A stretch of DNA of 43,713 bases, taken from contig CAMDDJ010000024.1 in assembly GCA_945891385.1 (NCBI GenBank), forward strand, positions 1 through 43,713. The letters are read 5' to 3'. Below are positions 1-43,713 of this stretch, one piece after another. This DNA is from Candidatus Kuenenia stuttgartensis. GTDB taxonomy: Bacteria; Planctomycetota; Planctomycetia; Pirellulales; UBA1268. The first letter of the stretch is position 1; every line of letters begins with the position of its first letter. The position numbers and the translations under genes are program-made. The notes under the pieces are model-generated. The model saw nothing but the letters and a program-made list of their open reading frames with translations, ran no database searches and was not told the origin of the DNA.

Positions 1-2
1 TC

Positions 3-1358
3 GCCGACGCGGCGGGCGGAGCCGGCACCGGCTGGGACCTCCTGACGGTGGGCGGCTCGCTCGCCATCTCGAGCACCTCGGCCGAGCCCTTCGCCGTGAA
101 TCTCTGGAGCCTCTCCTCGGCGAGCCCGGTGACGGAGGGCGACGCGGCCAACTTCGATGCGAGCCAGTCGTATACCTGGACGATCGCCTCGACGACTGGC
201 GGGATCACCGGCTTCGCGGCCGACAAGTTCGTGGTGCGGACCGCCGCCGCCAACGGCACTTCCGGATTTACGAACGTCGTCGGCACCGGCGGGTTTGCGG
301 TGGCTCAGTCGGGCAACGATCTGCAGCTGGTCTATTCGCCGGGCGCGCCGACGAACGACATCATCATCGATGTGCCAAGCGGCAGTCAGACGCAGGCCCA
401 GGCCGGCTATCCGACGATCCCCACGGCCGACTCGGTGACCAAGATCGGGGCGGGCACGGTGGTGTTCGATGCTGCGAACGCCTACAGCGGTCCGACGACG
501 ATCTCGGCCGGCACGCTGGAGGTGGCCAACGCCAATGCCCTGGCAGCGACGAGCGTGACGGTCGACAGCGGCGCGACGCTCGCGGTGGCCTCGGGCACGA
601 CGCTGAAGTCGCCGAGCGTGATCGTCGACGGCGGCACGCTCTCGGGCGCGGCCCTGGCGGTGAACAACCAGACCGGCATCACCGCGCTGGCGATCAACGC
701 GGGCACGATCTCGGGCTCGCCGGTGGTTTCGATCGCGTCGGCGGGCCAGATGTCGCTCGTGCAGGACGCCCGGGTGACGGTGGCGATCGGCGGGCTGTCG
801 ATCGACCAGGCGGGCGGCGGCGGGCGGCTCGATCTTGGGGCCGGCCAGGTGTCGATCGCGGCCGGCGGGATCTCGGCGGCCGACCTGCGGGCCGACATCA
901 TCGCGGGCCGCAACGGCGGTGCCTGGAACGGCACGACGGGGATCACCTCGAGCACGGCGGCCGCCAGCGGCGGCACGCGGGCCGTGGGCTACGTGGTGGC
1001 GGGTGACGGCGCGGCCCGGGTCTCGTACGCCGCGGCCGGTGACGTCGACCTGAGCGGGGCGGTGAACGTGTTCGACCTGGTGAGCATCAACAGCGGCGGC
1101 AAGTACGGCACGGGCCAGTCGGCGGTCTGGAGTCAGGGCGACTTCAACTACGACAGCGTGACGAACGTCTTCGACCTGGTGGGCATCAACACCGCGGCTG
1201 TCTACGGCCAGGGCAACTACTTCCCGGCGGCCCCCTCGGCCAGTGGCTTCGGCAGCGTGGCGGCCGTGCCCGAGCCGGCCAGCTGGCTGCTCCTCGCCGG
1301 CGGCCTCGGCGGGCTGGCTCTCGCCCGGCGGCTTGCCCGGGGAGGTCGCCGCTCGTAA
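3..1358 (+). CDS. PEP-CTERM surface protein with strand repeats and dockerin-like loops (5' truncated)
   Basis: The reading frame is open from the window edge, so the N-terminus lies outside; the GTG at 48 is internal. From about 372 a low-complexity, Gly/Ala/Thr-rich beta-repeat region contains the autotransporter-associated strand pattern (GAGTVVFDAANAYSGPTTI, then GTLEVANA). At 1041-1200 two calcium-loop-like segments follow (DVDLSGAVNVFDL and DFNYDSVTNVFDL), which resemble type I dockerin loops. The C-terminus from about 1264 is a PEP-CTERM signal: VPEP, a hydrophobic stretch, then an Arg-rich tail. Proteins of this class are exported and sorted by exosortase in Gram-negative-type envelopes. 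The last ~320 residues are clearly paralogous to the C-terminus of the gene at 33666-36287. The substrate or partner is unknown. Confidence 0.9.
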   Translation, partial: ADAAGGAGTGWDLLTVGGSLAISSTSAEPFAVNLWSLSSASPVTEGDAANFDASQSYTWTIASTTGGITGFAADKFVVRTAAANGTSGFTNVVGTGGFAVAQSGNDLQLVYSPGAPTNDIIIDVPSGSQTQAQAGYPTIPTADSVTKIGAGTVVFDAANAYSGPTTISAGTLEVANANALAATSVTVDSGATLAVASGTTLKSPSVIVDGGTLSGAALAVNNQTGITALAINAGTISGSPVVSIASAGQMSLVQDARVTVAIGGLSIDQAGGGGRLDLGAGQVSIAAGGISAADLRADIIAGRNGGAWNGTTGITSSTAAASGGTRAVGYVVAGDGAARVSYAAAGDVDLSGAVNVFDLVSINSGGKYGTGQSAVWSQGDFNYDSVTNVFDLVGINTAAVYGQGNYFPAAPSASGFGSVAAVPEPASWLLLAGGLGGLALARRLARGGRRS

Positions 1359-1407
1359 GTTCTGCAGCGGCGATGTGCCGCGAGTCAGAGTGCCGGGAGA
1401 GCAGCGG

Positions 1408-1971
1408 GTGGCCGAGTCGTCATCGCCAGCCGCCGAACGCTGGGGACATTTCCTCGGGGAGGTCGTGGCCCGGTGGGGGAATGACGGCCGGCTCATGACG
1501 CTCGTCGAGCCCTTCGCGTACGTGGACCCGCGCGGGGCGAAATGGGCCGCTCCAAGCGGCTCCGTGGTGAATGGCGCGAGTATTCCCCAGCCCTTCTGGT
1601 CGTTGATCGGCGGGCCTTTCGCCGGGCAATTCCGCAATGCCTCGGTCGTCCACGACGTGGCCTGCGAGTTGCGGGACAGGCCCTGGCGAGCGGTGCATCG
1701 GATGTTTTACGAGGCCTGCCGCTGTGGCGGGGTGGGCGCCGTGCCGGCCAAGACGATGTACTACGCGGTGTTCCACTTCGGCCCGCGGTGGCAGGTGGAG
1801 GAACGAACGACGCTCGTGGCCGGTGAGCCGCGGCGGGAGACCTGGCTGATCGACGAAACGCCCGAGCCCCCGAACGCCGCCGAGGTGGAGGCCGTCGCGC
1901 GGTTCTTCGCCACCCACCAGGTCGCCGCCGACGACATCCCCACGCTCTCCATTACTCCCGCCGACGAATAG
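1408..1971 (+). CDS. DUF1353 family protein
   Basis: This predicted cytoplasmic protein of 187 residues belongs to the DUF1353 family, whose function is unknown (members also occur in phages). The family core is visible: FLGEVVARW near the N-terminus, then FAYVDPRGAKW, the block SVVNGASIPQPFWSLIGGPF, and ASVVHDVAC. The His-Asp-x-x-Cys part is the most conserved feature. I chose the GTG at 1408 because GGGAG sits about 8 bases upstream and the conserved FLGEVVARW block must be included. GTG at 1375 or 1390 is possible; ATG at 1495 would cut into the conserved region. It is followed 11 bp later by the SprT-like gene, so the two are probably co-transcribed. Confidence 0.82.
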   Translation: MAESSSPAAERWGHFLGEVVARWGNDGRLMTLVEPFAYVDPRGAKWAAPSGSVVNGASIPQPFWSLIGGPFAGQFRNASVVHDVACELRDRPWRAVHRMFYEACRCGGVGAVPAKTMYYAVFHFGPRWQVEERTTLVAGEPRRETWLIDETPEPPNAAEVEAVARFFATHQVAADDIPTLSITPADE

Positions 1972-1982
1972 ATTGCCCGAGG

Positions 1983-2666
1983 ATGCAACGCTCCCCCCGG
2001 CTGCGGCCGACGACGGCCGTGAACCTCGCCGTCTGCCGGTCGCGGCTGCCGCCTGAGGCGGTCGACTACGTAGCCGAGGTCTTGGCCCAGCAGCCGGTGG
2101 AGGTACGGCTGTCGCGGCCCCGCCGCACCCGGCTTGGCGACCACCGCTCACCTGGGCAGGGCGTCTTGTTCCACCGGATCACGGTCAACGAAGACCTCAA
2201 CCCCTACGCCTTTCTCACTACCCTGCTCCACGAGGTGGCCCATGCGGTCACCTGGGAGCGGCATCGTCGGATCGGGCGGCGGATTGCCCCTCACGGTCGC
2301 GAGTGGAAGGACGAATTCGGCAACATCCTTCGGCCGGTCGTGGCTGCCAAGATCCTGCCCGCCGTCGTCGAAGCTGCCCTGGCCCGCTATCTGGAGAATC
2401 CGGCGGCCCGCAGCTGTAGCGACCGTGGGCTCGTGCTCGCACTTGCGGAATTCGACGACCAGCCTGCGGGCCGGATGCGGGTCGAGGATCTGACGGAGAA
2501 TGCCGTTTTCCGGGCGGCCAACGGCACGGTCTTTCGCGCCGGGCCTATGATGCGGAGCCGGCGGCGGTGTTTTCGGATACCCGGCGGCTGCGAATATCGA
2601 GTCCACGGCCTTTTGCTCGTGGAACCGGTGTCGGCGGCCGTTCGTGGTCGGGGTCGCAGAATCTAA
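1983..2666 (+). CDS. SprT-like zinc metallopeptidase domain protein
   Basis: A 227-residue protein with the SprT/Spartan-like metallopeptidase signature. The HExxH motif is LLHEVAHAVTW (residues 83-87), and a third ligand is likely His104 in APHGREWKDEF. The C-terminal part (residues ~165-215: NGTVFRAGPMM, RRRCFRIPGG, YRVHGLLLVEP) matches the small beta domain that follows SprT domains in many bacteria in place of a cysteine zinc ribbon. The family includes DNA-protein crosslink proteases, but bacterial members are largely uncharacterised, so a proteolytic role is inferred. The ATG at 1983 has only a weak GAGG directly before it. It lies in a run of same-strand genes (1408-3861). Confidence 0.85.
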   Translation: MQRSPRLRPTTAVNLAVCRSRLPPEAVDYVAEVLAQQPVEVRLSRPRRTRLGDHRSPGQGVLFHRITVNEDLNPYAFLTTLLHEVAHAVTWERHRRIGRRIAPHGREWKDEFGNILRPVVAAKILPAVVEAALARYLENPAARSCSDRGLVLALAEFDDQPAGRMRVEDLTENAVFRAANGTVFRAGPMMRSRRRCFRIPGGCEYRVHGLLLVEPVSAAVRGRGRRI

Positions 2667-2704
2667 TACGGGTTCATGCCCCACGGGGGGCGGGAGGTCA
2701 TGCC

Positions 2705-3004
2705 ATGGCGGAATCGACGTGTCCACTTTCGGGGCAGGACGTCGTCGAGCGGTATTTCATGGAGCACCGCGCGAAGCTTCTCGACATTGCGGCCTTTCTG
2801 GATCGGATCGATCGGGCGGGGCCACCGCCGGGCCATGAGGACGTGCGGGTTCGGGCGCTCCGCCGGGCCATTCCGCTGCTCGTCGATGGGGCTGGGGACC
2901 GCACCCGGCGGGTCCTCGAACTTTTCAGCGACCACTCGCGCGACCCGATTCCAACTGCTTCCACGCAGGCTGCGCTCGGCGTGGACTCTGGCACAGCCTA
3001 TTGA
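2705..3004 (+). CDS. small helical protein of unknown function upstream of TatD-like hydrolase
   Basis: A 99-residue soluble protein I cannot assign to a family. The start is well supported: GGGAGG at 2692-2697 lies 7 bases before the ATG at 2705. The sequence looks helical and charged (YFMEHRAKLLDIAAFLDRID, then RALRRAIPLL and RVLELFSDHS), with no signal peptide, membrane segment or cysteine pair. It ends 53 bp before the TatD-like gene. I have an impression of similar small genes beside this type of TatD gene in other planctomycetes but cannot verify it. A role as partner or accessory of the hydrolase is only an inference from position. Confidence 0.75.
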   Translation: MAESTCPLSGQDVVERYFMEHRAKLLDIAAFLDRIDRAGPPPGHEDVRVRALRRAIPLLVDGAGDRTRRVLELFSDHSRDPIPTASTQAALGVDSGTAY

Positions 3005-3057
3005 GATTACGAGCAACCCGCCCCTCGGAGCCCGCGTCTCGCGGCGACGATTCCTAG

Positions 3058-3861
3058 ATGCCCTACATCGATCCCCACATTCACATGGTCAGCCGGACCA
3101 CCGACGACTACGCCCGGATGGCCGAGGCGGGCTGCATTGCCGTCACCGAGCCCGCCTTCTGGGCCGGATTCGATCGGTCGAATCCGGCCGGCTTCTTCGA
3201 CTACTTCCGTCAGCTCACCGACACCGAGCCCAAGCGGGCGGCCCGCTACGGGATCGCCCACTACTGCTGGCTGTGCATCAATCCGAAAGAGGCCGAGGAT
3301 GTGGGCTTCGCCCGCGAGGTGATGGGGCTGATTCCCGAGTTTCTCGATCGCCCCAACGTGCTCGGGATCGGTGAGATCGGGCTCAATAAGAACAGCCGCA
3401 ATGAGCTCGTGATCCTCGAAGAGCAGATCGAACTCGCCCGCCGGCATGACCGGCTGATCCTTGTGCATACGCCGCACCTCGAGGACAAGCTCAAGGGAAC
3501 GCGGCTGATCATCGACGCGTTGCGAAACGCCGCTGTCGACCCTGGCCGGGTGCTGATCGATCATGTCGAGGAGCATACGGTTGCCCAGGTGCTCGACGCC
3601 GGCTTCTGGGCGGGCATGACGCTCTATCCCGACAGCAAGTGCACGCCGCAGCGGGCCGTGGACATCATCGAGTGCTACGGCCGCGAGCGGATCTGGATCA
3701 ACTCCGCCGGCGATTGGGGCCCGAGCGATCCTCTGGCCGTTCCCAAGTGCCACGTCGAAATGCGGCGGCGCGGTCACGGCGAGGATCTCACTCGGAGGAT
3801 CAGCCTGGAAAACCCACTGGCGTTCCTCGGTCAATGCCCCAGTTTTCAGCCACGAATCTGA
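3058..3861 (+). CDS. TatD-like metal-dependent hydrolase, Ebo-cluster type
   Basis: A 267-residue amidohydrolase-superfamily TIM barrel. The N-terminal metal motif is DPHIHM (HxH, residues 5-10). GIGEIGLNK supplies the conserved Glu, LVHTPH and LIDHVEEHT supply histidines, and NSAGDWG near the C-terminus carries the conserved Asp. The unusually conserved block [18 protein letters not shown] and the block [15 protein letters not shown] match the TatD relatives of ebo gene clusters (EboB), which are linked to export of small-molecule precursors such as those of scytonemin in cyanobacteria. No UbiA prenyltransferase, EboE or EboF gene is visible nearby, so the role here is open. The ATG at 3058 has no strong ribosome-binding site. 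Confidence 0.88.
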
Positions 3862-3906
3862 TCCAACCTGTCCAGCCCCGCGACGAATGGCTCGGGACGG
3901 GCCGCC

Positions 3907-4104
3907 CTAGCGGACAGACCCATCCTGGCCGGCGGCGGCAGACCGCAGGAAGCCCTCGCCTTCGCGGGCAACCGTTCCTGCCACGTTCTTGACCTTCTGC
4001 TTGTCGATCGAGATCTCGATCTGGCCGTTGGATTGCGAGATGTGAATCGCTCCCGCGACCACGAGTCCACCAACGACGACGCCAAGCAGGATCAGGGTGC
4101 GCAT
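3907..4104 (-). CDS. small single-span membrane protein
   Basis: A 65-residue protein beginning MRTLILLGVVVGGLVVAGAI, one N-terminal transmembrane helix or uncleaved signal anchor, followed by a polar tail with ISIDKQKVKNVAGTVAREGE. The start at 4104 is well supported by GGAGG on the minus strand about 7 bases upstream. An upstream in-frame extension exists but lacks coding character. Small anchored proteins with an acidic/lysine tail of this kind are common in planctomycetes; the function is unknown. It converges on the TatD-like gene and lies downstream of the small secreted protein gene at 4229-4465. Confidence 0.65.
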   Translation of the reverse strand: MRTLILLGVVVGGLVVAGAIHISQSNGQIEISIDKQKVKNVAGTVAREGEGFLRSAAAGQDGSVR

Positions 4105-4228
4105 GGAATTGCCCTCCGAAATGGGATACGAACGGACTCCGATGAGCCACGGTTCGGAGGCAGGACGATCGCAGTCGGTTCTTGCCGGGGCAAGGCCGGT
4201 TTTCCCGCCGACGGCTGCGTGGGTGCGG

Positions 4229-4465
4229 CTACCGCCGGGCGCCGTGCTGCTGGGGCTTGGGGGTCGCCCGCTGGTGTCGCCTGCGGACGGTGTTCCCGTA
4301 GACATGCAGCGGTCGGTAGGGCCGCTGCGTGATCGGCGTGGACTGGATCTCCTCTCGGGCCTCGCCGAAGGCGATGACCCGCGGATCGAAACCGGTGCCG
4401 GCGGCGTCGGCGGTGGCCGACGCAACGGCGGCAGCCAGGGTAGCTGCGAACGCGATCGTGCGCAT
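4229..4465 (-). CDS. small secreted protein with HVYGNTVRRRH motif
   Basis: A 78-residue protein with a signal peptide (MRTIAFAATLAAAVASATADA, cleavage likely after the Ala-rich core). The mature part is about 55 residues: GTGFDPRVIAFGEAREEI, then RPYRPLHVYGNTVRRRH and a basic tail. I recognise this last motif from small planctomycete proteins of unknown function, from memory only. The start at 4465 is chosen because the signal peptide begins there; there is no clear Shine-Dalgarno sequence, and a longer frame upstream lacks protein-like composition. The mature peptide is strongly basic and could bind nucleic acid or a polyanionic surface polymer; that is inference. Confidence 0.62.
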   Translation of the reverse strand: MRTIAFAATLAAAVASATADAAGTGFDPRVIAFGEAREEIQSTPITQRPYRPLHVYGNTVRRRHQRATPKPQQHGARR

Positions 4466-4723
4466 GTGGGGAAAGTGTCTCGGAAGGGGGCCGGCCGCGA
4501 TGTTTTTCGGCCACGTGTCGTCGGCTCCAGCAATTTTCCGGCGATCCGCGGCGAAATAGGCACACCCGGCATCAGTTGAACCTGCGGTGGCGGAATCGCA
4601 CGTTCCGGCACGACGGCCGGCGAGCCTGGCGTGGCAGCGTGGTGTATAGTGCCCGGTCCTGGCGTGGCGGGCGGTGTGGCTGCCGCAAAGCGCCGCCAGC
4701 ATGACGTCCATCAGGAGCATGCG

Positions 4724-5626
4724 ATGAACGTGAGCCGAAACGTCGCCGGACTCTGGCTACTCACTCTTTGTGTCGGCGGCAGTCTGCGGGCGGAGCAGCC
4801 GGGCAGCATCGAGCACGAGGTACGGGCGGCTGCGGCCGCCTACGCCGAGGCTTTCAACAAGGGCGACTACGCCGCCCTGGCCGATCAGTGGACCGAGTCG
4901 GCGACGCTCACCGAGGGTTCCAGTGTGTTCGACGGGCGAGCAGCGATCGTCGGCTCCCTCCGCCACTGGCGGGAGCGACATCCCGGTTGCTCAATGACAA
5001 TCACCGTAGACGAGGTCGAACCGATCGCCGCGCCACTCGCGCGGGTTTCGGGCAGTCTTGTCTTTACCAGGGGCGTCGGCGCATCGCCGGCCGTTTCTCG
5101 GTTCGCAACCGTGCGAGTGAAGGAAGGGGCCGCCTGGCGGATTCTGGAGTCGGTGGTGGTGCCGCCCCATGCAGCGGCGCTCGACGGGCTCGAGTGGCTC
5201 GTTGGCACCTGGTATGCAGAGTCGGGAGATTCGGAGCAGGGCACGAAGACCACGGTCGAAACGATCTACGAGAAGCCACTCGGCCCGTACTGCCTCGTGG
5301 GTCGCAGTCGGATCCGGCCGCCGGAGGGCGAGGTGATCGAGGCACTCGAGGTCATCCGGGCTGATCGCGACTCGGGTGTGATCCAGACCTGGGTCTTCGA
5401 TTCGACCGGGGCCCGCGGCGAGGGAGTGATCGAGTCTGATGGTGCAACGCTCCATAAGACCATGGTCGGTAGTCCTGCCGACCGGGTGCCCGGCCGGGTC
5501 GCCCGCTGGACGCAGGTCGTGTCGCCGGCAGGTGACAGCCGCTGCACGATGCACTCGATCGATCGAACGATCGACGGCTCGCCCCGGCCGGATGGCGAGC
5601 CGCTGCATTTCCGAAAAATTCGCTGA
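4724..5626 (+). CDS. secreted SnoaL/NTF2-like domain protein
   Basis: A 300-residue protein with a signal peptide (residues 1-24, ending SLRA). Residues ~28-150 form an NTF2-like/SnoaL fold of the DUF4440-like type, shown by EVRAAAAAYAEAFNKGDYA, LADQWTESATLTEGSSVFDG, and the closing strands FATVRVKEGAAWRI. The C-terminal half (LEWLVGTWYAES, IEALEVIRADRDSG) looks like a lipocalin-like beta-barrel found after such domains. No catalytic residues can be assigned; ligand binding is the usual suggestion. The ATG at 4724 is preceded by AGGAG with 6-base spacing. A possible -10 box TATAGT lies at 4645-4650. Confidence 0.82.
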   Translation: MNVSRNVAGLWLLTLCVGGSLRAEQPGSIEHEVRAAAAAYAEAFNKGDYAALADQWTESATLTEGSSVFDGRAAIVGSLRHWRERHPGCSMTITVDEVEPIAAPLARVSGSLVFTRGVGASPAVSRFATVRVKEGAAWRILESVVVPPHAAALDGLEWLVGTWYAESGDSEQGTKTTVETIYEKPLGPYCLVGRSRIRPPEGEVIEALEVIRADRDSGVIQTWVFDSTGARGEGVIESDGATLHKTMVGSPADRVPGRVARWTQVVSPAGDSRCTMHSIDRTIDGSPRPDGEPLHFRKIR

Positions 5627-5672
5627 GTTGGCTCTTCAACGCCCTTCCATCCCCCTGCTCACGGTGAATGCC

Positions 5673-6989
5673 ATGCGTTGTCTGTCCTCGCTGTTCCGCG
5701 ACCAGTTTTTTGTTCGCGGGTTTGGTTTGATTGTCGCGGCGACTGTGGGGCTGCTGGCAGGCCATGAGGCGTTCGCCCACGGCGGCGGGGGCGGTCATGG
5801 AGGCGGCGGCATGCGTGGGGGCTTTGGCGGTGGTGGCGGCGGTATGCGGGGCGGGTACGGAGGGGGTGGCTTCGGTGGCGGCGGGATGCCGCGTGGCGAC
5901 TTCGGCGGCGGGATGCCCCGCGGCGATTTCGGTGGCGGCATGCCGAGGGAAGGCTTCGACGGCGGGATGCCCCGCGGTGGCTTCGACGGGGGCATGCCCC
6001 GCGGCATCGACGGCGGGCGGCCGCTCGACGGTGGTCGTCCTCTGGATGGCGGGTTCGGCGGGGCCGGCCGTGGCCTCGATAACGCTGGGCGGATCGACGG
6101 CGGGGCTCGGTTGGATGGGGCGGGCCGGATCGACGGGGCCGGTCACTTCGCTGGTCCGGGCAATCTCTCGCGAGCCGACTTCCAGCGGATTGCCGGCCGG
6201 GGCCTGCCAGGCGTCGGCGTGGGCGGCGCGGCCGTGCGGCCCTACTCGGCCGCCGCGCTCGGCAACCGCGGCGTTGCCATTCGCAACAACTTCTACCGCG
6301 GCGGCTGGTACGGCGGTCGCGGCTGGTATGGCGATCACTTCAACGCCTGGTGGCCGGGCCGGTGGTGGGGCGGGTTTGGCTGGGGCATGATGGCGGGCCT
6401 TGCCTGGGGCGACCTCGCTGGTTGGGGCGGCTATGGGGCCGCGCCTGTGGCCTACGACTACGGCTCGACCGTCGCCTACCAGGACGACGGTGTGTACGTG
6501 CAGGGGGTCAACGTTGGCTCGGCGGAGGAATACGCCCAGCAGGCCTCTGATCTTGCTGCCCAGGGAGGCGCGGCGACTCCGGCCGAGGACGACCAGTGGC
6601 GGCCGCTGGGTGTCTATGCCCTGGCCCGCTCCGAGGAGACGAACCCGAGCACGTTCATGAGCCTGGCGATCGACAAAGAGGGACTGCTGCGGGGCACCTA
6701 CTACGACGCCGTTTCAGACAGTACGACGAACATGGCTGGCAAGGTCGACAAGAAGACCCAGAAGGCGGCGTGGACGATCGGCGACAAGAAGACGCCCGTC
6801 TACGAGGCGGGGCTCGTCAACCTCACCAAGCAGCAGACGACGATCCTCGTCCATCGCGACGGCGGCAAGGTGGAGCAGATGCTGCTTGTGCGAGTTGACG
6901 AGAAGGCTGGCGGTGGCCAGGCCGGTGGCGGTTCGTCCGAAGCTGCGGGCGACGCTACCCCGGCGGCCCCGAACCCCGCCAGTCCTTGA
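5673..6989 (+). CDS. glycine-rich repetitive secreted protein
   Basis: A 438-residue protein with a signal peptide (GLIVAATVGLLAGHEAFA, cleaved before HGGGGG). Residues ~30-150 are very glycine-rich with tandem GGMPRGDFG / GFDGGMPRG units. A middle region rich in Gly, Trp and Tyr (GGWYGGRGWYGDHF, WWGGFGWGMM) follows. A more ordered domain of about 150 residues ends the protein (RPLGVYALARSEE, LRGTYYDAVSDST, AAWTIGDKKTPVYEAGL, TTILVHRDGG). I recognise no enzyme. Proteins like this are thought to sit at the cell surface. The ATG at 5673 begins the signal peptide; an in-frame extension upstream overlaps the SnoaL-like gene and is discounted. Confidence 0.8.
   Translation: MRCLSSLFRDQFFVRGFGLIVAATVGLLAGHEAFAHGGGGGHGGGGMRGGFGGGGGGMRGGYGGGGFGGGGMPRGDFGGGMPRGDFGGGMPREGFDGGMPRGGFDGGMPRGIDGGRPLDGGRPLDGGFGGAGRGLDNAGRIDGGARLDGAGRIDGAGHFAGPGNLSRADFQRIAGRGLPGVGVGGAAVRPYSAAALGNRGVAIRNNFYRGGWYGGRGWYGDHFNAWWPGRWWGGFGWGMMAGLAWGDLAGWGGYGAAPVAYDYGSTVAYQDDGVYVQGVNVGSAEEYAQQASDLAAQGGAATPAEDDQWRPLGVYALARSEETNPSTFMSLAIDKEGLLRGTYYDAVSDSTTNMAGKVDKKTQKAAWTIGDKKTPVYEAGLVNLTKQQTTILVHRDGGKVEQMLLVRVDEKAGGGQAGGGSSEAAGDATPAAPNPASP
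5865..6012 (+). repeat. tandem in-frame repeats encoding GGMPRG units
   Basis: About six imperfect ~27-30-base units in the glycine-rich gene encode variants of GGMPRGDF / GFDGGMPRG. They are in frame and could expand or contract without frameshift. Degenerate GGRPLDGG units continue to about 6060. Confidence 0.7.
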
Positions 6990-7206
6990 GCGGAGGTCCG
7001 TGCAGGCTGGGGCGACCCTGCCGGTCGCGGAGAGTTGTTTGCCCCCCGGCGCCGATCCGGTTGTCGATCCCGGGCCGTGAACCCGCGATTCATCGCTTCC
7101 GGGTTGATCCCAGCCGGGGTTGATGGCGATGATAGAGGTTCACGCGATCCCGCATTGGCGACTACGCGTTCTCTGTCGTCCACCAGCCGCCGTCGGGAGA
7201 CTGCCC

Positions 7207-8112
7207 TTGTCCGAGACCATCAGCCCGCGGATCGGAGCACGAGCCGCCACCCACTGGGAGTATCTGCTTCCGATCGCCGTCGTCCATCTGCTTGCCTGTT
7301 TGGCAGCGGTGCCCTGGTGCTTCAGTTGGTCGGGTGTGGCGTTGGCCCTGGGAGGAACGATCGTGTTTGGCACGCTCGGCATCAACCTCTGTTACCACCG
7401 GCTCCTCGCTCACCGCAGTCTCAAGGTTCCCCGCGGCCTCGAGCGGTCGCTGGCGACGATCGCGCTCTGTTCCCTCGAAGACACGCCCGCCCGCTGGGTT
7501 GCGAATCATCGTCTTCACCATGCCCATTCCGACAAACCGCTCGATCCGCATTCGCCCCGCGATGGAATTGGCTGGTCGCATGCCGGCTGGCTGTTTCGGC
7601 GGGCGGCCGACCGGCGAACCTACGCCTATTTCGAAAAGTATGCCCGCGACATCCTGGCCGACGACTACTATCGGTGGCTCGAACGCAATCCGATGGCGAT
7701 TCTTTACATCTACGCGCTCCACGCCGCCTGCTTCACCGTCGCCGGTTTCCTTGTCGGCCGGCTCGCGGGGGGTGACTGGGCCCACGCCCGACAACTGGCC
7801 GCGAGTTGGCTGGTGTGGGGTGTGTTCGTGCGGACGGTGCTCGTCTGGCACATCACCTGGAGTGTGAATTCCCTGACCCACCTGTTTGGCTACCGGACCT
7901 ACTCGACCGGTGAAGACAGCCGCAATAACTGGCTGGTCGGGCTCGTCGCGATGGGCGAGGGCTGGCACAACAACCACCACCACGATCCGGCCAGCGCGAG
8001 CGTGCAGCACCGCTGGTGGGAGATCGACGTGACCTACTATCTGATCCTGGCCCTGGAACGCTTCGGGCTGGCGACCGATGTCATCCGACCGCGACACCAG
8101 CGGCAGGCCTGA
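7207..8112 (+). CDS. fatty acid (acyl-CoA/acyl-lipid) desaturase
   Basis: A membrane di-iron desaturase that would introduce a double bond into fatty acyl chains. The three histidine boxes are intact: HRLLAHR, HRLHHAHSD and HNNHHHDP. The sequence shows two hydrophobic hairpins (YLLPIAVVHLLACLAAV with ALALGGTIVFGTLGI, and LYIYALHAACFTVAGFLVG with LVWGVFVRTVLVWHI). At about 301 residues it has the usual delta-9 length. I chose the TTG at 7207 because GGGAG precedes it by about 6-7 bases and the protein then starts at the family position. ATG at 7123 or 7129 would add a stretch that does not look conserved. The stop at 8110-8112 directly abuts the next reading frame. Confidence 0.88.
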   Translation: MSETISPRIGARAATHWEYLLPIAVVHLLACLAAVPWCFSWSGVALALGGTIVFGTLGINLCYHRLLAHRSLKVPRGLERSLATIALCSLEDTPARWVANHRLHHAHSDKPLDPHSPRDGIGWSHAGWLFRRAADRRTYAYFEKYARDILADDYYRWLERNPMAILYIYALHAACFTVAGFLVGRLAGGDWAHARQLAASWLVWGVFVRTVLVWHITWSVNSLTHLFGYRTYSTGEDSRNNWLVGLVAMGEGWHNNHHHDPASASVQHRWWEIDVTYYLILALERFGLATDVIRPRHQRQA

Positions 8113-8235
8113 TGCGGAGGGCTGCCCACGATCCGCCCCGCCCATCTGGTTTCATTCGCCAGCGGTCGCTATCGAGGCTCGCTCGTCCGGCTGCGGGCGG
8201 AGGCCGCCGCGGTCGGTCGGTTTGCCACGGTTCGC

Positions 8236-8901
8236 ATGCTCGATGAGCGTTCGCTCGGGAGGGACTTCCGGGCACGGCACGCCGAGAACTTTCGCACGCG
8301 TCGCCGTGGCTTCGGGTTCTGGACCTGGAAGCCGCACGTAATCGGCGGCGTGCTCGACTCCGTTGCCACGGGTGACACGGTCATCTACTGCGACGCCGGC
8401 TGCTCGCTCAATGCCGAGGGCCGGGATCGGTTGGAGGCGTATCTCGCTCACGTTGCCGACGACCCTTCCGGATTCCTCACCTTTTCGCTCGACGGCACCG
8501 TCGGGGAGTGGACCAAGCGCTGGGCCCTGGTGGCCTTCGGCTGTGACACGGCCGAGGTTCGCGGCCGGCCGATGATCTCGGCCACCTGCCTCGTCCTGCG
8601 GAAATGCCCGGCGGTCCGCGACCTCATGGCGGAGTGGGCTACGTGGATGGCCGACCTCTCGCTCGTGGACGACTCGCCTTCACCGGGCGGCGAGCACCCT
8701 GAGTTTCTGGCGCATCGCCACGACCAAAGCGTCTTTTCGCTGCTGGCCCACGAGCGGAGTCTCCAGGCCATCCCCGACGAGACCTGGTGGCCGGGCGAAT
8801 GGGATGCCCGGCGGGCGTTTCCGATCCACGCCCGCCGCTGGCGGCAGCGGCTGCCCTGGCCGCAGTGGTGGATGCGTCACGTGCCGTGGCCGCGGTGGTA
8901 G
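8236..8901 (+). CDS. glycosyltransferase-like protein with unclear start
   Basis: This resembles nucleotide-sugar transferase-like proteins found in polysaccharide loci. RRRGFGFWTWKPHVI is followed by GDTVIYCDAGCSLN, where the Asp sits at the place of a GT-A metal-binding DxD. Further on come MISATCLVLRK and HRHDQSVFSLLAHE. The first ATG is at 8236, but protein-like sequence continues upstream in the same frame (LVSFASGRYRGSLVRL) to about 8131, right after the desaturase stop. No ATG, GTG or TTG exists in that frame there, so the true start may be non-canonical (ATC at 8131 or CTG at 8122, near GGAGGG at 8116-8121) or a frameshift may separate it from the ATG at 8112. It is likely coupled to the desaturase. 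The sugar and acceptor are unknown. Confidence 0.7.
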   Translation: MLDERSLGRDFRARHAENFRTRRRGFGFWTWKPHVIGGVLDSVATGDTVIYCDAGCSLNAEGRDRLEAYLAHVADDPSGFLTFSLDGTVGEWTKRWALVAFGCDTAEVRGRPMISATCLVLRKCPAVRDLMAEWATWMADLSLVDDSPSPGGEHPEFLAHRHDQSVFSLLAHERSLQAIPDETWWPGEWDARRAFPIHARRWRQRLPWPQWWMRHVPWPRW

Positions 8902-9000
8902 CCCCGACGCCGGGAAGGCGGCATTCCGACCAAATACATCGGAATGTTGGAGTCGATGAGCCGGGCCGAACCCGGGGCGGCAAGCACGGCCTGGGGGGAA

Positions 9001-9058
9001 GCGTCAGCCACCAAATCAAGGCAATCTAGCATCCTGCCCAGATTTGGTGGCTGGCACC
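9001..9058. repeat. palindromic repeat A (GCCAGCCACCAAAT family)
   Basis: A near-perfect inverted repeat: left arm GTCAGCCACCAAATC (9003-9017), right arm GATTTGGTGGCTGGCA (9041-9056), and a partly self-complementary centre (GGCAA...TGCCC). It lies between the converging glycosyltransferase-like and PEP-CTERM genes and could also act as a bidirectional transcription stop. Copies B, C and D are at 10262, 11228 and 11417. Confidence 0.8.
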
Positions 9059-9087
9059 ATTTCCCGATGGCACCAATTCCATGAGGC

Positions 9088-9813
9088 TTAGGACTTCACC
9101 TTGCAGCGGGCCCGCCAGGCGACCACGCCTGCGGCACCGAGGCCGAGCAGGGCCACGCTCGAGGGCTCCGGCACCACATTGACGCGGGTTACGATGCCGC
9201 TAACGCCGGTGAAGCTGTAGCTGCCGACGTTGAAGTTGGACGTGAACGAGCCCGCACCCATGTCGAATGACCCAGCCCCCGAGATCGTGAGCACTTCGCC
9301 GCCAGACAACGCGGGATAGCTGAAGTCGAATTCACCATTCCGGATGTAGAAGCGAAACGCCGGATCGCTCGTAAACTCGACCGTCCATTCACCCTCACTG
9401 GCGAAGCCGCCCCCAACTTTTTCGACTTGCGATCCATTCACGGACAGAACCGGGAGACCGGAAGCGGAGAAGACGCCGGACGTGACGTTCGTGACACCGA
9501 GCAACTCGGAGCCAGGATTGTCGAAATCCCCTTCCGAGAAGTAGGACGACCAGTTGCCGTTCTCCGGAAGGCGGAGCGCGCTCGAGGGCTCAGGACCGGT
9601 GACGGTGTAGCCCGCGGTGATGGTGGTTGAGCCAGAGAACTGGTAGTTGACGACGGAGCCGCCGCCATCGCTGAGGTCAAGAACCAAGGCCGCCCGGGAC
9701 GTCAGCGGCGCGGCGGCGAGCAGCACGAGAAACGAGAAGACAGCGGCTCTCATCAGCCTAGCAGCATACAGCAGGCAGTCTGTGCGGCGGTTCACCAGCT
9801 GAGACATTTTCAT
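9088..9813 (-). CDS. PEP-CTERM surface protein
   Basis: A 241-residue exported protein. An N-terminal signal peptide (AVFSFLVLLAAAPLTSRAA) follows a basic leader. The body is Gly/Ser/Thr-rich beta-type sequence with no recognised enzymatic domain. The C-terminus is a standard PEP-CTERM sorting signal: VVPEPSSVALLGLGAAGV followed by a basic tail. Exosortase is expected to process it. The ATG at 9813 begins the leader, with GAAAGG about 8 bases upstream; ATG at 9807 is an alternative. The gene has its own regulatory region: a sigma-54 promoter at 10015-10030 and palindromes at 10128-10219, giving a leader of about 190 bases that is strikingly A/T-rich at 9880-9945. Confidence 0.87.
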   Translation of the reverse strand: MKMSQLVNRRTDCLLYAARLMRAAVFSFLVLLAAAPLTSRAALVLDLSDGGGSVVNYQFSGSTTITAGYTVTGPEPSSALRLPENGNWSSYFSEGDFDNPGSELLGVTNVTSGVFSASGLPVLSVNGSQVEKVGGGFASEGEWTVEFTSDPAFRFYIRNGEFDFSYPALSGGEVLTISGAGSFDMGAGSFTSNFNVGSYSFTGVSGIVTRVNVVPEPSSVALLGLGAAGVVAWRARCKVKS

Positions 9814-9879
9814 CGGAGGGCCTTTCACTCTCAGGTGGGAAGGTACGAGACGCGATTCACAAGCCAGGAAAGTCTCATG

Positions 9880-9945
9880 TGATGCCTTTAAATCTGTAAG
9901 GAAAAACGAAAAAAAGCTCGAACGAAATCTCAACCAATCGAGCGA
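9880..9945 (-). promoter_or_regulatory. A/T-rich leader segment of the PEP-CTERM gene
   Basis: Within a very GC-rich region this short stretch is rich in A and T, with oligo-A runs on the plus strand (GAAAAACGAAAAAAAGC). It falls in the predicted untranslated leader between the sigma-54 start site (about 10003) and the ATG. It may mark low RNA structure or a protein-binding site; no known riboswitch is recognised. Confidence 0.35.
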
Positions 9946-10014
9946 TCCCTGAGTCAGGTTCGTCGAGGGGTGAACAGTGGCCGGTGCGGTGCGCCCCGGC
10001 TCGCCCCCTTCATT

Positions 10015-10030
10015 TGCAACCCGCGTGCCA
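10015..10030 (-). promoter_or_regulatory. sigma-54 (-24/-12) promoter of PEP-CTERM gene
   Basis: On the minus strand the sequence is TGGCACGCGGGTTGCA, an exact match to the sigma-54 core TGGCACG-N4-TTGCA, preceded by T and followed by AAT as in strong sites. It points at the PEP-CTERM gene beginning at 9813, with a predicted start of transcription near 10003. Sigma-54 promoters require an enhancer-binding ATPase; candidate sites are the palindromes at 10128-10219. Confidence 0.78.
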
Positions 10031-10127
10031 AACCGGCCGCCGAAATCGGATGAAACGCGAAGCCCTTTGTTTTCAAGGCCTATTCGACCGCGGGGCCGGC
10101 GGCGGCCCGGGCGAGCGATCGGGCGAG

Positions 10128-10219
10128 GTGGGGCGATTCGCCCCACTCAGGCCGGTCAGCTGGAGCGAAACCGCTCACCACGACTAGGAATAAGTGGGGC
10201 GATTTCGCTCACCACGACT
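10128..10219. promoter_or_regulatory. cluster of palindromes, candidate enhancer-binding-protein sites
   Basis: Three dyads are visible. GTGGGGCGATTCGCCCCAC (10128-10146) is a perfect 9-bp inverted repeat around one base. GAGCGAAACCGCTC (10163-10176) has 5-bp arms. GTGGGGCGATTTCGCTCAC (10194-10212) is an imperfect version of the first. The 14-base word CGCTCACCACGACT is repeated at 10172-10185 and 10206-10219. The cluster lies 98-190 bp upstream of the sigma-54 promoter at 10015-10030, the usual range for NtrC-type activators. The regulator itself is not in the window. Confidence 0.55.
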
Positions 10220-10261
10220 CGTGATGGAAATCACTACCGCTGGCGACGAAAAAGCGGGAAA

Positions 10262-10308
10262 AGGTGCCAGCCACCAAATCTGGGCAATCTGGCATCTCGC
10301 TCAGATTC
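10262..10308. repeat. palindromic repeat B (left arm and centre)
   Basis: It begins GGTGCCAGCCACCAAATC, followed by the family centre TGGGCAATCTGGCATC and CTCAGATT. The right arm then decays: CAGCGG stands where TGGTGG is expected. It lies about 50 bp beyond the 3' end of the nucleotidyltransferase gene and has the same orientation as copy C on the other side of the cassette. Confidence 0.75.
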
Positions 10309-10358
10309 AGCGGACCGCCGTTTTTGTCCGCTCCAGCGTTGGCGAGCCGCGCTTCGGC

Positions 10359-10943
10359 CTATTCTCCAATCACCGCCAGGGCCGCCTCCAGCCAGGCGGT
10401 CCGTTGCTCTTCGCCGTCGGCCACTGTCGCCCATTCACGGCGAATGAGATCGACGTCGAGTTCCGAGGCATTCGCGGCGATCAGCGTGCGGATGTCTTCC
10501 TGATCCTGGGGGCGAAAGGCCACCATCTTCGTGATGATCAGACCCTCGGGCGCGAGCACCCGGAGTGAGTGGCCGGCCGTCCACGGTAGCGACGTCGCCG
10601 CGGCCAGCGCATTGGCGTAGAGCGGCAAAACCGGCTTGAGCCAGTCGATCCGAACCACGCCAAATCGGAAGGCCGTCATGTGATGCTGAACGAATTCCCG
10701 GATGACGGTGTCAGCGTCGAGCGAGAATCCGCGGCGGGTTAGTTCCTCGAGCAGACCGGGCAGAGCCACCTGGGGCACGGTGAGCAGGATGTCTACATCC
10801 TGTGTGAAACGGGGGCGGCCTCGGAGCATCGTCGCGAGTCCACCGAGCAGGGCGTATTCGATGCCACGCTCGGCGAAGACGTGGCTGAGCGTCTCGACGG
10901 CCGTCACCAGATCGCCCGCAAGCGACTCAGCGGGTTCGGGCAT
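10359..10943 (-). CDS. nucleotidyltransferase-fold protein (AbiEii/MNT-like), cassette gene 2
   Basis: A 194-residue protein with the nucleotidyltransferase fold. The helix ETLSHVFAERGIEYALLGG is followed by ATMLRGRPRFTQDVDILL, which gives the GG and the D-x-D that bind metal and nucleotide in MNT/AbiEii-type enzymes. Later come FGVVRIDWLKPVLP, LRVLAPEGLIITKMVAFRPQDQEDI and a helical C-terminus. Relatives act as toxins or antitoxins that add nucleotides to tRNA or AMP to proteins. The start at 10943 overlaps the end of the upstream small gene by 17 bases, so translation is probably coupled. An in-frame extension upstream is discounted because it runs through the partner gene. A toxin-antitoxin role is inference. 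Confidence 0.8.
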   Translation of the reverse strand: MPEPAESLAGDLVTAVETLSHVFAERGIEYALLGGLATMLRGRPRFTQDVDILLTVPQVALPGLLEELTRRGFSLDADTVIREFVQHHMTAFRFGVVRIDWLKPVLPLYANALAAATSLPWTAGHSLRVLAPEGLIITKMVAFRPQDQEDIRTLIAANASELDVDLIRREWATVADGEEQRTAWLEAALAVIGE

Positions 10944-11169
10944 GTCGCACCACGAACTGGCTGATCGCCTCCCGGGCGGCCTGCTCCTGCCGCTGATGCT
11001 CCGCTTCGAGATGGGCTCGCTTTGGAGACCTCGCCTGCAAGATCGCTCCTCCAGCGAGAGCCGATCGAATCGCCCGCATCCGCTCCTCGGGCGGGGCGTT
11101 GCGAAAGCGGGCAGCCTCCTCGGCCACGACCGCAGAGTCGCTCGGAAAACGGAGGACATCGACGGCCAT
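10927..11169 (-). CDS. small helical partner of the nucleotidyltransferase, cassette gene 1
   Basis: An 80-residue, highly charged, helical protein. Core features are EEAARFRNAPPEERMRAIRS, then RSPKRAHLEAEHQRQEQAA and ISQFVVRH. It has no helix-turn-helix, zinc site or membrane segment that I can see, so it is neither AbiEi nor a HEPN protein. It precedes and overlaps the nucleotidyltransferase gene, as first genes of toxin-antitoxin pairs often do. I recall similar small genes next to such nucleotidyltransferases, but cannot confirm it. Role as antitoxin or adaptor is inferred from gene order only. Confidence 0.7.
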   Translation of the reverse strand: MAVDVLRFPSDSAVVAEEAARFRNAPPEERMRAIRSALAGGAILQARSPKRAHLEAEHQRQEQAAREAISQFVVRHARTR

Positions 11170-11227
11170 GGCGCGGCACCGCTCTCAACCGGGATTCGCA
11201 TATCTCCCGGAAGTATACGAACCAAAC

Positions 11228-11245
11228 GGTGCCAGCCACCAAACC
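11228..11245. repeat. palindromic repeat C (left arm only)
   Basis: The word GGTGCCAGCCACCAAA (11229-11244) is identical to the left arm of copy B; the rest of the element is not recognisable. It lies about 60 bp upstream of the two-gene nucleotidyltransferase cassette, in direct orientation with copy B. Confidence 0.7.
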
Positions 11246-11416
11246 TCGGCGGCAACCGGTTCGCCTGCTCGAATTGAGCCGGATTCCGCAGGCTACAAGC
11301 CCGCGGCCACGGGGGTCTTCCGGGGCGACGGTTGGCCTGAGGGGAAGCCGAAGGTGGAGGCTCGGGGTGGAGCAGAGGCGGTGTCGCCCATCTGCCCGGA
11401 ATTCCCGGCTGACAAG

Positions 11417-11482
11417 CAGTCAGCCACCAAATATGGGCAAGCTGGACTCTTCGCCAGATTTGGTGGCTGGCGGCTTTTTTAT
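11417..11482. repeat. palindromic repeat D followed by T-runs
   Basis: Left arm GTCAGCCACCAAAT (11419-11432), a centre resembling copies A and B (GGGCAAGCTGGACT), and right arm CAGATTTGGTGGCTGG (11455-11470). The right arm runs into CGGC and then TTTTTT (11475-11480) and a second T-run, so this copy would also work as an intrinsic terminator for a transcript moving rightward. Confidence 0.78.
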
Positions 11483-11539
11483 TTTTTCCAAGGGTGTGTT
11501 TCAGAAAACGGGCGGAGGATCGCTATAGGTGGGTAGGCA

Positions 11540-11917
11540 GTGGCATTCGTTTCCCACGTGGCGGCGATGGCTCCGATTCCCCCGGCGGGTTCCTCGATGG
11601 CGAAACCGGTCGGTTCGCGGGCGGCCCCTGCCGTGGCAACGCACAGGCCGCGGTGCGTGATCGTCGAAGATCATCGGATGTTTGCGGACCTCATGGCTCT
11701 GGCCTTTGCGACGTCGCCGGACGTGCCGGCGGAAATCGTCGCGATTGCTTCGACCGTTGCCACTGGGATAGCCACCTGTGACAGGTATCAGCCTGACGTC
11801 CGATGTGGGAAAGGGAATCATCTGCATGCCGGCCGGAGGGAGGCCGGCGTTCACCCCGTCGATGTTCAGGCCGGTGGGGCCGATGTCGACCGGGATGATC
11901 GCCGCACCGGCGCCTGA
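11540..11917 (+). pseudogene. truncated response-regulator receiver domain
   Basis: After a Pro/Ala-rich leader, the segment PRCVIVEDHRMFADLMALAF, then VAIASTVATGIATCDRYQPDV, is the first ~50 residues of a NarL/LuxR-type receiver domain, including the acidic pair (ED) of the active site. The match stops at about 11800, just before the strand that carries the phosphorylated Asp. The frame then continues in unrelated sequence to a stop at 11917. The phosphorylation site and the DNA-binding domain are missing, so this is a gene remnant, most likely from a rearrangement inside this repeat-rich stretch. Confidence 0.6.
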
Positions 11918-12189
11918 GGCCGCCAGACTCGACGCCTGGATGCCCGCTAGCAGGTAGGTGTCGAGGCGGCATGCACCCTTTCGGTGCGGTCTTTGGACAG
12001 GGCCGGGCATGGGCGTCTTCCTGGAAGCAGACCAATTGCTGAGCCGAGCGAACCCGCGTTGCTATCGCACCTTCCACTGCGAACCTGCCCGCCGCAGTAT
12101 GCCAGTGGTTCGGTGGTTTGCCAGGCAGTTCACGCGAAGACCCCCGGCTAGAAGTAGCCATCCATAGTTATTCGCGTGCCGTCTCCCGG
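11800..12189. other. unassigned segment after the receiver remnant
   Basis: About 390 bases without a convincing gene. On the minus strand (about 11800-12010) one frame has protein-like composition (SLAASGAGAAIIPVDIGPTG, then LNIDGVNAGLPPAGMQMIPF) but no supported start or stop. A hairpin GCACCCTTTCGGTGC lies at 11970-11984. It is probably rearranged DNA; I recognise no RNA gene in it. Confidence 0.4.
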
Positions 12190-12984
12190 CTATCCATTCG
12201 CCATCCGCACGGCCTCACCCAGGAGCTTGACGCTGGCCACGGCCAAGACGATCGCCATCAGCAGCCGCAGCCAGCGGACCGAAAGCGCGAACGCGCCGAG
12301 CTGCGAGCCAGCCAGCCCGCCGGCAGCGGCGGCCGCGAGCACCCAGGGATCGATCGCCGCGAGGCTCCGGCCACTGGCCAGCCAGCCGGCAAGTCCGGCG
12401 GCGGAGTTCACGAGAATGAACACCACCGAGACCGCCGCCACCTGCCGCGTGGTCGCCACGCCCAGCGCGAGCAGCAGCGGCGTGAGAAACACGCCTCCCC
12501 CGACGCCCGTGAGCCCCGAGCCGAGGCCGAGCACCGCGCCGGTGGCCAGGAGCACCGGGATCGACGGCCTACGGTGCGCGAGCGGATCCTCGCCAGAGAG
12601 AGCGTGAGGCGCGTTGTCTTTTGCTTCGTACACAGGCCAGACCTCACGGACGAGCCGCAGGGCCGAGAACGCGAGCACGAGTCCCAGGGCCGCCTCGAAC
12701 ACGGCGGTCGGCAGGGGGAGCGAGCCGCCGATCGCCGCAGCCGGCACGCTCGCCACCGCCAGGGGCACGAACAGGTCGCGGCGGAAGTGGCCGGCCCGCA
12801 CGAACTGCACCGTGCCGATCGCCGCCACGATCAAATTGAGCACGAGAGCCGTCGGCCGAATCACGTCGGCCGTGAGCCCGAGCAGGCCCATGACTGCGAT
12901 GTAGCCCGTCGCCCCGGCATGGCCGACCGATGCATACATCAGGGCCACGGCCGCGACCGCCACGGGGAGAATCCAGGTCATCAT
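12190..12984 (-). CDS. TauE/SafE family membrane transporter (sulfite/organosulfonate export type)
   Basis: A 264-residue integral membrane protein with about eight hydrophobic segments in two halves. The first half starts TWILPVAVAAVALMYASVGH and contains the Gly-rich ATGYIAVMGLLGL; the second half repeats the pattern with LGLGSGLTGVGGGVFLTPLL, the hallmark of the TauE/SafE family. A charged loop (VYEAKDNAPHALSGEDPLAH) separates the halves. Members export sulfite, sulfoacetate and similar anions, but most are uncharacterised, so the substrate is unknown. The start at 12984 is the first of two adjacent ATGs; an in-frame extension upstream has no coding character. It is transcribed in the same direction as the phosphofructokinase gene, 41 bp downstream of it. 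Confidence 0.88.
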   Translation of the reverse strand: MMTWILPVAVAAVALMYASVGHAGATGYIAVMGLLGLTADVIRPTALVLNLIVAAIGTVQFVRAGHFRRDLFVPLAVASVPAAAIGGSLPLPTAVFEAALGLVLAFSALRLVREVWPVYEAKDNAPHALSGEDPLAHRRPSIPVLLATGAVLGLGSGLTGVGGGVFLTPLLLALGVATTRQVAAVSVVFILVNSAAGLAGWLASGRSLAAIDPWVLAAAAAGGLAGSQLGAFALSVRWLRLLMAIVLAVASVKLLGEAVRMANG

Positions 12985-13025
12985 CCGACTCCGGGGCCCG
13001 GCAGGCGACGCCGCTCGTGCACGCC

Positions 13026-14345
13026 TCAGCCGAAGCACCGGGGCTGGCCGGTGGCTTCGAGCACCGAGAGCCAGAGGTCGCCGTCGGGGCAGACCTGGTT
13101 GCGGCGGCTGACGGCCAGGTGCATTGGGATGTGGACATACCGGCCCCGCCACCGGCCCACCACCATGCCCGTGCGGCCGGCCATCGCCGCATGGACAGCG
13201 TTCTGGGCCAGGCGGATGCAGTAGACGCTGTCGAAGGGATTGGCCTCGACCGAGCGGATCGCGTAGCTCGGGTCGATGTACTTGAGGTTGAGTTCCGTCT
13301 CCGCGGCGGCGAAGTGATCGGTGATCCGCGTGCGGAGAAACAGCCCGATATCGTGCAACTTCTTGTTGCCCGAGGCGTCGACGCCAGCCTGCTCTGCTGG
13401 TACGAGATCTTGGCCGGCCCCTTCCGCCACCACGATCACGGCATGGCCGCGGGCCCGCACGCGGGCGAGCAGGTGAGCGAGAAACCCGCTCGGGCCGTCG
13501 ATTGCAAAGGGCACCTCCGGGATCAGCACGTAGTTGGCGTCGGGTTCGGCGAGCGCCGCATAGCAGGCGATGAACCCGGAATGCCGCCCCATGAGCTTGA
13601 CGAGCCCCACGCCATTCGGCGAGGCCTTGGCCTCCACGTGGGCCGAGCGGATGCTCTTGGTCGCCTCGGCGAACGCGGTTTGGAAACCAAAGGACTGGTC
13701 AATGTAGGGAATGTCGTTGTCGATCGTCTTGGGGATGCCCACCACGGCGATTCGTCCCCCACGGTCGCGGGCGGCGGCGGCGATCTGCATCGCCCCGCGG
13801 AGCGTGCCGTCGCCGCCGATGACGAACAACACCCCGATGTTCTGCCGCTCGAGGCAGTCGACGATCGCGTCGGGATCCTGCGCGCCGCGAGAGGTGCCGA
13901 GCATCGTGCCGCCGTCCTCCGCGATCCGGCTGACCACGTCCGGCGTAAGATCGATCACGGCATGCCCGTACCGCGGAATGAATCCCTGGTAGCCGTTGCG
14001 GAAGCCGGAGACCCGCTGCACGCCGTAATGGAAGGAGAGTTCCATCACGATTCCGCGGATGACGTCGTTGATGCCCGGGCAGAGGCCGCCGCAGGTGACG
14101 ATCCCGACCCGGAGTTTCGCGGGGTCGAAGAAGATGCTGCGCCGCGGCCCGGCCGGCTCGAAGCCGGGCAGATCGCCCGGGGCCAGCCCGAGGCCGCCGA
14201 CCTGCGCGAGCGTGTCGTGGAAGAGCACTCGGTCGGTCTCCTCGACGTAGTGCTCCGTCGTCTGCCGCGACTCGATCAAAGACTTCAGGGGCGAGTCGAT
14301 CCGGCAGGGGCCGAGCGTATCAATCGCGAGCGTGGCGGCATCCAT
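13026..14345 (-). CDS. pfkA: 6-phosphofructokinase, ATP-type active site in a long clade
   Basis: A 439-residue cytoplasmic phosphofructokinase converting fructose 6-phosphate to the 1,6-bisphosphate. The nucleotide loop is GIVTCGGLCPGIND (residues 81-94). FVIGGDGTLRGA (GGDG, 177-180) has Gly where pyrophosphate-dependent enzymes have Asp, indicating ATP use. GIPKTIDNDI (203-212) carries the catalytic Asp, with Lys as in the long PFKs of plants and trypanosomatids; MGRHSGF binds substrate. The ~70-residue N-terminal extension is typical of that clade. The ATG at 14345 begins the extension; upstream sequence enters repeat DNA (14371-14454). Neighbours are ppc upstream and a TauE/SafE gene downstream, all on the minus strand. 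Confidence 0.92.
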   Translation of the reverse strand: MDAATLAIDTLGPCRIDSPLKSLIESRQTTEHYVEETDRVLFHDTLAQVGGLGLAPGDLPGFEPAGPRRSIFFDPAKLRVGIVTCGGLCPGINDVIRGIVMELSFHYGVQRVSGFRNGYQGFIPRYGHAVIDLTPDVVSRIAEDGGTMLGTSRGAQDPDAIVDCLERQNIGVLFVIGGDGTLRGAMQIAAAARDRGGRIAVVGIPKTIDNDIPYIDQSFGFQTAFAEATKSIRSAHVEAKASPNGVGLVKLMGRHSGFIACYAALAEPDANYVLIPEVPFAIDGPSGFLAHLLARVRARGHAVIVVAEGAGQDLVPAEQAGVDASGNKKLHDIGLFLRTRITDHFAAAETELNLKYIDPSYAIRSVEANPFDSVYCIRLAQNAVHAAMAGRTGMVVGRWRGRYVHIPMHLAVSRRNQVCPDGDLWLSVLEATGQPRCFG

Positions 14346-14370
14346 CAGCCGGTCTCCCGGAAAGGTCTGG

Positions 14371-14454
14371 CACCGGCTCGGGGGCGGCAAAAGTCGCGTC
14401 GCGGGCGAGGATACGCCCCAATTGCTCCGCGAGCGTTCGCCGACCCCCTCGCCT
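14371..14454 (-). repeat. 84-bp dispersed element, copy 1
   Basis: One of four closely similar copies in the window (others at 14572, 22699, 37253). It contains GGGGGCGGCAAAAGTCGCG near one end and GCGAGCGTTCGCCGACCCC near the other. Copies 1 and 2 share all but a couple of bases. It lies upstream of the phosphofructokinase start. Orientation is given as minus so that all copies are compared reading from AGGC towards GCCGGTG. Confidence 0.9.
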
Positions 14455-14487
14455 CCCGTTGTGAGAGCCGCAGGACGCGGCGATTGG

Positions 14488-14556
14488 CGACCCAGGAAAC
14501 CCTTGGCGTTTCCTGCGGTCGCCGGAGTGGACAAAGGCCATGGAAGGCTTTGTCCA
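14488..14556. other. two hairpins between repeat copies
   Basis: Two strong stems lie between the two 84-bp copies. CGACCCAGGAAAC (14488-14500) pairs with 14508-14521 with one bulged G. GTGGACAAAGGCC (14527-14539) pairs with GGCTTTGTCCAC (14545-14556) with one bulge. Neither is followed by a T-run, so they are not standard terminators. They could be RNA structures in the ppc-pfkA transcript. Confidence 0.55.
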
Positions 14557-14571
14557 CGGGACAGATAGCAT

Positions 14572-14655
14572 CACCGGCTCGGGGGCGGCAAAAGTCGCGT
14601 CGCGGGCCAGGATACGCCCCAATTGCTCCGCGAGCGTTCGCCGACCCCCTCGCCT
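14572..14655 (-). repeat. 84-bp dispersed element, copy 2
   Basis: Nearly identical to copy 1 (GGGCCAGG replaces GGGCGAGG). It begins 53 bases downstream of the ppc stop codon, reading in the ppc direction. The outermost 10 bases at the two ends (GGCGAGGGGG and CCCCCGAGCC) can pair with two mismatches. Confidence 0.9.
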
Positions 14656-14708
14656 TCGGTCTCTCCATGAGTGGCTTCATCGCTCGAAGAATGAGAGAGG
14701 GGTGAGCC

Positions 14709-17477
14709 TCAGCCGGTGGTTCGCATTCCGGCGGCGATGCCCTGCACGCAGAGCCGGAGGATGTCGCGGTGGCGGTCGCCGACCGCGGGGTCTTCGGCGA
14801 GTTCCCTGCGGCGCCGGCCCATGAACTCGACCTGGATCAGGTTGAGCGGATCGATGTAGGGATTGCGCGCCTCGATCGACCGCTGGAACCAGGGTGTGGT
14901 GGCGAGCAGCGCGCCGCCCCCGACGACGTCGATGATCGCCTGACGGGCCCGGTCGTATTCTGCCGCAATCCGCTGCCAGATCCGCCGGCGGGCGTCGTCG
15001 TCGGTGTCGAGTTCCGAATAATGCTGGGCCACCACGAGGTCGGCCTTGGCGAGCGCGAGCGTCGCGTTGTCGATCGTCGCCTGGAAGAAGGGCCACTGCC
15101 GATACATCTCGCAGATCTGCTGCCAGGCCTTGCGGTCCTCATACTTCACCTCGGCCAGGGCCGTGCCCAGGCCATACCAGGCCGGGATCATGCAGCGGCT
15201 CTGGGTCCAGGCGAACACCCAGGGGATCGCCCGCAGGTCGTCGAGCGTTCGCTCCCCCCGGCGGCGGGCCGGACGTGAGGCGATCGGCAGGTTTTCGATG
15301 TCGTCGATCGGCGTGCAGCAGGAGAAGTAGCCGATGAAGCCGGGCTGATCGACGAGGTCGCGGTAGGCGGCGAGGGATCGAGCGGCCATCCGTTCCGTGA
15401 GCGCGGGCCACTCGGGCGGCACCGGAGCAGGCCGGACGGTCGAGGCCATCAACGTGGCCCAGGTGACCTGGTCGAGATGCCGCCGGGCGATCTCGGCGTC
15501 GTCATACCGCTCGGCCAGCACCTCGCCTTGCTCGGTGAGCCGCAGCGACCCGTCGAGCGTCTCGGGCGGAAGCGAGAGAATGCCCCGGGCCGCGGGCCCG
15601 CCGCCCCGGCCCAGCGAGCCGCCGCGGCCGTGAAAGAAGGTGAGCCGCACGCCTGCGGCCGTCGCCGTGGCATGCAGTCGTTCCTGGGCCGCTTGCAGGC
15701 CGCAGCAGGCCGCCAGATAGCCGCCGTCTTTCGTGCTGTCGGAGTAGCCCACCATCACCATCTGCCGGTCGCCCCGCCCGGCGAGGTGCTCGCGGTAACA
15801 CGGCTCGGCCAGCATGGCGGCGAGCGTCTCGTGGGCATGGGCAAGGTCGTGGATCTTCTCGAAGAGCGGCACGATCGCGATGTCGTGCGCGGCAACGGGT
15901 TCGCCCGCGGCCGCCGCGCGGGCCTGCGCCTGCCGCCACAGCCAGAGCACACAGAGCACGTCGGCGGGACAGCGGGTGAGACTCACGATCGCCCCGCCGA
16001 GACACTCCGCCCCAAACCTCACCGACGCCGTGTGCAAGAGGTCGAAGAGTGCGAGGGTGTCGGCGGCGAGCGGGGGGAGTTGGTCGCGGGGCAGATCGGT
16101 GACCGTGCCGAGCGACTCGACGAGCAGGCGGGCCCGGCTCGGCTCGTCGAGTGCCGCGTAGGCAGCGGCATCGGAGACGAGACCTGCTGCGGCCAGGATC
16201 GCCCCCATGATGTCCATGTAGGCACGGGCGTCTTGCCGCACATCGAGGCAGGTCATATGGAGCCCGAAGGTCTTCACCAAATCGAGCCAGGCCTGGGGGA
16301 GCGAGTCGGGGGCGAGGCCGTGATCGTCCCGAAGGCACTCCACCAGGCTCTCCACGTCGGCCGCCAGGTCCGCTCCCCCGCGGTAGGCCGGCGAAGACTC
16401 GTCCGGACTCCCGAGCGGAAGAGCCCGCGTCGCCTCCAGCCGCAGGCGGATCATCGCCAGCCACCGGCGGTAGATGGCGCTGGCATCGATTGCGGCGACG
16501 CTCACAGCCACCTCAGGCCACTCTGCCGCTCGGGCGTCGAGCCGCGCGGCCAAAGGCCGGCCACCCTGGGCTGCCTTCAGCGAGATTGTCAGCATCTCGT
16601 CGAGCCGGCGGCACCACTCCAGGTGGCGATCGATGGCCGCCTGCCGGAGGCGGAGCAGCGTGGCGGCGGTCACCTCGGCCGTCACGAACGGATTGCCGTC
16701 GCGGTCGCCCCCCATCCACGACCCGAAGCGGAGGAAGGTCGGCAGCGTGAAGTGACGGTCGGGAAAGGCGTGGGTCAGGCCGCGACGGACGGAGGCATAG
16801 ACCTCGGGCACCGCCTCCCAGATCCGCGGCATCACCGACAGGCCGCGCTCGACCTCGTCGAGCACCGTGGGCCGCTCGGGCCGGAGGAACTCGCTCTGCC
16901 AGAGCACTGCGAGTTCGGCCCGCATGTCGGCCTCGTGCCGCCGGCGCTCGCGGGGCAGAAGATCGGGCCGGTCGAGAGCCTCGAGGCTCTGCCGCATGCG
17001 CCGCAGCTTGGCCCGGATGTTCCGCCGCTTCGCCTCGCTGGGATGGGCTGTGAACACAAGCTCGACCGCCAGGCGGTCGAGTGCCTGCTGGATCTCGTCG
17101 GCCGACAGGCCCCGGTCGCGGAGGTCGGCGATGCCGCCGGCCAAGGACTCCTTCAATGGCTGCGGATCCCGCTCCCGCTCCCGTTCCCTCAGCACCCGCA
17201 CCCGCTGGCGATCCTCGGCGATGTTGACGAGATCGAAGAACACGCTGAAAGCCCGGGCCACGATCGAGGCCTGGCGGTCGTCGAGCGCCGCGATCCGGGC
17301 GTCGAGTTCCGCCTCGGCCGCCTGCCGGCCGGTCCGTCGTTCCCGCGCGAGGCGGCGAATCTCCTCGACCAGGTCGAAGGCCCCACGGCCCTCGAGTTCG
17401 AGGATCACGCTACCGAGCATGTCGCCGAGCAACCGGACATCGCGGCGGAGCAGGTCGTCGGCGACCACGGGCATCAT
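14709..17477 (-). CDS. ppc: phosphoenolpyruvate carboxylase
   Basis: A 922-residue cytoplasmic enzyme that carboxylates phosphoenolpyruvate to oxaloacetate, refilling the citric acid cycle. Family blocks are in order: LVFTAHPSEAKRR with the catalytic His (Ser replaces the usual Thr), FGSWMGGDRDGNPFVTAEVT, MVMVGYSDSTKDGGYLA, LTFFHGRGGSLGRGGGPA, QGEVLAERYD, and IPWVFAWTQSRCMIPAWYGLG. The C-terminus is GIAAGMRTTG, where most members end in RNTG. Length is normal. The start is the first of two ATGs at 17477. The gene is followed by repeat DNA and then pfkA on the same strand. An 877-codon open frame on the opposite strand is a composition artefact. Confidence 0.97.
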   Translation of the reverse strand: MMPVVADDLLRRDVRLLGDMLGSVILELEGRGAFDLVEEIRRLARERRTGRQAAEAELDARIAALDDRQASIVARAFSVFFDLVNIAEDRQRVRVLRERERERDPQPLKESLAGGIADLRDRGLSADEIQQALDRLAVELVFTAHPSEAKRRNIRAKLRRMRQSLEALDRPDLLPRERRRHEADMRAELAVLWQSEFLRPERPTVLDEVERGLSVMPRIWEAVPEVYASVRRGLTHAFPDRHFTLPTFLRFGSWMGGDRDGNPFVTAEVTAATLLRLRQAAIDRHLEWCRRLDEMLTISLKAAQGGRPLAARLDARAAEWPEVAVSVAAIDASAIYRRWLAMIRLRLEATRALPLGSPDESSPAYRGGADLAADVESLVECLRDDHGLAPDSLPQAWLDLVKTFGLHMTCLDVRQDARAYMDIMGAILAAAGLVSDAAAYAALDEPSRARLLVESLGTVTDLPRDQLPPLAADTLALFDLLHTASVRFGAECLGGAIVSLTRCPADVLCVLWLWRQAQARAAAAGEPVAAHDIAIVPLFEKIHDLAHAHETLAAMLAEPCYREHLAGRGDRQMVMVGYSDSTKDGGYLAACCGLQAAQERLHATATAAGVRLTFFHGRGGSLGRGGGPAARGILSLPPETLDGSLRLTEQGEVLAERYDDAEIARRHLDQVTWATLMASTVRPAPVPPEWPALTERMAARSLAAYRDLVDQPGFIGYFSCCTPIDDIENLPIASRPARRRGERTLDDLRAIPWVFAWTQSRCMIPAWYGLGTALAEVKYEDRKAWQQICEMYRQWPFFQATIDNATLALAKADLVVAQHYSELDTDDDARRRIWQRIAAEYDRARQAIIDVVGGGALLATTPWFQRSIEARNPYIDPLNLIQVEFMGRRRRELAEDPAVGDRHRDILRLCVQGIAAGMRTTG

Positions 17478-17724
17478 TCCAGGGGTTGGGCAGGGAATAC
17501 GGTGCAGGAGCGGCTAGTCGAAGCAAGCGGGCCAGCACAGCATAGGATCAGCAAATCCCGCGCCAACCGTGACCATATCCCGCATGCCGGAGCGAGCCCC
17601 GCATTTTCATCGGTTTTTCACGAAACGACCCGGCACGGGCGTTCCGCCTGCAGGCAGCAGTGTGCCATGTTCGTGGGCAGCCTGCCGATGGTCGGCTGCG
17701 GCGGCGCATCGTATGCTACCGCCC

Positions 17725-19398
17725 ATGAAACAGCTCGTTCAGTTTGGAATGGCCGTTCTTGCGATGGTCTGCCCGGTGGCCGCGCCGGCGGGCGAGGCTG
17801 CGGTCGCGGAGGCTGTCAGCGATCCGATCCGTCAGATGCAGGCGGCGGCGGAAGAGCAGGGGGTGGCGTCGTGGGGCTACTGGGGCGACCAGCCCGGCCG
17901 CTACGTGAGCTGGTCGAACCACTCCAACCGGCTGATTCCCGTCTACGCCTTCGGTGTGCCGAAAACCCCGATCGGCGGCGTGCACAGCATCTATCGCGAC
18001 GCCGAGCGGCTCCGGGCGTTGTATGGCCGGATGCCCGACAACACGCTCAACCCCGAGGCCGAGTACTTCGACCAGACAGACGTCTATCGGCTCCAGGTGG
18101 CGGCGGCTGACGCCGGGAAGAAATACATCGTGCTGCTCGTCTTCGACGGGCTCGACTGGACGATGACCCGGACGGCGGCGATCGCCACCCGGGGCCGTGT
18201 CGACTACGACTCGGGCCGGGGTACTGGATTTGCCTTTCAGGACTACCAGGGCTGTCCGACTTCCTTTGGGTTGTGCGTGACGAGTCCGGCCAACGACGGG
18301 ACGAAGGTCGATGTGGACGCCCAGGCGGTATTGAACCCCGGTGGGGCGACTCCAGGAGGGTACGACGCATCCCGCGGGGGCGCCACGGCATGGACTCCGC
18401 GGGCCAGTCCTCTGTATCTCATGGGGAAGGATCGCGATTGCCCCCACGCCGTGACCGATTCCGCTGCCTCGGCGACATCGCTCTGCACCGGCCGCAAGAC
18501 CTACAACGACGCGATCAACGTCGATCCCGACGGGCGACAACTCGAGTCGATCGCGCACATGCTCCAGGCCCGCGGGTTCGCCATCGGCGCGGTGTCCAGC
18601 GTGCCGGTGTCGCATGCGACGCCAGCCTGTGCCTACGCGCAGAACGTGAGCCGAGGCGACTATCAGGACATCTCCCGCGATCTCCTGGGCGAGCCTTCCG
18701 TATCGCATCCCACGCCGCTGACGGGGCTCGATCTGCTGATCGGGGCGGGGCACGGCGTCCTCGTGGAGAAGGACGCCGATCAGGGCAGGAACTTCGAGCC
18801 TGGTAACAAATACGTGGCCGATTCCACCGTGGCGGCCATCGACTCGGCCGCCGGAGGCCGGTATCGGGTGGCCCTCCGCACGCCCGGTCGTCGCGGGGCG
18901 GATGTCTTGACCGAGGCCGCGGCAGACGCTGCGGCGCGAGGCCTGCGGCTGTTCGGCTTCTTCGGCACCGAGCAGGGAAACCTCCCGTTCCGCACCGCCA
19001 ATGGCGACTACGATCCGGGCTTCGGCAATCCCGATGGCTCGGACGATCCCGCGAGCGAGACGTTGCGGAAGAAGTACGGATCCCAGATTCACTACTCTCC
19101 GGCCGACGTCGAGGAGAATCCGGCGCTGGCTGAGATGACGGCCGTCGCCGTCGATTTCCTGGGCCGTCGCGAAAGGTTCTGGCTGATGATCGAGGCCGGC
19201 GACGTCGACTGGGGCTCGCATGCCAACAACGTCGATACGTCGATCGGGGCCGTGCAGAGTGGCGACGCGGCTTTCCGGGCGGTGGTGGACTGGATCGAGC
19301 GGCACGACGCGTGGGACGACGCAGCGGTGATCGTCACCAGCGACCACGGCCACATGTTCATGCTGACGGAGCCCGAAGCGTTCGCCGCCGGGCCGTGA
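17725..19398 (+). CDS. secreted alkaline phosphatase
   Basis: A 557-residue exported phosphatase. The signal peptide is residues 1-22 (QFGMAVLAMVCPVAAPAGEA). VLLVFDGLDW (Asp141) supplies the first metal ligand. HAVTDSAASATSLCTG carries the nucleophile Ser246. SVPVSHATPACAYA follows, then FWLMIEAGDVDWGSHANN and VIVTSDHGH complete the metal site. Zinc/magnesium-type phosphomonoesterase action in the periplasm is expected from the family. The ATG at 17725 starts the signal peptide. A TATGCT word at 17712-17717 is so close that, if it is the -10 box, the message would be leaderless. No PEP-CTERM tail is present. It is divergent from ppc. Confidence 0.92.
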   Translation: MKQLVQFGMAVLAMVCPVAAPAGEAAVAEAVSDPIRQMQAAAEEQGVASWGYWGDQPGRYVSWSNHSNRLIPVYAFGVPKTPIGGVHSIYRDAERLRALYGRMPDNTLNPEAEYFDQTDVYRLQVAAADAGKKYIVLLVFDGLDWTMTRTAAIATRGRVDYDSGRGTGFAFQDYQGCPTSFGLCVTSPANDGTKVDVDAQAVLNPGGATPGGYDASRGGATAWTPRASPLYLMGKDRDCPHAVTDSAASATSLCTGRKTYNDAINVDPDGRQLESIAHMLQARGFAIGAVSSVPVSHATPACAYAQNVSRGDYQDISRDLLGEPSVSHPTPLTGLDLLIGAGHGVLVEKDADQGRNFEPGNKYVADSTVAAIDSAAGGRYRVALRTPGRRGADVLTEAAADAAARGLRLFGFFGTEQGNLPFRTANGDYDPGFGNPDGSDDPASETLRKKYGSQIHYSPADVEENPALAEMTAVAVDFLGRRERFWLMIEAGDVDWGSHANNVDTSIGAVQSGDAAFRAVVDWIERHDAWDDAAVIVTSDHGHMFMLTEPEAFAAGP

Positions 19399-19456
19399 GG
19401 CCGATGCAATCCACGCCGCTACCGGCTACGATGCGGCCACACCCCAGGAGTTTCGC

Positions 19457-20245
19457 ATGACCGCCCCGTTTCGTACCCCGATCGTCGCCGGTAACTGGAA
19501 GATGAACCTCGATCATGCCAAGGGGGTCGCCCTGGCCGCGGCCGTGGCTGGCCGTCGGGCCGACGCGGCCGGTGTGGAACTCGTCCTCTGCCCGCCCAGC
19601 GTCTACCTCGTGCCGGTGGTCGCCGCCACGAACGCGGCGGGAGGCGATGTGGCCGTAGGGGCCCAGAACGCCCACGACAAGGAGAGCGGCGCGTACACCG
19701 GCGAACTGTCGCCGCAGATGCTCACCGATGTCGGCTGCCGTTACGTGATCCTCGGCCACTCTGAGCGGCGGACGCTGTTTGGCGAGACCGATGCGGCTGT
19801 CAACGCCAAGGCCAAGGCCGCCCTCGCAGCCGGTCTCACGCCGATCGTCTGCGTCGGCGAGACGCTCGAGGAACGGGAGGCGGGCCGGACCGACGCCGTC
19901 GTCACGGCGCAGATTCAAGGGTCGCTCGCCGGACTCGGGCCGGACGGTCTGGCCCGAACCGTGATCGCCTATGAGCCGGTCTGGGCGATCGGTACGGGGA
20001 GGGTGGCCACCCCCGAGCAGGCCCAGGAGGTGCACGCCCTGATCCGCAGCCTCCTGCCCGCACTCTCCTCGGCTGAGGTGGCGGCGAAGGTGCGGATCCA
20101 ATACGGCGGCAGTGTGAAGCCCGACAATGCCGCCCACCTCGCCGCCTGCCCGGACATCGACGGCGCGCTCGTCGGCGGAGCGAGCCTGAAGGCGGATGAC
20201 TTCCTCGCGATCGCCGCCGCGTTCAGCACCGGCGGCTGCTGCTGA
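19457..20245 (+). CDS. tpiA: triosephosphate isomerase
   Basis: A 262-residue glycolytic TIM barrel interconverting dihydroxyacetone phosphate and glyceraldehyde 3-phosphate. Catalytic residues are visible: Lys in VAGNWKMN, His in [10 protein letters not shown], Glu in [14 protein letters not shown]. The phosphate-binding [11 protein letters not shown] and [10 protein letters not shown] are intact. The ATG at 19457 has AGGAG about 7 bases upstream. A TACGAT -10 candidate lies at 19427-19432. An intrinsic terminator overlaps the stop codon and separates it from secG. Confidence 0.97.
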
Positions 20246-20275
20246 GCCGCGACCGGGCCACCACGCGGCTTTTTT
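20245..20275 (+). terminator. intrinsic terminator of tpiA
   Basis: A 7-bp stem, AGCCGCG (20245-20251) with CGCGGCT (20264-20270), is followed directly by a run of T. The stem begins at the last base of the tpiA stop codon. Confidence 0.85.
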
Positions 20276-20349
20276 GGGCGGGATTCCCGCCGGGGAGGCT
20301 CAATGGTTATTATCTCGGGCTCCCCTCAGACTTGGAGTTTCGCCTGTCC

Positions 20350-20787
20350 ATGACCCTCCTGCTCCGCTTTTCGCTCGGATTTCTGCTCGTCTTCGTCGCG
20401 TTTTTCCTGATCGCGCTGGTGCTGATCCAGCGAGGCCGGGGCGGCGGCCTGGCCGGAGCGTTCGGTGGCGCCGGTGGGCAGAGTGCCTTCGGCACCAAGG
20501 CCGGCGACGTGTTCACGCGGATCACCGTCGGAGTGGCGGCGGCCTGGATCCTCTTGTGCATCCTGGCGATCAACGTACTGGGCACGAGTCGGTCACGGCT
20601 CTCGGCCTCGCTCGGCGGGGCGGCTGGGACGGCCGTGCCTTCGGACGTCGCGCCGGAAACGAGCGAAGCTGCCGGCGGCGGGCCGAGCGAGGCAGCGGCC
20701 GAGTCGTCGAACAGCGGAACTGAGTCGGCACCGGCGGTCGAGCCGGCCGCGGCAGGCGACGCTGCCGAACCTGCCAAGGCCGAGTGA
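20350..20787 (+). CDS. secG: preprotein translocase subunit SecG
   Basis: A 145-residue inner-membrane subunit of the SecYEG channel. Two transmembrane helices are seen ([19 protein letters not shown] and [18 protein letters not shown]). Between them lies the family loop [22 protein letters not shown] long Ala/Glu/Ser-rich cytoplasmic tail of about 65 residues follows, longer than in E. coli SecG but common in planctomycetes. The ATG at 20350 is preferred over an upstream TTG at 20332, which falls in a TTGGAG stretch that may be the ribosome-binding site. A TTATTAT -10 candidate is at 20307-20313. It begins the run secG-yicC-gmk-rpoZ; its stop nearly touches the yicC start. Confidence 0.92.
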
Positions 20788-20789
20788 CC

Positions 20790-21671
20790 ATGCCGAGGAG
20801 CATGACCGGCTGCGGCGAGGGGGTGGCATCCGCCGGGGGTAGCACCTGCCGCGTCGAACTCCGATCGGTCAACAATCGGTCATTCAAGTTTTCGCTCCGC
20901 TCCAAGGAGGGCGCGGCGGGCCTCGAAGCCCGGGCTGAGGCGGCCGTGCGGGATCGGGTGCACCGCGGCACGATCCACATGTCGCTCGACCTCGACGGGC
21001 CGGCGGCCACCGTCACCCGGCGGATCGACCGGGCACAACTGGCGGCGTATCTCGATGAACTCGAGGACTTCTCGGCCAGTCACGGGCTGACCGTGCCGAC
21101 GATGATCGATCCGCTCCTCGGCCTGCCCGGCATCGTCTGTGATGCCCCGCCGGACGAGCACGCCGCCGACCGGATCTGGCCGCTGGTTGCGGCGGCGCTC
21201 GACCGTGCGCTGGAAGCGTTCGACGCGATGCGTCAGGCCGAGGGCGCGACGCTCGCGACCGACATGGCTCGACTCTGCGACGAGGTTCTCCGGCTCGTGG
21301 CCGGCATCCGGGCCCGAGTGCCGCTGGCCGTCGAGCAGCATCGGCAGCGACTCGTGGAACGGGTTGCCGGGCTGGTGGCCGAGCGGGGTGGCATCCTCAC
21401 GGAGGCCGACGTCGCCCGGGAGGTCGTGCTCCTCGCCGACCGCTCGGACGTCGCGGAAGAGATCGTGCGGCTCGAGAGCCATATCGATCAGTTCCGCCGG
21501 CTCCTGGCCACCGAGTCGCCCGGGCGGCAGCTCGACTTCCTGGCCCAGGAACTCGCTCGGGAGGCCAATACGATCGCGTCGAAGAGCGCCGACGTCGAGA
21601 TCGCCCACACCGTCGTCGAGATCAAGACGCTCGTCGAGCGGCTGCGGGAGCAGGTGCAAAACCTGGAGTAG
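20790..21671 (+). CDS. yicC: YicC family endoribonuclease
   Basis: A 293-residue member of the YicC/YloC family, shown in E. coli and Bacillus to be an endoribonuclease. The N-terminus RSMTGCGEG matches the family start (RSMTGFG), followed by VELRSVNNRSFKFSLR. The C-terminal block QLDFLAQELAREANTIASKS and the final IKTLVERLREQVQNLE are hallmark sequences. I chose the ATG at 20790; a GTG at 20784 overlapping the secG stop would add two residues. Its position next to gmk and rpoZ is the classic conserved order. Confidence 0.95.
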   Translation: MPRSMTGCGEGVASAGGSTCRVELRSVNNRSFKFSLRSKEGAAGLEARAEAAVRDRVHRGTIHMSLDLDGPAATVTRRIDRAQLAAYLDELEDFSASHGLTVPTMIDPLLGLPGIVCDAPPDEHAADRIWPLVAAALDRALEAFDAMRQAEGATLATDMARLCDEVLRLVAGIRARVPLAVEQHRQRLVERVAGLVAERGGILTEADVAREVVLLADRSDVAEEIVRLESHIDQFRRLLATESPGRQLDFLAQELAREANTIASKSADVEIAHTVVEIKTLVERLREQVQNLE

Positions 21672-21739
21672 CCGCTGGCCGGCTCCCGCCAGGCCAGGTC
21701 GGCGTTTCCGTCGGACTGGCGGTGCGGTACAACATCGAA

Positions 21740-22387
21740 ATGGAAGTCCGTCCCGGCAAGCTCATCGTCATTTCCGGCCCCTCTGGCGTGGGCAAGACCA
21801 CGCTTCTCCGCCGGCTCCTGGCGGGCTTTCCCGAGCTCATGCCGAGCATTTCGGCCACGACCCGCCCCCCGCGGGCCGGGGAGCAGGACGGCGTCGACTA
21901 CCACTACCTCGCCCTCGAGGAATTCGAACGGCGGCGGGCAGCCGGCGAATTCCTGGAATGCTGCCAGGTCTACGGCCGGCAGCATTGGTACGGGACGCTC
22001 GTCGCGGAGGTCACCCCCCGGCTGGCGGCCGGAAAGTGGGTCGTGCTGGAGATCGATGTGGAGGGTACACTTTCGGTGCTCGAAAAGTATCCGCAGGCGA
22101 TCACGATCTTCGTCGAGCCGTCGCACCCCGACCAACTGCTCGAACGGCTTCGCGGCCGGGGCACCGAGTCGCCGGAGGCGATGGCCCGGCGGCTCGAGGT
22201 GGCCCGGCGGGAACTGCTGGAGGCCCACCGCTACCGCCACCGCGTCGTCAACGAAGACGTCGCCGAGGCATTGGAGCGGATACGGCAGATCCTGGCGGCG
22301 GAGGGCTTCGCACCGGCGGCCCGCCCCGCAGCGAGCATGGCGGTGCGAGCCGGTTCAGCTACGACCAACCCGGGAGTCAATGCATGA
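21740..22387 (+). CDS. gmk: guanylate kinase
   Basis: A 215-residue kinase phosphorylating GMP to GDP with ATP. The Walker A motif is SGPSGVGKTTLLRRL (residues 12-26). GMP-binding residues lie in SISATTRPPRAGEQDGVDYH, and VLEIDVEGTLSVLE corresponds to the Walker B region. The C-terminal 20 or so residues are a low-complexity extension. ATG at 21740 gives a normal N-terminus; GTG at 21722 would add six residues. The stop overlaps the rpoZ start (ATGA), indicating coupled translation. Confidence 0.95.
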   Translation: MEVRPGKLIVISGPSGVGKTTLLRRLLAGFPELMPSISATTRPPRAGEQDGVDYHYLALEEFERRRAAGEFLECCQVYGRQHWYGTLVAEVTPRLAAGKWVVLEIDVEGTLSVLEKYPQAITIFVEPSHPDQLLERLRGRGTESPEAMARRLEVARRELLEAHRYRHRVVNEDVAEALERIRQILAAEGFAPAARPAASMAVRAGSATTNPGVNA

Positions 22388-22647
22388 TCGACGACCTGCG
22401 CGAAGAAGTGATCGTCAACAAGGTCGGCGGGCGATTCAAGCTCTCCACCCTCATCCAAAAGCGGCTCGTGGCGCTCAACGCCGGTGGCCGTCCGCTGGTC
22501 GACGTCAAGACTGACGACAAGATGCAGATCGTCATCGAGGAGATCAAGCAAGACAAGATCTTCCTCGACACCTCGATGAACCTGCGGATTACCGGCGAGT
22601 CGCCCGAGGCCGGCGGCCCGCTCGACTTCGACCCAACCGACCTATGA
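22384..22647 (+). CDS. rpoZ: RNA polymerase omega subunit
   Basis: An 87-residue omega subunit that helps assemble the beta-prime subunit of RNA polymerase. The family pattern is VGGRFKLSTLIQKRLVALNA, with PLVDVKTDDKMQIVIEEIKQ after it. The ATG at 22384 overlaps the gmk stop by four bases. The adjacent yicC-gmk-rpoZ-coaBC order is the common bacterial arrangement, which supports the assignment despite the small size. A copy of the 84-bp element follows 51 bases after the stop. Confidence 0.92.
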   Translation: MIDDLREEVIVNKVGGRFKLSTLIQKRLVALNAGGRPLVDVKTDDKMQIVIEEIKQDKIFLDTSMNLRITGESPEAGGPLDFDPTDL

Positions 22648-22698
22648 TCGCGGCTGCCGGGCCGAACGTCTCCATCATCAGTCGGTTCAAGGACGGGT

Positions 22699-22781
22699 AG
22701 GCGAGGGGGTCGGCGAACGCTCGCGGAGCACGGGGTCGTATCCTCGCCCGCGACGCGACTTTTGCCGCCCCCGAGCCGATG
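22699..22781 (+). repeat. 84-bp dispersed element, copy 3
   Basis: In this orientation it starts AGGCGAGGGGGTCGGCGAAC and ends GCCGCCCCCGAGCCGATG. It differs from copies 1 and 2 mainly around 22729-22739, where ACGGGGTCG replaces AATTGGGGCG. It lies between rpoZ and coaC, 51 bases beyond the rpoZ stop and in the rpoZ direction. Confidence 0.9.
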
Positions 22782-22877
22782 AAGCAGAGTTGACCCGCAC
22801 TGGCGGGCTTCGAACCGGCGTACGTTCGATCGAAAGGTTTCGCTCGGTTTCGCATCGATGGCTGGCAAGAGCCTCTC
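22782..22877 (+). promoter_or_regulatory. candidate promoter region for coaC
   Basis: After the repeat, a hairpin CCCGC-ACTG-GCGGG and an inverted CGAAAGGTTTCG are visible. TTGACC at 22790-22795 resembles a -35 box, but no clear -10 follows at the right distance. I checked the GGCTTCGAACC word for a tRNA T-loop and found no cloverleaf. Confidence 0.3.
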
Positions 22878-23444
22878 GTGAGCATCACTGATTCCGAGAT
22901 CGTGCTGGGAGTGACCGGGGGGATCGCGGCCTACAAGGCGGCGGCCCTCACGAGCCTGCTCGTGCAGCGGGGGGCCGGGGTGACGGCGGTGCTCACCCGC
23001 AATGCCCGGAAGTTTGTCGGCGAGGCGACCTTTGCGGCGCTTACCGGCCGGCCCGTCGCGGTGCGGAGCTTCGATCCCGGGGCGTTTCCTCTCGGAGCCC
23101 ATATCGAGCTTGCTGAGCGGGCCGATCTCGTCGTCGTGGCGCCGGCGTCTGCCGACTTTCTCGCCAAGCTCGCGGCTGGTGCGGCCGACGACCTGCTGAC
23201 GACCCTCGTACTGTGCGCGGAGTGCCCGCTCGTCGTCGCCCCGGCGATGAATGCCGCGATGTGGGCCAAGCCGGCTGTTCAGCGGAACGTCGAGCGGGTC
23301 GCGGCCGATGGCGCACGGTTGGTGCCGCCCGGGAGCGGCTGGCTTTCCTGCCGCAAGGCAGGCACCGGCCGGATGGCCGAGCCTGACGAGATCGCGGCTG
23401 TGATCGAGGCCACGCTGGCGGGATGTCCGCCGCGGGGATCGTGA
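22878..23444 (+). CDS. coaC: phosphopantothenoylcysteine decarboxylase (flavoprotein), stand-alone
   Basis: A 188-residue FMN-dependent decarboxylase making 4'-phosphopantetheine in coenzyme A synthesis. The N-terminus EIVLGVTGGIAAYKAAAL is the flavoprotein signature. HIELAERADLVVVAPASADF supplies the active-site His, and VVAPAMNAAMW is the PxMNxxMW motif. GSGWLSCRKAGTGRM contains the substrate-clamp Cys. The start is GTG at 22878. In most bacteria this domain is fused to CoaB; here the gene stops at 23444 and the ligase is a separate gene 28 bp downstream. Confidence 0.93.
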   Translation: MSITDSEIVLGVTGGIAAYKAAALTSLLVQRGAGVTAVLTRNARKFVGEATFAALTGRPVAVRSFDPGAFPLGAHIELAERADLVVVAPASADFLAKLAAGAADDLLTTLVLCAECPLVVAPAMNAAMWAKPAVQRNVERVAADGARLVPPGSGWLSCRKAGTGRMAEPDEIAAVIEATLAGCPPRGS

Positions 23445-23472
23445 GACCGCGGCGAGACCGACCTGCTTCCCG

Positions 23473-24114
23473 ATGGCGCGCATTCTCCTCACCGCCGGCC
23501 CGACGCGAGCCTATTTCGACGATGTCAGGTTCATGACCAACGCCTCGAGCGGCCGGATGGCGGCCGCACTCGCCACGGCGGCGCTCGGCCGCGGCCATGA
23601 CGTGACGATCGTGAGCGGCCCGGTGCCGATCACCTATCCGACTCGGGCCAGGGTCATTCCGGTCGTGACCACCACCGAGATGCTGGCTGCCGCGCTCGCC
23701 GAGCTGCCCGCCTGCGACGGGGTGGTGGCCGCGGCGGCCCCCTGCGACTTCGAGCCGATCACCCGGGCCAGCGGCAAGATTCCGCGGCGGGGAACCGGCC
23801 TGACAGTCGAACTCCGCCCCACGCCGGACGTCATCGCCACGCTCGCCGGGCGAGCGGAGGCTGCCCAGTGGTTCGTCGCGTTTGCCCTCGAGCCAGGCGC
23901 CGATCCGCGGCGGGCCTTTGAGAAGATCGAGGCCAAGCGGTGCGACCTGATCGTGGTCAATGACCTGACGGCGATTGAGGGACAGAAGACGGCCGTGACC
24001 GTCTACGATCGCCAGCATGCCACCGTGGGCAGTCGCGCTGGCACGAAGCGAACCGTGGCCGCCTGGCTCGTGCGCGTGTTCGAAGAGCGACTGATCCGGG
24101 GGCGGAACTCATGA
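23473..24114 (+). CDS. coaB: phosphopantothenate-cysteine ligase, stand-alone
   Basis: A 213-residue enzyme that joins cysteine to 4'-phosphopantothenate. Family landmarks are RILLTAGPTRAYFDDVRFM, TNASSGRMAAALATAALGRG, VTTTEMLAAAL, AAAAPCDFEP with GKIPRRG, and CDLIVVNDL near the C-terminus. Together with coaC it reconstitutes the usual CoaBC protein. The activation nucleotide (CTP or ATP) cannot be read with confidence. The stop overlaps the prmA start (ATGA). Confidence 0.9.
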   Translation: MARILLTAGPTRAYFDDVRFMTNASSGRMAAALATAALGRGHDVTIVSGPVPITYPTRARVIPVVTTTEMLAAALAELPACDGVVAAAAPCDFEPITRASGKIPRRGTGLTVELRPTPDVIATLAGRAEAAQWFVAFALEPGADPRRAFEKIEAKRCDLIVVNDLTAIEGQKTAVTVYDRQHATVGSRAGTKRTVAAWLVRVFEERLIRGRNS

Positions 24115-25103
24115 TGGTGGACGACGCCAGCGGTGCCTGGGTCGTGGAGGTGGCGATCAACGCGGCCGGCCCGTCGCCAGTCGAATGGACGGAGTGGCTC
24201 TGGGCGACGCTCGGGGATCGGGGCCTCGTCGGCATTGCCGAGGGCGAGGTGTCGGTCAGCGAAGCGGCGGAGGCGGGGCTCGTCGGCTCCGAGCTCGTGA
24301 TCGATGCGGCGGCGGCGCCGCGAGCGCGGGATTGGGTGGCCGAGCTCGGAGCTGGCCCGTTCCGGCTGTGGTTCGACTCGGAGACGGCAGCCCGCGAGGC
24401 GGCAGATGCGTTGCGCGTGAGGTCTGGATGCGAGGTGCGGAGCGTGGGGTGGCAGCCACGCGAGTCGGATGACGCCTGGCGGGCAGGGTTCGCGGCCATC
24501 GCCGTGCCGGGTTTTGGCTCGGTGCTGCCTGCCTGGGAGGACGGGCAGGCGATGGCGTCGGCGGGCGACGCCACGATCTTCATCGAGCCCGGCATCGGAT
24601 TTGGAACGGCGCTCCATCCAACCACCCAACTCTGCCTGGCGGCGGTGAGGGAGTGGGGCGGGGCGGATGGCGGTGGCGGCCGGGTGCTCGACTTCGGCAG
24701 CGGCTCGGGCGTGCTGGGGATTGCCGCGGCCGTGGTGCGAGCCGATCAGGTCGATGCGGTGGAAATCGACGACGCGGTCCATACGGCGATTCGGCAGAAT
24801 GCGGCCCGCAACGGCGTGACCGATCGGGTTGCGGTGTCGCGGTACCTGCCGGCGTCCGGTTCCGGGTACGACCTCGTCGTGGCCAATATCGTGGCCGATG
24901 TGCTGCTCGCCCACGCCAGAACGCTCTGCGGCTCGCTCCGGCGAAACGCCACCGGGCGACCGATCGGGTGGCTCGTGCTCTCGGGCCTCCGGACCGAAGA
25001 CCTGGCGGCAGTCAGCGCGGGATTCGAGGCCCTTCTGGCGACGCAGCCCCGCCAGACCGAACGCGATAGCTGGCACTGCCTCGTATGGCCCGGCGGCGAC
25101 TGA
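24111..25103 (+). CDS. prmA: ribosomal protein L11 methyltransferase-like
   Basis: A 330-residue class I SAM-dependent methyltransferase. The N-terminal half matches the PrmA substrate-recognition part ([20 protein letters not shown], then [17 protein letters not shown]). The catalytic domain has [20 protein letters not shown], the SAM loop [16 protein letters not shown], and [13 protein letters not shown] (the NI/L motif of PrmA). Modification of L11 is the family role. Translation is coupled to coaB by the overlapping start. It closes the coenzyme A part of the run and is followed by argC. Confidence 0.88.
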
Positions 25104-25165
25104 AAAGTGGACCGTTCCAGCCCGCCAGGGATACACTCCGCCCCCACCCGCGAGAGCTCCACCTC

Positions 25166-26176
25166 ATGATCACCGTCGCTGTGCTCGGCGCCACCGGCTA
25201 CACGGCCCTCGAAGCCCTCAAGATTCTGCTCCGTCATCCGGAGGCGAAGGTCGTCGCCGTCACGAGCCGGCAGGAGGGGAGGCCGCCGGTGTCGAGCGTG
25301 CATCCCAGCCTCGGAGGACGCCTCGATCTCGAACTCGAGGATCTCGAGCCCGAGGAGGTCGGGCGGCGGGCTGACTGTGTGTTTGGCTGTCTACCCCACT
25401 GTGCGAGCGCCGAGATTCTGCCGCGAGTTTTGGCCGGTGGCGCGAGGGTTGTGGACTTCAGCGCTGATTACCGGCTCGACGACGCGGGCAGCTATCGGGA
25501 ATGGTACGGACACGAGCACCCCGACGCGGGCCGACTCGGAACCACCGTGTATGGCCTGCCTGAGCTCTTTCGCGAGCGGATCGTCGGCCAGCAGCTTGTG
25601 GCCAATCCCGGCTGCTATGCCACCTCGGCGATTCTGCCGCTGGCCCCGCTCGTCAAGGCCGGGCTGGTGGAGCTCTCCGACATCATCATCGACTCCAAGA
25701 GTGGCGTGAGTGGGGCCGGCCGGCAGCCGAAATTGATGACCCACTTTCCCGAGTGCAACGAGAGCATGTCGGCCTACAACGTCGGTCGCCATCGCCATAC
25801 GCCCGAGATCGAACAGATCCTCGGCCGCCATGCCGGCGCGCGGCCGGAGGTGATCTTCACGCCGCAGCTTGCCCCGATGGACCGAGGCATTCTCTCCACG
25901 ATCTATGCGCGGCCGACGAAGTCGGTCACCGAGGTCGAGATCCTGGCCGTGCTCCGCGAGGCGTATCAGGGCGAGCGTTTCGTACGGGTGGTCGATCACC
26001 TGCCCGGCACCAAGGACACGGTCGACACCAATTTCTGCGACATCACAGCTCGGGTCGTGCGAGGAAGGATTCTCTTGATCAGCTGCCTCGACAACCTCGT
26101 CAAGGGTGCAGCCGGGGCCGCCGTGCAGAACTTCAACGTGCTGTTCGGGTTGCCGGAGCACGCCGGGCTGCTCTGA
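25166..26176 (+). CDS. argC: N-acetyl-gamma-glutamyl-phosphate reductase
   Basis: A 336-residue NADPH-dependent enzyme of arginine synthesis. The dinucleotide loop [19 protein letters not shown] opens the protein. [11 protein letters not shown] carries the catalytic Cys150. [12 protein letters not shown] and [11 protein letters not shown] (active-site His) follow, and [19 protein letters not shown] is the C-terminal signature. The ATG at 25166 begins the Rossmann fold; the longer upstream frame is discounted. TACACT at 25132-25137 is a possible -10 box. argJ follows, so two steps of the pathway are adjacent. Confidence 0.96.
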
Positions 26177-26249
26177 GTGGCCTCTGCGTGGTGGAGCAAG
26201 TCGGTAGCGCCGTCCTTTTTCCCCGGTTTCAACCCTTCAGGTGCGATTC

Positions 26250-27473
26250 ATGGCCATTGCCAACACTCCCCTGCGACTGCCGATCCCCGCCATCCCCCGT
26301 GGCTTCCGCATGGCCGGCGTGCGGGCGGGGATCAAGCGGGACGCGACCCGCGAGGATGTGTCGCTCGTGACGAGCGATCTGCCGGCGACGGCTGCGGGCG
26401 TCTATACGACGAATCTCGTCTTCGCGGCGCCCGTGGCCTATGACCGGGGCCTCACGCCAGGCCGCGGGTTTCGCGGTGTGGCGATCAACTCGGGGAATGC
26501 CAATGCCTGCACGGGCGAACGCGGACTCGCCGACGCACGAGCCATGGCGACCGCTGCCGGTCGCGCGCTGGCCGCATCCGGTGAGGAGGTGCTCGTGCTC
26601 TCCACGGGCATCATCGGCGAGTTTCTGCCCCTGGAGAAGGTGGCCGCCGGCATCGCCGCCGCGGCCGCCGCCCTCGGGGACGACGATGCTGCGGCCGTCT
26701 CGGCGGCCCGCGGCATGATGACCACGGATACCCGGCCCAAGCTGACCGGCGGCACGTTCTCGGCCGACGGCACCGCCTACACCGTGTTCGGGATGGCCAA
26801 GGGAGCTGCGATGATCGGGCCGAAGCTCGCGACGATGCTCGGCGTCGTGCTCGTCGACGCGGCCCTCGAACCGGCCGATGCCCAGCGGCTGCTCGCCGAG
26901 GCGGTCGAGGAGACCTTCAATTGCGTGAGTGTCGACGGCCACATGAGCACCAACGATACCGTCCTTCTCCTAGCCAACGGCGCGGCCGGCGGTGGCACGC
27001 TGCATGGCGACGGGCTGGCCGCCTGCGGTCGGACCATCCACGAGGTCTGCGAGGCGTTGGCCCGCGAAATGGCCGACGACGGCGAGGGCGCCACCCACGT
27101 GATGCGGATCGAGGTGGAGGGCTGCCAGACCCGCGACGACGCCCGGCGGATCGCCCGCACGATCGCCGATAGTCCGTTGGTGAAGACGGCGATTCACGGG
27201 GCCGATCCGAACTGGGGGCGGATCGTGTCGGCCGCCGGCTATGCGGGGGTGCCCTTCGATCCGGCATCGCTTGTGCTGCGGCTCAACGGCACGCTCCTGT
27301 TCCGCGACGCCGCGCCCGTGCCCTTCGACGCCGAACGGGTGTCGGCCTCTATCCGGGACGCTCGGGAGACCCTGATCGAGGTCTCGGTGGGGCAGGGGCC
27401 TGGTCGAATCCGGTTTTACTCGAGCGACCTCACGGCCGACTACGTCCACCTCAACGCCGATTACCACACGTGA
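26250..27473 (+). CDS. argJ: glutamate N-acetyltransferase / amino-acid acetyltransferase
   Basis: A 407-residue self-cleaving enzyme that recycles acetyl groups from N-acetylornithine to glutamate in arginine synthesis. The cleavage site is in GAAMIGPKLATMLGVVLVDA; Thr195 would become the N-terminal nucleophile of the beta chain. The oxyanion block VLSTGIIGEFLPLEKV, the segment NCVSVDGHMSTNDTVLLLAN and HGADPNWGRIVSAAGYAG are all present. The ATG at 26250 has AGGTG about 7 bases upstream; a GTG at 26241 adds three residues. Whether it also makes N-acetylglutamate from acetyl-CoA cannot be read from sequence. Confidence 0.95.
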   Translation: MAIANTPLRLPIPAIPRGFRMAGVRAGIKRDATREDVSLVTSDLPATAAGVYTTNLVFAAPVAYDRGLTPGRGFRGVAINSGNANACTGERGLADARAMATAAGRALAASGEEVLVLSTGIIGEFLPLEKVAAGIAAAAAALGDDDAAAVSAARGMMTTDTRPKLTGGTFSADGTAYTVFGMAKGAAMIGPKLATMLGVVLVDAALEPADAQRLLAEAVEETFNCVSVDGHMSTNDTVLLLANGAAGGGTLHGDGLAACGRTIHEVCEALAREMADDGEGATHVMRIEVEGCQTRDDARRIARTIADSPLVKTAIHGADPNWGRIVSAAGYAGVPFDPASLVLRLNGTLLFRDAAPVPFDAERVSASIRDARETLIEVSVGQGPGRIRFYSSDLTADYVHLNADYHT

Positions 27474-27651
27474 GGGAGTGGGGAAACCCACGGTTGCGTG
27501 CCGGATGGAGGGCCTGGAGCCCGGCTGCTGGACAGCTGAAAACCCCGGCCACGGCGCGGGTTCGGATGCTCCCGGCTTGACTCGGCCGCCGGAACTCGGT
27601 TTGATCCGGTGTGCGGATCGTTCGTTTTGTCCCGGCCTCGAGCAACCCTTT

Positions 27652-27984
27652 ATGCCCTCCCTTGCGTCTGCATCGTTCCCCGATCTCTCGGTCGACTGGC
27701 TTGGGATCGTGCCGACCGCAGCGGCCGACGTTGGGTTCCTGAGCGCGCCGTCGTCAGCCGTGCCGGTCGTTCTGGGCGGCACCGATGACGATGAAGATGA
27801 GGACCTCGGCGAGGACGAGGAACTCCCGGTCGCCGAACCTGCCGACGACGAATCCGACTTCGACGACTTTGACGATGAATTCGACGACGATTTCGAGGAG
27901 GACGAGGATGATCCCGACTGGGATCATCCCGACGACGGCGACGCCGAGCCGCCGCCGGCCAAAGGCACCGGCAAGAAGAAGTAG
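27652..27984 (+). CDS. small acidic low-complexity protein
   Basis: A 110-residue protein. Residues 1-45 are mildly hydrophobic (SLASASFPDLSVDWLGIVPT). Residues ~50-98 are almost entirely Asp and Glu with a few Phe/Trp (DDDEDEDLGEDEELP, ESDFDDFDDEFDDDFEEDED, PDWDHPDD), and the tail is a Lys patch (GTGKKK). It resembles the acidic tails or disordered chaperone-like proteins seen in planctomycetes, possibly a histone-like-protein or cation binder; that is speculation. The ATG at 27652 is chosen because upstream codons lack protein-like use. A GC-rich palindrome follows the stop. Confidence 0.7.
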   Translation: MPSLASASFPDLSVDWLGIVPTAAADVGFLSAPSSAVPVVLGGTDDDEDEDLGEDEELPVAEPADDESDFDDFDDEFDDDFEEDEDDPDWDHPDDGDAEPPPAKGTGKKK

Positions 27985-27985
27985 C

Positions 27986-28019
27986 GGGCCGCGCGGCCCC
28001 CACGCTCGGGCATTTTTTT
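27986..28019 (+). terminator. GC-rich hairpin with distal T-run
   Basis: GGGCCGCGCGGCCC (27986-27999) is a perfect palindrome just after the acidic protein's stop. A T7 run lies at 28013-28019, 13 bases away. That gap is too long for a textbook intrinsic terminator, so the assignment is tentative. Confidence 0.4.
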
Positions 28020-28031
28020 CGGGAGCATCCG

Positions 28032-28496
28032 ATGTCAGGGCTCGACGCCCCAAGGTTCGTTCCCGACGAGCCGAACGCAGGCTCTGGCAAGCCCGGTCGG
28101 CGGAGCGGGCGGCCGAAGGCCGCCCCTGCGCTGCCCTGGTTCGGGGGTCTCAATCAACTCGACTTCGACATTGGCTTCTTCGAGCGGCTGCTCGCCCGGA
28201 AGACCGATTCGATCGACGTGCTCCGAGTGCTGGCCGAACTTGTGTCACGGAAGGGCGACGTCGGGCGGGCCGTCGACCTCGATGCCCGACTCGTCGACTT
28301 GTTGCCGGAAGACTTTCTGGCCCGCTATAACCTCGCCTGCTCGTTGGCGCTCGCCGGCCGGGCGGACGAGGCGATCGACTCGCTCTCCCGCGCGATCCTG
28401 CTCGGCTACGACGATCTTTCACACATGGAGAGCGATCCCGACCTGGAGTCGCTCCACGGACATCCCGACTTTCAGGCGCTCCTCGGAGAGGAGTGA
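28032..28496 (+). CDS. TPR repeat protein
   Basis: A 154-residue protein with two to three tetratricopeptide-like helices pairs: VLRVLAELVSRKGDVGRAVD, then FLARYNLACSLALAGRADEA followed by IDSLSRAILLGYDD, and a final partial repeat ending SDPDLESLHGHPDFQALL. The latter is the common terminal pattern of small TPR proteins. The N-terminal ~35 residues are disordered and basic. It probably mediates protein contacts. No partner is evident; it lies 15 bp upstream of the nucleoside phosphorylase gene and is probably co-transcribed. Confidence 0.8.
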   Translation: MSGLDAPRFVPDEPNAGSGKPGRRSGRPKAAPALPWFGGLNQLDFDIGFFERLLARKTDSIDVLRVLAELVSRKGDVGRAVDLDARLVDLLPEDFLARYNLACSLALAGRADEAIDSLSRAILLGYDDLSHMESDPDLESLHGHPDFQALLGEE

Positions 28497-28511
28497 CCTC
28501 CCGAGGAATGC

Positions 28512-29336
28512 ATGCTCGACCAGTTCGACAAGATCACGGCTGCCGCCAGTAGTATCCGGGACCGTTGGAGCCTCACGCCCCGCGTGGCCATCATTCTCGG
28601 GAGCGGCCTGGGTGGGATCTCCGGCAGCCTGAGTGAGGCCGTGACGATTCCGTATGACGAGATTCCGCACTTCGCCCGCTCGACCGCCCACGGCCACGCC
28701 GGTCAACTCGTCTGTGGTCTCCTGGAGGGGGTGCCGGTGGTGGTGATGGAAGGGCGGATGCATGCCTACGAGGGCTACCCGCTCCAGCAGATCACGTTTC
28801 CGGTGCGGGTGATGCGACGGCTCGGAGCCGATCAGCTCATCGTGACCAACGCCTGCGGCGGCCTCAATCCGCAGTATCGCACCGGCGACCTGATGGTGAT
28901 CGAGGATCACATCAACCTCTTGGGCGACAATCCGCTGATCGGCATCAACGACGAGCGGCTCGGGCCGCGGTTTCCCGACATGTCGGCCCCGTACACGCCG
29001 GAGCTGATCGATGCAGCGCTGTCGGTGGCCCGCCGGGCGGACTTCGTGGCCCACCGCGGCGTCTACGTCGCGGTCACCGGGCCAAACCTGGAGACCCGGG
29101 CCGAGTATCGGTTTCTGCGGACGATCGGGGCCGACGTGGTGGGTATGTCGACCGTACCGGAGGTGCTCGTGGCGGTGCACGCCTCGATGCGAGTGCTCGG
29201 CATCTCCGTGATCACCGACATGTGCCTTCCCGACGCCCTGGCGGTGGCCACCGTGGAGGAGATCCTCACGGTCGCCCGCGCGGCCGAGCCGAAGCTTCGG
29301 GCCCTGATCCTGGCGGCGGTGCAGGCGGCGGCCTAG
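28512..29336 (+). CDS. punA: purine nucleoside phosphorylase (trimeric class I), Asp at the base-specificity site
   Basis: A 274-residue phosphorylase cleaving purine nucleosides with phosphate to free base and ribose 1-phosphate (salvage). The phosphate loop is IILGSGLGGISG, then HGHAGQLVCG and MEGRMHAYEGYP. VTNACGGLNP, TGPNLETRAEYRF (Glu194 region) and VVGMSTVPEV are the class I blocks. At the base-contacting site the sequence is VITDMCLPDAL: Asp236 aligns with Asn243 of human PNP, the residue that favours 6-oxopurines. An Asp there, as in methylthioadenosine phosphorylases, suggests 6-aminopurine nucleosides may be accepted. The ATG at 28512 follows GAGG closely. Confidence 0.9.
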   Translation: MLDQFDKITAAASSIRDRWSLTPRVAIILGSGLGGISGSLSEAVTIPYDEIPHFARSTAHGHAGQLVCGLLEGVPVVVMEGRMHAYEGYPLQQITFPVRVMRRLGADQLIVTNACGGLNPQYRTGDLMVIEDHINLLGDNPLIGINDERLGPRFPDMSAPYTPELIDAALSVARRADFVAHRGVYVAVTGPNLETRAEYRFLRTIGADVVGMSTVPEVLVAVHASMRVLGISVITDMCLPDALAVATVEEILTVARAAEPKLRALILAAVQAAA

Positions 29337-29396
29337 CCGGGGAAGGCCGAGCGTGCCGAAGTCACTGAGTTCAATGGTCTCGGAGGAGAACGATCG

Positions 29397-30476
29397 ATGA
29401 CGGCACGGCCCGTTCGTGTGCTCGTGGTCGGCTGCGGCCACATGGGAATCTCGCACGCCAAGGCGTACCACGGACTCGACGGGTTCGAGATCGTGGGCGT
29501 CGTGTCCCGCGGGGAGAAGTCTCGCCGGGCGTTGCTCGACGCCCTGGGGGCCGACTATCCGCAGTTTTCCGATTTCCATCAGGCGCTCGCCGCCACGACG
29601 CCCGACGCCGTTTCCATCAACACCTATCCCGACACCCACGCCGCCTACGCCAAGGCGGCGTTTGCGGCCGGCTGCCACGTATTCCTGGAGAAGCCGCTGG
29701 CGGTGACGGTGGCCGAGGCGGAGGAGGTGGTGGCGGCCGCGCGGGCTGCGGGCAAGAAGCTCGTCATCGGCTACATCCTGCGGGTGCATCCCACCTGGAA
29801 GCGATTCATCGAGACGGCCCAGGGGCTCGGACGGCCGCTCGTGATGCGGATGAATCTCAACCAGCAGTCATCGGGCGAGAAGTGGCAGACCCACAGGGCG
29901 CTGATGGAGTCGATGTCGCCGATCGTGGACTGCGGCGTGCATTACGTCGACGTGATGTGCCAGATGACCCGCTCCCGGCCGGTGCGAGTGTCGGCGATTG
30001 GGGCCCGGCTCTCCGAGGACCTCGTGCCCGGCATGTACAACTACGGTTGCCTCCAGGTGACCTTCGCCGACGGCTCGGTGGGCTGGTACGAGGCGGGCTG
30101 GGGGCCGATGATGAGCGAGACGGCGTTTTTCGTGAAGGACGTGGTGGGGCCGAAGGGCAGCGTGAGTATCGCCGGGGTTCGCGAAGACGAAGCCGGAAGC
30201 GACGACATCGAGGGGCACACGAAGGCGGCGGTGCTCCGGCTGCACCATGCGGCGCTGGGACCCGACGGCAATTTTGCCCGCCAGGATGAATTGCTGGACT
30301 GCGCGGGTGAACCCGATCACGACGGGCTCTGCCTGCTCGAACAGGCGTTGTTTCTCGACGCGATTCGCCACGACCGCGATCTTACCGACCACGTCGACGA
30401 CGCGGTCAACAGCCTCCGAATCGTGCTCGCCGCCGACGAGGCTTTCCGCACCGGCACGACCGTGTCGTTGACCTGA
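29397..30476 (+). CDS. Gfo/Idh/MocA family oxidoreductase
   Basis: A 359-residue NAD(P)-dependent sugar or inositol-type dehydrogenase. The Rossmann start is VRVLVVGCGHMGISHAKAY; the EKP motif of the family is HVFLEKPLAVTVAEAEE. The C-terminal beta-sheet domain includes SPIVDCGVHYVDVMCQM, with the Asp and His of the active site. The substrate cannot be predicted; planctomycetes carry many paralogues. The ATG at 29397 has GGAGGA upstream (about 12 bases). It stands alone between punA and thiD, same strand. Confidence 0.9.
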   Translation: MTARPVRVLVVGCGHMGISHAKAYHGLDGFEIVGVVSRGEKSRRALLDALGADYPQFSDFHQALAATTPDAVSINTYPDTHAAYAKAAFAAGCHVFLEKPLAVTVAEAEEVVAAARAAGKKLVIGYILRVHPTWKRFIETAQGLGRPLVMRMNLNQQSSGEKWQTHRALMESMSPIVDCGVHYVDVMCQMTRSRPVRVSAIGARLSEDLVPGMYNYGCLQVTFADGSVGWYEAGWGPMMSETAFFVKDVVGPKGSVSIAGVREDEAGSDDIEGHTKAAVLRLHHAALGPDGNFARQDELLDCAGEPDHDGLCLLEQALFLDAIRHDRDLTDHVDDAVNSLRIVLAADEAFRTGTTVSLT

Positions 30477-30516
30477 CCCGCTGCCCGCTCGACGGGCTGC
30501 CACCGACTCCGCCGCC

Positions 30517-31314
30517 ATGAAGCCTCCTCCCGTCGTGCTCACGATCGCCGGGTCCGACAACTCCTGCGGCGCCGGGGCCCAGGCCGACCTCAAGGCGATC
30601 ACGGCGCTCGGAGGCTATGCCCAGACGGCGATCACGTGCGTCGTGGCCGAGGTGCCGGGACAGGTCGAGCTGATCCAGCCGGTTCGGGCGGCCGTGGTTG
30701 CCGCGCAGATCAGGCTGTCATGCCGGGCCTTCCCCGTCGCGGCGATCAAGACCGGAATGCTCTATTCGCGGGCGATCATCCGGGTGGTTGCGGCGGCGGT
30801 GGCGGCGGCAGGGCGACGGATTCCGCTGGTCGTCGATCCGGTGATGGTGGCTTCCAGCGGTGATCCACTGCTCGAGCCGGCGGCCATCGCGGCCTATGGC
30901 CGGGAACTCTTTCCCCGGGCGACCCTCGTCACGCCGAACCTCGACGAACTCCGCATCCTTGCGGCGATGCCCTGCCGGAATCTCGAGGAAATGGAGGAGG
31001 CTGGTCGGATGCTCGTGGCCCGGCATGGCTGTAGCTTTCTGCTGAAGGGCGGCCATCTCGGGGGACGGATCGCGACCGATCTGTTGGTGACGGCCGCGGG
31101 CTGCGAGCGGTTCGAGGCACCCTTTCGCCGCGGCGTCGATGCCCATGGCACCGGCTGCACCTACTCCGCGGCGATCGCCACCGGCCTGGGCCAGGGACTG
31201 TCGCTCTCCGCGGCCGTCGCGCAGGCGAAGGCGTATATCACGGCCGCCATTCACGGCAGTCTGCGCTGGGGCAAGACGACCGCTCTCGACCACCGCGTTC
31301 GCCCAGGCGACTGA
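30517..31314 (+). CDS. thiD: hydroxymethylpyrimidine (phosphate) kinase
   Basis: A 265-residue ribokinase-family enzyme of thiamine synthesis that phosphorylates HMP and HMP-phosphate. The start VVLTIAGSDNSCGAGAQADL is the ThiD signature (Asn and Cys replace the usual Ser and Gly). AIKTGML, PLVVDPVMVASSGD and TLVTPNLDE follow. DAHGTGCTYSAAIATGL holds the catalytic Asp/anion hole (Asp just ahead of GTGC replaced by His in the pair AHGTGC, as in several ThiD proteins). A strong terminator follows. The N-terminal variation leaves a small chance of a pyridoxal-kinase-type role. Confidence 0.92.
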   Translation: MKPPPVVLTIAGSDNSCGAGAQADLKAITALGGYAQTAITCVVAEVPGQVELIQPVRAAVVAAQIRLSCRAFPVAAIKTGMLYSRAIIRVVAAAVAAAGRRIPLVVDPVMVASSGDPLLEPAAIAAYGRELFPRATLVTPNLDELRILAAMPCRNLEEMEEAGRMLVARHGCSFLLKGGHLGGRIATDLLVTAAGCERFEAPFRRGVDAHGTGCTYSAAIATGLGQGLSLSAAVAQAKAYITAAIHGSLRWGKTTALDHRVRPGD

Positions 31315-31315
31315 G

Positions 31316-31339
31316 AACCGGGGATCGGGCCGGTTTTTT
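31316..31339 (+). terminator. intrinsic terminator of thiD
   Basis: AACCGG (31316-31321) pairs with CCGGTT (31330-31335) and a T-run reaches 31339. It starts one base after the thiD stop codon. Confidence 0.8.
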
Positions 31340-31434
31340 CCGGGAAATCTCGGCTGGCCCCAGCCGCGGGTTGCCGTAATTATCCTCGCCTCAGCGGGCT
31401 CTCCCGGATCCTCAGTTGTGGCGAGGCAGCGACG

Positions 31435-32550
31435 ATGGCAGATCAGAGGCAGCAGCCGCTCGGGATCGCGGCGATCTCGGTGCACCAGCCCGGCTGGGAA
31501 CTCGAGAACGACTGGTTCGGCGAGGCGATGCCCCGAAAGTTCTCCCGCCATACCGGCATCGAGGCCCGTGGCATCTCCCTCGAGGACGAGGTGACGATGG
31601 GGGTGCAGGCCGTGAGAAAACTCCAGCGTGAGACGGGCTGCGATCTGGGCTCATGCCGGGGGCTTTTGTTCATCTCGCCGTCGTTCATTCCGCCGCTGGT
31701 CGCCCGTCGGCACCTCGAGCCGCAGGTCGCGGCGGCGGAGCAGCCCGGTGAGGCCGCACGGCAGGTGGCCCGTCGGCTCGGCCTGACCCACACCCGCACC
31801 GTGGGCATCAATTGGTTTTGCTGCGGCTACAGCCGCGGGCTTGAGCTTGTGCAGCAGCGGTGGGCGCCGCGGCTCGGGCTTGCCCGCGAGGAGTCGGTGC
31901 TTGTAGTCGTGGCCACAAGGATCAGTCGGATTACCGACTACGGCTGCAGCCAGACCGGTGGCCTGTTTGGCGACATGGCCTCCGCCACGTTGGTGACGCC
32001 GCTCGCAAGCCATCGGCATCCGGCCCATTTTGAACTCGTGCATGCCCGAGCTGAGCGGCAGCCGGCCGAGCGAGCGTTTTTCGACTTCCAGGTTCGTACC
32101 GACGTGACGGTGCCGATCCCCGGCGGCGGCCGTCAGGCGACCGATCACCGGCTCGTCTACTCGCTCGATGGCATGGGAATCGCGGAGACGGCGCCGCGGG
32201 CGATGGCGGCCGCGGTCGCGAACGCCCTCAGGGCAACCGGACTGGCCGCCGGTGACCTGCGGTTCGCGGTGCCGCATCAGGCCGGTGCCGGCATCGTGCG
32301 GTTCACGGGCATGCAGCTCGACGGGCTGGGTTTTCGGGGCGAGCTCGTCAACGGGCTCACCACGCGGACGGGCAATGTCAGCGCCTGCTCCGTGCCGCAC
32401 GCCCTGCGGCACGAGTGGCATCGGTTGACCGGCCTGGTGGCCTGTCCCACGGCGGCCGTAGGGGCCCCGGGCCGCCCCGAGGTCTTGCAAGGCTGTGTGC
32501 TGCTGCGTTCGACTCCCATCCACGACCGGCAGGCAAGCGTCGCCGCCTGA
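31435..32550 (+). CDS. FabH-like beta-ketoacyl synthase III / thiolase-fold enzyme
   Basis: A 371-residue thiolase-superfamily protein. The Cys-His-Asn triad is readable: GINWFCCGYSRGLEL (Cys129 aligns with the FabH nucleophile), FAVPHQAGAGIV (His) and TRTGNVSACSVPHAL (Asn). The N-terminal half has HTGIEARGI, as in FabH (tGI..R). It lacks the AAACAGF context of housekeeping FabH, so it probably condenses a special acyl starter or belongs to a secondary lipid or polyketide route. It has its own likely promoter (TAATTAT at 31378-31384) downstream of the thiD terminator. No acyl-carrier protein gene is adjacent. Confidence 0.85.
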   Translation: MADQRQQPLGIAAISVHQPGWELENDWFGEAMPRKFSRHTGIEARGISLEDEVTMGVQAVRKLQRETGCDLGSCRGLLFISPSFIPPLVARRHLEPQVAAAEQPGEAARQVARRLGLTHTRTVGINWFCCGYSRGLELVQQRWAPRLGLAREESVLVVVATRISRITDYGCSQTGGLFGDMASATLVTPLASHRHPAHFELVHARAERQPAERAFFDFQVRTDVTVPIPGGGRQATDHRLVYSLDGMGIAETAPRAMAAAVANALRATGLAAGDLRFAVPHQAGAGIVRFTGMQLDGLGFRGELVNGLTTRTGNVSACSVPHALRHEWHRLTGLVACPTAAVGAPGRPEVLQGCVLLRSTPIHDRQASVAA

Positions 32551-32612
32551 TCGGCGGTCTGCCACGCGGGCCGGGTCTCCGCGCCAGAGGCCGGCCCGAG
32601 TTTCCCTCGACC
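32551..32612. other. start of the intergenic region after the ketosynthase
   Basis: The 309 bases from 32551 to 32859 hold no gene. This first part shows nothing notable; the rest contains the dyads at 32613-32661, an inverted CGTTTC/GAAACG pair around a short A-run (32704-32738), and the sigma-54 promoter at 32772-32787. Confidence 0.5.
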
Positions 32613-32661
32613 GGTGAAGCCTTCACGGGAGTGGTGAAACGGCCATTCACCGTCCGGGTGA
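32613..32661. promoter_or_regulatory. GTGAA/TTCAC dyads, candidate enhancer-binding-protein sites
   Basis: GTGAAGCCTTCAC (32614-32626) is a perfect 6-bp inverted repeat around one base. GGTGAA (32633-32638) and TTCACC (32646-32651) form a second dyad with a 7-base spacer. A third half-site GGTGAAG follows at 32656. They lie 111-160 bp upstream of the sigma-54 promoter at 32772, where activators of this class normally bind. Confidence 0.5.
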
Positions 32662-32771
32662 AGTGATCCGCCCTGCAGCGTTGGGCCTGTGGGCGACGGC
32701 ACGCGTTTCATGGCGTAAAAAAGCCGCTTTCGAAACGAACATTGCCCGCTCACGAATTCCTCACACGCGAA

Positions 32772-32787
32772 TGGCACGTGGCTTGCA
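32772..32787 (+). promoter_or_regulatory. sigma-54 (-24/-12) promoter of PEP-CTERM operon
   Basis: TGGCACGTGGCTTGCA matches the sigma-54 core TGGCACG-N4-TTGCA exactly. The predicted start of transcription is near 32799, about 60 bases before the GTG start at 32860. The element is independent of, but identical in core to, the one at 10015-10030 upstream of the other PEP-CTERM gene. Confidence 0.8.
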
Positions 32788-32859
32788 GCCCATCGGTGGC
32801 GGTGTGTCGAGAGGCACGCCGTTGAGCATCGCATACCCGAGTCTGCCGAGGAGGCTGTT

Positions 32860-33666
32860 GTGTTTCGAACGTTCATGCATCGGTTTGGGATCGCGTCGGT
32901 TGCCGTCGCGGGCTGTCTGGCTGCGGCGGTGACCTCGGTCCATGCGGCCGTCGTGCTCGACTATGACCTCACGGCAGTTCCCAATACGGCGGTCACGACC
33001 GTTGCACCCACGACCGTGGCGGGCGGCCTGACGGCGAGCGATCTGACGCGGGGCGCCGGGATCACAGCCACGAACCTCACCTCCGGGTTTTCATCGAACA
33101 ACTGGGCCGCCACGACCGCCAGCCGGCAGAACGCGATCGATACCAATCAGTACTACCAGTTCGGCTTCACTGTGGTGCCCGGTGGAAGCGTGTCGCTCGA
33201 GCAACTGGAAGTCGGGCTGCGGCGGTCCGCCATTGCCGCTCCAATGAACTACGAGTGGCAGTACAGTCTCGACGGGTTTGCGACGGCGGGAAATACGATC
33301 TCGGTCTCCGGTTCTCCGTACTATTCGACTGGCGCGTTTACATACTTCGGCCGGTCGAGTGGTACGGGAGGCATTGCGGACAATTTCAACTACATGACCA
33401 CCGACGTGTCCGGACAGAACGCCGGGAATCCCATGGCTCCGCTCGACCTCACCGGGATCACGGCCCTGCAGAACATCACGGCCGGCTCGACGGTCGACTT
33501 CCGCCTCTACGCCTGGGGCGACGGGACGGGAGCGACGAGTAACACGGTTGCTCTTGGCCGGAATCTCGGGCCCCGCCTGAGCGGTGTCGCCGTGCCGGAG
33601 CCGACCAGCCTGATCCTCGTCGGTGCGGCCTTGGCGGCCGGAGTCGGATTCGTCCGCCGCCGCTGA
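32860..33666 (+). CDS. PEP-CTERM surface protein, first gene of a two-gene operon
   Basis: A 268-residue exported protein. The signal peptide is IASVAVAGCLAAAVTSVHA (cleavage before AVVLDYDL). The body is a Thr/Ser/Gly-rich beta-sandwich-like region (FTVVPGGSVSLEQLEVGLRR, YEWQYSLDGFATAG, VDFRLYAWGDGTG) of the kind often found in PEP-CTERM proteins. The C-terminus VAVPEPTSLILVGAALAAGV plus FVRRR is the sorting signal. The start is GTG at 32860 with GGAGG about 8 bases upstream; ATG at 32875 is possible. Its stop overlaps the ATG of the next gene (TGATG), so the two proteins are made together, under the sigma-54 promoter. Confidence 0.9.
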   Translation: MFRTFMHRFGIASVAVAGCLAAAVTSVHAAVVLDYDLTAVPNTAVTTVAPTTVAGGLTASDLTRGAGITATNLTSGFSSNNWAATTASRQNAIDTNQYYQFGFTVVPGGSVSLEQLEVGLRRSAIAAPMNYEWQYSLDGFATAGNTISVSGSPYYSTGAFTYFGRSSGTGGIADNFNYMTTDVSGQNAGNPMAPLDLTGITALQNITAGSTVDFRLYAWGDGTGATSNTVALGRNLGPRLSGVAVPEPTSLILVGAALAAGVGFVRRR

Positions 33667-36287
33667 TGATGCGACCAGGTGCGGCTGCCACGCTGTGGTC
33701 GTGGTTGTGGTTCGTGATCGCGTTCGCCGCTGGTTCTGTCGGCGCTCGGGCCGCGACACCGATGTCGCTTGTGATCGGGATCGACGGGCTCATGGCGGCG
33801 GGGCTTCGGGCAGCGCCGACGCCCGAGATCGACCGCCTCCTGTCGGGTGCGTTCGGCGGCGGCTACGGGACGGTGGTCTCGTATGTCGCCGAATCGGGCG
33901 GGAGACTCGGAACTGCGACCCAGCAGGCCACGGTCAGCGGGCCCTCGTGGAGCACCATCCTCACCGGCGTCTGGGTTGATCGCCATGGCGTATCGAACAA
34001 CTCGTTTGCCGGGGCGAACTTCGGCCCGAATCCGGCCTATCTCGAAATCCTCGAAGAGCGGCTGCCGCAGGTCACGTCGGCGACCAGCGTCAACTGGACT
34101 CCGATCGACACCTGGATCCTGTCGACCGCCGACGATGGAAATACGAGGCTCGACCGTCGGGCGACTCCGGGCAACGACCTGGCCGTCGCGGCTGACATGG
34201 CCGGAGTGATCTCCGGACTGGCCACCGACCGGCCAGCCGCCCTGTTCGTGCATCTCGACGAGGTCGATGGGGCCGGGCACTCGAGCGGGGGTTGGAGCCA
34301 GGCCTATCTGGACGAGGTCACCGACACCGATGCCCGCGTGGGCACCCTGCTGCGATCCATCGAGACGCGGCCGTCGTTCGCGGCTGAGGATTGGCAGGTC
34401 GTGATCATTTCCGACCACGGCCACACGCCCGGCGGTGGCCATGGCGGCCAGACGCTGCTCGAACGGACGGTGCCGCTTGTTGTGACCAGCCGCGAAGGCC
34501 CGATGGGTTCCATTCCCGTGACCGGACAGTCCGTCACGCTCGCCGACGTCGTGCCGACGGTGCTCGCCCACTTTGGCGTCGCCGCACCGGACCACCTGGC
34601 CGGCCGGCACCGCGGCGACGCGGCGCTCGGGGCAGGGGGCCGCTCCCTTCTCGATGGACTCGTGTCGCACCTGCCGTTTGATGGATCGGCCGCCCCGGGG
34701 CTGGCCGGCACGGGGGGCACTGTCCACGGGACGGTCGAATTCACCGAGGGACGGTTTGGGCAGGCTGCAGCGGTGCCGGCCTACGGTGCCGGGCACGTGT
34801 CGCTTCAGGACGATATCGCGGCGGGATTCGGGCAGACGACCGACTTCACGATGTCGCTCTGGGTGCGGTGCGACGAGTACACGTCGGACCCCGCGTTCTT
34901 CAGCAACAAAAACTGGGACAGCGGCCAGAACACGGGCATCAATCTGGCGGCAAATCCGAATCGCACACTCGACTTCAACACCAAGGCGAGCGGCGGCGGC
35001 CGGCGGGATCTGGAGCCATACGGGCAGTTTCTGCCGGGCGTCTGGCAGAACGTCGTCTTCACGGTGGATCGAGATGGACCGACGACGCTCTTCATGGACG
35101 GCGTGCCCGTCGGACAGATTCCGACGAGCTCGGCCGGCTCCTTCGACGGGCAGGGGAACTTCGTGTTTCTCAACGATGTCACGGGGGCGTATGGCAGTGG
35201 AGCGACCGCGACCGGGCTGATGGTGGACGAGTTTGCCGCCTGGAACCGGCTCCTCGGTCCCGATGAGATCACGCAGTTGAGCTTCACGCCGCTGGCGGCA
35301 GCCGCACGGCCGGGGGACCTGGTCTTGACGGTCTCCGCCGGCGTGCGGACGCAGGCCGGCCTGGGCTGGCCCGTGATCGCCGGTGCCGCTTCGGTGACCA
35401 AACGTGGAGCCGGCACCCTGGTGTTTGATGCGGCCAATGGCTACGTCGGCCCGACGGTGGTGGAAGAGGGAACGCTGCGGATCACCGCGGCCGCCGCGGT
35501 CGCGGCGAGCCCGGTCGCGGTCGAGTCCGGAGGACGGCTGGCCATCGAGGTGGGGACGGTGATGCGATCCCCGGAGGTACGGCTGCAGGGTGGCAGTCTG
35601 GCCGCAGACAGCCTGATCCTCGACCGCTCGACGGGAATCGCGAGCCTCGTGGTCGATGCCGGCACGCTCGTGGGACGGCCGGTGGTGGCGGTGACCGGCG
35701 GCGGCGTGCTCCGGTTGTCGGCCGCCACGCGGTCCGTGGTGGAGCTCGGCGGACTGCTCGTCGACGACACGAGCGGAGGCCTCGTCGATCTCGGAGCCGG
35801 TGAGATCACGATCGCAGCAGCGGGCTATCTCGTGGGCCAGCTGCGGAGCGATCTGATCATCGGGCGGAACGGAGGCGGCTGGGACGGCATGGCCGGCATC
35901 ACATCGGCGGTGGCTGCCGCCGACTCCATGCGAAGCATCGGTTACGCCGTCGCGGCGGATGGTTCGGCCCGCGTGGCGGTCACGTCGGCTGGGGACGCGA
36001 ATCTCGACGGCATGGTCGATGTCTTCGATCTCGTGGCGATCGCCGGCGCGGGCAGGTTTGGCACGGCGCGGGCGGCCGACTGGAGCCAGGGCGATATGAA
36101 TTACGACGGCACGACGAACGTCTTCGACCTCGTCGCCATCGCCACGTCGGGCGGCTTCGGGGCCGGTGGGGCGGCCGCCGTGGCCTCCTCGGCCGTGCCC
36201 GAACCGGGCGGGCTTGGCATGGTGGGGCTCGCTGTCGGGCTACCGCTGACCAGCCTCCTGGCGGTGCGGCATGCCCGCCGCGGCTGA
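33666..36287 (+). CDS. alkaline-phosphatase-superfamily enzyme fused to LamG, strand-repeat, dockerin-like and PEP-CTERM modules
   Basis: An 873-residue multidomain surface enzyme. After a signal peptide (residues 1-29) comes a phosphodiesterase/alkaline-phosphatase-fold domain (~30-335): SLVIGIDGLM (Asp40), TVSGPSWSTILTGVW with Ser91 as likely nucleophile, LFVHLDEVDGAGHSSG and VVIISDHGHTPGGGHGG as metal ligands. Residues ~340-550 are a LamG-like lectin domain (FTMSLWVRCDEYTS, GVWQNVVFTVDRDGPTTLFM). From ~556 the protein repeats the module of the gene at 3-1358: GAGTLVFDAANGYVGPT, two calcium loops (DANLDGMVDVFDL, DMNYDGTTNVFDL) and VPEP with a hydrophobic tail. It probably acts on a surface phosphate ester or phospho-polysaccharide. 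It overlaps the upstream stop. Confidence 0.9.
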   Translation: MMRPGAAATLWSWLWFVIAFAAGSVGARAATPMSLVIGIDGLMAAGLRAAPTPEIDRLLSGAFGGGYGTVVSYVAESGGRLGTATQQATVSGPSWSTILTGVWVDRHGVSNNSFAGANFGPNPAYLEILEERLPQVTSATSVNWTPIDTWILSTADDGNTRLDRRATPGNDLAVAADMAGVISGLATDRPAALFVHLDEVDGAGHSSGGWSQAYLDEVTDTDARVGTLLRSIETRPSFAAEDWQVVIISDHGHTPGGGHGGQTLLERTVPLVVTSREGPMGSIPVTGQSVTLADVVPTVLAHFGVAAPDHLAGRHRGDAALGAGGRSLLDGLVSHLPFDGSAAPGLAGTGGTVHGTVEFTEGRFGQAAAVPAYGAGHVSLQDDIAAGFGQTTDFTMSLWVRCDEYTSDPAFFSNKNWDSGQNTGINLAANPNRTLDFNTKASGGGRRDLEPYGQFLPGVWQNVVFTVDRDGPTTLFMDGVPVGQIPTSSAGSFDGQGNFVFLNDVTGAYGSGATATGLMVDEFAAWNRLLGPDEITQLSFTPLAAAARPGDLVLTVSAGVRTQAGLGWPVIAGAASVTKRGAGTLVFDAANGYVGPTVVEEGTLRITAAAAVAASPVAVESGGRLAIEVGTVMRSPEVRLQGGSLAADSLILDRSTGIASLVVDAGTLVGRPVVAVTGGGVLRLSAATRSVVELGGLLVDDTSGGLVDLGAGEITIAAAGYLVGQLRSDLIIGRNGGGWDGMAGITSAVAAADSMRSIGYAVAADGSARVAVTSAGDANLDGMVDVFDLVAIAGAGRFGTARAADWSQGDMNYDGTTNVFDLVAIATSGGFGAGGAAAVASSAVPEPGGLGMVGLAVGLPLTSLLAVRHARRG

Positions 36288-36332
36288 CTCCAGTGCGGGG
36301 AGCCGCGGCGGCGCGAGGCGGCCCGCCGGATT

Positions 36333-36351
36333 GGGCTGGGATGGCCAGCCC
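36333..36351. other. hairpin between PEP-CTERM operon and DUF4410 gene
   Basis: GGGCTGG and CCAGCCC form a perfect 7-bp stem with a 5-base loop about 45 bases after the PEP-CTERM operon. No T-run follows, so it may be a processing or Rho-type end rather than an intrinsic terminator. Confidence 0.4.
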
Positions 36352-36434
36352 AGGAGCGATATCGTGCACGGGCGGCGAGGATGCCAGCCGATCGGTGTGT
36401 GCTGGTGCCGTCCGCGTCGATTCCGGAGGCTGGT

Positions 36435-37190
36435 ATGAGCAGGCGGCGAGCCATGCGAGCGATCTCGGTCGGGCTCTTTGCCCTGCTGCCCGTGACCGTT
36501 GTCCAGGGCCAGCAGTTCGGACCCACCTCGGCTACGGCCACCCCCGGTGCGGGCACCTGGCCAGCCGGACCGCCGCAGCGGATCTACGTGTTGCCGTTCT
36601 TCATGGATCCCGCCCTTCAGGCCGAGATCCAGCAGCAGCAATCAGCCGGCCTGATCCCCCAGGGCCCCGTCCGGCGGATGATGGCCGACCGGCCGCGGGT
36701 GGTGGACATGGTCACGGGCAACAATCCCGACGCCCCGATCGGCGGAGTGGTGGCCAAACTCGTGGCCGACGACCTGGCCAAGGCCGGTTGGCCGGTCGTG
36801 TTCTGGCCGCAGCCTACGCCACCGCCACCTGACGGCTGGCGGTTGGGCGGGCAGGTGGTGCTCGCCGACGAGGGGAGCGCGGCGGCCCGCAACATCATCG
36901 GTTTCGGCGTGGGTAACAAGCACGTGGGCATCGACGTCGCCCTCGCCGATCCGGCCACGGCTGGGGGCGAGCCGTTTCTGATCCTCAACAGTTCCGACCG
37001 GGGCCGGATGACCCCGGGGACCGCCGCGGTGGGCGCGATCGCCGGCTTCAATCCCGCGGTCATCGTGGGCAAGCACGTTGCCTCGACGAGCGGCATCGCC
37101 GACATCACCCAGCAGCAGCGGCTCGCCGATGAGATCGCCACCTCGGTGGCCGAAGCGATCAACGAACACGTCGTGGGCCGGCCTCGCTGA
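36435..37190 (+). CDS. DUF4410-like secreted protein
   Basis: A 251-residue protein with a signal peptide (RAISVGLFALLPVTVVQG). The body resembles DUF4410 proteins: RIYVLPFFMDPALQ near the start, VVAKLVADDLAKAGWPVVFW, then GWRLGGQVVLADEGSAAARN and IIGFGVGNKHVGIDVALADP, which is the glycine-rich signature of that family. DUF4410 proteins are periplasmic or lipoproteins of unknown function that appear near outer-membrane genes. No lipobox Cys is present here. The ATG at 36435 has GGAGG at 36425-36429. Confidence 0.72.
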   Translation: MSRRRAMRAISVGLFALLPVTVVQGQQFGPTSATATPGAGTWPAGPPQRIYVLPFFMDPALQAEIQQQQSAGLIPQGPVRRMMADRPRVVDMVTGNNPDAPIGGVVAKLVADDLAKAGWPVVFWPQPTPPPPDGWRLGGQVVLADEGSAAARNIIGFGVGNKHVGIDVALADPATAGGEPFLILNSSDRGRMTPGTAAVGAIAGFNPAVIVGKHVASTSGIADITQQQRLADEIATSVAEAINEHVVGRPR

Positions 37191-37252
37191 CTGGGGCCGT
37201 CGCAGGCCATCGACGGGATCTTCGCCGCAGCCGTTCTGGGCCGACTCAGCTG

Positions 37253-37336
37253 CACCGGCTCGGGGGCGGCAAAAGTCGCGTCGCGGGCGAGGATACGCCC
37301 CGATTGCTCCGCGAGCGTTCGCCGACCCCCGAGCCT
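37253..37336 (-). repeat. 84-bp dispersed element, copy 4
   Basis: It lies between the converging DUF4410 and epimerase genes, 31 bases beyond the epimerase stop and in the epimerase direction. In this copy the outer 10 bases pair perfectly (GGCTCGGGGG with CCCCCGAGCC). In the other copies GA replaces TC, leaving two mismatches. Confidence 0.9.
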
Positions 37337-37367
37337 CCGGTCGACGTTGCCGCACGTTGAAACAGAC

Positions 37368-38435
37368 TCAGCTGCCGCTGCTGACCGGAAATGGCAGCGG
37401 ACCGGCCAGGAGTTCCGCACCGGTGCCGGGGCGATCGGGGTAAATCCGTCGGCCGGCGACGACCTGCACGCCCGTGGCGATGTCTTCGGCGAGGAGGGCG
37501 GCCCCGTCCATGTCGACGAAGTCGAGGAGCGGCACGATCTGGGCGAGCGCCGAGATGCCCACGGTCGACTCCGTCATGCAGCCGCACATGACCCGCAGGC
37601 CGAGCTCCCGGGCCCGGGCGATCATTCGGCGGCCCGGAGCCAGGCCGCCGCACTTCACGAGCTTGATGTTGATGCCGTGGAAGCGGCCGGCGCACCGCTC
37701 CACGTCGGCCTCGGTGATGCAGCTCTCGTCGGCCATCACCGGCAGAGCCGAGTGGCGGAAGACTTCCTCCATGCCGGGATCGTCGCGGGGCAGGGGCTGC
37801 TCGATGAACTCCACACCGAGGTCGGCCAGCGGGCCGGAGAGGTCGATCGCCTGCCGCGGGGTCCAGCCGCAGTTGGCGTCGACACGAAACGGGCGGTCGG
37901 TGTGTTCCCTGAGGCTGCGGACGATTTCGAGGTCGTTCGCCGTGCCGAGCTTGATCTTGAAGATCGGCCAATCGGCCACTTCGGCGAGCTTGGCCACCAT
38001 CACCTCCACGCGGTCGATGCCGATTGTGAAGTTCGAGAGCGGGCCAGCCTGCGGGTCGAGGCCCCAGAGGGCATGGAGCGGCCGGCCCTGGAGCCGTGCC
38101 CAGAGGTCGTGAAGGGCCATGTCGACCGCGCAGAGTGGGAAGGGCTGCTCGGCGAGCCGGTCGGAGACCGTGGCCAGCAGCTCGGCGAGCCGCTCCCCGC
38201 CAGGATCGTTCGCCAGGCTCGCCTGCTCCACGAGCGGCCGCACCGACTCGACGGCGGCGGCCATCGTTTCGAGCGTCGCCGCGTAGTAGTCGTTGGTGGT
38301 GGCCTCGCCGTAGCCGAGCTGGCCTGCCTCCCCGAACTGCACGACGAACGTGTCTTGAACCGTGACAGTGCCCCGGGCGATCGTAAAAGGGTGCTTGAGC
38401 GGCAGAGAAAACGCCGCGTGGGTCAGCTGGATCAT
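37368..38435 (-). CDS. dipeptide epimerase (enolase superfamily, L-Ala-D/L-Glu type)
   Basis: A 355-residue member of the muconate-lactonising subgroup of the enolase superfamily. The catalytic lysine pair is in WPIFKIKLG (K160/K162), metal ligands are in VDANCGW (Asp186), IEQPLP (Glu212) and MADESC (Asp236), and the second lysine is in NIKLVKCGG. The N-terminal capping domain begins FSLPLKHPFTIARGT. Enzymes of this type epimerise L-Ala-D-Glu from peptidoglycan or other dipeptides; the exact substrate is not readable. The start at 38435 overlaps the DUF1611 gene by four bases (ATGA). The pairing of these two genes recurs in bacteria, which supports a shared pathway. Confidence 0.9.
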   Translation of the reverse strand: MIQLTHAAFSLPLKHPFTIARGTVTVQDTFVVQFGEAGQLGYGEATTNDYYAATLETMAAAVESVRPLVEQASLANDPGGERLAELLATVSDRLAEQPFPLCAVDMALHDLWARLQGRPLHALWGLDPQAGPLSNFTIGIDRVEVMVAKLAEVADWPIFKIKLGTANDLEIVRSLREHTDRPFRVDANCGWTPRQAIDLSGPLADLGVEFIEQPLPRDDPGMEEVFRHSALPVMADESCITEADVERCAGRFHGINIKLVKCGGLAPGRRMIARARELGLRVMCGCMTESTVGISALAQIVPLLDFVDMDGAALLAEDIATGVQVVAGRRIYPDRPGTGAELLAGPLPFPVSSGS

Positions 38436-39514
38436 GTCGTTGCTCCTGCGACGGATCGGCGAGCCTGCTGCAACGCCTCCACGGCGGCCACGAGCTCGTC
38501 GCAGCCGTCGCGGATCGGGTCGCAGGCGGGGAGCCCGAGGGCCTGCGACACCCGGCGGCGTTCGGCCGCGGCCTCGGACGGCCCCATCAGCCGGCTGTTG
38601 ATCGCCACGCCGATCACCTTGCCGCCCCCGACGAACGAGGCCATGTGCTCGTAGGCCGCCACCACCCGCTCGAGCGCCGGCAACGGCTCGTGGGGCATCC
38701 CCATGTGGTGAACGCGGCCGGCCTCGTAGACCAGGATCATGCCGTGTGGCGCCGCGCCATGGAGCAGGCCAAGCGAGACGGCCGAGTAGCGGGGATGGGT
38801 GATCGACGCCTGCCCCTCCACCACCAGGATCTCGTGATCCTGCTTGCGCTTGACCAGCTTTTCGACGGCCCCGTTCACGAAGTCGGAGATCACGCGGTCG
38901 ATTGGACAGCCGTCCCCCTCGATCATGATCCCAGTCTGGCCGGTCGCGAGGAAGGCCGCGTCGTGTCCCTTGGCCACGAGCGCCTGCGTCAGTTCCACCG
39001 CCGCGAGCATCTTCCCGACCGAGCAGTCCTGACCGATCGTGAGCAGCCGGAGCCGATCCTCTCGGAGGCCGAGCCGGGAGGCCACGTCGCGTTCGTCGTT
39101 CTTGCGGACGTCCACGATCTCGACGTCGGCCTTCGCCGCGGCGGCCGCCAACTCGGGATCGTCCGAGAGGAATTCGTGCAGTCCCGAGACGATCCGCATG
39201 CCGCGGCTGATCGCTTCGAGCAACACGGGCCGCCAACCCGGCGGCACACGGCCGCCGGAGGGGGCGATCCCGATCACGAGTTCTGTCGCCGTGGGCGCCT
39301 CGGCGAGCGCGGCCACGATCGGTATCTCGCCGCCCACTCCGAATCGCTGGCCGGCCGTGCTGCCGGCCGCGGTCGAGTCGAGCAGCGCCACCACGTCTCC
39401 GCCGCGGTAGCGAAGGATGCAGGAGGCGGTCTTGCCGGCGACGGGCTCGCTGTGGCCCTCGGTCAGGAGCAGGATGCGACGGGGACGCGGAGAATGTCTA
39501 GGCGGTGACGTCAT
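38432..39514 (-). CDS. DUF1611 P-loop protein
   Basis: A 360-residue protein of the DUF1611 family. An N-terminal Rossmann-like part (LLLTEGHSEPVAGKTASCIL, then ELVIGIAPSGGRVPPGW) precedes a P-loop: LLTIGQDCSVGKMLAAVELT. The C-terminal half has LVVEGQASITHPRYSAVSLG and INSRLM. The family is often found next to dipeptide epimerases and is proposed to act on the same amino-acid or dipeptide route, but its reaction is unproven. The ATG at 39514 starts the conserved domain; an upstream extension overlaps the divergent promoter region. It is the first gene of the pair, divergent from ileS with about 205 bp between. Confidence 0.85.
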   Translation of the reverse strand: MTSPPRHSPRPRRILLLTEGHSEPVAGKTASCILRYRGGDVVALLDSTAAGSTAGQRFGVGGEIPIVAALAEAPTATELVIGIAPSGGRVPPGWRPVLLEAISRGMRIVSGLHEFLSDDPELAAAAAKADVEIVDVRKNDERDVASRLGLREDRLRLLTIGQDCSVGKMLAAVELTQALVAKGHDAAFLATGQTGIMIEGDGCPIDRVISDFVNGAVEKLVKRKQDHEILVVEGQASITHPRYSAVSLGLLHGAAPHGMILVYEAGRVHHMGMPHEPLPALERVVAAYEHMASFVGGGKVIGVAINSRLMGPSEAAAERRRVSQALGLPACDPIRDGCDELVAAVEALQQARRSVAGATT

Positions 39515-39719
39515 GGTGCTGTTGATGGGGGAAAGAAAAGCCGAGAAAACCGGGCAGGCCGCCCGGCCCGCGGGTCGGTTCCTCCGCCCGGCGGCGACAG
39601 TATGCCAGGAGGTCGGGTTTGGGATCTTGGGGCCGGCGGTCGCCCGCCGCCCCCTGTGGCGGTGCCGCGGGCTGGGGTACGATTCGAGGCTCTGCTCGTT
39701 CTCCGCTCTGGTCACCTTC
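39515..39719. promoter_or_regulatory. divergent region between DUF1611 and ileS
   Basis: These 205 bases contain no supported gene. A TACGAT word at 39678-39683, 37 bases before the ileS ATG, is a candidate -10 box. I looked for a T-box leader (stem with a specifier loop and the TGG-containing antiterminator) and saw none. Confidence 0.35.
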
Positions 39720-42700
39720 ATGTTCGAACCCGTCCGCGGCAAGCCCGACTTTCCCGCCCTCGAGACCGCGATCTCCGCCTGGTGGCGGGAGCAGGGCATC
39801 TACGGCAAGTCGCTCGACCGCCGCCGGGGGGGACCGCGGTTCGTGTTTTTCGAAGGGCCGCCCACGGCCAACGGGATGCCCCACCCCGGCCACTGCCTGA
39901 CCCGCACGATCAAGGATCTCTATCCGCGGTATCGCACGATGCGGGGGGAGTTCTGCGAGCGAAAGGCCGGCTGGGACACTCACGGCCTGCCGGTCGAGGT
40001 GGAGGTGTGCAAGGAACTTGGCATCCATTCCAAGGCCGAAATCGAGGCCCATGGCGTCGAGCCCTTCATCCACAAGTGCCAGGAGAGCGTCTGGCGGTAC
40101 ATGAAGGAGTGGGAGACGCTCACCGAGCGGATCGGATTCTGGATCGATCTCTCTCAGGCCTACGTCACGTACCACAAGGAGTTCGTGGAGAGCGTCTGGT
40201 GGGCCCTGGCCGAACTCTTCAACCGGGGGCTGCTCTACAAGGGACACAAGATCGTGTGGTGGTGGGCCCAGGGTGGCACGGCCCTCTCCAGTGGCGAGGT
40301 GGGACAGGGCTACCGCGAGGTGGCCGACCCGAGCGTGTACGTGGCCTTTCCGCTGCTCGACGAGGTCGGGCAGCCCGAGCGTCGCTGCCTCGTGGCCTGG
40401 ACGACCACGCCTTGGACGCTGCCCGCCAACCAGTTTGCGGCCGTGAAGGCCGATCTCGACTACGTGGTGCTCCGGCACCCCGGCGACGTCGACCGGGAAC
40501 TCATCGTGGCGGAACCGCTGGCCGCGTCGCTCGCCGAGAAGCTGAAGCAGGAATTCGAAGTGGTCGAGCGGCTGCCAGGGTCCGCGTTCGTGGGCCGCTC
40601 CTATCTGCCTCCCTTCGACATCTTCCGCCAGCCGGGCCCGCCGCCGGTCGCGCTGCTCGCCGCCGGTGGCAACCAACCGGCTGCCTGGCGGGTGGTGGCG
40701 GCCGACTTCGTCACGACCGACTCCGGCACGGGCGTGGTTCACATCGCACCCGCCTTCGGCGAGGTCGACTACGGCGTGCTCGTCGCCGAGCAGGCCCGGT
40801 TCGCTACCGGTGCCGGACCGACGCTGCTCAACCCCGTGGCGGCCGATGGCAGCTTCACCGACGCCTTTCCGATGGGCTCGGGCCGGTTTGTGAAGGAATG
40901 CGACCGCGACATCACCCGCGACCTGCGGGCCCGCGGGCTGCTCGTCCATCAGGAGCAATACGTCCACGATTATCCATTCTGCTGGCGGGCCGAGAAGGAT
41001 CCCCTCATCCAGTATCCGCGGGAGAGCTGGTTCATCCGCACGAGCCGGTTCCGTGAGCAACTCCTGGCGAACAACGAGCGGATCGAGTGGCTGCCGGAGC
41101 ACATCAAGCATGGCCGGTTCGGCAACTTCCTCGAGTCGAACGTCGACTGGGCCCTGTCGCGGGAACGGTACTGGGGCACGCCGCTGCCGATCTGGGTCTG
41201 CGACCAGACGGGCCGGGCTGAGGCGGTGCCCTCCTACGAGGCGCTCCTGGCCAAGCCGGGGGTGACTGGCATGGAGGTATTCGAGGAGGCCAAACGGGCC
41301 CGGCCCGAACTCTCGGACGACCTTCGGGTGCATAAGCCCTACATCGACGCCGTCACCTACGACTCACCCTTCGCAGCCGGCAGCCGGATGCGGCGGGTGA
41401 GCGAGGTGATCGATTGCTGGTTCGATTCGGGCTGCATGCCGTTTGCCCAGTGGGGCTGGCCGCACCGCGGCCGGGAGGAGTTCGCCGCCCAGTTTCCGGC
41501 CGACTTCATCTCCGAGGCGATCGACCAGACCCGCGGCTGGTTCTACAGCCAGCTCGCCATCAGCACGCTCCTGTTCGGCGGTTCGGCCGAGCCGGCTGAC
41601 TCCGGGCCGGCCTTCACCTGCACCGACGCCGTCGATCCAGCGGCTGGTTACCCGCACCCTTTCCGCACCTGCATCGTGCTCGGCCATATGCTCGGCGAGG
41701 ACGGGCAGAAGATGAGCAAAAGCCGGCGGAACTACCGCGAGCCGGCCTTCATCTTCGACACCTACGGGGCCGACGCGCTGCGGTGGTTCTTCCTCGCCGG
41801 CCAGCCCCCCTGGACGAGCATCCGCTATAGCGAGCGGGCGATCCGCGAGAGCGTGCCGGAGTTTCTCCTGCGGCTCTGGAACGTCTATTCCTTCTTCGTG
41901 ATCTATGCCCGGATCGACGGCTTCGATCCGGGCGGTGCCCTCGCTGAGCCGGGGACGCTCGACCATGCCGACCTGGCCCGGGCCCGCGGCTGGAGACCGC
42001 CGGCCGAGCGGGCCGAACTCGACCGCTGGATGCTTTCAGAACTTCATGCCACGACCGCATCGATGACCGAAAAGCTCGACGCCTACGACCACTTCGCGGC
42101 CGCCGGCGAGCTCTCCCGCCTGGTTGACGCGGTGAGCAATTGGTTTGTCCGCCGCAGCCGCGATCGATTCTGGTCGGCCGGCAGGGCCGAGCCGGGCGGG
42201 AGCGTCGAGAAACTCGACGCCTATTGGACGCTCTACGAAACCCTGCTGACGGTCGCTCGGCTGGCCGCACCGTTCGTGCCTTTCGTGACGGAGGCGATCT
42301 GGAGGAACCTGGCTTGCGGCCCGTTCGGCGACCGGGTTCCCGCGAGCGTGCACCTCACCGATTATCCGCAGGCCGCAGACGGGCTCGTCGACCGCGATCT
42401 CGTCCGGCGGATGGCCCTCGTCCGCGACGTGGCTTCGCTGGGCCGGGCCGCGCGGGCAGCAGAAAAGCTCAAGGTGCGGCAGCCGCTCGCGAAGGTCGAG
42501 GTGATCCTCGCCGATCCCGACGTGGGCGACGCGGACTGGCTTGCGGCCCATGCCGACCTCGTCTGCGACGAACTCAACGTGAAGGAGTTCGAGATCTGCC
42601 AGGAGCCGGAGCGGTATATCTCGCGAAGCCTCCTGCCCGACCTCAAGAAGCTTGGGCCTCGACTCGGCAAGGACCTGCCGCAGGCCCGGGCGGCAATCGC

Positions 42701-43163
42701 GGCAGCTGATCCAACGGCGATCCTGGCGGCCATCCAGAAGCGGGGCCAGGCGGTCGTGCCGCTTGGCGGAGGCCGCGAAGTGATGCTCGAGGAGGGTGAC
42801 GTGCTCGTACGAACCATGGCCAAGCCAGGATGGGCGGCCGCCGAGGGTCCGCGGGCGGTGGTCGTGGTGGCCAAGGAGGTGAGCCCCGAACTCATCGCCG
42901 AGGGACTCGTCCGCGAGGTCGTGCATGCCGTGCAGACCCGCCGCAAGGCGCTCGATCTCGAGTTCACCGACCGGATCGAGCTGGTCTTCGCCACACCGTC
43001 GACCGAGCTGCGGGCCGCTGTTGAGGCCCACCTCGAGTATGTGGCGGCGGAGACCCTGGCCGAGCGGGCCACGTTCACGACCACGCTCGCCGGTGAGCCG
43101 ATCGACATCGACGGCCACCCGCTCGTCATGGACGTCATTCGGGCCGGCGGACCGCATGCCTGA
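39720..43163 (+). CDS. ileS: isoleucyl-tRNA synthetase, type 2
   Basis: A 1147-residue class I synthetase charging tRNA-Ile. The HIGH motif appears as GMPHPGH (residues 53-58); the KMSKS motif is GQKMSKS (664-668). GWDTHGLPVEVEVCKELGI and ALSRERYWGTPLPIWVC are typical of the eukaryote-like type 2 enzymes (IleS2). In the editing region WTTTPWTLPAN is intact. At the position of the usual Cys-x-x-Cys zinc site the sequence is WWWAQGGTALSSGEVGQG, without cysteines. IleS2 enzymes are often insensitive to mupirocin; that is family knowledge, not shown here. The ATG at 39720 begins the conserved N-terminus; upstream codons are not conserved. purN follows. Confidence 0.96.
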   Translation: MFEPVRGKPDFPALETAISAWWREQGIYGKSLDRRRGGPRFVFFEGPPTANGMPHPGHCLTRTIKDLYPRYRTMRGEFCERKAGWDTHGLPVEVEVCKELGIHSKAEIEAHGVEPFIHKCQESVWRYMKEWETLTERIGFWIDLSQAYVTYHKEFVESVWWALAELFNRGLLYKGHKIVWWWAQGGTALSSGEVGQGYREVADPSVYVAFPLLDEVGQPERRCLVAWTTTPWTLPANQFAAVKADLDYVVLRHPGDVDRELIVAEPLAASLAEKLKQEFEVVERLPGSAFVGRSYLPPFDIFRQPGPPPVALLAAGGNQPAAWRVVAADFVTTDSGTGVVHIAPAFGEVDYGVLVAEQARFATGAGPTLLNPVAADGSFTDAFPMGSGRFVKECDRDITRDLRARGLLVHQEQYVHDYPFCWRAEKDPLIQYPRESWFIRTSRFREQLLANNERIEWLPEHIKHGRFGNFLESNVDWALSRERYWGTPLPIWVCDQTGRAEAVPSYEALLAKPGVTGMEVFEEAKRARPELSDDLRVHKPYIDAVTYDSPFAAGSRMRRVSEVIDCWFDSGCMPFAQWGWPHRGREEFAAQFPADFISEAIDQTRGWFYSQLAISTLLFGGSAEPADSGPAFTCTDAVDPAAGYPHPFRTCIVLGHMLGEDGQKMSKSRRNYREPAFIFDTYGADALRWFFLAGQPPWTSIRYSERAIRESVPEFLLRLWNVYSFFVIYARIDGFDPGGALAEPGTLDHADLARARGWRPPAERAELDRWMLSELHATTASMTEKLDAYDHFAAAGELSRLVDAVSNWFVRRSRDRFWSAGRAEPGGSVEKLDAYWTLYETLLTVARLAAPFVPFVTEAIWRNLACGPFGDRVPASVHLTDYPQAADGLVDRDLVRRMALVRDVASLGRAARAAEKLKVRQPLAKVEVILADPDVGDADWLAAHADLVCDELNVKEFEICQEPERYISRSLLPDLKKLGPRLGKDLPQARAAIAAADPTAILAAIQKRGQAVVPLGGGREVMLEEGDVLVRTMAKPGWAAAEGPRAVVVVAKEVSPELIAEGLVREVVHAVQTRRKALDLEFTDRIELVFATPSTELRAAVEAHLEYVAAETLAERATFTTTLAGEPIDIDGHPLVMDVIRAGGPHA

Positions 43164-43240
43164 GGCTGAAGAGCTGACCGCGATGAAATCCTCGACCGAC
43201 ACCCTGCCCGACCTGACGAGGCCTTCAGGACGTGGTGCGC

Positions 43241-43713
43241 ATGGCTGAATCTCGTGCCCTCCGGCTGGCCGTGCTGCTCTCCGGTTCCGGCCGCACGCTG
43301 GAGAACCTGCTCGATCGGATTGCCGCCGGTCGCCTGGCGGCCACGGTCGGGCTGGTGGTCGCGAGCCGGCCCGACGTGCGGGGCGTGACGCTCGCCCGGC
43401 GGGCCGGGCTGCCGGTGCGGGTGCTCCCGCCGGCCGGCCTGGCGGTCGAGGCCTGGAGCGACGCGATCTTCGCCGCCTGCACCGAGGCGGCGGCCGAACT
43501 CGTCGTGATGGCCGGGTTTCTCCACCTTGTGCGGATTCCGCGGGCCTTTGCCGGCCGGGTGATCAACATCCATCCGTCGCTCCTGCCCGCCTTCGGCGGC
43601 CGGGGGTTTCATGGGATGCACGTTCATCGGGCCGTGCTCGAGCGGGGCTGCACGGTCTCCGGCTGTACGGTGCACTTCGTCGACGACGAATACGACCATG
43701 GCCGCGTGATTCT
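43241..43713 (+). CDS. purN: phosphoribosylglycinamide formyltransferase (3' truncated)
   Basis: The gene runs off the window end; 157 codons are visible. It transfers a formyl group from 10-formyl-THF to GAR in purine synthesis. LRLAVLLSGSGRTLENLLDR is the N-terminal substrate loop. VVMAGFLHLVRIP, then NIHPSLLPAFGGRGFHG holds the catalytic Asn and His, and GCTVHFVDDEYDHG has the conserved Asp. The GGRGFHG variant replaces the common PGLDTH. ATG at 43241 gives the family N-terminus. It follows ileS by 77 bp. Confidence 0.9.
   Translation, partial: MAESRALRLAVLLSGSGRTLENLLDRIAAGRLAATVGLVVASRPDVRGVTLARRAGLPVRVLPPAGLAVEAWSDAIFAACTEAAAELVVMAGFLHLVRIPRAFAGRVINIHPSLLPAFGGRGFHGMHVHRAVLERGCTVSGCTVHFVDDEYDHGRVI

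Follow-up and report, generated by a model that had tools for sequence, protein, structure and literature searches.

How is the PEP-CTERM gene that begins at position 9813 of this DNA controlled, and does it share that control with the second PEP-CTERM unit on the same stretch? The window analysed here is a whole contig (43,713 nucleotides; C24) of a genome of 3,768,324 bases in 150 contigs (G000), the named relatives of which are Planctomycetota MAGs. The original prediction placed a full-consensus sigma-54 site before each unit, described upstream palindromes of two kinds, and suggested more than one activator. In a group of planctomycetes, some genes of exported PEP-CTERM proteins seem to lie under enhancer-dependent promoters with two types of landing site, each probably read by a different activator.

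The probable promoter and the palindromes upstream of the gene at 9813

The gene (9088-9813, minus strand) starts with an ATG at 9813, a downstream ATG near 9753 also being possible. Its product ends in a PEP-CTERM motif (VPEPSSVALLGLGAAGVVAWRAR..., 9103-9174, minus strand) and has the VPEP motif, hydrophobic stretch and basic tail of the family, with scores above the cut-offs of both profiles (TIGR02595, 26.9 bits, cut-off 16; PF07589, 29.9 bits, cut-off 20.7). Upstream of it, the predicted -24/-12 core, TGGCACGCGGGTTGCA at 10015-10030 on the minus strand, is indeed an exact match to TGGCACNNNNNTTGCW (TGGCAC-N5-TTGCW), and transcription would start near 10004 if, as we assume, the usual spacing from the -12 element applies. 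A second exact core is likewise present in the window at 32772-32787 (plus strand), ahead of the PEP-CTERM gene of the second unit (32860-33666, plus strand).

The segment 10128-10146 is a perfect 19-base palindrome, as first described, with the 9-1-9 form GTGGGGCGA-T-TCGCCCCAC. It lies 97 bp upstream of the core and two mismatches from GTGGAGCGAATCGCTCCAC, the word that represents the site class termed B here, and is a putative class B enhancer. In dinucleotide shuffles of 9840-10359, a 9-1-9 palindrome arose in seven of 2000 and a class B match with at most three mismatches in one of 2000. The two other dyads reported, 10163-10176 and 10194-10212, exist as degenerate class B relatives with six mismatches each; the former is contained in 10160-10178, and in the latter one half-site is preserved and its partner is offset by a single base. 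The duplicated 14-base word, CGCTCACCACGACT, is found at 10172-10185 and 10206-10219, inside a 25-nt direct repeat (10161-10185 and 10195-10219, 84% identity). Site centers in this region are approximately 32.5 and 34 bp apart, placing the outer copy (10194-10212) slightly off helical phase. What has to be given up is the consensus first proposed, GTGRGCGA/TCGCYCAC, which derives from the degenerate copies; the consensus that recurs in the genome, a 19-bp palindrome, is GTGGRGCGAWTCGCYCCAC.

Two repeats of another kind surround the gene. An 18-nt word, GATTTGGTGGCTGGCACC, occurs five times, on both strands, within 9000-11474 (at most three mismatches; 0.02 expected), and has at most one three-mismatch match in the other stretches of the genome examined. 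A 32-nt inverted pair (9035-9066 and 10255-10286, 97%) brackets the whole unit, promoter included.

Genome-wide, TGGCACNNNNNTTGCW has 11 exact matches against two for the reversed pattern, and five of the 11 have a TIGR02595 match in the same orientation no more than 1.1 kb downstream (n = 72; binomial P 5.6e-8). The search that gave these 72 matches, 61 of them over the cut-off, was run at E up to 1 and also matches in 7 of 14 control genomes (two over the cut-off), which leaves the weaker matches uncertain as PEP-CTERM proteins. Two more exact cores (C7:68318 and C16:866) precede ORFs with a PEP-CTERM-like tail, judged by eye, and one precedes a pseudo-receiver ORF. The core at C16:866-881 lies 38 bp before its 250-residue ORF, and inspection of the preceding 250 bp by eye showed neither site class. 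A further exact core (C15:28299-28314) lies upstream of an ORF that appears by eye to be DnaK-like, with a chaperone-like ORF following it. Loose matches were rejected as evidence. Cores with up to two mismatches are at chance in the window (12 observed, 13.1 expected), and degenerate cores (at least 9 of 11) are not enriched before PEP-CTERM genes, with 29 sites before 24 of the 72 genes against 49 sites before 30 of the 72 in the reversed control. Weight is given below only to exact cores, or to cores combined with an enhancer.

Two site classes and their targets

Upstream of the core at 32772 lie three dyads of the form TTTCAC-N7-GTGAAA (32601-32663; starts 32601, 32621 and 32645, with 2, 1 and 2 mismatches), which include those noted previously at 32613 and define class A (core form TTCAC-N7-GTGAA). 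The pattern is found at 13 places in the genome at one mismatch (control, 1). Eight of the 72 PEP-CTERM genes have a core and a class A site (at most two mismatches) within 300 bp upstream, and three have a core and class B. No core of the PEP-CTERM list carries both, and none of the 49 reversed-control cores carries either. The dyads at 10128 and 32613 are different, as supposed: their classes recur separately.

With up to three mismatches allowed, a genome scan with GTGGAGCGAATCGCTCCAC gives 31 rows on the two strands combined (2 rows in the control), which correspond to 19 places. Seventeen of these places are grouped into eight promoter regions, all of which have a core scoring 9-11 of 11; 16 lie upstream of the core and one (C1:33362) downstream. 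The nearest upstream site is 81, 83, 96, 97, 105, 108, 118, or 119 bp from the core. The layout at 10015-10146, with an activator site upstream of the core, is that of all eight regions, and it is found in relatives as well. The other two places are single sites inside ORFs (C2:38781 and C18:30018). Three of the eight regions (C24, C55, and C123) precede PEP-CTERM genes over the cut-off, and two serve proteins with a sub-threshold PEP-CTERM motif (at C13 a sulfatase-modifying-factor-like protein, and within the C1 cluster a subtilase-family protein encoded downstream). The C7 region precedes a 118-residue protein with a PEP-like tail and no Pfam match, followed by a receiver-like protein; the region at C15:34773 precedes a pseudo-receiver, and that at C15:64940 lies at a contig end, with no target assigned.

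The strict class B pattern STGGRGCGAWTCGCYCCAS (one mismatch) is present in 20 of 22 genomes of the genus, being absent from G001 and G007, and the reversed control is zero in all 22. A looser scan of 40 relatives finds some match in 39, with an excess over the control confined to the genus, bar small counts in a few others; in G024 the counts are 3 and 3 against 0 and 0. Taking the best match in each genome, 12 of 13 loci in relatives combine class B with a core scoring at least 9. Recognizable genes downstream are a pseudo-receiver (four), its small upstream neighbor (one), a short PEP-like protein (two), or a PEP-CTERM gene (three), two loci having no ORF listed. Pseudo-receiver loci from named Planctomycetota records (n = 24) have class B in 23 and a core in 24, in a set that overlaps the genome-set contigs (for example L368, L371, L372, L382, and L387) and is thus not independent of it. 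These 24 come from 31 named loci, of which 28 are pseudo-receiver homologs; four of the 28 had too little upstream DNA and were left out, as were the marginal matches L393-L395 (Bacteroidales and Nitrospinaceae records), which have no class B. Across the regulon as a whole, orthologous genes keep both the dyads and the cores upstream.

Neighboring class B sites keep to helical turns of DNA. Among 56 distinct pairs in the stretches examined, the spacing is 20-24 bp in 19, 31-33 bp in 17, 41-45 bp in 19, and 54 bp in one. The best period is 10.6 bp (6-20 bp tested), and none of 20,000 random sets of 13 distinct spacings was as strong. Orthologous promoters, it should be noted, are not independent of one another.

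The recurrent pseudo-receivers score below the Pfam Response_reg gathering value (22.7, 14.7, and 22.8 against 30.2 bits). In a predicted structure (mean pLDDT 77.8), strands and helices alternate in the order typical of a receiver, and receiver domains are the best matches to it among solved structures (E 6e-8). At what we take, from the usual receiver motif, to be the position of the phosphorylated Asp, every aligned sequence (7 of 7 and 14 of 14) has Ala, Ser or Asn. A free-standing receiver-like protein recurs as a class B target at L141 (C1 of this genome, 31942-32969), L158 and relatives; in the C1 locus it adjoins aroB, by eye.

The 9813 protein itself has no full-length ortholog among the 21 other genomes of the genus, and C-terminal partial matches in four of them. 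None of the five loci of these partial matches has class B; one has class A, and two have a core scoring at least 9. The class A locus is L411 (G020:C265), where the gene of a protein matching the C-terminal part has class A sites, a weak core and no class B, so that site class may switch between related genes.

Candidate activators

The genome encodes nine enhancer-binding proteins with strong PF00158 matches (E 3e-63 or better) and has two weak matches; in the activator profile, one of 65 matches (L321) was left out. Three of the nine, the C34-, C31-, and C2-types, lack an N-terminal receiver match and vary in distribution. The other six were rejected for class B: five are found in 7 of 7 profiled genomes and the C21-type in 6 of 7, and they do not track the sites, since all six are present in G001 and G007, which lack strict class B. 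PrsR was also rejected as the activator, as all nine proteins, at 262-366 bits, fall short of the TIGR02915 cut-off of 502.6 bits.

For class A, we propose the C34-type protein, which the sites appear to track, as candidate reader. Its gene (G000:C34, 9306) lies just after a class A PEP-CTERM gene, and 18 loci of the type include eight with a PEP-CTERM-like tail within 1.5 kb, eight with a core scoring at least 10, and six with both. An exact TTC[AG]C-N7-G[TC]GAA lies beside the gene at 14 of 17 C34-type loci in relatives; for other related activators, 2 of 8 loci have one. Locus L190, which holds the C34-type gene of the genome under study, has no exact class A palindrome. Site and recognition helix vary together. 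Where the helix is LGVHLNTMTRL (four genomes), both of the two loci having a site show TTCAC halves; where it is LGVSLNTMTRL (12 genomes), 12 of 12 loci show one TTCGC half or more. The number of class A sites per genome follows helix type only partly, the His type having 0 (G003) and 2 (G006), and the Ser type 7 (G016) and 5 each (G021 and G005). As an activator of class B, the C34-type was rejected, no such gene being found in G015 and G018, which are class B-positive.

The activator of the class B promoter at 9813-10219 is, on balance, probably the C31-type protein (G000:C31, 14414-15550), whose gene matches class B genome by genome within the genus, occurring in the 20 of 22 that have the sites and lacking from the two that do not. 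Among 18 genomes outside the genus, an ortholog (73%) was found only in G024, where a core and a pseudo-receiver gene are preceded by three sites resembling class B, placed at 33-bp intervals and with 4, 3, and 4 mismatches. A comparison of six genomes gave one and the same helix word for the C31-type, as would fit a class B that stays constant. The idea that the C31-type gene regulates itself through class B was rejected: no class B site (at most four mismatches) adjoins it in 19 orthologous loci (L336-L354), and in L154, the locus of this genome, the only such match is approximately 6 kb beyond the gene. The gene order around it (L154, 2690-13370), which runs from a chemoreceptor and a binding protein through the C31-type activator to lpxA and TPR proteins, is conserved. 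Of ten relatives, LpxA is a neighbor in ten, and a chemoreceptor, a periplasmic binding protein and a large TPR protein in nine each, the misses coinciding with locus ends.

It is possible, if rather unlikely, that class B is read instead by the C2-type protein (G000:C2, 103738), which is also receiver-less and has no clear orthologs in G001 and G007, the two genomes with no strict class B. Within the genus it fits class B as well as the C31-type does, and it is opposed by its spread to other families: related proteins with the helix LGVHANT[LM]TRL or a close form occur there (five of seven such loci outside the genus have it), and loose class B counts are near the control in most of these families. 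Its helix is also similar to the one found in the C34-type, a protein with class A sites.

That the two dyad classes are variants of a single activator's site is very improbable. Both span 19 bp and have GTG/CAC triplets at or near the half-site, as this reading would have it, but the separation of the classes among PEP-CTERM cores speaks against it, as do the class B sites of two genomes in which the search gave no C34-type gene (G018 and G015), and the variation of class A between genomes against the constancy of class B. A supposition of more than one activator is supported, and scanning upstream regions against the set of activators gives each class its own best candidate in relatives, class A tracking the C34-type and class B matching the distribution of the C31-type.

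In favor of the core at 10015 being a chance match, with the 9813 gene driven by another sigma factor, loose cores are at chance level; exact cores, on the other hand, are rare (11 against two) and clustered before PEP-CTERM genes, and this one stands at the usual distance from class B sites, making the idea hard to credit. Least plausible of all is that the palindromes, GC-rich and perfect or near-perfect inverted repeats as they are, represent RNA hairpins (terminator or attenuator) or a dispersed mobile repeat and not protein sites, given that 16 of the 17 promoter-region copies in this genome lie upstream of their core and so would not be transcribed from it, that the number of copies differs between promoters and their spacing follows helical turns, and that only two of 19 lie elsewhere, inside ORFs.

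Proposed mechanism and comparison with known systems

The segment 9813-10219 is very probably a sigma-54 promoter with a class B enhancer. Sigma-54 RNA polymerase would sit at 10015-10030 and stay closed until the ATPase of an activator acts; the activator, bound at 10128-10146 and at the two weaker sites of class B, would loop over and open the promoter. Class B would then form one regulon of eight promoter regions in this genome, with PEP-CTERM genes and small pseudo-receiver proteins as targets, and the class A sites at 32613 and elsewhere a second. The receiver-less C34-type would read class A, and the receiver-less C31-type class B. The sequence itself shows the sites, the two classes they form, their helical spacing and conservation, and the agreement of distributions; binding, looping, the identities of the activators and the signal are parts that we infer. 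The complete scheme (enhancer-dependent promoter at 10015, two regulons, and this pairing of readers) is considered reasonably likely.

It is tempting to speculate that two receiver-less activators divide the PEP-CTERM set of the genus between a fast-evolving pair (helix His to Ser, site TTCAC to TTCGC) and a genus-wide frozen pair, whose most conserved target, a pseudo-receiver that has lost its phosphorylation site, may serve as a separate control domain for the receiver-less activator that drives it, closing a feedback loop; at present this is a doubtful extension. The two site classes split the PEP-CTERM genes into two separately testable groups. The co-variation of class A site and helix offers a natural series for changing activator specificity, and with each class paired with a named candidate among nine proteins, the question of the regulator becomes directly testable.

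A 2004 survey of sigma-54 regulons by Studholme and Dixon is said to have included Planctomycetota. Within the literature searched, which left most subscription journals outside its scope, no paper on these two site classes was found and no planctomycete PEP-CTERM sigma-54 regulon is described. A 2025 survey predicts planctomycete sigma-54 promoters, including those of chaperone and protease genes (PMC12316311); PEP-CTERM and exosortase are absent from the accessible part of its text, which notes that activator specificity was not to be had for every organism.

In Proteobacteria, PEP-CTERM genes are already known to come under sigma-54 control (PrsK/PrsR). The TGGCAC-type promoter of pepA in Aquincola tertiaricarbonis, transcription of which is RpoN-dependent according to the available portion of that report (PMC9850573), makes it a PEP-CTERM gene with a promoter like those described here. 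Unlike the present case, the organism is a proteobacterium with PrsK/PrsR, and the same portion mentions an enhancer predicted earlier and leaves the mechanism open (PMC9850573). No PrsT (TIGR02917) was identified near the C31-type gene: the 1454-residue TPR protein 1.5 kb away has PrsT as its best NCBIfam match, at 161.4 bits, below the cut-off of 312.2.

The closest parallel is the PrsK/PrsR/PrsT system of Haft et al. 2006 (PMC1569441), whose motifs, in the part of the paper available, are common only to the Proteobacteria of their set. As here, that part describes PEP-CTERM genes that stand singly behind long upstream regions, with a sigma-54 core, an upstream activator motif, sometimes repeated, and an enhancer-binding protein as the proposed activator. 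In Proteobacteria the site is a 17-nt motif 1 ending in TTTACA, which lies at a mean distance of 62.8 nt from the core (range 32-92), and there is a single response regulator (PMC1569441, same part); compared with this description in words, the class A and class B consensus sequences both differ. In the planctomycete genome, two classes of 19-bp palindrome are found instead, class B lying 81-119 bp upstream, and the candidate activators are receiver-less. Enhancer-dependent control of PEP-CTERM genes would thereby reach into Planctomycetota, where both the site code and the candidate activators are different.
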